36,688 nt of DNA, taken from NCBI GenBank assembly GCA_003152225.1, contig PLZQ01000258.1, forward strand, positions 7,915 through 44,602. Direction: 5' to 3'. Position 1 is the first letter of the stretch. Every line of letters begins with the position of its first letter. This stretch comes from Limisphaerales bacterium (GTDB taxonomy: Bacteria; Verrucomicrobiota; Verrucomicrobiia; Limisphaerales; UBA8199). The notes beneath the pieces were generated by a model. That model saw nothing but the letters and a program-made list of their open reading frames with translations, had not been told where the DNA came from and did not search any database. This document shows, in pieces, positions 1 to 36,688 of the stretch. The translations under genes and the position numbers were made by a program.

Positions 1-506
1 AGCTGGCGAAGATTTTTTGGGAACTGGGCGGGGAGCGCGAGTCGCGGCGGTTTGCGCGAGCGATAGCGCGGGAGCGCGAAGTCCGCCGGTTTGAGACGAC
101 GCGCCAGTTGGCTGGGTTCATCGAGCGGTTGGCGCCACGGCGCGGCGCGAAGGCGCATCCGGCGACCAAGGTGTTTCAGGCCGTGCGGATGACCGTGAAT
201 GATGAAGTGGGTTCTTTGCAACAGGGCTTGGCAGGGGCGCAGAAGATTTTAAAGCCCGGCGGACGACTCGCGGTCATTACCTTCCATTCGCTGGAGGATC
301 GAGTCGTGAAGGAATTCGGGCGCGCGCGGGCGCGGGATTACACATTTCCCGGGGACATTGATATCCCGGAGCTGCGCCAGCCGTGCGCGCCGGAGCTGAA
401 GTGGGTGGAGCGCAGAGCGCTGCGGGCGGGTGAGGCGGAAGTGAAGGCGAACCCGCGCAGCCGCAGCGCGCAGTTGCGGGTGATGGAGAAGCTGGGTGCT
501 GAGTGA
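1..506 (+). CDS. rsmH: 16S rRNA (cytosine(1402)-N4)-methyltransferase RsmH, 3' part
   Basis: SAM-dependent methyltransferase that N4-methylates C1402 of 16S rRNA; usually near the start of dcw clusters. The 5' end lies outside the window; the first complete codon is at position 3 and about 167 C-terminal residues are visible. Seen directly: the family block HPATKVFQAVRMTVNDE, the ITFHSLEDR motif that follows the last Rossmann strand, and the C-terminal NPRSRSAQLRVMEK, all typical of RsmH (MraW). The stop is followed by 43 nt and then ftsL, the usual order mraZ-rsmH-ftsL-ftsI. No frameshift is visible in the part present. Confidence 0.95.
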   Translation, partial: LAKIFWELGGERESRRFARAIAREREVRRFETTRQLAGFIERLAPRRGAKAHPATKVFQAVRMTVNDEVGSLQQGLAGAQKILKPGGRLAVITFHSLEDRVVKEFGRARARDYTFPGDIDIPELRQPCAPELKWVERRALRAGEAEVKANPRSRSAQLRVMEKLGAE

Positions 507-549
507 CCTGTGTTAGGCCACGAAGAGTAAGTGAGAACGTGAGAATGAT

Positions 550-936
550 ATGGCGCGGAATCGAAAATACCAGTCGGCGGCAAGCCGGTTCGGGCCGGCG
601 TTAAAGGCGTTCCTGCTGTGTCTGCTGATCGGCGGGTCGGGGCTCGGTTACGTCTGGCAGAAAGACCAGATCTCGCAACTCGGCCAGCAGATCAAGAAAC
701 GTGAGCTGCGCCTGGGCGACCTGGAGAACCAGAACGACAAGCTGCGCAAACAATTGGCGCAGATGCACTCTCCGCCTTACCTGGAAAGGCGCATCCAGGA
801 TTTGGGCCTGGGCCTGGTGCGGCCCCAGCAAAACCAAGTGTTGCAGTTGACCGAGCCGGAGCGCGAGACGCTCCGGCCCCAGCGCGAGCGGCAATACGCC
901 GCCCCGCGCGAAGCCGCGGCGGAGCCGAAGGGTTAA
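550..936 (+). CDS. ftsL: FtsL-like septum protein, single-pass with coiled coil
   Basis: Small bitopic membrane protein of 128 residues. A basic N-terminus (residues 1-18) is followed by one membrane segment (about 19-36, rich in Leu/Gly) and a charged heptad-like stretch (about 38-75) typical of FtsL/FtsB/DivIC coiled coils. The tail is Pro/Arg/Glu rich. Members of this family bridge FtsQ-FtsB and FtsWI in the divisome. Sequence conservation is weak in the family, so the call rests on size, topology and position between rsmH and ftsI. The ATG at 550 is chosen because it leaves a short cytoplasmic tail before the membrane segment; the ribosome binding site is weak. A 126-nt gap to ftsI holds no convincing gene. 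Confidence 0.8.
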   Translation: MARNRKYQSAASRFGPALKAFLLCLLIGGSGLGYVWQKDQISQLGQQIKKRELRLGDLENQNDKLRKQLAQMHSPPYLERRIQDLGLGLVRPQQNQVLQLTEPERETLRPQRERQYAAPREAAAEPKG

Positions 937-1061
937 ATGAAGCTTTTGCCGCCGCCCGCGACGCCGTCGGATGAGGAACCGATCGCCGCGGGCGGCCGGT
1001 GAATTTCCAGGAACGAGATGAGTCAGGAACGCGACGAGTGAATTGAGCGGGACAGGTTAAT

Positions 1062-2975
1062 ATGGCGAAACAACTGCTATACCGAAGGCTGGGGATGCTG
1101 GCGCTGCTGCTGGGCCTGGCCTTTGCCGTGCTGGTTTACCGGCTCGTCGATTTGCAGATGCTGCGCTACCAGGAACTGAGCCTCAAGGCACGGACCAACA
1201 CGCACAAGGAATACCTTTTGGAACCGCGCCGGGGCGACATCCTCGACACAAAAGGCAACCTGCTGGCGACCAGCGCCTTCGTGAAGACGGTTTGCGCCGA
1301 TCCGGCGCTGATCGGCAATCGCCAGACCGAAGTGGCCCGCACGGTGGCGCCGTTGCTGCAAATGAGCGAAGGCGATTTGCTCCAGCGATTGACGCCGCGC
1401 CTGGTGCGAAACACCAATGGCACCATCACCACCAACCACTACGTAGTGCTTAAGCGCAAAGTCCAGGCGGAAACCTGGCAGAAGCTCCAAATGGCGATGA
1501 CCAATCTCTCCTTCGGGTTGGAGGAGAAGCAATTGCCCCGGGGCGAACGGGAGTTCTATCGCGACCTCCGGCGGGGGGCGATCTATGTCGAGCGGATGGA
1601 CGACCAATTACGGGTCTATCCCAATCAAGCCCTGGCGGCGCACGTGTTGGGCTATGTCGGCATGGACGAGCGCGAGGTCAACGGCCAAAAGCTGCTGGTG
1701 ACCTCGGGCAAAGACGGCCTCGAGCGTTGGTTTGACACCAAGCTGGCCGGCGTGCGCGGCTGGCGGGTGACCGAAACGGACCGGCCGGGGCGGGAACTGG
1801 TTCCCCTGCGGGAACAGGAGGTGGAACCACGCGATGGATTGAACCTGGTGCTCACCATCGATTCGGTGGTGCAGAATATTGTCGAGTCCGCGCTGGCTGA
1901 AGCGAAGGAGAAGCACACGCCCCTGAGCATTTCGGGGATCGTGGTGCGCCCGCGCACCGGGGAGATTCTGGCGATGGCGACGCTGCCGAACTTTGATCCG
2001 AATAATCCCGGCGCCTCCCCGGCGGACGCCCGCCGCAACCGGGTGATCGCCGACATAGCCGAGCCGGGCTCCACATTCAAAACCGTGGTGGTCTCCGGCG
2101 CCCTCAACGAGGGAGTGGTGCGGCTGAGCGACACGTTCGATTGCGAACAGGGCCATTTTCATTTCGCGGGCCGGGTGCTCCACGACCACGAATCCTATGG
2201 CGTGCTCACCGTGGAAGGCATCATCACCCATTCATCGAACATCGGCGCGGCCAAGATCGGCATTAAACTGGGCGAGAACCGGCTCTACGACTATATCCAC
2301 AACTTCGGCTTCGGGACGCGGACCGGGCTGCCGCTCCAAGGGGAGATCAGTGGGATCGTGCATCCGGTGAAGCGATGGAGCAAGGTGTCGATCGCCCAAA
2401 TCCCGATGGGCCAGGGCATCGCGGTGACGAGCCTGCAAATGATGATGGCGGTGTGCGCCATCGCCAACAAAGGGGTGCTGATGCAGCCGATGCTCGTGGA
2501 CCGGTTGGAGGATCGGGACCACGTCGTGAAGGTTCAGTATTCTCCGCAGCGCGTTCGGCGGGTGATCAGCGAAGCGGCGGCCGAGCAGATGGTGACCGCG
2601 CTCAAGACCGTGGCCTCGCCGCAAGGCACCGCGCCGAAAGCGGCGCTGGCGCATTACACTGTGGCCGGCAAGACCGGCACGGCGCAAAAATCCGGTGGCG
2701 CCGAGGGCTACCTCAAGGGCAAGTACTTCGCCTCGTTCATCGGCTTCTTTCCCGCGGACAATCCCGAGCTCTGCATCTCCGTGGTCATGGACGAACCGAA
2801 ACAAGGCTATTACGGCGGCCAGATCGCGGCCCCGGTGTTCAAACAAATTGCCGAGGCGGCGGCCGATTACCTGAACATTCGGCCGGAAGACGGCGGAGCC
2901 GCACCCATATCGAGTACGACGGCGCCGGCCCTGGATAACCGCGCGGTGAAAACCGCCGCCGCGCGATCGCAGTGA
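1062..2975 (+). CDS. ftsI: Division-specific peptidoglycan transpeptidase FtsI (PBP3)
   Basis: Class B penicillin-binding protein of 637 residues that cross-links septal peptidoglycan. One N-terminal membrane anchor (about residues 10-30) is followed by a pedestal/dimerisation domain starting at EPRRGDILD and by the transpeptidase domain. All three active-site motifs are present: the acylated serine motif S337-T-F-K340 (in AEPGSTFK), S391-S-N393, and K537-T-G-T540. There is no PASTA domain; length is slightly above the proteobacterial norm. It follows ftsL as in most dcw clusters and would work with the polymerase FtsW encoded downstream. The tail after about residue 600 is low-complexity Ala/Thr and probably disordered. 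The catalytic set is intact, so the enzyme should be active. Confidence 0.97.
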   Translation: MAKQLLYRRLGMLALLLGLAFAVLVYRLVDLQMLRYQELSLKARTNTHKEYLLEPRRGDILDTKGNLLATSAFVKTVCADPALIGNRQTEVARTVAPLLQMSEGDLLQRLTPRLVRNTNGTITTNHYVVLKRKVQAETWQKLQMAMTNLSFGLEEKQLPRGEREFYRDLRRGAIYVERMDDQLRVYPNQALAAHVLGYVGMDEREVNGQKLLVTSGKDGLERWFDTKLAGVRGWRVTETDRPGRELVPLREQEVEPRDGLNLVLTIDSVVQNIVESALAEAKEKHTPLSISGIVVRPRTGEILAMATLPNFDPNNPGASPADARRNRVIADIAEPGSTFKTVVVSGALNEGVVRLSDTFDCEQGHFHFAGRVLHDHESYGVLTVEGIITHSSNIGAAKIGIKLGENRLYDYIHNFGFGTRTGLPLQGEISGIVHPVKRWSKVSIAQIPMGQGIAVTSLQMMMAVCAIANKGVLMQPMLVDRLEDRDHVVKVQYSPQRVRRVISEAAAEQMVTALKTVASPQGTAPKAALAHYTVAGKTGTAQKSGGAEGYLKGKYFASFIGFFPADNPELCISVVMDEPKQGYYGGQIAAPVFKQIAEAAADYLNIRPEDGGAAPISSTTAPALDNRAVKTAAARSQ

Positions 2976-3001
2976 AGACAACCCAACCATGAAAGGCTAA
3001 C

Positions 3002-3217
3002 ATGAACTCGCTACCGTTCATTTCTCACCATCTCTTTGTGGAGGCCGTTGCCAGCGAGGGCCGCGCGCACGCGAGACCGGCGCGCCACGACCGGCCTGCT
3101 GTCGAGCTGGCAGACCCGGTCACTGTCATTCCGTTGGAATTGCTCGAGGACCGGCAGCCGTTGCCGGCCGGCGCGACCCACCCGTTGTGGATCTCGGCCA
3201 GCCAGGCACGAGGTTGA
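3002..3217 (+). CDS. Small unknown protein between ftsI and murF
   Basis: A 71-residue reading frame with ATG at 3002, preceded at short distance by AAAGG, a reasonable ribosome binding site. It begins MNSLPFISHHLFVEAV and has no membrane segment or known motif. Codon use (G/C-rich third positions) resembles the neighbouring genes. It lies 26 nt after ftsI and 42 nt before murF, exactly where murE sits in most dcw clusters. None of the three frames here shows MurE motifs, so it is not a murE remnant that I can recognise. Function is unknown; the alternative is fortuitous coding in a gap left by murE loss. The SHHLF motif could be a metal or ligand site, but that is only a guess. Confidence 0.5.
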   Translation: MNSLPFISHHLFVEAVASEGRAHARPARHDRPAVELADPVTVIPLELLEDRQPLPAGATHPLWISASQARG

Positions 3218-3259
3218 CCCGGCGGCGAAGGTCGCCGAAGGAAGGGATTGAAGGTTTGG

Positions 3260-4657
3260 ATGGAAGCTCGTTCATTAAAGTTTATCGCTACTGCCTGCGC
3301 CGGCGAACTGTTGAGTGGTTCGCCGGAAACGCGCGCCCTCCGCGTCTGCACGGATTCGCGCCGGGTACAGGCCGGCGACTTGTTCCTTGCACTGCCGGGC
3401 GGGCGATTCGACGGCCACGATTTCGTGCGACAAGCTGCGGAGAAAGGGGCGGTCGCGGTCGTCGTCGAGCGCCAACGGGTGCCGGCGGGCTGGACCGGCT
3501 GCGCGCTGATCGCCGTCGCGAACGTCCGGGCTGCTCTCGGCCAATTGGCCGCAGCGTATCGGGAAGAGTTTACGTTGCCGCTGGTGGTGGTCGGCGGTTC
3601 AAACGGCAAGACGACCACCAAGGAACTGATAGCGTCGGTGCTGCGGCAGAAACTTGCCACGCTCTGGAGCGAGGCCAGTTTCAACAACGATATCGGCGTG
3701 CCGCTGACGTTGTTGCGGCTGGAGAAATCGCATCAGGCGGCGGTGCTCGAAGCCGGCACCAACCATCCCGGCGAGCTGGCGCCGCTGCTGAAGATGATAC
3801 GGCCGAACTACGGCGTGATCACCTGCGTCGGCCGCGAACATCTGGAGTTTTTCGGCGACTTGGCGGGCGTGGCCCGGGAGGAAGGGTGGGTGGCCGAGTT
3901 GCTGCCGGCGGCCGGCAAACTCTTTGTAAACGGCGACGATGCAGTGGCGGGCTCCCTGACGGAGCGCACGCGCGCGGGGGTGGTGCGGGTGGGATTCGCG
4001 GCGGGCAATGACTGGCGCGCGCACGGGTTGCGCCTCGACAAGCAGAGCGTGAGGTTTCGGGTGGATGGGCCCGGAGCCGATTTTGCGGGCGAGTACCGGA
4101 TCAATGTGCTTGGCCGCCACCAGGTGGTGAACGCGCTGTTTGCCATAGCCGTCGGAAAGGAACTCGGGTTGAGCCGCGCGGAAGTTGCCCAGGGTCTGGC
4201 CGAATGCCGGCCGCCGAAGATGCGGCTGGAGCTGTGGGAAGCCGGCGGGGTGCGCGTGCTGGACGACGCCTACAACGCGAACGCGGATTCGGTGGGCGCG
4301 GCGCTGCAGACCCTGCAGGAGCTGCCCTGCAAGGGCCGGCGGGTGGCTGTGCTTGGGGATATGGCTGAGTTGGGAGCCCACAGCGAGGCGGCGCACGCGG
4401 AAGTTGGCCGGCGGGCCGCCGAGTTGGGCGTGGCCCAGTTGTTCGCGGTCGGGAAAATGGCCCCGATCATGGCGCGCGCCGCACGGGACGCCGGACTGAA
4501 CCGGGTCTTTGAATTTACCGATGTGGAAACCGCCGCGGCGGCAGTGAAAAGTTTTGTCAAGAGCGGCGACCTGGTGCTGCTGAAGGCCTCGCGCGCCACA
4601 CGGCTGGAACGGATCGGGGACGCGCTGCGAGCGGGCGAGGCCGCACGAAGAGACTGA
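3260..4657 (+). CDS. murF: UDP-MurNAc-tripeptide--D-alanyl-D-alanine ligase MurF
   Basis: Cytoplasmic ATP-dependent ligase (465 residues) that adds D-Ala-D-Ala to the UDP-MurNAc-tripeptide, the last cytoplasmic precursor step. Seen: an N-terminal UDP-binding domain (CTDSRRVQAGDLFLAL), the ATP loop S114-N-G-K-T-T-T, the MurF-typical FNNDIGVPLTLL, the EAGTNHPGEL segment, the HLEFFGD histidine motif, and Y338-N-A-N in the C-terminal domain. ATG 3260 is preferred over an upstream TTG at 3248 because AAGG sits just before it. The gene abuts mraY with no gap. It is the only intact Mur ligase of the C-D-E-F series here, although its substrate needs the other three activities. Confidence 0.95.
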   Translation: MEARSLKFIATACAGELLSGSPETRALRVCTDSRRVQAGDLFLALPGGRFDGHDFVRQAAEKGAVAVVVERQRVPAGWTGCALIAVANVRAALGQLAAAYREEFTLPLVVVGGSNGKTTTKELIASVLRQKLATLWSEASFNNDIGVPLTLLRLEKSHQAAVLEAGTNHPGELAPLLKMIRPNYGVITCVGREHLEFFGDLAGVAREEGWVAELLPAAGKLFVNGDDAVAGSLTERTRAGVVRVGFAAGNDWRAHGLRLDKQSVRFRVDGPGADFAGEYRINVLGRHQVVNALFAIAVGKELGLSRAEVAQGLAECRPPKMRLELWEAGGVRVLDDAYNANADSVGAALQTLQELPCKGRRVAVLGDMAELGAHSEAAHAEVGRRAAELGVAQLFAVGKMAPIMARAARDAGLNRVFEFTDVETAAAAVKSFVKSGDLVLLKASRATRLERIGDALRAGEAARRD

Positions 4658-5806
4658 ATGTTCTACTATTTGAGCCAATATTTGCTGACGCTGTCGGCGG
4701 GGACCGAATGGGCCGACCGTCTATCCTCGTTGCGGCTATTTCGGTATATCACCTTTCGCAGCGCCGGGGCGGCCTTGACGGCGCTGGTCTTAAGCTGGTG
4801 GCTGGGGCCGACCGTCATTGCCTGGCTGAGGCAGTTGAAATTCGGCCAGGAGTACGCGGACAAAGCGGAAGCCGGGGGCGGCCTGGCGGCCCGGATTCTG
4901 AGCAAGAAGGGGACGCCGACGATGGGGGGCATTTTGGTTGTGGTGGTGTTGAATCTCACGACGCTGCTCTGGGCCCAGTGGAACACACTCGTGCAATTAA
5001 CTCTGCTGTCGGTGGTCGTGCTCACCGGGCTGGGGTTCTATGACGATTATGCCAAGATCAGCCAGCAGAGCAGCGGCGGCGCCCGCTTTTATGTCAAACT
5101 CGGCGTGCAGGGCGTGCTCGCGTTGTTCATCGGGCTGTATCTGTGGCACATTCCTTCCACGCGGCAGCTCATTACGGATATCATGGTGCCGTTTTACAAG
5201 AATCCGGTCCTCACCGGTGCCGGCGTGGTGGGGCTGGTGCTGACGATCCTGACCATCGTGGGCAGCTCGAACGCGGTGAACTTGACGGACGGCCTCGACG
5301 GGCTGGCGATCGGCTGCACGCTCATCGTCTCCTTTGTCTTCCTGGTGCTGACCTACCTGGCGGGCAACAAGACCGCCTCAGCCTATTTGCAGATTCCCCA
5401 TGTGGTGGGGGCGGGAGAGCTGACGGTGTTTTGCGCGGCCATGATCGGCGCCGGGCTGGGCTTCCTTTGGTTCAACTGCCATCCCGCGCAGGTCTTCATG
5501 GGCGACACCGGTTCACTGGCTTTGGGCGGCGCCTTGGGCATCGTTGCGGTCCTGATTCATCAACCGCTGGTGCTGGTCATCGCGGGCGGAGTCTTCGTGA
5601 TGGAAGCCGCGTCCGTGATTCTTCAGACCGGTTGGTATCGCTACACGAAGCGGCGATATGGCACCGGCGCGCGCATCTTCCTGATGGCGCCGATCCACCA
5701 TCATTTCGAGAAAAAAGGCTGGTATGAATCACAGGTCGTGATGCGATTCTACATTCTGGGAGTGCTCTGCGCCGTGGTGGCGTTGAGCACACTCAAGATT
5801 CGGTAA
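4658..5806 (+). CDS. mraY: Phospho-N-acetylmuramoyl-pentapeptide transferase MraY
   Basis: Polytopic membrane enzyme of 382 residues, about ten helices, that transfers phospho-MurNAc-pentapeptide to undecaprenyl phosphate to make lipid I. Diagnostic motifs are intact: GTPTMGG near the first cytoplasmic loop, the Asp pair in GFYDDYAK, NAVNLTDGLDGLA, FMGDTGSLALGG, and the C-terminal APIHHHFEKKGW block. The start codon directly follows the murF stop, implying translational coupling. The stop at 5804-5806 is followed after one base by the ATG of the murD relic. Nothing unusual is visible in the protein itself. Confidence 0.97.
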   Translation: MFYYLSQYLLTLSAGTEWADRLSSLRLFRYITFRSAGAALTALVLSWWLGPTVIAWLRQLKFGQEYADKAEAGGGLAARILSKKGTPTMGGILVVVVLNLTTLLWAQWNTLVQLTLLSVVVLTGLGFYDDYAKISQQSSGGARFYVKLGVQGVLALFIGLYLWHIPSTRQLITDIMVPFYKNPVLTGAGVVGLVLTILTIVGSSNAVNLTDGLDGLAIGCTLIVSFVFLVLTYLAGNKTASAYLQIPHVVGAGELTVFCAAMIGAGLGFLWFNCHPAQVFMGDTGSLALGGALGIVAVLIHQPLVLVIAGGVFVMEAASVILQTGWYRYTKRRYGTGARIFLMAPIHHHFEKKGWYESQVVMRFYILGVLCAVVALSTLKIR

Positions 5807-5807
5807 A

Positions 5808-6141
5808 ATGCTGGAACTGGAAAACAAACAGACTCGGGTCGTTAGCTTAGCCGGCAGCGGCCACACGGAGTGCGGGTTTCGTGGTGCCGGAACGTTGCTC
5901 TTGAGACAGGTCAGGCTCGCCTTCGCCCGGCGCGAAGCCGGCGAGCCAATTCGCGCCGCCGGTGGCCTGTTTTCCTCCTTGCGCCAGCGCGGGATCGTTG
6001 CTAGAAGCAGAGGCAGAAGCGGCGAAGAAAGCGACTTCAGGCGACGCAGAAATGCTTGCACCGGCTTGTTCGAGTCGGGATCAGTTTCGAAACCACCAGC
6101 CTCGCGGTGAAGTCATTTGCCAAGCAACGAAATCAATAGGT
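5808..6141 (+). pseudogene. murD: murD relic with the middle deleted (both ends kept)
   Basis: MurD would add D-Glu to UDP-MurNAc-L-Ala. An ATG one base after mraY starts MLELENKQTRVVSLAGSG, matching the N-terminus of MurD, in which a glycine-rich VVGLGxSG loop is typical. In another frame, about 5970-6141, the sequence SLLEAEAEAAKKATSGDAEM and then LAPACSSRDQFRNHQPRGEV matches the MurD C-terminus (typically LLSPACSSFDQFRNxxxRGEVF). The remaining roughly 380 codons, including the ATP loop and central domain, are missing, the two ends are in different frames, and the C-terminal frame has an in-frame stop upstream. It cannot encode a ligase. Position between mraY and the LysM/ftsW genes is the canonical place for murD. 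Confidence 0.78.
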
Positions 6142-6319
6142 AGGGGTATCCGCGGCGACACCCCCAACATAAATGGTAAAACAGCGACAGCGCGACAGTG
6201 AAGCGACCAGCGGCACATAACGATTTTGCACCGGGGCCTTATGAGGAAAAACCTCGGAGCGAAGCGAACACATTCAACCAAGACCTCAATAAAAACAGGC
6301 GCAATAGCGCCATTTGAAA
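6142..6319 (+). other. Non-coding gap before the LysM gene, with a small hairpin
   Basis: After the murD relic there is no plausible reading frame and no clear promoter. A short perfect inverted repeat, GGCGC-AATA-GCGCC at 6299-6312, lies 7 nt before the ATG of the LysM gene. No Shine-Dalgarno sequence is visible there, so the hairpin could affect translation initiation, but a five-base-pair stem is easily fortuitous. Confidence 0.35.
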
Positions 6320-7072
6320 ATGAACAACCAAAATCAACTCAGTTCACTCGGCTCCGCTTTGGAGCAGAAAAACAAGGGCCGTGCCCGCGTTAAGATCGCG
6401 GTCTTTTTCGTCCTTGCCATTCACGGCGTCGGCCTGATGGCCTTGCTGATGCAAGGCTGCGGTCAACCGAAAGAGCCGGCTGCGCCAACGGAGACCACGA
6501 TTAGCAACCCTCCGCCGGCGTTCGTTGAGACAACCAATCCGCCAGAGACGACCAGCACTCCGCCCGTAGTGGCCACCGCCCCCGTGGCGCCAGTCGAGCA
6601 GGTCGCGCCGCCAGTCGCGCCGGCGGGCAGCACCGAATACACCATTGCCAAAGGAGATACCCTCGCCACGATTGCCAGGAAGTCTCATGTCTCGGTCAAG
6701 GCGCTCACTGACGCGAATCCTGGCTTGGTACCCACCAAACTGAAGATCGGACAGAAGGTGCAAATCCCCGCCGCCGCCGCTTCGAGCGCCCCGGCAGCGG
6801 CCGGAATCGCGCCGGTTGAAAGCGCCAGCGCCAGCGCCAGTGGCCAGCAGACCTACACGGTGAAGTCGGGCGATAACCTGACGAAGATTGCCGGGCACAT
6901 CGGCACCACCGTCAAGGCCTTGCGCGCCGCCAACGGCTTGAAGACCGACAGCATCAAAGTGGGCCAGAAACTCAAGATTCCCGCCAAGGCTTCGGCTCCA
7001 GTGACGGCTCCAGTTGTGCCGGTTGAACCCGCGCCGACCACTCCGCCGCCTACGACGACGCCCACGCGGTAG
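6320..7072 (+). CDS. Membrane-anchored protein with two LysM domains
   Basis: 250 residues: a basic cytoplasmic N-terminus, one hydrophobic segment (about 24-45) ending in MQGC47, a long Pro/Thr-rich linker (50-104), a first LysM domain (106-150, YTIAKGDTLATIARK to KVQIP), an Ala/Ser linker, a second LysM domain (178-221, YTVKSGDNLTKIAG to KLKIP) and a Pro/Thr tail. LysM binds N-acetylglucosamine chains, so the protein is placed at the periplasmic peptidoglycan face. The C47 could be a lipoprotein cysteine (imperfect lipobox) instead of following a plain anchor. Its position between murD and ftsW suggests a division or wall-remodelling role, perhaps recruiting hydrolases or tethering the divisome. 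ATG 6320 is chosen over a TTG at 6314. Confidence 0.88.
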   Translation: MNNQNQLSSLGSALEQKNKGRARVKIAVFFVLAIHGVGLMALLMQGCGQPKEPAAPTETTISNPPPAFVETTNPPETTSTPPVVATAPVAPVEQVAPPVAPAGSTEYTIAKGDTLATIARKSHVSVKALTDANPGLVPTKLKIGQKVQIPAAAASSAPAAAGIAPVESASASASGQQTYTVKSGDNLTKIAGHIGTTVKALRAANGLKTDSIKVGQKLKIPAKASAPVTAPVVPVEPAPTTPPPTTTPTR

Positions 7073-7128
7073 AAGCCTCTCCGGATACCGGGTGATTTCC
7101 GCCCGGTGTTCGGCGCTGATGCCGGTAA

Positions 7129-8340
7129 ATGAAAGTGGCCATCACCATCCTGGTTTTCTGCGTCGCTGCCCTGCTGGCGCTGGGGATGGTGATGCTCTAC
7201 AGCGCGAGCATGGCGGACGTGACGCGCCACAACGCGGTCGTAGCGCAAGTTGGCACGCGGTATCTGATGATGCAGTTGGTGTGGTGCGCGCTTGGGTTGG
7301 CGGCTTGCGTGGTTGCGACGCTCGTGGATTACCGTTGGCTCAAGCGGATTTGGTGGTTGCCGCTGGGTGTTTCCTTGCTGCTGCTGGCGTTGGTGTTGGA
7401 ACGGCCTGAGATCAACGGTGCGCGCCGCTGGTTCAGCTTTCACGGCATGCACTTTCAGCCGTCGGAGTTTGCCAAAATCGCACTGATCATCGCGCTGGCT
7501 TGGTACGGCGAACATTACCAGCGCCAGATGCCTTTGCTGAAACGCGGAATACTCATTCCGAGTCTGTTGATCGGGGTAACGATGGTGCTCATCCTGATCG
7601 AGCCGGACGTCGGCAACGGGTTGCTGCTGGGGGCAGTGAGCGGCAGCCTGTTGCTGATCGCGGGCATCCGCCTGAAGTATTCCCTACCACCGGTCCTCAT
7701 CGTTGCGCTCGCGGCCGGCGCATACATCTACCACAGCCAGATTAAGCTGGAGGCCCTGCACCAGCAAGGCCAGCGCGGCTCGATGCGCGCCGAGCGCATT
7801 TACTCCTGGCTGCATCTGGAGGAGACCCGGCGGGGTAAAGGGTTGCAGGCATACGAGGCGATGGTCGCGCTCGGGAGCGGCGGCCTGACTGGCAAAGGCC
7901 TGGGCGATGGCCGCCAGAAGCTCGGCTTCGTCCCGGAGCACCACACCGACTTCATCTTCTCAATCATCGGCGAGGAACTCGGGCTGATCGCGACCCTGCT
8001 GGTGATTGCGGCGTTCGTGGCCATCGTCTTTAGCGGCTTGTATATCGCGATGCAGGCTTGCGACACGTTCGGATTCCTGCTCGGCGCGGGGATAACCTTG
8101 CTGATTGGCTTGCAGGCCTTCATTAACATCGGCGTGGTCACGAACACCTTGCCGAATAAAGGCCTGCCGCTGCCCTTTATCAGCTACGGCGGTTCGAATT
8201 TGCTGATGATGCTGGTGAGTGTGGGTCTCTTGCTCAGCATCGCGCGGCAGGCGCGCGAACTCAGTGCTGATAGTTGGCAAATGTCGGTGGGGGCGGACGC
8301 CGCGAATCCGTTTGCCCGGCGGACACAGCCTCAAGCATGA
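7129..8340 (+). CDS. ftsW: Septal peptidoglycan polymerase FtsW (SEDS family)
   Basis: Polytopic SEDS glycosyltransferase of 403 residues that polymerises lipid II at the septum with its partner FtsI. Recognisable family blocks: MVMLYSAS in the first helix, GARRWFSF followed by FQPSEFAK, IEPDVGNGLLL (usually QPDxGT), PEHHTDFIFSIIGEELGL containing the conserved large-loop residues, and LPNKGLPLPFISYGGSN near the C-terminus. The ATG at 7129 follows a 56-nt gap after the LysM gene. Its TGA overlaps the murG start in an ATGA arrangement, so the two are translationally coupled. RodA is the alternative family member, but the dcw position supports FtsW. Confidence 0.95.
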   Translation: MKVAITILVFCVAALLALGMVMLYSASMADVTRHNAVVAQVGTRYLMMQLVWCALGLAACVVATLVDYRWLKRIWWLPLGVSLLLLALVLERPEINGARRWFSFHGMHFQPSEFAKIALIIALAWYGEHYQRQMPLLKRGILIPSLLIGVTMVLILIEPDVGNGLLLGAVSGSLLLIAGIRLKYSLPPVLIVALAAGAYIYHSQIKLEALHQQGQRGSMRAERIYSWLHLEETRRGKGLQAYEAMVALGSGGLTGKGLGDGRQKLGFVPEHHTDFIFSIIGEELGLIATLLVIAAFVAIVFSGLYIAMQACDTFGFLLGAGITLLIGLQAFINIGVVTNTLPNKGLPLPFISYGGSNLLMMLVSVGLLLSIARQARELSADSWQMSVGADAANPFARRTQPQA

Positions 8341-9611
8341 CGCCATTATCCCAATCGCCGGTTCGCGTGGCCATCGCCTGTGGTGGGACAGGCGGGCACC
8401 TCTTTCCGGGTTTGGCGGTCGCCGACCAGCTTGTGCGACGCGGTTGTGAAGTCATGCTGCTCATCTCGCCCAAGGACGTGGATCAGCAAGCCGTCCAGGG
8501 TGTTACTGGCATGCAAATCGTTACGCTGCCCGCGGTCGGCTTGAAACGCGGCGGGGAACTCGCCTTTGTCCGCGGATTCATCCAATCTTACCGCGCGGCG
8601 GCGCGACTGTTCAAGTCTCGCCCCCCGCAGGCCGCCCTGGCGATGGGCGGCTTCACTAGCGCGCCGCCGATCCTGGCCGCCCGGCGGGCTGGCGCGCGCA
8701 CGTTTCTGCATGAATCCAATTCGATTCCGGGGCGCGCGAACCGCTGGCTGTCTCGGGTGGTGCAACGCGCGTTTGTCGGCTTCCCCGCGGCGGGTGGCCG
8801 TTTGCATAATCGCAAAGTGACGGTGACCGGCACGCCGGTGCGCGCTGGCTTCCACGCCCGCGAGGCGGCTGCTTGCCGGACGAGGCTGGGTCTTGACCCG
8901 GCACGCCCCGTCCTGCTCGTAATGGGCGGGAGCCAGGGCGCGAGCGGCATCAACGAGCTGGTGCTTCGAGCCCTGCCATTGCTTGCCGGCCGCGCTCCCG
9001 ATTTGCAGTGGCTCCATCTGACGGGCCCCAGCGACACGCAGAAGATGAGCCAGGCTTACGCCGCGTCGAAGCTGAAGGCGGTCGTGCACCCGTTCTTTGC
9101 CGAGATGGATGTGGCGTTGGGCGCGGCGACCGCCGCGGTCTCGCGCGCGGGCGCTTCCTCGCTCGCCGAACTCGCGGCGATGCGCGTGCCGGCGGTGCTC
9201 GTTCCCTATCCGGCCGCCACGGACAATCACCAGTTTTATAACGCCCGTGCTTTCGAGGCCACGGGTGCGGCCTGCTTGCTCGAGCAAAAAAGCGCGACGC
9301 CGGAAACACTGGCCCAATTGCTGTTGGACCTGATCGAGAAGCCGGCGGCGCATGAGCGGATGCGGAGCGCCCTGGCGCAATGGCACGCCCCGCACGCCGC
9401 GGAGCAAATCGCTGACGCTATGTTGCTTCCCGCGGGAGCCGAGGCTGGCAAAGGTTGTTGCGCTGATCCGGAATCGGTTGCCTCGCCGGGCATCCGGACC
9501 TCGGACACCGGGAGCAAGCCGACACTGTCGCGATGCTCGCAGTCCGACCGAACGGAACTCCGCGAGCCAGGCCGTCCCACAGCCGCACTGCCGGAACGGA
9601 GGGCGGCTTGA
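8337..9611 (+). CDS. murG: Lipid II synthase MurG with an unusual C-terminal tail
   Basis: Membrane-associated glycosyltransferase (424 residues) that adds GlcNAc from UDP-GlcNAc to lipid I. Motifs: GGTGGHLFPGLAVAD (N-terminal glycine loop), MGGFTSAPP, HESNSIPGRAN (HEQN in most homologues), VMGGSQGASGINE, and the C-terminal sugar-nucleotide block SRAGASSLAEL plus VPYPAATDNHQFYNA. The recognisable enzyme ends near residue 365, about position 9432. A further 59 residues (9433-9608) are Arg/Ser/Pro rich, unlike MurG, and occupy the place where murC is normally found. The ATG overlaps the ftsW stop; its own stop overlaps a TTG start for murB. Confidence 0.94.
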   Translation: MTPLSQSPVRVAIACGGTGGHLFPGLAVADQLVRRGCEVMLLISPKDVDQQAVQGVTGMQIVTLPAVGLKRGGELAFVRGFIQSYRAAARLFKSRPPQAALAMGGFTSAPPILAARRAGARTFLHESNSIPGRANRWLSRVVQRAFVGFPAAGGRLHNRKVTVTGTPVRAGFHAREAAACRTRLGLDPARPVLLVMGGSQGASGINELVLRALPLLAGRAPDLQWLHLTGPSDTQKMSQAYAASKLKAVVHPFFAEMDVALGAATAAVSRAGASSLAELAAMRVPAVLVPYPAATDNHQFYNARAFEATGAACLLEQKSATPETLAQLLLDLIEKPAAHERMRSALAQWHAPHAAEQIADAMLLPAGAEAGKGCCADPESVASPGIRTSDTGSKPTLSRCSQSDRTELREPGRPTAALPERRAA

Positions 9612-10555
9612 CTCGCCAGGATGCTATTCTGGAGAAGCCTGAGCTGAGCCAGGCGGGAGCGGCGGATGTGCTGGCGCAGCGCGTCTCGCCGGCCACGGTG
9701 ATTCGTCGCGACGAACCGCTGGCCAAACACACGACCTTGCGGGTTGGCGGGCCGGCGCAGGTTTATGTTGAACCGGCTTCGGAACCGGACTTGGCGGCCG
9801 TCCTGGCCAGTTGCCAGGAGCGCGGCTGGCGGTTCTTCGTGCTCGGCCGCGGCTCGAACCTGCTGGTGAAAGATGGCGGTTTCCCTGGCGTGGTTATCTG
9901 TCTGGCTCATGCCCATTTTAGCCGAATTGAAGTGGCGGGCGAGCGTCTGAATTGCGGCGCAGGCGGGAAACTGAAGGCGGTCGCGGTCGAAGCCAAGCGC
10001 AACAGTTTGGCCGGCCTGGAGTTCCTGGAAGGCATCCCCGGCAGCGTCGGCGGCGCGTTGCGCATGAACGCCGGGGCTATGGGCTGCGCGATGCTTGACG
10101 TGGTTGAGTCCGTTCGTCTGATGAGTTTTGACGGGGAGGTGCAGGAGCGGCCCGCCCGGGAGCTCGCGGCTACGTACCGCAACTGCCAGACCCTGAGGAC
10201 GCACCTCGCGCTGGGGGCGGTGTTGCGCGGCCAGCCCGGCTCGCGCGAGATAATCGAGCAGCGCATGAACGAGTACAGCCGGAAGCGGTGGACATCCCAG
10301 CCCGCCGCGCCGAGCGCCGGCTGCATATTCAAGAACCCGCCCGCAATTCCCGCCGGCAAGCTGATCGATGAACTGGGGTTGAAAGGAACGCGCGTCGGGG
10401 GAGCGGTGGTGTCGGCCGAGCACGGCAACTTCATTGTTAACAGCGGCGCGGCCACGGCGCGCGACATCCTGGACTTGATCGAGATCGTCCGGCAACGCGT
10501 TCGGGCTACCTGCGGAATCGAGTTGGAAACCGAAGTCGAAATCGTAGGCGAATGA
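9608..10555 (+). CDS. murB: UDP-N-acetylenolpyruvoylglucosamine reductase MurB
   Basis: FAD/NADPH enzyme that reduces UDP-GlcNAc-enolpyruvate to UDP-MurNAc. Motifs: LAKHTTLRVGGPA at the start of the FAD domain, LGRGSNLLVKDGG, EGIPGSVGGALRMNAGA, SAGCIFKNP with a Cys where many homologues have the catalytic Ser (Cys occurs in some MurB proteins), and GGAVVSAEHGNFIVN. I chose the TTG at 9608 (315 residues) because GGAGGG at 9598-9603 is well placed and the length fits the family. An ATG at 9533 would add 25 residues of unrelated sequence inside murG. The stop overlaps the ddl ATG. murC, which normally precedes this gene, is missing. Confidence 0.93.
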   Translation: MTRQDAILEKPELSQAGAADVLAQRVSPATVIRRDEPLAKHTTLRVGGPAQVYVEPASEPDLAAVLASCQERGWRFFVLGRGSNLLVKDGGFPGVVICLAHAHFSRIEVAGERLNCGAGGKLKAVAVEAKRNSLAGLEFLEGIPGSVGGALRMNAGAMGCAMLDVVESVRLMSFDGEVQERPARELAATYRNCQTLRTHLALGAVLRGQPGSREIIEQRMNEYSRKRWTSQPAAPSAGCIFKNPPAIPAGKLIDELGLKGTRVGGAVVSAEHGNFIVNSGAATARDILDLIEIVRQRVRATCGIELETEVEIVGE

Positions 10556-11463
10556 ACCCTGCTGCTAAGAAACTCAATATTACTGTGATGCTGGGCGGAC
10601 CGAGCGCTGAACGTGAAGTGTCGCTGCGCTCCGGCGCGCAGGTGGCCACGGCGCTCCGCTCGCTCGGACACCAGGTAAGCGAACTGGATCCGAAGACCGA
10701 GAAGTGGCGGCTGCCCAAAGGCACTGATGTCGTTTTCCTTGCGCTGCACGGCACGTACGGCGAGGACGGCACGGTTCAGCGCCGGCTGGAGGAATTGGGT
10801 GTGATCTACACCGGGTGCGACCCCGAGGCGAGCCGGATCGGGTTTGACAAGTTTCTGACCAAGGAGCGCTGCGTGGCCGCGGGTGTTCCCACCGCCCGCT
10901 ATCTGCTGATCGAGTCGCCCGCCGCAAGCTGGCCAATGGGCTGGGACCCGCCGATCGTGCTCAAGCCCGCCCGCCAGGGCTCCAGTGTCGGCCTGCAGTT
11001 CGTCGAGCGCGTCTCAGATTGGAGCAAGGCCCTGACTGAGGCCATGCGCCATGATTCACTGGTTCTGATGGAGGAGAAGATCGTTGGCCGCGAATGTACC
11101 GTTGGCATCCTCGCCGACCAGCCGCTGCCCCTCGTTGAGGTTCGGCCCAAGACCGGCATTTACGACTACCAGACCAAGTATAGCGTCGGCACGACCGACT
11201 ATTTTTGCCCCGCGCCATTCGACGACGCCACGACGGCGCGCGCCCAGGCCGCGGGTCTGGCCGCGTTCAAGGCGATTGGCGGCCGTGATTACTCGCGGGT
11301 GGATGTCATTGTGAAGCCGAGTGGCGACCCAATCGTGCTGGAAGTAAACACTTTGCCGGGCATGACCGAGACCAGCCTGCTGCCCAAGGCGGCGGCCGCG
11401 GCCGGAATCGGCTACGCCGAGCTGTGCCAGCGGATGGTGGACCTGGCTCTGAAGCGAAAATAG
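10552..11463 (+). CDS. ddl: D-alanine--D-alanine ligase Ddl
   Basis: ATP-grasp ligase of 303 residues that makes D-Ala-D-Ala for MurF. Visible: the N-terminal LGGPSAEREVSLRSG, HGTYGEDGTVQ, the ATP-grasp lysine motif VLKPARQGSSVG, an omega loop with GIYDYQTKY (the Tyr is expected for D-Ala-D-Ala rather than D-Ala-D-lactate ligases), SRVDVIV, and the metal-binding EVNTLPGMTETSLLP. It is a stand-alone gene, not a MurC-Ddl fusion as in chlamydiae. The ATG at 10552 overlaps the murB stop and ftsQ begins one base after the stop, so it is part of the same operon. Confidence 0.96.
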   Translation: MNPAAKKLNITVMLGGPSAEREVSLRSGAQVATALRSLGHQVSELDPKTEKWRLPKGTDVVFLALHGTYGEDGTVQRRLEELGVIYTGCDPEASRIGFDKFLTKERCVAAGVPTARYLLIESPAASWPMGWDPPIVLKPARQGSSVGLQFVERVSDWSKALTEAMRHDSLVLMEEKIVGRECTVGILADQPLPLVEVRPKTGIYDYQTKYSVGTTDYFCPAPFDDATTARAQAAGLAAFKAIGGRDYSRVDVIVKPSGDPIVLEVNTLPGMTETSLLPKAAAAAGIGYAELCQRMVDLALKRK

Positions 11464-11464
11464 C

Positions 11465-12424
11465 ATGTGGTTTAGACGCAAGCCAAAGAACCGGCGGCTC
11501 GGCCGCGAGCAGGTGCTGGACGTGAAGTTGCGCTCCAGCCAGGTTCGCGCCGCGCGGACGCGCCTGGGCGCGATCTGCCTCGGTGTGCTCTTCGCGACCG
11601 TCTTTGGCCTGTATTTGGTCTATCGCACCGGGGATTGGGCCCTCAACCGGTGTGTCTATGAGAATAAGGCCTTCACCATCCAGGAGCTGGACGTGCAGAC
11701 CGATGGCGTTATCGCGGTGGACCAACTGCGTCGCTGGGCCGGAGTCGCGTCCGACGAGAACCTGCTGGCGCTCGATCTCGCCCGTGTCAAACGGGACCTG
11801 GAGATGGACTCCCGGATCAAGTCCGTCTCGGTTGAGCGCATCCTTCCCCGCACCTTGCGTATCCGCGTTACGGAGCGCGAGCCGGTCGCGCAAGTCAACG
11901 TCCCCTTGCCGCGTCGGAGCGGAGGGATTGAATTGGCCGTGTATTATCTGGACGCGGAGGGCTATGTCATGTTGCCGCTGGACCCGCGCCAGCGAGCCAC
12001 GCGGACCAACCAGGGGACTAATTCGTTCCCCGTGATCGCCGGCATCAACGCCAGTGAACTGCAGCCCGGCCGGCGCATCCTCACCCCTTCCGTCCAGGCG
12101 GCGCTGCAACTCATCATGGCCTTCGACCAATCGTCTATGTCCACGGTGGTTGATCTGAAGCGCGTTGACGCGTCCTCCCCGTCCGTGTTGGTCGCGACGA
12201 CGGGGCAGGGGAGCGAGGTGGTCTTTGGCCTGGTGGACCTGGACCAGCAACTGCTGCGGTGGTATGAAGTTTTTAACTTCGGCCAGAAGCAGAGCAAGGC
12301 CATTGCCAATCTCGATCTTGCGGTTACCAAAAACCTGCCTATACGCTGGATTGAGGCCAGCGCGGTGCCCCCTTCCGCCCCGAAGTTACCCAAAACTTTG
12401 CGCCCCAAGAAACAACATGTTTAA
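11465..12424 (+). CDS. ftsQ: Division protein FtsQ
   Basis: Bitopic inner-membrane protein of 319 residues. A basic cytoplasmic tail (1-35) precedes one membrane helix (about 36-57, GAICLGVLFATVFGLYLVY). A periplasmic POTRA domain follows (about 70-140), from FTIQELDVQ through LARVKRDLEMDSRIKSVSV to LPRTLRIRVTEREP, the FtsQ/DivIB hallmark. A beta domain completes the periplasmic part. FtsQ scaffolds FtsB/FtsL and recruits the septal synthase. It starts one base after ddl and its last eight bases overlap ftsA, the canonical ddl-ftsQ-ftsA-ftsZ order. Confidence 0.9.
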   Translation: MWFRRKPKNRRLGREQVLDVKLRSSQVRAARTRLGAICLGVLFATVFGLYLVYRTGDWALNRCVYENKAFTIQELDVQTDGVIAVDQLRRWAGVASDENLLALDLARVKRDLEMDSRIKSVSVERILPRTLRIRVTEREPVAQVNVPLPRRSGGIELAVYYLDAEGYVMLPLDPRQRATRTNQGTNSFPVIAGINASELQPGRRILTPSVQAALQLIMAFDQSSMSTVVDLKRVDASSPSVLVATTGQGSEVVFGLVDLDQQLLRWYEVFNFGQKQSKAIANLDLAVTKNLPIRWIEASAVPPSAPKLPKTLRPKKQHV

Positions 12425-13640
12425 TTCCTCTTCGATCATCGTAGGACTGGAAATCGGCACGTCCAAGGTCTGCGCTGTAGTCGGCGATCTTGCCGCTGAC
12501 GGCGCGCTGAATATTGTCGGCCTCGGCCAGTCGCGCTCGCGCGGCGTGCGCAAAGGAGAAATCGCCGACGCGACCCTCGCCGAAGAGGATGTGCGCCAGG
12601 CCATCGTCGAAGCGGAGCAGATGGCCGATGTCGAAATCCGCAGCGTCTATCTCGGCGTGACGGGCGGCCACCTGCGCGGCTTCAACAACCGCGGCGTGCA
12701 TCCGGTCGCGTCCTCCGACCGCGAGATCTCGGAAGAGGACGTGCAGGACGTGATCAAGAACGCCAAGGCGATCAATCTGCCCGCCCAGAACCACGTCATC
12801 CACGCTATCCGCCAGCATTTTCTCGTGGACGGGCAGGACGGCATCACCAACCCGGTGGGTATGCTCGGCGCGCGCATTGAGGTGGACGTGCACGTCGTGC
12901 ACGGGAACCTGAACCGGCTGCAAAACGCGATTCGCACGGTCAAGGGGCTGCAACTGGAGGTGGATGACATCGTGTTCAATGGCCTGGCTTCCTCGCTCGC
13001 CTTGCTCACAAACGAACAGAAGGAGCTCGGCTCGCTGGTCATCGACATCGGCGGCGGGACGACCGACTATGTCCTCTATGCCAACGGGATCATCAAGCAC
13101 ACCGGCGTGCTCGCCGTGGGCGGTGATCACGTGTCCAACGACCTGGCCTACGGCTTGAAGGTGCCGCTCAGCCGCGCCGAGCAGCTCAAGCTCGAACACG
13201 GCGCCAGCTTTCTCGAGGACTCCGCCAAGGGCCAGTCGATCACGATCTCCAACGAGCACGGCCTCCCGGTCAAGACCATCAACCTCGAACATCTGCGCCG
13301 TATCATGGCGCTGCGGCTGGAGGAAATATTCCAGCTCGTCGGCCAGGACCTCGAGCAGGCGGGCGCGCTGGATTACCTGCGCGCCGGGGTGTTCCTGTGC
13401 GGCGGCGGGGCGCGCATCCCGCAGATCGCCAAGCTCGCCGAGCAGGTCCTGCAGATGCCCGTGTTCCTCGGCAAGACCAACTCGATCAGCGGGCTCAAGT
13501 CCGCCCTCGACCAGCCCGAGTTCGCGACGGCCATCGGGCTGGTGAAGTTCGGCTCGTTCCAACAGCGCAAGCGCGCCGCCAAGTCCTCCCTGACGGACGG
13601 CATCAAGAGCACCCTGGGCCAGCTTTTCCGGCGGGTTTGA
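12417..13640 (+). CDS. ftsA: Actin-like division protein FtsA
   Basis: Actin-fold ATPase (407 residues) that tethers FtsZ to the membrane. Visible motifs: phosphate-1 VGLEIGTSKVCAVVG, the 1C domain after it, phosphate-2 LVIDIGGGTTDY, AVGGDHVSNDLA, and adenosine motif VFLCGGGARIPQ. The C-terminus (SLTDGIKSTLGQLFRRV) looks like the amphipathic membrane-targeting helix. The ATG at 12417 overlaps ftsQ by eight bases and gives the usual family length. ftsZ follows after a 32-nt gap. It appears fully intact, unlike the altered FtsZ next to it. Confidence 0.96.
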   Translation: MFNSSSIIVGLEIGTSKVCAVVGDLAADGALNIVGLGQSRSRGVRKGEIADATLAEEDVRQAIVEAEQMADVEIRSVYLGVTGGHLRGFNNRGVHPVASSDREISEEDVQDVIKNAKAINLPAQNHVIHAIRQHFLVDGQDGITNPVGMLGARIEVDVHVVHGNLNRLQNAIRTVKGLQLEVDDIVFNGLASSLALLTNEQKELGSLVIDIGGGTTDYVLYANGIIKHTGVLAVGGDHVSNDLAYGLKVPLSRAEQLKLEHGASFLEDSAKGQSITISNEHGLPVKTINLEHLRRIMALRLEEIFQLVGQDLEQAGALDYLRAGVFLCGGGARIPQIAKLAEQVLQMPVFLGKTNSISGLKSALDQPEFATAIGLVKFGSFQQRKRAAKSSLTDGIKSTLGQLFRRV

Positions 13641-13672
13641 CGATCGCCCTTAACCATATCTTTACCCGGGCC

Positions 13673-14971
13673 ATGAATACGAATGCACAGACAGACGCGG
13701 CGGTGGCAGCTCCGAAAAAGAACCTCTCGGTGAAGGTGGTTGGCGTGGGCGGCGGGGGTATCACCGTAATGGAACTCATGCGCAAAAGCGGCCTGCCCGA
13801 GGTGAGCTTTGCGGCGGTCGAGACGGATGCGCAATCGCTCGCGGCCTCCACCGCCACCGAAAAGGTTCACCTGGAAACGCAACTCCTCCGCGGGCTGGGC
13901 ACGGGCGGCGACCCGGACCGCGGCCGCGCGCTGGCCGAGGAGCAGTTGCCGAAGCTCAAGGCCGTCTGCGAGGGAGCGGATGTGGTTTTCATCCTGGCCG
14001 GTCTGGGGGGCGGCGCCGGGACGGGCATCAGCCCGGTGCTGGCGCGCGCGGCGAAAGAGGCCGGCGCCCTGGCGCTTGGCTTCGTGACGACGCCCTTCGA
14101 ATGTGAATGCGGCCACCGGCGGCGCGTGGCACAGCATGGCCTGATGGAGCTCAAGTCCTCCGCCGACGGTGTCATCTGTCTGCCGAACCAGAAGGTATTC
14201 AAGATGATCGACGAGAACACCAGCGTGCTGGAGACGTTCAAGATCACCAATGACTACCTCGCCGACGGCGTGCGCGGCGTCTGGCGCCTGCTGATGCATA
14301 AGGGGCTTCTTGAAATTCATTTCGCCGACTTGGCGGCGCTGCTCCGGGACCGGCACGCGGAGAGTTCCTTCGCCGTGGCCGAAGCCATGGGGCCGACGCG
14401 TTCGCGCGAGGTCATGGATAAGTTGCTGGCGCATCCGATGCTGGACGGCGGCCAGATGCTCGGTGAATCCGATGCCGTGCTGGTGAGTTTGATCGGGGGG
14501 CGGGACCTGACCATGGCCGAAATCAATCGCGTGATGGAGCAGCTCAACCGCCAGTGCGAGCACGCCCAGGTGATCATGGGCGCCGCCATTGATGAGGCCT
14601 TCAGCGAGCGCCTGGCGGTGACGCTCATCGCGACGCGAAAGAACCCTGAGCATGCGTCCGAGGGAACCGGCGCCGCGGCGAGCGCTGAAGAGCTGGACCA
14701 GCAACTATTGTCTCAAACGGCAACCGCGCGGCCCGGCTCAAGATTCGTGCCTCCGCCTCCGACTTTGCCGTCGGACCAGGTCCAGGAACTCTTCGCGCGG
14801 CAGGGCCGGGGTGGCTCCCGCCAACGCAAGCATCCGTCCCGGCTGCGGCAGACCCAGTTGCCGCTTGAGATCATCTCCAAAGGCCGGTTCGACAAGAGCG
14901 AGCCGACCATCCACAAGGGCGAGGATCTTGACGTGCCCACCTACCTCCGCCGCAACGTGGCGCTGAACTGA
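13673..14971 (+). CDS. ftsZ: FtsZ, divergent, with altered GTPase-site residues
   Basis: Tubulin-like division protein of 432 residues. The T1 glycine loop (KVVGVGGGG, 21-29), the ETDAQSL strand (50-56, Glu where NTDAQ is usual), the T4 loop GGGAGTG (112-118), the PNQKVF segment, ISGG-like LIGGRDLT and GAAIDE blocks, and the C-terminal conserved peptide DLDVPTYLRRN that binds FtsA are all recognisable. The tubulin signature normally has Thr where A115 is. The T7 loop, normally NxDxxD, reads E214-I-H216-F-A-D219: only the last Asp remains. These residues complete the active site of the neighbouring subunit, so GTP hydrolysis is probably weakened or changed. The ATG at 13673 is chosen on homology. 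Position after ftsA is canonical. Confidence 0.9.
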   Translation: MNTNAQTDAAVAAPKKNLSVKVVGVGGGGITVMELMRKSGLPEVSFAAVETDAQSLAASTATEKVHLETQLLRGLGTGGDPDRGRALAEEQLPKLKAVCEGADVVFILAGLGGGAGTGISPVLARAAKEAGALALGFVTTPFECECGHRRRVAQHGLMELKSSADGVICLPNQKVFKMIDENTSVLETFKITNDYLADGVRGVWRLLMHKGLLEIHFADLAALLRDRHAESSFAVAEAMGPTRSREVMDKLLAHPMLDGGQMLGESDAVLVSLIGGRDLTMAEINRVMEQLNRQCEHAQVIMGAAIDEAFSERLAVTLIATRKNPEHASEGTGAAASAEELDQQLLSQTATARPGSRFVPPPPTLPSDQVQELFARQGRGGSRQRKHPSRLRQTQLPLEIISKGRFDKSEPTIHKGEDLDVPTYLRRNVALN

Positions 14972-14977
14972 AGCTCC

Positions 14978-15006
14978 TTGATACGGCTGCCTTCTCCTGC
15001 TATAAT
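14978..15006 (+). promoter_or_regulatory. Sigma70-type promoter downstream of ftsZ
   Basis: TTGATA at 14978-14983, a 17-base spacer, and a perfect TATAAT at 15001-15006, beginning 7 bases after the ftsZ stop. It is one of the best consensus matches in the window. Transcription would begin near 15013 and enter the long non-coding stretch before the sensor kinase, so it drives either the two-component genes with a long leader or a small RNA. Confidence 0.6.
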
Positions 15007-15012
15007 GTGCAG

Positions 15013-15189
15013 GCGAAGCAGTCGTGGCCGTGGTTGACACTAGCGCCGCGGGCAATGCCCGCCGCGGCCACGCCAGAGTGGTGCCGAAGTATCCCCAGAC
15101 CACCACCAGAGCATATGGCTTCGTACACCATCACTCCATGCTCACTCCATGCTGACTCCAAGCTCACTCCAGGCTCGCCTGGCTGGAGT
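15013..15189 (+). ncRNA. Candidate structured leader or small RNA (hypothetical)
   Basis: The 516-nt gap between ftsZ and the kinase gene holds no convincing gene. The first part, directly downstream of the promoter at 14978-15006, can fold: GTGGCCG at 15024-15030 pairs with CGGCCAC at 15065-15071, enclosing a GCGGGC-AAT-GCCCGC hairpin at 15048-15062. A second inverted repeat (ACTCCAG at 15166-15172 with CTGGAGT at 15183-15189) overlaps the end of a tandem repeat. There is no T-run after it, so it is not a normal terminator. No known RNA family is recognised. The remainder (15190-15487) shows nothing I can name. Confidence 0.28.
15133..15176 (+). repeat. Four tandem 11-bp repeats
   Basis: Four head-to-tail copies of ACTCCAWGCTS: ACTCCATGCTC (15133), ACTCCATGCTG (15144), ACTCCAAGCTC (15155) and ACTCCAGGCTC (15166). 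They are followed immediately by an inverted version (CTGGAGT at 15183-15189). The copies differ by one or two bases each. Unspaced and too short for CRISPR; they may be a slippage product or clustered binding sites. Confidence 0.7.
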
Positions 15190-15487
15190 ATCGGCCTATG
15201 GACGCGCGTGTTCTACGCGAGGAAAGATAGTTCGCAGGGCTGCACCTGCCTCAACGGATCGCGAGCCGTCCCGCCGTGCCTCCCGGACGTCCAAATCACG
15301 CTTGATTCGTGCGTCAGCGGCGGCTGGCTCACGCCGCTGATGCTTGGTCGTCCGTTCGCCAAATCTGCGAGCGGAACGAGCCGAACCGAACCTCCGAAGA
15401 CGATACCATCATAGCCCAGCAAGTGACTCGCCTGCGGGCGCCGGAGGAAACGGTGTTGACCGGGCAGGCGCGCGGCCTAAGCTCGGG

Positions 15488-18400
15488 ATGATGACTGGTC
15501 AGTTGTGCCGACTGGACTCAGACTCGCGGCGAGAACGTCATGCTGGTGTTCTGTCTGCTGGCCACGTCACCCATTGGTCCTTTCTCCGAGGTGGATTTGC
15601 GCTCCTGCTCCTTGGACTGCTGACAGGGTCATTGCGCGCTGACAATGCCGGTTCCAAGCGGTATCTGATCGATGTGTGGCAAGGTGAAAAAGGTCTGCCG
15701 CAGAACACGATTACCGGCATCGCGCAGACCCCGGATGGTTACTTATGGATCAGCACCCTGGATGGGGTGGCACGGTTTGACGGCGTGCGGTTCAGGATGT
15801 TCAGGGCGGGCGACACGCCGGCATTGGGCAGCGGGCGCGTGCGGTTCTTGTTCGCAGGGCGGCACGGTGAATTGCGGTTCGCCACGCAGGAAGGGGGCGT
15901 GGTCCAGCTTAAGGATGGCCGGTTTGCGCCGTTGGCGCTGCCCCAGACACAAGGTGTCCGTTCAGCCGTTATCCAGGTCGCGGAGGAGGAGTCCGGCGCG
16001 CTCTGGCTCTCGATGGAGGATGGAAGCGTTGGCCGATTGGCCAACGGCCATTATTCGACAGTGTCCACGAATTGGAAAGCGGCAGGCCGCCCGAGCTTTG
16101 AGGTGCGAGCGGATGCCCGTAACCGGCTATGGGCGTTAAGCAGTTCCGGGCTTTCACAACTTGCAGGGCAGCGTTTGGTTCCGGCGCTGTCGGGCCGACC
16201 GGGTGAGTATGTGGTTCACTGCGCCAGCCGCTCCGGGGGTTGGTGGCTGAGCGCGGGCGGCGAGGTGGGGCTGTGGCGGGATGGCCAGTGGATTGCGCGG
16301 GCGGGCCGTCCGGGCGTGGCCGTCGAGAGCATTACGTGCGGCATCGAGGATCGCGGCGGGCATCTCTGGCTCGGCACCACGGGCCAGGGTCTTTTCCGCT
16401 GCGACACCAACGGCGCCCCGATGCAGTTCACCAAACGGGACGGGCTGAGCAGCGATTCGGTGCGAACCCTGTTCGAGGACGGCGAAGGCAATCTCTGGGT
16501 CGGCACGGAAGACGGCGGATTGGACCGGCTGCGTTTGCCGCTATTCACCGTTTACGGTTTGGCCCAGGGCCTTTCTTCGGAGCGCATCACGACGGTCAGC
16601 GAGGGGCGGGCGGGTGAAGTCTGGGTGGGAACTGACGGTAACGGGGTGAACGTTTTGCAGGGGGAAACGGCCCGGGTGGCGGAGGACGAAACACCTGCCT
16701 TATCCTGGCGCGTGTCGGCGGTGTTGGCCGATGGTCAGGGACGGGTATGGGCGGCGGTTCGTTCCGGAGGCGTGTTCCGTCGGCAGGACGGACCTTTCAG
16801 GCCGGTGGCTGATTTGACTTATATGGGCTATACCACGCGCAGCTTATTCGAGGATTCGCATGGCACCGTGTGGGTCGGACAGCGCAATACCCGGTTATTG
16901 CCACGGGTTGAGGGCGACACGATTCGCACCATTGAACTTCCCCAATCGATGCCCTTGGCGGATGTGCGGGTGATGGCTGAAGATGCGGCCGGCAACATGT
17001 GGTTCGGCACGGACGGCACGGGCTTGTTGCGCTGGAAGGATGGCCAGTTCACGCGCTTCACGTGCGAGAACGGCTTGAGCAGCGACTTCGTCTGGGCGCT
17101 ACGCCCCGAGCCGGACGGCGTGCTGTGGATCGGCACCTACGGCGGCGGCCTCACCCGGCTCAAGGACGGACGCGCGGTGATTTGCACTACCCGTCACGGC
17201 CTGGTGGACAATGTGATCTGCCATATTGCCGACGACGGGCGCGGACAGTATTGGTTTAGCTCGAACCAAGGCATCTTCCGCGTGGCCAAAGCGGAGTTGA
17301 ACCAGTTTGCGGAGGGCAAGCGCGCGCGCATCCAGTGTGTGGCCTACGGCAGGTCCGACGGCCTGCCCGCGCTGGAGTGTGAGGGCGGCTGCCAGCCGGC
17401 GGGCTGCCGCAGCCGCGATGGGCGGCTCTGGTTTCCGACCATCCGAGGCCTGGTGGTTGTGGATCCCGCGGAGGTCAATACCAACACGATTGCGCCGCCG
17501 GTACACATCGAAAGGATCGTCGTGGACGGCAAGGTAACCGAGGCCGACGATTGGCAAAGAAGTGAGGAGACGCGGATGCCGGCCAGCGCGGGTGCCCCAG
17601 GGTCGGCTTCCCACGCTGTCCCCGTCGCGCTGGAAATCCGCCCGGGTAGCCGGCGCTTCGAGTTTGATTACACGGGCCTGAACTTCAGCGCCCCGGAGAA
17701 GCTGCGCTTTCGGCATAAGCTGGAAGGAGTGGATGCCGAATGGGTGGACACCGGCGGCCAGCGAGAAGCCAGCTATAATCGATTGGCGCACGGCACCTAC
17801 ACCTTCTCCGTCCAGGCCTGCAACCGGGAGGGCGTGTGGAACCAGATGGGCGACAAGCTTACATTCACCGTGCTGCCGCATTTTTGGCAGACCGGCTGGT
17901 TTGCCGGATTGGTCCTCGTGATCTTCGGAGGAACGGTGGGCGCGAGCGTGAGATACGCCCTGCGACGGAGGCACCAGGGCCAGCTCAAGATCGTGCGGCA
18001 GCTCCACGCCGTGGAGCGCGAACGGACGCGCATTGCCCGGGACATTCACGACGACTTGGGAGCCAGCCTGACGGAAATCGGTTACCTGGGCGCGCTGGCG
18101 GTGCGCGACTCCAAGTCGCTGGCCGAGGCGCGTGAGCAGCTTGAGCGCATCATGGTCCGCACGCGAGAGTTGGCGCGGAGGCTGGATGAGACGGTCTGGG
18201 CGGTGAATCCAAAGAACGATTCCGCAGGCCACTTGGCCACCTATCTCTGCCACTTCGCCAAGGAATTCCTTGAACCTACGGCCATCCGTTGCCGGCTGGA
18301 TGTGGTTCCCAATCTGCCGGGGGTTACGCTGACGGCCGAGGTGCGCCACAACATGCTGTTGGTCATCAAGGAGGCCTTGAACAATGCCGTGAAGCACTCG

Positions 18401-18691
18401 GGCGCCACGGAAGTGAAGCTGCGCCTGACGGTGAGCGACGGCGTGATGAGCATTGAGGTTTCGGACAATGGCCGCGGCTTTGCGGCGGACGCAACTCGGG
18501 AAGGCGGCAATGGCTTGCGGAACATGGCCGCGCGCATGGAAGAGATCGGCGGTCAGTTCGTGGTGCGCAGCGCGCCCGCGGAAGGCGCGACCGTTTGCCT
18601 GCGGCTGCCTCTGCCCGGCAACGACTCCGGCAACAGCAGCCAAGCCCGCCCTATCCGATTAGGGGATGCAGGCAACGGAGAAAGCCACTAG
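15488..18691 (+). CDS. Periplasmic-propeller sensor histidine kinase (Reg_prop/Y_Y_Y/HisKA_3)
   Basis: Membrane sensor kinase of about 1067 residues. After a signal-like hydrophobic stretch (about 35-50, RGGFALLLLGLLTGS) comes a long sensor of two-component-regulator propeller repeats with recurring patterns such as DGYLWISTLDGVARF, GNLWVGTEDGGLDRL and GVLWIGTYGGGLTRL. A Y_Y_Y domain (about 715-790, FEFDYTGLNFSAPEKLRF) and a membrane helix (about 804-826) follow. The kinase core has H854 in ERTRIARDIHDDLGASL (HisKA_3) and a HATPase domain with N-box KEALNNAVKHSG and DNGRGF. This architecture resembles HTCS-like polysaccharide sensors but lacks fused receiver and output domains. ATG 15488 or 15491 is the likely start; the N-region is long, so the true start is uncertain. 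The response regulator follows 12 nt later. Confidence 0.9.
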   Translation: MMTGQLCRLDSDSRRERHAGVLSAGHVTHWSFLRGGFALLLLGLLTGSLRADNAGSKRYLIDVWQGEKGLPQNTITGIAQTPDGYLWISTLDGVARFDGVRFRMFRAGDTPALGSGRVRFLFAGRHGELRFATQEGGVVQLKDGRFAPLALPQTQGVRSAVIQVAEEESGALWLSMEDGSVGRLANGHYSTVSTNWKAAGRPSFEVRADARNRLWALSSSGLSQLAGQRLVPALSGRPGEYVVHCASRSGGWWLSAGGEVGLWRDGQWIARAGRPGVAVESITCGIEDRGGHLWLGTTGQGLFRCDTNGAPMQFTKRDGLSSDSVRTLFEDGEGNLWVGTEDGGLDRLRLPLFTVYGLAQGLSSERITTVSEGRAGEVWVGTDGNGVNVLQGETARVAEDETPALSWRVSAVLADGQGRVWAAVRSGGVFRRQDGPFRPVADLTYMGYTTRSLFEDSHGTVWVGQRNTRLLPRVEGDTIRTIELPQSMPLADVRVMAEDAAGNMWFGTDGTGLLRWKDGQFTRFTCENGLSSDFVWALRPEPDGVLWIGTYGGGLTRLKDGRAVICTTRHGLVDNVICHIADDGRGQYWFSSNQGIFRVAKAELNQFAEGKRARIQCVAYGRSDGLPALECEGGCQPAGCRSRDGRLWFPTIRGLVVVDPAEVNTNTIAPPVHIERIVVDGKVTEADDWQRSEETRMPASAGAPGSASHAVPVALEIRPGSRRFEFDYTGLNFSAPEKLRFRHKLEGVDAEWVDTGGQREASYNRLAHGTYTFSVQACNREGVWNQMGDKLTFTVLPHFWQTGWFAGLVLVIFGGTVGASVRYALRRRHQGQLKIVRQLHAVERERTRIARDIHDDLGASLTEIGYLGALAVRDSKSLAEAREQLERIMVRTRELARRLDETVWAVNPKNDSAGHLATYLCHFAKEFLEPTAIRCRLDVVPNLPGVTLTAEVRHNMLLVIKEALNNAVKHSGATEVKLRLTVSDGVMSIEVSDNGRGFAADATREGGNGLRNMAARMEEIGGQFVVRSAPAEGATVCLRLPLPGNDSGNSSQARPIRLGDAGNGESH

Positions 18692-18703
18692 GCTGCCGAT
18701 GAT

Positions 18704-19327
18704 ATGGCAATCTCAGTAGCCATCGTCGAAGATAATACGGAAGTCCGGCGCAATATCTCGCGCTTCATTGACGGAGCCCCGGGCTTCCGCTGCACGTGCG
18801 CTTGTGCGTCCGCGGAGGAAGCGCTGCGCGTGATTCCCAAATCGCCGCCGGACGTCGTGCTGATGGACATCCAACTGCCCGGGATGAGCGGCATCGCCTG
18901 CACCGCCTCGCTCAAGAAGGCCCTGCCGCTGGTGCCGGTAATGATGCTTACGGTGTACGAGGACCCGGATGCGATCTTCAATGCCCTCAAGGCCGGAGCC
19001 AGCGGCTACTTGCTCAAGCGGACCGACCCCGCCAAAGTGCTGGAGGCGGTGACAGACCTGCATCATGGCGGGTCGCCCATGACCGGGGAGATTGCCCGGA
19101 AGGTGATCGAGTCCTTCCATTCTGACAAACCGGCCGGGCACCCGCAGGACCGCCTGACCGCGCGCGAGGAGGAGATTCTGGAGCAGTTGGCCAAGGGGTT
19201 CGCCGCCAAGGAAATTGCCGATAAGCTGGCGATCAGCCCCGCGACGGTCCGTTTCCATCTGCGGCACATTTACGACAAGCTCCACGTTCGTTCCCGGGTG
19301 GAAGCCGTGATCAAGTATCTCGGCTAA
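18704..19327 (+). CDS. NarL/FixJ-family response regulator
   Basis: 207 residues: receiver domain (1-120) with the acidic pair E9-D10, phospho-acceptor D55 in VVLMDIQLPG, and the conserved Lys in GYLLKRTD; then a LuxR-type helix-turn-helix (about 145-205) with LTAREEEILEQLAKGFAAKE and SPATVRFHLRHIYDKLHV. Such proteins bind DNA as dimers after phosphorylation. The 12-nt spacing from the kinase gene makes the pair almost certainly cognate. The first copy of a 15-bp motif found upstream of four nearby genes lies 15 nt after its stop, so those genes are candidate targets. No stand-alone promoter is evident. Confidence 0.94.
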   Translation: MAISVAIVEDNTEVRRNISRFIDGAPGFRCTCACASAEEALRVIPKSPPDVVLMDIQLPGMSGIACTASLKKALPLVPVMMLTVYEDPDAIFNALKAGASGYLLKRTDPAKVLEAVTDLHHGGSPMTGEIARKVIESFHSDKPAGHPQDRLTAREEEILEQLAKGFAAKEIADKLAISPATVRFHLRHIYDKLHVRSRVEAVIKYLG

Positions 19328-19341
19328 GAACGGCTCAACCC

Positions 19342-19356
19342 ATCCATTTGGGGGAT
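19342..19356 (+). promoter_or_regulatory. Shared 15-bp motif, copy A
   Basis: ATCCATTTGGGGGAT, an imperfect inverted repeat (ATCC-N7-GGAT, with an inner CCA-N2-TGG). It lies 100 nt before the preferred start of the following exported hydrolase-like gene. Related copies occur at 20558, 26909 and 27854, each upstream of a gene on the same strand. Candidate operator or promoter element. Confidence 0.5.
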
Positions 19357-19455
19357 ATCGCCACAATGTGGTGTGGTTATGCTGCTAACCACATGTTTGC
19401 ATTTGTATCGCAGCCGGAAGCGCCGCCAGACACCGTTGGTGCCCGGTTCTCAATC

Positions 19456-20547
19456 GTGAGGCTCGTTAAGTCCTGCACTTGGCGAGGTTGTCGCTGGCCC
19501 ATCGGCCTGACCTTCGCCGGCCTGGTGTGGATGGCCGCCATTTCCAGCGGCCAGGGTCAGACCGTTTACCAACCCGGCCAGTCGTATTTCGGTCGCAGCA
19601 ACTACATCGAGTATATCGCGGGGGACATGCCGGTGATCTTCTCCGTCCCCCACGGCGGGAGCCTGACGCCATCGGAGATCCCTAACCGCAACTGCGCCGG
19701 CAATTCGGCTGACTGCGCGACCATCAGCGACGGCGAAACCGAAGAACTGGCTCGAGCGATCCAGCAGGCATTCCACAGCCACTACGGCCATTTTCCCCAC
19801 GTGATCATCTGCCGCTTGAAGCGCACCAAGATCGATTGCAATCGGGACATTAGAGAGGGATCCGCAGGCAGTGTTTATGCGCAACAAGCGTGGGAGGAGT
19901 TTCACCGCTACATCAACATCGCCAGCAACGCCGTCGTTGTGAGCACCGGCAGGGGCCTTTACATCGACCTGCACGGCCAGAGCCACCCGGTTAGGCGGGT
20001 GGAACTTGGTTACCTGCTCACGGCCGATCAACTCACAAATAGCGACGCCACCCTGAACCAGCCCGCGTTTGCTCCCCTCAGCAGCTTCCGTTCGCTCGCC
20101 GCTCAGGTGCCGATCCCATTCGCTGAGTTGCTGCGCGGGAGCAACAGCTTCGGCGCGTTGCTATTGGCGCAGGGATATCCTGCTGTGCCAAACTCGGTCA
20201 TGCCCAACACCTGCATCGGCGCCAACTCGACATTCAATCCCACCGACCAGGATCTCTATTTTGGCGGGGGCTATAACACCCGACTGTGCAGTTCCGTCAG
20301 CCAGGGTGGCCCGATCGATGGCCTGCAGGTGGAGGTAAATTACGCCGGCGTGCGCGACACCGCGACGAATCGGACCCGGTTCGCTGCCGCGCTGGCGCAG
20401 GCGATGGAGGTCTTCTTCGCGAGCCACTATCGCATTGATTTGCGAACCGGCGCGGCTCTCGCCGGTGGCACGGCCGGGCCGGCCAGGTTCCACAGCGACC
20501 CCGGCCTGCTGCCTCCTCAGCGCCCTCCGGCTGAAAAGTCCCTCTGA
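19456..20547 (+). CDS. Exported N-formylglutamate amidohydrolase-like protein
   Basis: About 363 residues from GTG 19456, chosen because it gives a normal signal peptide (basic RLVKS...WRGCRW, then GLTFAGLVWMAAISSG, cleavage near GQGQT). ATGs at 19366 and 19393 would give a long untypical N-region. The mature part resembles the N-formylglutamate amidohydrolase fold: VIFSVPHGG near the N-terminus, a Glu-rich helix, KIDCNRDI, YIDLHGQSH and QVEVNYAGVR near the C-terminus. The His/Glu residues in these blocks are the expected metal/catalytic positions. Cytosolic members act in histidine breakdown; an exported one must act on another substrate, perhaps peptide or wall fragments. No histidine-utilisation gene is nearby. 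Substrate unknown. Confidence 0.7.
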   Translation: MRLVKSCTWRGCRWPIGLTFAGLVWMAAISSGQGQTVYQPGQSYFGRSNYIEYIAGDMPVIFSVPHGGSLTPSEIPNRNCAGNSADCATISDGETEELARAIQQAFHSHYGHFPHVIICRLKRTKIDCNRDIREGSAGSVYAQQAWEEFHRYINIASNAVVVSTGRGLYIDLHGQSHPVRRVELGYLLTADQLTNSDATLNQPAFAPLSSFRSLAAQVPIPFAELLRGSNSFGALLLAQGYPAVPNSVMPNTCIGANSTFNPTDQDLYFGGGYNTRLCSSVSQGGPIDGLQVEVNYAGVRDTATNRTRFAAALAQAMEVFFASHYRIDLRTGAALAGGTAGPARFHSDPGLLPPQRPPAEKSL

Positions 20548-20557
20548 TGGGGAACCT

Positions 20558-20572
20558 ATCCAAATGGGGGAT
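20558..20572 (+). promoter_or_regulatory. Shared 15-bp motif, copy B
   Basis: ATCCAAATGGGGGAT, 10 nt after the stop of the hydrolase-like gene and 100 nt before the preferred ATG of the LamG protein. It matches copy A at 13 of 15 positions, with the same inverted ends and inner CCA-N2-TGG. Candidate operator or promoter element for the LamG gene. Confidence 0.5.
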
Positions 20573-20671
20573 GCGTGCTTTCTCCCATGCAGCCACAATT
20601 CTCGCAATTGAACCAGCATGGCAACGAGCCGGAAGTCGCCGGCCACGGTTCGCAAACTGAAAAACAACATT

Positions 20672-23600
20672 ATGAAACCAACCACTAAGACTAGATCCCT
20701 GACAATGGTTGCGGCGGTCTCATTGGCTTTCCTAGCCGGGATGACTGCTCGCGCCGATTATCCCTCCGCCGTCCTCGCTGACGGCCCGCTGACCTACTAC
20801 CGCTTCAATGAAACAGGCCAGGTCTCGATGCCGTACCCGCTGGCGACCAATCTGGGCACCGTGGGCGCGGCCGGCAATGGCACCGACACGACGAGAGTTA
20901 CTCCGTTGGCCCTGACCAGGGGAGTGCCCGGCCCGTTGAATGATCCCTCGAGCAAGGCCATGCGGTTTCCGGGCTTACAGTCGCCGGTGCAGCAGGACCA
21001 GCATGTCCATGTGGATTACAAGTCGGAGTGGAACACTTCTGGACCGTTCAGTGTTGAATGCTGGGCGAAGCCGGAAAGCGCCATGTTCGGAGGCCTCATG
21101 ACCTCGGTTGATTATGGCGTCAGCCCCCATCAAGGCTGGGTGCTTTATCAATCAGACAGCGATATAAACACGGGCAATGGCTGGGTCTTCCGCATGTGGA
21201 CCGCAGGAAGCCTCACTAGCATCGCGGCGGTGAACTACAGTTCAATCCCAGTCAATATCTGGTACCATCTGGTTGGCGTTTTTGACGGCGCTAATGCCAT
21301 GTTGTACGTCAACGGGGTGCAGGTAACCAACGTCCCTTTGGCCAGCACCTACACACCCAATACCAAGGCTGAACTGAGCATCGGCGCCCGTTCGGACTAT
21401 AGCGGGCATACGGACTGGGATTTTCTGGGCAGCGCCGCCGAAGCAGTGTACTACACGAACGCTCTGAGCGCCGGCGAGATTGCCGCGCACTATGCCGCCG
21501 CGACCACCAACGCGACCGGTTACGCCGCGCAGATCCTCGCCAACAATCCAGCCGGCTACTGGCGATTGAATGAACCTTTCGTGCAGACGTTGGCCAAGAA
21601 CAGCGGCAGCGGCGGTGCGGCTTTCGACGGCACCTATAAGTATTTGAGCGCGACGGCCTCCGATCTGGAGGCGCCCGCCTACGGAGGACTCGAGACGACC
21701 AACACGGTGCTTCAGGTCGGCGCCCCCCCCAACGGCTACGTGAGTGTCCCGGCCCTGAACCTCAACAGCGCGACCGCCACCTTCGAGTGCTGGCTCAAGC
21801 GCAATGGAGACCAGGCCCCCTATGTCGGCCTCCTCTTTGACCGGAACGGCGGTTCCAGTTCCGGGCTGGAAATGTACACGAATAACATGCTGAGCTACCA
21901 TTGGAACGATGCGGGCGGGGAATTCGTTTCCGGTCTGGTTGTCCCGGACAACCAATGGACTTACACCGCGCTGGCCATCAGCCCCAGCCGGGCGGTCTTA
22001 TACATGTACGACGGCACAACCTGGAGTTCCGCAACCAATAACCTCCGCAATGCCGCCGCCTCGTTTAACGTCCCGCTGTACATCGGCTCAGATCCGTCCG
22101 CCAGTTCTTACAACGGTCGTTTGGATGAATCGGCCATCTATAACAAGACCCTTACCGCCGGCCAGCTCCGCACCCATGCGCTGGCAGGGTTCGGCGCCAC
22201 TCAGGCGCCCGTTTTCGTGACCGACCCGCCGGTGCAGCTCACTGCGGGCACGATCTATGCCGGCTGGCCGTTTTCGCTGAATGTGGATGCCTACGGCACG
22301 CCGCCGCTCTCGTTCCAGTGGCGCAAGAATGGAGCCAACCTTCCCGACGCCACGAATACCACCTACAGCGTCACCGCTTCGGCGGGAGGTGATTCCGGCA
22401 ACTATGATGTCATCGTTACCAATCCCTACGGCAGCACGACCAACACCGCGACGCTGGCGGTCACGGTGGTGACCACGCCTCCGGATTATACCACGGACCT
22501 CCGCACCTGGCTCACATTTGACGAGACCAACGGCCTGACAGCCCTCGACAACTCTGGCCACAGCCGCAACGGCGCGCTGCAAGGCTTTGCAGGCGATAAC
22601 TCGCAGTGGGTTGCGGGCCGGATCACCAACGCCATCTCGGTCAACCCCGCCTGGAATGGCCAGGTGGTGCTGGTGCCCGATGACGGCGGCCTGAACTTCG
22701 CCACCAGCCAGGAATTCACACTCTCAGCGTGGGTTTACGTCAATGTGCCGGTTCAGAATTACCATCCTGACGGCGCCATCATCGCGAAGGGCACCGGCAA
22801 TGGCGGTGAGCAGTTTTGCCTGGAAATCGACAGCGGCGCCTTCCGCTTCTACGTGCGCGACTCCGGTGGCAACGCGACCGTTGCCCGCACCTCGGTTGCT
22901 CCTAGCGGTGATTGGCAACATGTTTGCGCGGTGTTTAGCGCCTCAAGCGGCGTCATGAAGGTTTACATCAACGGGGTCCAGGCCATCAGCGCGACGCCTC
23001 CGTCCACCCTCTTGGCCAGCACTCACGAGTTGAGCATCGGCGCCCGGCAGTCCGGTTCTGGCGCTTATGACAACGACATGGTTGGCCGCATTGATGACGC
23101 CCGCGTCTATGGCCGCGCCCTGCTTCCAGCCGAAGTGCAGGCGCTCTACAATTCGGCGCCGCATATCACGCCCGTCTTCCTGACCGACCCGCCGGTGCTG
23201 CTCACCCAGGGCACGATCTATGCCGGTTGGCCGTTTTCACTGAATGTGCAGGCGTTCGGCATCCCGCCGCTCACATACCAGTGGCGCAATAACGGGACCA
23301 ACATTCTCAACGCGACGAATACTACCTACAGTGTCACCACCTCGGCAGGAAGCGATTCCGGCAACTATGACGTCGTCGCTACCGATCTCTATGGCAGCAC
23401 GACCAACGCCACGCCGGTAACGGTCACGGTGGTTACCACGCCCCCGGATTATGCCACTGGCCTCCGCACCTGGCTTAGGTTTGATGAGACCAATGGCCTA
23501 ACGGCCCTCGACAGCTCCAGCCACAGCCGCAACGGCACGTTGCAAGGGTTTGCGGACGACAATTCGCAGTGGGTTGCGGGCCTCATCACCAACGCTATCG

Positions 23601-25528
23601 CGGTAAATCCCAACTGGGATCAACAAGTGGTGCTGGTGCCGGACGACGGTGGCCTAAGTTTCGCCAGCAATCTGGAATTCACACTCGCCGCGTGGGTCCA
23701 CATCGACCCGATAGTTCAGAATTACCGTCCTAACGGCGGCATCATTGCCAAGGGTAACGGCGGTGGCGGTGAGCAGTTTTGCATGGACGTTGACGGCGGC
23801 CACTTCCGTTTTTACGTGCGCGACGCCGCTGGCGGCGCGACCGTTTGCGGTACCGCGGTTTCGCCCGACGGCAATTGGCAGCATGTTTGCGCGGTGTACA
23901 GCGCTTCAAGTGGTGTTATGAAGCTCTACATCAACGGGGTCCAGGCCGGCGGCACCACGCCGCCGTCCTCCCTGCTGGCCAGCAGTCACGATGTGAGCAT
24001 CGGCGCCCGGCAGTCCGGGTCCGGCGACGCGTATGACAACGACATGATTGGCCTCATCGATGACGGCCGCGTTTTTGGCCGCGCCCTGGTTCCAGCCGAA
24101 GTGCAGGCGCTTTACAATGCGGCGCCGACCATCGCCCCTTCCATCTCCCAGAACCCGCAAGGGCGGTCCGTTTTTAGCGGCGGCACCGTGAGCCTGAGCG
24201 CGGTGGTTGTGGGCACCGTGCCTATGAAGTACCAGTGGTACAGGGGCGCGACCGCCGTCCCGGGCGCGACCACACCCGCGCTGACGGTTGCCAGTGTCAC
24301 TTCGGCCACCATAGGCGAATACACACTGCGAGCGACCAACGGCGGCGGCTACATCATCAGCGATCCCGCCACCGTGGCGTTGCTGCCCGCGAACGCAAAC
24401 ACCTACGAGTCTTTGGTGGTTGCCGATGCGCCGGAAGCCTATTGGCGGCTCAACGATGCCAGCGGAGCCACCCTAGATTCGATGGGCCGGCATGACGGGT
24501 CGCCTTCCGGGGGTTACTTCGCGCGCGGCCAAACCGGCGCCCTGGCCGACAATGGTGACACCTGCGTTCAGTTCGACAAGGGAAGCCAAGACTTGGTGAC
24601 CGTGCCGTATTCGTCGAACCTAAACGCCGTGCCCTTCAGCATTGAATGTTGGGCACAATACACCGGACCGTCGCCGGTGGATACTTACTACGCTGCCGTG
24701 GGATGCACGGACGCCAGCAACCGAGGGTACGTCGTGTATGCGACGCCGAGCACCACGTGGGAGTGTTGGCTTGGCCGTGGGTCGGACTGGAGTTACGGTC
24801 ACGCGCTAACGCTTCAGCCCAGCGCCTGGACTCACCTGGTGGCGACCTTTGATGGCACCACCGCGAAGATATACAAGAATGGCGTGCTTACCCAATCGTC
24901 GCCTGCGGCGTCGTTCCTCCCGAATCTCAGCCAGCCGTTCTTTATTGGCTGCAACCTGGCGTACGGTGCCTACTACTTCACCGGATTTATTGATGAAGTG
25001 GCTTGCTACAAGAGCGTGCTGTCTCCGGAGCGCGTCAACGCCCACTACAACCTGGGCTGGTACGGCACCAACGCCCTGCCGGTCTTCGTACCTCCACCCG
25101 CGTCGCAGACCGTCGAGGCTGGGGCGACCGCGACCTTCACCGCGACCGTGATCGGCGCGCCGACCCTGAGCTATCAATGGCAGAAGGACGGGGTGAACAT
25201 TCCGGGCGCCACTGGGCTGACCTTGAGCGTAACCAACGTCTATTACACCGACGGTGGCCACCAGTATGCGCTGGCAGCCACCAATGCGGTTGGCGGCGCG
25301 GTCAGCCTGCCCGCGACACTGACGGTCATGCCGCCTGCGTCGCAGACCAACCTGGTGCTGCGCACCCAGGCCGGGAGCTCGGGCGCCGTGCTTGAGCTGA
25401 TCTGGCCCGCCGGCACGCTTTATTCGGCGCCTGCCATGACCGGTCCTTGGACGGCTGTGGGTGACGCTACATTGCCCTACTACACCGTCTCGCCCACGAA
25501 CGCGACGATGTTCTTCCGTCGCGAGTAA
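20672..25528 (+). CDS. Giant exported LamG/Ig-like repeat protein
   Basis: About 1618 residues. ATG 20672 gives a classical signal peptide (MKPTTKTRSLTMVAAVSLAF, cleaved near ARA-DYPS); an ATG at 20618 would add 18 residues. Several concanavalin/LamG modules alternate with Ig-like modules. LamG signs: ECWAKPE, WYHLVGVFDGANAMLYVNGV, SAWVYV, WQHVCAVFSASSGVMKVYIN. Ig signs: PPLSFQWRKNGANLPDA, SGNYDVIVTNPYGSTTN and LSYQWQKDGVNIPGA. The tail resembles a common verrucomicrobial exported C-terminal module (LIWPAGTLYSAP, GPWTAV, MFFRRE). There is no catalytic domain or PEP-CTERM anchor, so glycan binding or adhesion is the likely role. Residues about 514-1155 contain a two-unit duplication. A strong terminator follows. 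Confidence 0.88.
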   Translation: MKPTTKTRSLTMVAAVSLAFLAGMTARADYPSAVLADGPLTYYRFNETGQVSMPYPLATNLGTVGAAGNGTDTTRVTPLALTRGVPGPLNDPSSKAMRFPGLQSPVQQDQHVHVDYKSEWNTSGPFSVECWAKPESAMFGGLMTSVDYGVSPHQGWVLYQSDSDINTGNGWVFRMWTAGSLTSIAAVNYSSIPVNIWYHLVGVFDGANAMLYVNGVQVTNVPLASTYTPNTKAELSIGARSDYSGHTDWDFLGSAAEAVYYTNALSAGEIAAHYAAATTNATGYAAQILANNPAGYWRLNEPFVQTLAKNSGSGGAAFDGTYKYLSATASDLEAPAYGGLETTNTVLQVGAPPNGYVSVPALNLNSATATFECWLKRNGDQAPYVGLLFDRNGGSSSGLEMYTNNMLSYHWNDAGGEFVSGLVVPDNQWTYTALAISPSRAVLYMYDGTTWSSATNNLRNAAASFNVPLYIGSDPSASSYNGRLDESAIYNKTLTAGQLRTHALAGFGATQAPVFVTDPPVQLTAGTIYAGWPFSLNVDAYGTPPLSFQWRKNGANLPDATNTTYSVTASAGGDSGNYDVIVTNPYGSTTNTATLAVTVVTTPPDYTTDLRTWLTFDETNGLTALDNSGHSRNGALQGFAGDNSQWVAGRITNAISVNPAWNGQVVLVPDDGGLNFATSQEFTLSAWVYVNVPVQNYHPDGAIIAKGTGNGGEQFCLEIDSGAFRFYVRDSGGNATVARTSVAPSGDWQHVCAVFSASSGVMKVYINGVQAISATPPSTLLASTHELSIGARQSGSGAYDNDMVGRIDDARVYGRALLPAEVQALYNSAPHITPVFLTDPPVLLTQGTIYAGWPFSLNVQAFGIPPLTYQWRNNGTNILNATNTTYSVTTSAGSDSGNYDVVATDLYGSTTNATPVTVTVVTTPPDYATGLRTWLRFDETNGLTALDSSSHSRNGTLQGFADDNSQWVAGLITNAIAVNPNWDQQVVLVPDDGGLSFASNLEFTLAAWVHIDPIVQNYRPNGGIIAKGNGGGGEQFCMDVDGGHFRFYVRDAAGGATVCGTAVSPDGNWQHVCAVYSASSGVMKLYINGVQAGGTTPPSSLLASSHDVSIGARQSGSGDAYDNDMIGLIDDGRVFGRALVPAEVQALYNAAPTIAPSISQNPQGRSVFSGGTVSLSAVVVGTVPMKYQWYRGATAVPGATTPALTVASVTSATIGEYTLRATNGGGYIISDPATVALLPANANTYESLVVADAPEAYWRLNDASGATLDSMGRHDGSPSGGYFARGQTGALADNGDTCVQFDKGSQDLVTVPYSSNLNAVPFSIECWAQYTGPSPVDTYYAAVGCTDASNRGYVVYATPSTTWECWLGRGSDWSYGHALTLQPSAWTHLVATFDGTTAKIYKNGVLTQSSPAASFLPNLSQPFFIGCNLAYGAYYFTGFIDEVACYKSVLSPERVNAHYNLGWYGTNALPVFVPPPASQTVEAGATATFTATVIGAPTLSYQWQKDGVNIPGATGLTLSVTNVYYTDGGHQYALAATNAVGGAVSLPATLTVMPPASQTNLVLRTQAGSSGAVLELIWPAGTLYSAPAMTGPWTAVGDATLPYYTVSPTNATMFFRRE
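22211..24136 (+). repeat. 963-bp tandem duplication inside the LamG gene
   Basis: Two successive 963-bp units (22211-23173 and 23174-24136; 321 codons each) each encode one Ig-like plus one LamG module. Long stretches are the same or nearly so in both, for example TIYAGWPFSLNV, TNTTYSVT, RTWL, FDETNGLTALD, SGVMK and LSIGARQSGSG-like blocks. DNA identity appears high by eye, indicating a fairly recent duplication or ongoing gene conversion. Confidence 0.85.
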
Positions 25529-25579
25529 ACCTTCGGAGCCAGTGGCGACTGGCCGATGAAGGACCAAATCAGCGCTCGC

Positions 25580-25614
25580 GGCGGCCGGGAACAGTGTTTC
25601 CCGGCCGCCTTTTT
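25580..25614 (+). terminator. Rho-independent terminator after the LamG gene
   Basis: A perfect 12-bp stem, GGCGGCCGGGAA (25580-25591) with TTCCCGGCCGCC (25598-25609), a 6-base loop CAGTGT, and TTTTT at 25610-25614. It lies about 50 nt after the LamG stop and is the clearest terminator in the window. Confidence 0.92.
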
Positions 25615-25620
25615 GCTGCC

Positions 25621-25707
25621 CGTCAGACCGGCAATCGAGGCCGCACATATACGCTCATCGAGCTGCTCGTGATCATCGCGATCCTTGCGGAGCGACCAGA
25701 ACTGTGA
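25621..25707 (+). pseudogene. Pseudopilin N-terminus relic
   Basis: A 28-codon frame ending in TGA (25705-25707) contains YTLIELLVIIAILA, the hydrophobic prepilin N-terminus normally written [18 protein letters not shown]. The basic leader is partly visible (RQTGNRGR), but no start codon precedes it and nothing of the globular domain follows. It lies between the LamG terminator and the sialidase-like gene. Two complete pseudopilin genes occur downstream (26988 and 27930), so this is most likely the stump of a third one. Confidence 0.7.
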
Positions 25708-25722
25708 TCATCTCCTGAAACC

Positions 25723-26868
25723 ATGAACCGCCGAACATTCCTGCGAAGCGCCAGTCTGGCCGTGACGGCGTCGATGCTTGGCATCGACCTCACAGCCCGC
25801 GCGGCTGAGAACGCCGTGGTGTTGGATTTGGAGCCTGACCGCGCCAACCCGCGCAATTCCGAGGGATCGTTCGTCACCCTCAAGTCGGGACGGATTCTGT
25901 TGTACTATACCAGCTTCTACGGCGGAGCCGGGGACGAGAGCCCGGCGCGGATCGTGAGCCTGCAATCGGACGACGCTGGCCAGAGTTGGAGCCGGGAGCC
26001 CCGGTTAGTCATTGAGAACCAGGCCGGGGCAAACGTGATGAGCGTGTCGTTGCTCCGGCTGCACAGCGGGGCCATCGCCTTGTTTTACCTGGTGAAGAAC
26101 AACCTGCTGGATTGCCGGCCAATGATGCAGCTTTCCACCGATGAGGCGGTAACGTGGTCCGAGCCCCGATCGGTTGGGGCTGCCCCCGGTTATTTCGTCC
26201 TTAACAACGACCGTGTGATCCAACTCAAGGATGGGCGTCTGGTGGTGCCGGTGGCCTTTCATCGGGCACGCGCCTCCGACCCAAAGAACTACCGTTCGCT
26301 CGACATGCGGGGCATCGCGCTGTGGCATCTGTCTGACGACGAAGGCAAGAGCTGGCGGGAAGCGGACACCTGGTGGGCGTTGCCCGCCCGCACCGCCACC
26401 GGCCTGCAGGAACCGGGAGTCGTCGAGCTCGCCGATGGCCGCTTGTTCAGTTGGATGCGCACCGATCAGGGCGCCCAATTCGGTTCTTACAGCACTGACG
26501 GTGGGAAGAGTTGGTCGTCGCCGGAAGCGACCGCTTTGTCGTCGCCCGCGTCGCCAGCCAGTATCAAGCGCCTGCCTGGTTCCCCCGACCTGCTCGCGGT
26601 TTACAATGACCATTCGGGCCGGTTTCCTTTCCCAAAAGGCAAACGCACACCGCTGGTGGCGGCGATCTCCACTGACGGGGGCAAGACCTGGCCGCGGCGC
26701 AAGCTCGTTGAGAGTGATCCGGACGGCTGTTTTTGTTATACCGCTATCCATTTCACGGAGGATGCGGTGCTGCTAGCTTACTGTGCCGGCGACGCCAAGA
26801 TCGGCGGCCTCAACCGCTTGCGCATCCGACGAGTCACCCTGGACTGGCTCAGATTGGAAGCGCCGTGA
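25723..26868 (+). CDS. Tat-exported BNR-repeat sialidase-like hydrolase
   Basis: 381 residues with a Tat-type leader ([13 protein letters not shown], cleavage near ARA-AENA). The body is a six-bladed propeller of the sialidase/neuraminidase superfamily. Five Asp-box motifs (SxDxGxSW) are visible: [18 protein letters not shown] (degenerate), [18 protein letters not shown] and [24 protein letters not shown] and a late Tyr-rich stretch (FCYTAIHF) could carry the catalytic Glu and Tyr. Such proteins in Verrucomicrobiota often act on host or algal glycans, but many BNR proteins are not sialidases, so the substrate is open. It is transcribed after the terminator and pseudopilin stump; no copy of the shared motif precedes it. 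Confidence 0.85.
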
Positions 26869-26908
26869 GCGTGCGCCCGGACCGCGGAGCCGGCAGTCGG
26901 CGTTACCT

Positions 26909-26923
26909 ATCCACTTGTGGGAT
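26909..26923 (+). promoter_or_regulatory. Shared 15-bp motif, copy C
   Basis: ATCCACTTGTGGGAT, with the longest inner palindrome of the set (CCAC-TT-GTGG). It lies 41 nt after the sialidase-like stop and 65 nt before the preferred ATG of the first pseudopilin. Preceded by CT exactly as copy B, giving CTATCCA in both. Confidence 0.5.
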
Positions 26924-26987
26924 GCAACGGACAAGGCAATCTTTGATGCTATCCACCGCGAATGCAGTGTCTATGAGATCTACCGCA

Positions 26988-27800
26988 ATGAACAAGCGAA
27001 ACCAGCGTATCCTCCAGGGTTGCCAAGGCGGGTTCACGCTGATCGAGTTGCTGGTCGTAATTGCCATCATTGCCATTCTGGCCGCCTTGCTGCTTCCCGC
27101 TCTGAGCAAGGCCAAGGCCAAAGGGCAGGGAGTTTCTTGCCTGAACAATCTCAAACAGCTCCAGCTCGCCTGGTTCATGTATGCGAACGACCATAACGAA
27201 CGGCTCGTCTATAATAACTCCCACGGCCCCGCTGAGCCCACTGGGTGGGTTATGGGCTGGCTGCCGACAGTGCAGGACGCCACCAATGTGAACCTCCTCA
27301 AACAGGGGCTGCTCTGGGACTACAATCGATCACTCCCCACCTACAAGTGTCCTGCCGATCGCAGCACGGCCACCGAAGCAGACGGGAAGCCATACCCGCG
27401 CGTGCGCAGCATCTCCATGAACGGCAACATGAATGGCAACAGTTGGTACACGGCCACCATCGAAGGCACGTATTTCACGTACCGGCGGTACCCTGAGATC
27501 GTCCGGCCCTCACCCGCAGGGGCGTTTGTCTTCGTGGATGAGCATCCGGATGACATCGACGACGGCTATTTCCTGGTGAATCTGACCGGGCACGCCGTCT
27601 GGGGCAACATGCCCGCCAATTACCATAATGGGGCGTGCGGTTTCTCTTTTGCCGACGGCCATTCGGAAATCAAGAAATGGCGGGATCCGGACACACTGGC
27701 ATTGCACCCGTCAGCCGCCCCGACGGGCCCTCACGACGTGCCGTGGGTTCAACTCCGGGCTTCAGCGCCCAAGAATGCGGCGCAGCCTTACCCACCCTAG
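26988..27800 (+). CDS. Pseudopilin with H-X9-DG motif (first)
   Basis: 270 residues from ATG 26988, the last of four in-frame ATGs and the one giving a normal short basic leader ([14 protein letters not shown]). The prepilin cleavage/methylation motif [20 protein letters not shown] follows, so the protein would be processed by prepilin peptidase and methylated. The globular part has CPADRST and, near the end, [14 protein letters not shown], a clear H-X9-DG motif of the processing-associated family common in Planctomycetes and Verrucomicrobia. These proteins occur in large numbers per genome and are thought to be type II secretion-like pseudopilins, but the role is unproven. A second, related gene follows after a motif copy. 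Confidence 0.9.
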
Positions 27801-27853
27801 CGAAGGCCATCTTCCGCGGTTCGGAGAGGTGCCGCCTCGATTTGCAGGGTCTT

Positions 27854-27868
27854 ACACATTTGGAGGAT
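27854..27868 (+). promoter_or_regulatory. Shared 15-bp motif, copy D (weaker)
   Basis: ACACATTTGGAGGAT, the least conserved copy (left ATCC replaced by ACAC, but inner CATTTGG and GGAT kept). It lies 53 nt after the first pseudopilin stop and 62 nt before the preferred ATG of the second, the same spacing as copy C within 3 nt. Confidence 0.38.
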
Positions 27869-27929
27869 GACACATGCATGGAACTGTATTAGGCTTGCAG
27901 CTATGACTGCGATATTCTGCGAAGCTCGC

Positions 27930-28691
27930 ATGGCGAACACTTCGGGACCCAGTACCTCGCCGCGCAGCCGGGAGGGGTTTACACTGATCGAACTACTGGT
28001 CGTCATCGCCATCATTGCCATTCTCGCGTCGCTGCTCCTGCCCGCGTTGAGCCTCGCTAAAGCCAAGGCGGTTCAGACGCAGTGCCTTTCCAACCTCAAA
28101 CAGCTCAACCTCGCCATGGTGCTTTACTGCGGAGACAACCAAGACCGAACCCCGGGGAGTGAAAGCGCAAACAACCTCACCGGCATCTCGTGGTACGGGG
28201 GCCACAAGGACATCTGGTGGTGGTACAAAGAATTGGACAAAGTCTATGCCGGCGTAAGGCAGGCATCTCCCAGCAATCATATGGTCTTCCGTTGCGCCAA
28301 AGACCGCGGTTGGAAGGACTATGGGTTCCCGATGCCTCACCATGACAACCCAGTGCTCGATTACGGCAGCTATGTGTTCAATGGATGCACCAACCGCGGT
28401 AACCCGAAGAACAGTCTCCTGGACATCCCTTTGACCAACGTCAAACACCCTACGCGCACTTGGCTGATGTCTGAGTGGCCAATCCACTGGGCTTACTCCT
28501 GGCACAAGAGCAAGACAGGAGATGCGGACATTTCCTACAAGGACGCGCTCTGTAACGTCAGCATGGTGGACGGGCATGCCCAGTATATTAAGATCTACTA
28601 TAACCCGTCCGTGCCCAACGGCGACGCCCCCTTCGCCTACGATACCTCAGAGATTCCCGCAAATTATGGTTACCAGAATGCACCGGACTGA
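27930..28691 (+). CDS. Pseudopilin with degenerate H-X9-DG motif (second)
   Basis: 253 residues from ATG 27930 (in-frame ATGs at 27867 and 27903 would lengthen the leader). The leader [16 protein letters not shown] is followed by [20 protein letters not shown]. The mature part shares [15 protein letters not shown] with the first pseudopilin's [15 protein letters not shown], showing common ancestry, but differs afterwards. The end has [13 protein letters not shown], where the His of the H-X9-DG motif is replaced by Lys. Trp/Tyr-rich mid region ([15 protein letters not shown]). It is likely another minor pseudopilin of the same machine. The following gene begins 5 nt after the stop. Confidence 0.88.
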
Positions 28692-28696
28692 TCCTC

Positions 28697-29395
28697 ATGC
28701 GCATCACCTCCTGGCATGACGAGATGGTTTCGGTCCGGGCTTCCTTACGGCCTTGCGCGCCTGGACTGTGGGTCGCTAACCTCGGCCTTGCACTGCTGCT
28801 TGTGTCAGTCTCTCCTGCTTGCAAGCCCAAAGAGCTCCAGGCGCTCCTGGAACCCGGCCAGGCTTTGAGTTCCGTGCTGGCCGAAGAAGCTGTCCGTCTT
28901 GCCGGACCGAAGAAGCAAGTCGCCCTCATTACCCCCGATGCTTCCTGGGGGCCGCCATCCGTCATCGAGGAATCCCTCAGAGGCGCCCTGAAGAAGCACG
29001 GTGTCACCGTGGTCACCGCCAAAGCAGCCAATGTGGGAAACCCCATGTTCTCGGGCGAGATCGGCTTGAAAGCGAAAGACTTCTTCGAGGCGTTAGAGAA
29101 ATCGGCAGGGGCCGGTGCGGTCATTTCGCTGGCTGGCGCGCCGCTCCTCAAGCCAGGTGACGCCGAGCGCGTGAATTCGGATCACCCGCCGGTGCTGGTG
29201 GTCGCAACCGCCATGCAGGGTAATAAGATGGGTCTGCGTGGTGATCCTGTGGCACTGGCTCGACTGCTGGAGGCCAAAGTCATCCAATTGGCCATCATCG
29301 ATGGCGCCGATTCGGCAGTCAACTCCGCCGGCAAACTCGATCCCACCCATGAGCTCTTTTTCCGAAATTACCGCATCCTCCGCCGACCTGATTGA
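28697..29395 (+). CDS. Unknown probable lipoprotein or exported protein
   Basis: 232 residues from ATG 28697 (an ATG at 28724 gives a shorter leader). A hydrophobic stretch (LGLALLLVSVSPAC) ends in a Cys and KPKE, resembling a lipoprotein signal, although the lipobox S-P-A-C is imperfect. The rest alternates beta strands and helices (KKQVALITPD, HGVTVVTAKAANVG, PPVLVVATAMQGN, VIQLAIIDGADS), a pattern reminiscent of a periplasmic-binding or Rossmann-like fold, but I recognise no family. It begins 5 nt after the second pseudopilin gene and is probably cotranscribed with it. Function unknown. Confidence 0.7.
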   Translation: MRITSWHDEMVSVRASLRPCAPGLWVANLGLALLLVSVSPACKPKELQALLEPGQALSSVLAEEAVRLAGPKKQVALITPDASWGPPSVIEESLRGALKKHGVTVVTAKAANVGNPMFSGEIGLKAKDFFEALEKSAGAGAVISLAGAPLLKPGDAERVNSDHPPVLVVATAMQGNKMGLRGDPVALARLLEAKVIQLAIIDGADSAVNSAGKLDPTHELFFRNYRILRRPD

Positions 29396-29460
29396 TCACT
29401 CCGGCCTGTCGGTCGGCATGGTCGGTGAACGAGAATGGCCTTTACCCATGGTGCCTATGA

Positions 29461-29670
29461 ACGCTGAAGGCCTCGCTTCCCCCGCCGCTCTCGCGCCGCA
29501 AGTTCCTGAGGCGGTCCGCCGGGTTTGCCGGCGCGGCCTTCGCCGTCCCGATGGCTGTGCCGGCGTCCGTTCTCGGCGCCCGATCACTGGCACATGATCT
29601 TGGCCAACGCGGCCCTCCAAGCCGGCAAAGATGTCTCGTGCGAGAAACCGCTCACGCGTAACATCGCTTC
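29461..29670 (+). pseudogene. Relic of a Tat-exported Gfo/Idh/MocA oxidoreductase
   Basis: In one frame (to about 29580) a twin-arginine leader LSRRKFLRRSAGFAGAAFAV, then PMAVPASVLGA, is typical of exported Gfo/Idh/MocA proteins. In another frame from 29582, PDHWHMILANAALQAGKDV and CEKPLTRNIA match the family motif that follows the Rossmann fold (DHWH... CEKPL, with the Lys that contacts substrate). The roughly 90-residue dinucleotide-binding fold between them is missing, as is everything after the CEKPL motif, and no in-frame start remains. Non-functional. Such oxidoreductases commonly sit with rhamnosidase and isomerase genes in verrucomicrobial sugar loci. The rest of the gap to the rhamnosidase gene holds a promoter and a LacI relic. 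Confidence 0.8.
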
Positions 29671-29686
29671 CGCCCCGCAGCTTGTT

Positions 29687-29715
29687 TTGACATGTTGCCC
29701 TTTTCCAGCTATGTC
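29687..29715 (+). promoter_or_regulatory. Sigma70-type promoter before the LacI relic
   Basis: TTGACA (29687-29692), a 17-base spacer and TATGTC (29710-29715). It is placed correctly for the GTG start of the LacI relic at 29728. With that gene gutted, it may now transcribe the rhamnosidase gene with a leader of about 190 nt. Confidence 0.5.
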
Positions 29716-29727
29716 AGTGCCTGGATC

Positions 29728-29893
29728 GTGAACACACTATTGCCGCCTCGGCCGACAATCAAAGACGTGGCCCGCCTGGCCAACGTCTCACAATCCCGAG
29801 GAATTAATCGTGCGCGAATCCACCGGGGTGGCACCGGACGCCAGCCAAAGGCTGAGCGGGACCGGGCTTATTCCCGGTGCCGCGCGGGTGTAA
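29728..29893 (+). pseudogene. LacI-family regulator relic (HTH and C-terminus only)
   Basis: From GTG 29728 the frame encodes NTLLPPRPTIKDVARLANVS, the start of the LacI helix-turn-helix. At 29795 the sequence switches frame to PEELIVRESTGVAPDA, matching the LacI-family C-terminal ending (usually ELIVRxST), running to a TAA at 29891-29893. About 300 codons, the rest of the HTH, the hinge and the sugar-binding core, are gone at one junction. It cannot repress. It lies 21 nt before the rhamnosidase start, so it was presumably the local regulator of the sugar genes. Confidence 0.78.
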
Positions 29894-29914
29894 TTCTGAG
29901 GCTCAATTCCCGGC

Positions 29915-32545
29915 ATGAACCGTCGTGACTTCCTCAAGACCTCCGCTGTCAGCGGCGGCTCCCTCCTGCTGGCGCAATCCGCTTCTGCTGCTGCGGTCGG
30001 CGACGCCCGCAAGCTGGTCAAGCCGGCGTCTGTGGCAACCGTGACTGGGCCAACGCTTCCGGACCTTTCACCCGCCCGCTGGATTTGGTTTCCCTCGGGC
30101 CGCACCCTGCCCAACACCTTCATCCTGTTCCGGCGCCAACTGCATCTGGCCGCCAAGCCTCGTCGCGCTACAGGTTGGATTTGCGCCGACAGCCGTTACC
30201 GGCTCGAGGTCAATGGCCAGCGTGTGCAGTGGGGACCCGCCCCGTGCGACCCCCGCTGGGCCGAGGCTGACCCGCTGGATCTGACTGGCTGTCTGCAAAC
30301 CGGGGAGAATGTCCTGGGTGCCACCGTCCTGTTCTACGGCACCGGTGACGGCACCTGGCCGCTGGGCAAGCCGGGCTTCCTGTTCTGGCTGGAAATCGAG
30401 CACGCCGACGGCCGAGTGGAGAGGGTCGTTTCCGACGCTGCCTGGCGGGCGTTGCTATGCCGGGCTTGGCCGCCGGGCCACCCCAAACGCTGGTATTTGC
30501 GCGCCTTGCAGGAGGAGTTCGACGCCCGACTCTACCCGCACAATTGGTCCCGCCCCGACTTCCAAACGGATGCCCATTGGCTGCCGGCCATGCCGCTGAA
30601 TGGTTCGCCCAATAAACCCGCGCTCGGCACCAATTACTACGAATACATGCTCGATCTGGGTGGCGGACCGCCCGACACCCAACTGCGGCCCCGCAGCATT
30701 CCGCTCCTGCGGGAGTCGTTTGTGCCCGCCGCCAAACTGGCCGAAACCTTCTGGCTGGAATGGCGCGTCACGCCACAGGACTATTTCGACTTCCGTGTCC
30801 CGGACGCCTTCCAGGCCCAACGCAGGGATGTGGCCGCTGAGCCCGCCCCCGGCCAATGGCGGGTGGAACTGGACGGCAGCCGAGGAGCAGCGCTGACTTT
30901 CGAGCTTGCTGAGCAGGTGGTCGGCTGGCCCGGCTTTACGATTGAGGCGCCCGCCGGCACGACGATCGAGCTATTGGTCCACGAAGCCCACGCCCTCGGC
31001 GGGCCGCCGCTCTTGAACACGCATTATGACTCATGGACTCGCTTCATCTGCCGCGAGGGGAAGAATGAGTTCGAGACCTTCGACTTCGAGAGCTTACGCT
31101 GGCTCCAACTGCACATTCATAACGCCAAAGGCACGGTAGTCGTCAGCGATGTCCGCGTGCGGCGCCGCGTCTTTCCCTGGCCCAATGAGCCGCGCATTCG
31201 CACCAGCGAGCCGGCCCTCCAACGCCTCTTCGACGCCTCTCTTAACACCCTCAACAACTGCGCCCAGGAAACGCTGGTGGACGGCATGGCCCGCGAGCGC
31301 CAGCAATACAGCGGCGATGGCGGGCACCAGATGCACGCCGTACATCTGGCCTTCGCGGAGCGGCGCCTGGTGGCTCGCTACCTGGCGACCTGGAGCCAGG
31401 GCCTGACCAAGGACGGTTACTTTCTGGACTGCTGGCCCGCCTACGACCGGCTGGCACGGCTGGTGGAACGCCAGTTTGACCTTACCGGCTGGGGACCCAT
31501 TCTGGACCATGGCGTGGGGTTCATCTTAGATTGCTGGAGTCATTACCTTTACACGGGCGACCAGGAAGCGTTGCGGGAGCCGTATCCGCGACTGCTCCGG
31601 TTCGCGCAGTATCTGCAGGGCCTGATCGGCGCCGACAGCTTGCTGCCGGTTGAGAACTTCGGCATCCCCTCGGTCTGGATTGACCATGTCGCTTATGGAC
31701 GCCAACGGCACAAGCAATGCGCCTTTAATCTCTATGCCGGCGCCGCTATGGAACACGCTTTGGCGCCCCTCTGCCGCGCGTTTGGCGATGTCGGTCAGGC
31801 TGAGGCCGTCGAGCAGTTTGGCCAGGAATTGGTCGCGGCAACGGTCAGCCGGTACTGGAGCCCGGAGCGCGGGTTGTTTATCAACAACCTGCCGTGGCTG
31901 GCGGAAGAAAAGTCTCCGCGCACCTGTGACCGCTCATTGGCCACAGCCATACTGTTCGATCAGTTCCCGGACAGCCAAAGCGCCGCCGCAGTGCGTTCGC
32001 TGGTGGAATGCCCGCCGGAGATGGGCTTTTCCTATCCCGCCAACGCCGGCTGGCGCCTGTGGGCGCTGGCCAGGAGCGGGCGCGCGGACGTGATCGTCGC
32101 GGACTTGCGCCGGCGCTGGGCGACCATGGCCTCGGTTAAGGAGAACAATACCTTGCAAGAGGACTGGCAAGCGCTGCCTGATTCTGGCGCCCAATGGAGC
32201 CACTGCGCGGTCGTGCCGATTTACATTGCTTACCACGGCTTGCTGGGTCTGAAGCCGTTGGAACCCGGCTTCAAACGCTTCGAGCTCCGGCCACAGCTTG
32301 GTGACCTCGAAGATCTCGACCTGACGGCATTTACCGTTCAGGGTCCGGTGAGTCTGCGCTCACGCGGAATGCTCGGCGAGCGCGAGCTGGTATTGCAGTT
32401 GCCGTCCGGCGGCCAGGGGGAATTGGTCTTGCCGCAGGACGAGGCCAGCGACCTGCCTGTCGCCGCCGGACCAGGCCCGGCCGGACATCGCCGCTTCAAG
32501 TTGGCCGCCGGCAGCGCGGTGACACTTCGCCTCAAGCACGTGTAG
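29915..32545 (+). CDS. Tat-exported alpha-L-rhamnosidase-like glycosidase (GH78 type)
   Basis: 876 residues with a Tat leader (NRRDFLKTSAVSGGSLLLAQ). N-terminal beta domains (PARWIWFPSGRTLPNTFILF, an accessory domain common in rhamnosidases) precede a six-hairpin (alpha/alpha)6 barrel with DGMARERQQYSGDGG at 456-470. That block aligns with the GH78 D-x3-R-D/E-R-x3-x-GD acid motif. A Trp-rich barrel and a C-terminal beta domain (PGFKRFELRPQ) follow. It would release L-rhamnose or related sugar from polysaccharide or glycosides. The specific substrate cannot be read from sequence; the GH78-like six-hairpin group also includes other activities. LacI and MocA relics lie upstream. Confidence 0.85.
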   Translation: MNRRDFLKTSAVSGGSLLLAQSASAAAVGDARKLVKPASVATVTGPTLPDLSPARWIWFPSGRTLPNTFILFRRQLHLAAKPRRATGWICADSRYRLEVNGQRVQWGPAPCDPRWAEADPLDLTGCLQTGENVLGATVLFYGTGDGTWPLGKPGFLFWLEIEHADGRVERVVSDAAWRALLCRAWPPGHPKRWYLRALQEEFDARLYPHNWSRPDFQTDAHWLPAMPLNGSPNKPALGTNYYEYMLDLGGGPPDTQLRPRSIPLLRESFVPAAKLAETFWLEWRVTPQDYFDFRVPDAFQAQRRDVAAEPAPGQWRVELDGSRGAALTFELAEQVVGWPGFTIEAPAGTTIELLVHEAHALGGPPLLNTHYDSWTRFICREGKNEFETFDFESLRWLQLHIHNAKGTVVVSDVRVRRRVFPWPNEPRIRTSEPALQRLFDASLNTLNNCAQETLVDGMARERQQYSGDGGHQMHAVHLAFAERRLVARYLATWSQGLTKDGYFLDCWPAYDRLARLVERQFDLTGWGPILDHGVGFILDCWSHYLYTGDQEALREPYPRLLRFAQYLQGLIGADSLLPVENFGIPSVWIDHVAYGRQRHKQCAFNLYAGAAMEHALAPLCRAFGDVGQAEAVEQFGQELVAATVSRYWSPERGLFINNLPWLAEEKSPRTCDRSLATAILFDQFPDSQSAAAVRSLVECPPEMGFSYPANAGWRLWALARSGRADVIVADLRRRWATMASVKENNTLQEDWQALPDSGAQWSHCAVVPIYIAYHGLLGLKPLEPGFKRFELRPQLGDLEDLDLTAFTVQGPVSLRSRGMLGERELVLQLPSGGQGELVLPQDEASDLPVAAGPGPAGHRRFKLAAGSAVTLRLKHV

Positions 32546-32616
32546 CAGGGACGCTGGCAGCACTTGGCCGCGCTCTAAACCCCTGAACCTCCCTCACCCT
32601 CATCAGCGCTTCGAAA

Positions 32617-32700
32617 CATCCAACAACCAACATCCAACATCGAACCTCCAATGGTTGCCATTTGGGTGATTATTCGATGTTGGATGTTGGATGTTGGATG
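32617..32700. repeat. Large inverted repeat between convergent genes
   Basis: Left arm 32617-32644 (begins CATCCAACAACC, ends CAACATCGAA) and right arm 32673-32700 (begins TTCGATGTTGG, ends TGTTGGATG) are complementary over 28 bases with one mismatch; the loop is 28 nt. The arms are built of near-identical GATGTTG steps and the right arm continues to about 32706. It lies between the ends of the convergent rhamnosidase and lyxose isomerase genes, so it could serve as a bidirectional terminator. Such GATGTTGG repeats look like dispersed repeats of this group, which needs a genome search. Confidence 0.85.
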
Positions 32701-32740
32701 TTGGGGTCCGCCACTTCGCTTTGGAAACCGGTGTGACAGA

Positions 32741-33421
32741 TCAACGACCGTCTGGGTATTCGTTGCACAACAGATGCGCCGGCGCTTCGTCTTCCTCAAT
32801 GGCCGGGAAGCGCGGGAGCGGCGTGTAGAAGCGGTTGTCGCTGGCATCGTCGTTGACGCTGGAGACCTCGCCGATCAATGCCGTGCCGGCGCCTTTCTCC
32901 CCGTAGAACGTGTGGTAGAGCCCCGGTACGAGTGTAATGCTCTCGCCTTGCCCCAACACGACTTTCCCGCCGGGCGCGACCTCGCGGACCACACCATCAC
33001 AGCTCACCTTGATCGGCGTCTGGGCATAGCCGCCGTGCGGATCGGAGTTGTAAAGCTCGCACACCAGCCGGCCGGCTCCGCGGTTGATGATGTCCTCGGT
33101 CTTGAGATGGTGGAAATGCCACGGCGTGATCTGCCTCTCGCGCACCACCATGATCTTCTCGGCATACATCTTCTTGTTCTGCGGGTCATCGAGCTTGCCG
33201 TTGCGGATGGTGAACAGCAGCAACCCCTGCTTGAGGAAGTCCCCGCTGCCGAAGTCGGTCAGATCCCACCCCAAATGGCGCGAGCGGATTTCATCAACCT
33301 CGTGCCCCAGGCTCTTCCATTGCCGGGTCGTCCAGTAACCAAAAGGTGGAAGGCGGAATTGGTGCTGATCAAAGAAGACCTTCGCTTCTTCGATATACCG
33401 GTTTATCTCGGATCGCTTCAT
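32741..33421 (-). CDS. D-lyxose isomerase
   Basis: 226 residues on the minus strand, cupin-fold D-lyxose ketol-isomerase (EC 5.3.1.15, YdaE family), which interconverts D-lyxose and D-xylulose and can act on D-mannose. The start MKRSEINRYIEEAKVFF is the family start and gives the usual length (about 227). Metal-site motif TPWHFHHLKTEDI and NRGAGRLVCELYN, later LVPGLYHTFYG with further His, agree with the family. Longer upstream reading (to 33607) lacks homology. It is read convergently with the rhamnosidase gene, across the inverted repeat. It may provide an intracellular step in breakdown of the sugars released by the neighbouring exported glycosidases. Confidence 0.9.
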   Translation of the reverse strand: MKRSEINRYIEEAKVFFDQHQFRLPPFGYWTTRQWKSLGHEVDEIRSRHLGWDLTDFGSGDFLKQGLLLFTIRNGKLDDPQNKKMYAEKIMVVRERQITPWHFHHLKTEDIINRGAGRLVCELYNSDPHGGYAQTPIKVSCDGVVREVAPGGKVVLGQGESITLVPGLYHTFYGEKGAGTALIGEVSSVNDDASDNRFYTPLPRFPAIEEDEAPAHLLCNEYPDGR

Positions 33422-33634
33422 GCCCGCCAGTAAACCACTCTGCCGGCGACCGGTCAACCGCACCCTGACGATGCCGAGCTCGCGGCAAGCGTTTCCCGCC
33501 TTGACGTATCGGCAGTCTCTGGGCCAATCTTTCGGCATGATTTTCATGGGAGTCCGATGTGGTTTTACGCCCGCATAACCTGTTGGAGTGTCAACCGCCA
33601 GGACCAAGAGGATACCCTATAAAATCTAGGCTCT

Positions 33635-33710
33635 GCCCCCATAGCTCAAATGGATAGAGCGGCGGTTTCCTAAACCGTTGATCCCTGTTCAATTCAGGGT
33701 GGGGGTACCA
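33635..33710 (+). tRNA. tRNA-Arg (anticodon CCU)
   Basis: 76 nt including an encoded CCA. Acceptor GCCCCCA pairs with TGGGGGT; D-stem GCTC/GAGC; anticodon stem GCGGT/ACCGT with loop TTCCTAA, so anticodon CCT, reading AGG (Arg); T-stem CCCTG/CAGGG with loop TTCAATT, an unusual TTC variant. The discriminator is A. A TATAAA box at 33618-33623 could be its -10 element, and a run of T follows the CCA. The CCU isoacceptor gene is a frequent integration site in bacteria, but no integrase is recognisable here. Confidence 0.95.
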
Positions 33711-33872
33711 TTTTTGTTCGGCGGCTAACCTCGGTAACCGCAGGCATTTCCGGCACTGCCCAGGTTGCCGGGAGCTTGCTTGAGTTTTCGAGCCACCTCG
33801 ATTGGCTCTCCGCCGATGGTCGCCAGTCGTCTCCAGCCGTCTGAAATCCTGGACTGGGTTACCCCCGGAGGG

Positions 33873-34277
33873 TTACACACAGCATTCACCCTCGGAAGAG
33901 CCTATGGCGCACAGGACGAGACGCTGGCGGAAGCCCATCCCGAACACCAGGTTTAGCTGAGGGGAAGCCGAAACGTCGCGCTTGCCGTGGTCATACACCG
34001 CCTGTACGTCGGGCGGAAATACCGACTGATAATGATCGTTTACGTGAACGGCGGGATTGGTCCAAAGATGGAAGCTCTGCGGGAGCGGCGTGGGATTGAA
34101 GAGGCGGATGTTGATTTCGAGCAAGGCCTTGTCCGGGAAGAGCGTCAAGCCGAGGATGCCTTTGAGGTGCCACATCGGCTCGATTTCGCTGAGCCAAAGG
34201 GTGCGGCTGCCGTCCGGGTTTACGGTGATGGTGTGATCGACCGGGCAATAGGTGCCGGGCCGGTTACAGCTTCCCAA
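33873..34277 (-). pseudogene. DUF5107 protein fragment joined to the 3' end of the GH31 gene
   Basis: A minus-strand frame of 134 residues whose core, CPVDHTITVNPDG, LSEIEPMWHLKGILGLTLFP, NPAVHVNDHYQSVFPP and DVQAVYDHGKRDVS, matches the DUF5107 domain of large TPR-containing proteins. Those proteins are several times longer, so the first part of DUF5107 and all TPR repeats are missing. The match stops at DHGKRDVSASP and the sequence then diverges to a stop. The frame overlaps the last 58 bases of the GH31 gene and its leading residues are out of frame with it, as if a deletion joined the two. It has no credible start or ribosome binding site. 33711-33872 contains only a dubious minus-strand ORF. 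Confidence 0.72.
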
Positions 34278-36490
34278 CGCACAATCTTATAGCGCCGTCC
34301 GGTGAAGGCGCCCGTGCGCTCTGCTTTCCCACCTGCCGCCTGATCACAAGTCAAGACCACACGGCTCGCCGCGCCGGACTCGAAATCGAAGGTCGTCCCG
34401 TCGTCTTCAAACAGCGTGAACGGCGTGGGGCGTTCGCCGAACACTTTGACCGTGATTTCGAAAACAGTAGCGCCGTCAATCTGCTGCACCGGTTCCGCGA
34501 GTGGCAAGAGCGAGTTCTCCCTGACGAAGAGCGGCATTTCGCCAGGCGAGCCGCTAACCGTTATGTTCGTGCCGCCTTGATGCCATTGTTTGGTTTTCAA
34601 CTCATACCAGGCAACCCCTCGTGGCAGGACTATCTTCCGGGAGGCGGCCTCGCCGAGGAAAGGAGCGGCGAGCAAAGAGTCGCCGAACATGAAGGCATTA
34701 TCGAGCTTCCGAATCTGCGTGTCTTCAGGAAAGTCCAGGAGCAGCGAACGCACCGGCGGCAGCCCTTCGTTATGATACCTTTGAAAGCTGGAATACAGGT
34801 AGGGCAACAGCGTGTAGCGTTGGCTCACGATTGAGCGCAACCGGTCGGCTACCGCTCTCTGCTCCGCTTCCGGGAGCAATTGGCGAGCCTCGTTTTTGGG
34901 ACGATCGTATTGTTCCCAAACGGGGTTGGGCATGAACCACATGTCCAGGCACATCTGCGGCGCAAAGGCGCTCAGGGCCACCCGGTTCAGAAGCTCGTCC
35001 AGGCTATGCGCCTCCCGCACTTCCGGCGACCAGAGCAGCCCGGTGAAGGACGCGTTCACGAGCTGCCGGAGGTATTGGTCGAACGAATAGGCGTCGCTGT
35101 AGAGATTGAACGGCAACGGGGCGGCCAACGCGGTTGTGGCCCGGACGTCGCCCCAGGTGCGCAGGTTGTGCGCTTTGAACGCCGAGAACAACGCCCGCTG
35201 ATAAAGATAGCCGTAGAGTTGTGTCATCTGGTCCCCGTCAATCCCCGATGGGAAGATTGAGCAGTAAGGATAGTTGAAAGGAGTGGCATCGGTGGGCGGT
35301 TGCTTGTCGCATTCGTCGCCTTTGAAACCGAGAATCCCCTTACTGACCAGTTCCCGGTCGTGGTAGTCAGCAAAGATCCGAGACGCTTCGGGATCCACAA
35401 AATCCACAACCAAACCGCCCCACACGAGGAAATCGCCCGCGCGCGATTTCAGCGGCGCGAACAGAGGTGAACTTGGGTGGATATAAGCGTGCTCCCACAG
35501 GTTCACCTTGAATCCGGTTTGCTGGAGTTCCTGGAGCATCTTCGCGGGTTCGGGAAAGCGCTCCTTTGACCAGGTGAACGAGCAAGAATAAGACTTGGAT
35601 TGCCAGCCCGGCTCCAGCCCAATCATGTCGCAAGGAATCTCCATCGCGCGAAGCGCGCGCGCGGTCTTTAAGACAGTCGCTTCGTCCGCCCGGGTGAACG
35701 TCCGGAACTTCAACCCCAGGCCCCACAAGGGCGGGACAGCGCCGCCGCCCGAGAACAAGTTGTAACGCTGCACTGCCTCGCGCATCGTCGGCCCCCCGAA
35801 AACATACACGTCAACTCCCTTGGAATTGCCGGGGAGATCGAAGATGACCTCCGTTCGCCCGCGTGCCGCCCGGGCCGCGTACAACTCTCCTTCAGACGTT
35901 TTGATCTGGCCCGAGCGGGGGTCATCCGCTGCCGCGGACTGATTGGGGGTCAAGCGCGCGACCTCCACCATGGGCACTCTGGCGGTGTCCACGAAAACTC
36001 CGTAGCCCTTTGTGCTCAGGTAAAACGGAACTGGGCCATGGCTGGCTCCGGTTTCCCCGACCACCGCCGCGCAAACCGTCAAGTTCTTGCACAGCCCCTT
36101 TTGTTGGTAAGCTCCCGGATCAAGGCCAAAGCCATAGATCTGCTGTCCCGGTTCCTCGCACGGCACATAAACCGTAGTGCGCGCAGTCGAAATCCGACAG
36201 CGGATTTGGCCCGGCTCGAACGGCAGCGGTGCTGGTGCCGGCAGAGATGCAAATCCCTGGACGCGCGGAGCTGATTCCCTCACTGCCACCGGAGTAAATC
36301 GCTCAGGGGTTCCGAAGCGTACCCGCCACACTCCTGGAAGCAACTGTTCGACGGCGGGTGTTGCCCATTGCGGCGCGGCGGTAACTTCGTTGGTGCCACC
36401 AGCAGGAGGTTGCCGGTCAGAGCCGAATGAACAGGCCGATTGCAGCACGACTTCAAAGCTAAGTGAAAGAGGCAGAAAGAGGCTTCGCAT
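34220..36490 (-). CDS. Exported glycoside hydrolase family 31 enzyme
   Basis: About 756 residues from ATG 36490 (minus strand). The frame stays open to the window edge; ATG 36526 is possible too. The N-terminus (MRSLFLPLSLSFEVVLQSAC) is a signal-like stretch, perhaps lipoprotein. An N-terminal beta-sandwich (YGFGLDPGAYQQKGL, GYGVFVDTA) precedes a TIM barrel with GLEPGWQSKSYSC, the nucleophile region GFKGD392-ECD and NLYSDAYSFDQYL, whose SD likely gives the acid/base Asp. C-terminal beta domains follow (PLFVRENSLLPLA, FTLFEDDG). GH31 includes alpha-glucosidases, alpha-xylosidases and alpha-galactosidases; the specificity is not decided here. The last 18 or so residues (after YKIVRWEAV) run into the DUF5107 relic and are probably foreign to GH31. 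Confidence 0.88.
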   Translation of the reverse strand: MRSLFLPLSLSFEVVLQSACSFGSDRQPPAGGTNEVTAAPQWATPAVEQLLPGVWRVRFGTPERFTPVAVRESAPRVQGFASLPAPAPLPFEPGQIRCRISTARTTVYVPCEEPGQQIYGFGLDPGAYQQKGLCKNLTVCAAVVGETGASHGPVPFYLSTKGYGVFVDTARVPMVEVARLTPNQSAAADDPRSGQIKTSEGELYAARAARGRTEVIFDLPGNSKGVDVYVFGGPTMREAVQRYNLFSGGGAVPPLWGLGLKFRTFTRADEATVLKTARALRAMEIPCDMIGLEPGWQSKSYSCSFTWSKERFPEPAKMLQELQQTGFKVNLWEHAYIHPSSPLFAPLKSRAGDFLVWGGLVVDFVDPEASRIFADYHDRELVSKGILGFKGDECDKQPPTDATPFNYPYCSIFPSGIDGDQMTQLYGYLYQRALFSAFKAHNLRTWGDVRATTALAAPLPFNLYSDAYSFDQYLRQLVNASFTGLLWSPEVREAHSLDELLNRVALSAFAPQMCLDMWFMPNPVWEQYDRPKNEARQLLPEAEQRAVADRLRSIVSQRYTLLPYLYSSFQRYHNEGLPPVRSLLLDFPEDTQIRKLDNAFMFGDSLLAAPFLGEAASRKIVLPRGVAWYELKTKQWHQGGTNITVSGSPGEMPLFVRENSLLPLAEPVQQIDGATVFEITVKVFGERPTPFTLFEDDGTTFDFESGAASRVVLTCDQAAGGKAERTGAFTGRRYKIVRWEAVTGPAPIARSITPSP

Positions 36491-36688
36491 TTTGCAGTTC
36501 GTCACAGCTTTTGATTTCAGAACCATCCTACGGAATTCGCCGTGCCGGTGGAATAGAGAAAGCGATGATTCGCAAGGACAATTCTCTGATTCTTCTGTAT
36601 TGGTAGGACGCACCTTTTCATTTTGGCACCCGCCAGGCATCAGGGAATTTGGAGAAGATGAGAGCCTGCAAGCGAGCACGACCGCCAT

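Follow-up and report, generated by a model that had tools for sequence, protein, structure and literature searches.

The DNA analysed here (the window, a stretch of 36,688 nucleotides from a Limisphaerales genome) carries a division and cell-wall cluster in the order rsmH (cut), ftsL, ftsI, murF, mraY, ftsW, murG, murB, ddl, ftsQ, ftsA and ftsZ. The ftsQ gene (11465–12424, plus strand) is recognized by its POTRA_1 domain, and ftsA (12417–13640, plus strand), encoding the membrane anchor of FtsZ, by domain and family matches and by conservation. The last gene of the cluster starts 32 bases behind ftsA and is an open frame of 432 amino acids (13673–14971, plus strand) for FtsZ. Its product has the Pfam domains Tubulin (125.7 bits) and FtsZ_C (56.4 bits), both over cut-off, and its predicted structure is the FtsZ fold, with a TM score of 0.88 to SaFtsZ. 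The NCBIfam equivalog model for ftsZ (TIGR00065) scores it at 268.4 bits, under the cut-off of 295.2. This is a matter of the divergence of the whole class, since the cut-off is reached in only 29 of 141 class genomes, with FtsZ present as a match of some score in 139 of them. Here and below, the family, the order and the class are those of the source genome, which belongs to the order Limisphaerales. Orthology rests on the place in the dcw cluster behind ftsQ and ftsA and on the C-terminal tail.

We searched the genome's own assembly (8.4 Mb in 563 contigs, about 90% complete and 6% contaminated) with family models. The PF00091 profile found no second Tubulin/FtsZ gene in this about 90% complete assembly, and no Tubulin_C domain, the mark of BtubA and BtubB, was matched in the genome; the protein carries FtsZ_C instead. 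A second, canonical FtsZ or a tubulin that does the catalysis was thus not found in the assembly, nor as a rule in the relatives. The protein is the orthologous division FtsZ, as the earlier note had argued from the tail and the position behind ftsA, and the only FtsZ found in the assembly; that note had advised looking for a second copy. The gene is under purifying selection: dN/dS between ftsZ genes of the family is 0.16–0.26, with synonymous sites near saturation in the more distant pairs. Considering that the nucleotide-pocket residues persist and that dN/dS is about 0.2, the gene works; a pseudogene is ruled out by dN/dS together with the open frames.

The departures from canonical FtsZ lie in the active site. 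The T7 (synergy) loop E214-I-H216-F-A-D219 (14312–14329, plus strand) was located by alignment. It reads LEIHFADL for the MNVDFADV of E. coli FtsZ in a gap-free MAFFT alignment, and a second alignment, to a profile built from canonical FtsZs only, placed the loop identically. With both alignments gap-free, the residues are replaced and not displaced, and displacement, which the earlier note had itself raised against its claim, is ruled out. E. coli N207 corresponds to E214 and D209 to H216, whereas D212 (S. aureus D213) is unchanged as D219. The motif N-x-D-x-x-D has therefore become E-x-H-x-x-D, with one of three residues kept. The earlier note, in which E214, H216 and D219 all counted as replacements, was right on the loss of N207 and D209 and overcounted by one in D219. 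Its other two substitutions are as it gave them. The T4 loop, the tubulin signature GGGTGTG, has one change, to GGGAGTG (residues 112–118, 14006–14026, plus strand; E. coli T108 to A), and the T2/H2 segment reads ETDAQ for NTDAQ (residues 50–54, 13820–13834, plus strand), with N43 replaced by E and D45 and Q47 kept. The active-site residues D45, Q47, E138 and R142 (E. coli numbering) are all retained. The T7 mismatch weakens the case for a canonical GTPase but leaves orthology untouched.

The C-terminus is in a different state. An extended conserved tail (14855–14968, plus strand) holds the motif GRFDKSEPT and the FtsA-binding-type peptide GEDLDVPTYLRRN. Its end, DLDVPTYLRR, fits the FtsA-binding pattern D-[IV]-P-x-[FY]-[LI]-R and is near invariant in the order; the DVPTYLRRN peptide reported earlier begins at residue 420. 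Mean column identity within the order is 0.69 for the 38-residue tail and 0.77–0.79 for its motifs GRFDKSEPT and GEDLDVPTYLRRN, against 0.45 for the FtsZ core, 0.49 for T7 and 0.74 for T4. The FtsA-binding tail is thus among the best-kept regions of FtsZ in the order. GRFDKSEPT (14882–14908, residues 404–412) is a second conserved motif directly before the FtsA-binding peptide throughout the order, and is possibly a second binding site. When 80 fetched FtsZs were scanned for it, the motif turned up in a Pedosphaera relative alone; looser versions occur in L178 and in the Lentisphaerales sequence L183.

An alignment with other Limisphaerales, as the earlier note had suggested, revealed that the T7 change is wide and recurrent. 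The family is represented by 13 genomes from 11 genera; none of them has N207, D209 or T108, and all 13 have D or E at 212. The T108 position is A, S or L, and G105, G106, G109, E138, R142 and F182 are invariant in the same 13 genomes. Sequencing error is excluded, because all 13 genomes share the loss. Across the class, N/D/D is kept in 33 of 162 FtsZs, from 22 of 80 families. The canonical-only profile gave 33 of 154, the remaining eight FtsZs, all of family f57, having no T7 loop alignable to it. These eight (L162–L169) come from genomes of 2.2–2.5 Mb and are very divergent, with the C-terminal peptide recognizable in most. Addition of sequences from other classes of the phylum to the class alignment gave N/D/D in 39 of 208. 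Outside the class, all 78 fetched FtsZs have N/D/D (one Lentisphaerales and 77 that are not Verrucomicrobiota by record titles); the search patterns excluded the T7 loop, and the sample leans canonical, since the scan retained those sequences that best matched a canonical query. A scan of public genomes with an FtsZ of the order returned a Pedosphaera MAG (L177) as its best named match. Parsimony requires 20–21 changes at each of the three T7 sites on a tree built without the T7 columns; this tree comes from a fast-evolving protein, FtsZ, and parts of it may be incorrect. As judged from these alignments, the T7 loop has been eroded many times in Verrucomicrobiota, usually with one of the two acids spared. 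A genus that is probably Prosthecobacter-like, judging by its Tubulin_C genes (f69), has K-x-G-x-x-D, with N207 and D209 gone and D212 kept, and putatively Akkermansia-like genomes of 2–3 Mb have lost D209.

When the 80 families are sorted by their T7 acids, 27 have both, 36 only that at 212, 16 only that at 209 and one neither, compared to 7.9 expected with neither (Fisher p=0.0002). A model of evolution in which sites 209 and 212 depend on each other is preferred to one with independent sites (LRT 21.7, 4 d.f., p=2e-4) and puts the rate of second-acid loss four- to five-fold lower. As few tips with neither acid arose in 8% of simulations under the independent model, and for this reason the rule is supported but not secure. 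The sequences suggest that losses at 209 and at 212 avoid each other, such that lineages rarely lose both acids. If the rule holds, it points to hydrolysis that is retained, although reduced, and argues against simple decay.

Of the two partners, FtsZ is normally better conserved than FtsA; in this order the relation is reversed. Mean identity within the order is 69% for FtsA and 53% for the FtsZ core, with FtsA higher in 99% of pairs. Outside the class, in 52 genomes with the two genes together, FtsA averages 33% and the FtsZ core 56%, and FtsA is the higher of the two in 0.3% of pairs; in the rest of the class the reversal is partial (FtsA higher in 15% of pairs). FtsZ cores therefore differ within the order about as much as they do between phyla elsewhere. 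A comparison of ten cluster proteins in up to 21 genomes ranks the FtsZ core second lowest in conservation, above FtsQ alone. Accelerated evolution of ftsZ but not of ftsA was noted for Methylacidiphilum by Hou et al., with data not displayed (PMC2474590).

Treadmilling of the FtsZ ring is held to be powered by the GTP hydrolysis that the T7 aspartates carry out. In filament structures from S. aureus, the equivalents of N207, D209 and D212 touch the metal ions, hold the catalytic water in place and give the site its shape; assembly is lost with any one of the changes N208L, D210N and D213N (PMC8936486). In E. coli, D212A leaves about 7% of the GTPase, a figure quoted in PMC8142252. Extra D212A FtsZ with FtsA gave septa that completed division in E. 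coli which also had wild-type FtsZ (PMC4383033). The earlier claim that assembly dynamics should change is in line with these mutants, which predict altered assembly or hydrolysis (PMC8936486, PMC8142252). We regard it as somewhat probable that the protein is an FtsZ with a remodelled GTPase site, which would bind GTP, hydrolyse it slowly via one T7 acid and act mainly as a scaffold on FtsA. The protein is predicted still to fold, and should bind GTP and dock on FtsA. The catalytic aspartate (D209) and the asparagine that contacts metal and phosphate (N207) are gone, with D219 (D212) as the one T7 acid left. Considering that the published T7 mutants lose assembly or GTPase, hydrolysis would be slow and so would the turnover of filaments. 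In this reading FtsA, conserved better than FtsZ, would hold the protein as a filament or scaffold with bound nucleotide. That the protein binds GTP is an inference, and so are its slow hydrolysis, the slow turnover and its role as a scaffold, all three drawn from the published mutants; if the behaviour of the S. aureus single mutants held here, this FtsZ would not polymerize at all. The phylum-wide extension, in which most FtsZs would run on one T7 acid, the Z-ring would be a slow GTP-bound scaffold and FtsA would be the leading divisome filament, at least in the order, is more tentative and in our view rather doubtful.

Compensated catalysis, the main rival, would give a GTPase near normal, with E214, H216 and D219 as a new triad in which the glutamate serves the metal and the histidine or D219 positions the water. 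All three residues are able to hold a metal or to act as a base, the opposite-face residues D45, E138 and R142 are kept, and the form E/D-I-H-F-x-D recurs in the family and in families f10, f25 and f50. Yet within the same family H, R, P, Q, T or G stands at position 209 and E, D or G at position 207. This variation counts against the triad, because a new catalytic residue should be fixed, and we judge compensation to be fairly unlikely.

A drift towards loss has to be weighed as well, since the sister phyla Planctomycetota and Chlamydiota lost FtsZ: the protein might be becoming dispensable in Verrucomicrobiota, with the loop drifting. FtsZ is very divergent in several families (f57, f68), its core evolves faster than FtsA and most cluster neighbours, and a few genomes have no FtsZ match. 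Against this, FtsZ is found in 139 of 141 class genomes, dN/dS is about 0.2, and residues of the pocket and of the tail are invariant; furthermore, ftsZ is essential in Verrucomicrobium spinosum (PMC12283558). Decay is conceivable for the most divergent families, but it is unsupported for this FtsZ and on the whole improbable.

The earlier note had also tied the T7 change to the loss of murC, murD and murE. The loss is real: the search with family models found none of the three in the assembly, where the Mur-ligase family is represented only by MurF, Mpl (its N-terminus cut by unread bases) and FolC. In the window, positions 2976–3247, 5877–6147 and 9533–10555 bear on the loss of murE, murD and murC from the cluster. 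The murD slot between mraY and ftsW retains a frameshifted remnant (5877–6147, plus strand) of about residues 369–458, a C-terminal piece in two frames (5877–5978 and 5968–6147). In relatives, murB (9671–10555, plus strand) is the 3' part of a murC-murB fusion, seen in the relative L174, from which the murC part is missing here. Among 58 genomes of the order, murC is found over the family cut-off in 20, murE in 27 and murD in 33, and nearly every genome has an Mpl-like match; it may be that Mpl loads a stem tripeptide acquired by a different route. Across 56 genomes of the order, erosion of T7 showed no association with ligase loss (Fisher p=0.38), and with one genome per family there was none either (p=1.0). 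An intact T7 loop occurs in 8 genomes with all three ligases and 9 with losses, an eroded one in 13 and 26, respectively, and two genomes (G040 and G047) have no murC, murD or murE and yet a perfect T7. Thus, that the T7 change is part of a remodelled envelope tied to this ligase loss is very improbable, for the two coincide in this genome, murD scar included, but are unassociated over the genomes and families, with both mismatched classes well filled.

Four known systems come closest to this protein. With canonical FtsZ (E. coli, S. aureus, B. subtilis; TIGR00065) the protein shares the fold, the pocket, the tail, the place behind ftsA, the single copy and the equivalent of D212; it differs in the replaced equivalents of N207, D209, T108 and N43 and in the TIGR00065 score. 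The FtsZs of V. spinosum and Prosthecobacter are of the same phylum and very divergent (PMC1845146, PMC12283558, PMC9871819), so that the divergence of verrucomicrobial FtsZ as such was already known, but the C-terminal extension belongs to V. spinosum. The laboratory mutants E. coli D212A and S. aureus D210N likewise have one T7 acid left; theirs, however, is a canonical background, and D212A removes the other acid, whereas here N207 is lost too and the state is evolutionarily fixed. The thaumarchaeal FtsZ-like protein of Nitrosopumilus maritimus is also a natural relative of FtsZ without N-x-D-x-x-D, but it has lost the GTP-binding motif as well, filaments were not observed, and division of the cell is attributed to Cdv proteins (PMC3684127). 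Unlike it, the present FtsZ retains the pocket, the FtsA tail and the cluster position. For T7 loss in Verrucomicrobiota, the one-acid pattern and the FtsA/FtsZ reversal we found no report in the searchable literature, which covers few subscription journals.

With T7 eroded in most of the phylum and in none of 77 FtsZs from other phyla, the GTP-driven cycle of the Z-ring may be less universal than thought. FtsZ stays present and constrained despite the phylum-wide erosion of the loop and the reversal in the order, and the eroded-loop FtsZs are natural proteins with which to ask whether division needs fast hydrolysis and treadmilling. Cut-offs used to annotate FtsZ may not hold for Verrucomicrobiota, and the same is perhaps true of FtsZ inhibitors.

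Three minor observations are added. A genome of family f72 (G176) has two FtsZ genes (L142 and L171); in the first the T7 loop is eroded (Q-x-T-x-x-D), and the other does not align in this region. A MAG titled Klebsiella pneumoniae (L178, CALQJI020000034.1) carries a Verrucomicrobiota-type FtsZ, 52% identical to that of a member of the order and with the order's tail, and the record seems misnamed. Elsewhere in the window, positions 27867–28691 encode a protein whose N-terminus has a stretch resembling type IV pilin.

Follow-up and report, generated by a model that had tools for sequence, protein, structure and literature searches.

Apparent remnants of both ends of a LacI-family gene in a decayed patch beside a rhamnosidase gene of a Limisphaerales bacterium

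What remains of the regulator-like gene that lies directly upstream of an intact alpha-L-rhamnosidase-like gene, and did its loss change how that enzyme gene is controlled? Positions 29728-29893 of the 36,688-nucleotide stretch analysed here (the window) raise both questions, as a sequence-only reading had taken them for a gutted LacI repressor and had suggested that the rhamnosidase may have become constitutively expressed. Here we find it very probable that a LacI-family gene persists as its two ends, with about 310 codons lost, that the patch around them is decaying, and that the rhamnosidase is a separately shuffled gene most likely not under LacI control, the remnant itself most likely having no function. 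The features on which this reading is based, and the intact relatives of the LacI-type gene, are collected in Table 1.

Table 1. Features of the window around the LacI-type remnant, and intact members of the matching LacI subfamily
Feature	Positions or record	Strand	Description
Two-gene unit, prepilin-type protein and 232-aa protein	27867..29395	+	Ends just before the debris; pair kept in G010:C10
TAT-type signal remnant	29461..29577	+	Translation SRRKFLRRSAGFAGAAFAVPMAVPASVLGA; taken here to begin an exported Gfo/Idh oxidoreductase
Internal Gfo/Idh/MocA oxidoreductase remnant	29579..29680	+	DHWH...EKPLT part; PF01408
Promoter-like TTGACA - 17 nt - TATGTC	29687..29715	+	Perfect -35, poor -10
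5' remnant of lacI-type gene (N piece)	29728..29793	+	GTG start and 22 codons; translation VNTLLPPRPTIKDVARLANVSQ
3' remnant of lacI-type gene (C piece)	29795..29893	+	PEELIVREST... tail, reads PEELIVRESTGVAPDASQRLSGTGLIPGAARV*; 32 codons and TAA stop
Alpha-L-rhamnosidase-like gene	29915..32545	+	Intact, 876 aa; TAT signal, three rhamnosidase domains
G010:C120 gene, loci L080/L120	PSRM01000263.1, Verrucomicrobia bacterium isolate Amazon FNV 2010 0 4		Intact, 348 aa
L121	MWDV01000133.1		Intact subfamily member
L122	JARYME010000019.1, labelled Armatimonadota		Intact subfamily member
L123	JARKQH010000305.1		Intact subfamily member, the G008 gene
L124	JAQGPC010000162.1, Pedosphaera sp.		Intact subfamily member

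Translation of the two pieces agrees with the coordinates and the junction at about 29794 given in the sequence-only reading. After the GTG the N piece reads RPTIKDVARLANVSQ (29749-29793), and it lies in another frame than the C piece (29749 mod 3 = 1, 29795 mod 3 = 2), with one base between them. The reading frame is thus disabled, as expected of a LacI pseudogene, and both pieces match one intact LacI subfamily in the same order and on the same strand. Among the LacI genes of the family, it is the G010:C120 gene that carries the same two ends, with identical first residues (RPTIKDVA..A.VSQ) at an equal GTG-to-RPT spacing and the same tail (PEELI-RESTG-AP). Unlike that intact gene, whose protein has 348 residues, the window retains the first 22 codons at one end and, at the other, 32 codons of tail from about residue 333, which by comparison leaves a gap of about 310 codons (about 0.93 kb). 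Both ends of the genes at L121, L122, L123 and L124 likewise align with the window pieces, and these genes, unlike the window, are intact.

The first subfamily member was chosen for the resemblance of its ends and is biased toward a match; those beyond the first two were found via mid-protein patterns, by searching genome contigs with mid-protein stretches of the G010 protein and its G008 relative, a search that gave five intact genes. A profile built from these five relatives scores 37.2 bits on the N piece and 37.5 bits on the C piece, the top-scoring places in the window, while the maxima in 300 Markov-1 random windows were 24.9 and 22.3 bits, and none of the 300 attained the score of either piece. 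With an order-wide profile (38 LacI proteins of the order, minus the two then-known members of the matching subfamily) no other places in the window score as high as the pieces, at 11.9 and 20.1 bits; of the 200 random windows scored, at least 5 beat the N score and 2 the C score, so that by this profile taken alone the N piece stands out less clearly. A full-length LacI profile gives 2.4 and 1.3 bits on the pieces, near-zero scores that are expected because the pieces are so short. On intact loci it detects five of five, and the short N-end profile four of five. Five imperfectly read loci (L040, L043, L050, L070 and L079) were excluded in profile building. At the level of sequence, these comparisons identify 29728-29893 as both ends of a LacI-family gene from a small subfamily that is intact in other Verrucomicrobiota, and the view of the locus as a gutted LacI gene is borne out.

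The start of a helix-turn-helix had also been recognized, and this holds for helix 1 and the turn but not for the whole motif: PF00356 matches the N piece over no more than profile positions 1-14 of 46 (E 0.002, 18.3 bits, under the cut-off of 27), and a Pfam search of the C piece gave no match. Compared with the intact gene, the recognition helix, the hinge and the periplasmic-binding-protein-like ligand core are all missing. With some 310 codons gone no repressor can be made; the remnant yields no DNA-binding repressor and is now most likely without function. We suggest that the gene was inactivated and shortened through at least one internal deletion. The sequence at the junction is caa-tcc-cga, and in three of the five intact relatives a serine (TCC) follows the site where the N piece stops; possibly a short TCC or CC was common to the deletion ends.

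A second gutted gene lies directly upstream of the LacI remnant, and the 519 bases between the end of the open frame at 29395 and the rhamnosidase start at 29915 were read as containing no intact gene. PF01408 matches the internal Gfo/Idh piece above its cut-off of 24 (E 8.5e-6, 26.9 bits, positions 71-108 of 120), in a frame that differs from that of the signal piece before it. Since Pfam gave no match of value on the signal piece, it was assigned to Gfo/Idh from the arrangement seen in intact genes of G006 and G001, signal followed by Gfo/Idh, and the two pieces would derive from one gene. When 13 genomes of the family were searched with the debris as DNA query, the matches were the window itself, Gfo/Idh-like stretches at about query positions 188-266, and some weak ones. 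The loss of the LacI gene may be viewed as part of the decay of this 0.5 kb patch, gutted Gfo/Idh gene included.

The patch sits between two flanking units. To its left, the prepilin-type gene and the gene for the 232-aa protein (itself without a Pfam match) recur as a pair at L117 988-2658 in G010:C10, with other genes after them, so each flank looks like a unit of its own. To its right, the rhamnosidase comprises an N-terminal, a six-hairpin and a C-terminal domain; its TAT signal falls slightly below the Pfam cut-off. It is under purifying selection: dN is 0.06-0.27 against a dS of 0.45-1.9 in five comparisons, and the dN/dS ratio stays at about 0.11-0.14 throughout, with synonymous sites near saturation for G001, G256 and G009. 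Ten other copies are present, one in the same genome and one each in 9 of the 319 other genomes of the order, so that 10 of 320 genomes, including this one, bear the gene. DNA similarity to the second copy in the same genome (contig C251) starts at 29903, 12 bases before the ATG, and to the G001 copy at 29913, two bases before it; in both it stops at the gene end, 32544-32545. The rhamnosidase would thus be a single gene, shuffled separately, that ended up next to the debris, most likely without having been under LacI control.

LacI proteins often adjoin sugar genes under their control, and the suggestion that this one repressed the rhamnosidase locally, its loss leaving the gene constitutive, draws on the position of the remnant directly upstream and on the same strand, and on the GH2, MFS or CBM96 genes near intact subfamily members (10 of 32 listed ORFs scanned). 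The relatives argue against it. A profile search of the 1.2-1.57 kb upstream of the ten other rhamnosidase copies detected a LacI gene or remnant in none, the best scores being -1.0 bits (full profile), 2.0 (N end) and 2.3 (C end) as against 2.4, 9.7 and 14.5 bits for the same profiles in the window; the start codon is inexactly placed in three of these ten copies (G046, G137 and G211). Conversely, the comparison with relatives holding an intact lacI-type gene, proposed along with the constitutive reading, placed this rhamnosidase in the compared flanks of none of the five intact subfamily genes (best tblastn E 0.064, with the query that had worked in the analysis upstream of the rhamnosidase copies). 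No relative was seen to carry an intact lacI gene at this place, and a linkage of regulator and rhamnosidase is not conserved among them. The idea is further weakened by the second decayed gene directly upstream, and by the C251 and G001 copies, which share no further upstream DNA with the window.

A good promoter is also lacking. The sequence at 29687-29715 had been described as consensus-like, a description that did not hold up: the -35 TTGACA is perfect and the -10 TATGTC matches the consensus at three of six positions. A scan for consensus promoters, with other promoter types outside its scope, found no promoter-like site in 29380-29960, and three sites in 20000-36688 versus 3.8 in shuffles. 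Taken with the missing linkage, this leaves the constitutive reading unsupported; we consider a local repressor of the rhamnosidase unlikely here, and with relatives that lack the linkage we reject a gene made constitutive through LacI loss.

The genome is a draft in 563 contigs (89.8% complete, 5.9% contaminated), and the pieces might have been misjoined inside an intact lacI gene during assembly. The junction DNA matches nowhere else in the assembly, and the second gutted gene beside the LacI remnant makes decay the simpler reading, so we regard such an artefact as very unlikely. It is highly improbable that loss of the repressor freed the secreted rhamnosidase and left a start codon and frame to act as its leader. 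That the 66-codon frame from GTG 29728 is a new leader peptide coupling translation to the rhamnosidase is scarcely credible: it is open to the stop at 29926-29928 and shares 14 bases with the start of the rhamnosidase gene, but beyond codon 22 it is lacI tail in the wrong frame, it is not common to the two copies compared as DNA, and such a length is unremarkable at 62% G+C.

Deletion-driven decay of bacterial genes is well known. As in decaying bacterial pseudogenes at large (a subject of Kuo and Ochman 2010, PMC2916853), a gene has been inactivated and shortened by deletion, and nothing notable differs. With no sign that LacI ever controlled the rhamnosidase, the locus can be understood as ordinary bacterial gene decay. 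Its significance beyond this genome is small, as one more decayed regulator gene; it also cautions that a broken regulator beside an enzyme gene should not be taken as a sign of lost control when relatives show no linkage. Among the titles and abstract openings listed, none describes the 29728-29893 locus; a comparison of rhamnose catabolism regulons across bacteria (PMC3870299) has no bearing on it.

The LacI pieces were found only once in the same genome, and an intact donor gene there was considered and rejected, as its two LacI genes are of other types by their ends. A class-wide LacI search (384 genomes) returned distant LacI proteins only, at 26-34% identity among the matches listed. The subfamily member at L122 5878-7023 (59% identity), in the record labelled Armatimonadota, reflects either inter-phylum transfer or a misbinned contig. 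Two faults break the second rhamnosidase copy (L013 7024-9661, 86.8% DNA identity): its frame shifts near residue 583, and it contains an internal TGA. This copy is either a recent pseudogene or the product of a sequencing fault. Past the end of the intact rhamnosidase, a short repeat at 32615-32709 of the window matches a single place on that copy's contig, C251 (L012 9936-10037), and does so in both orientations.
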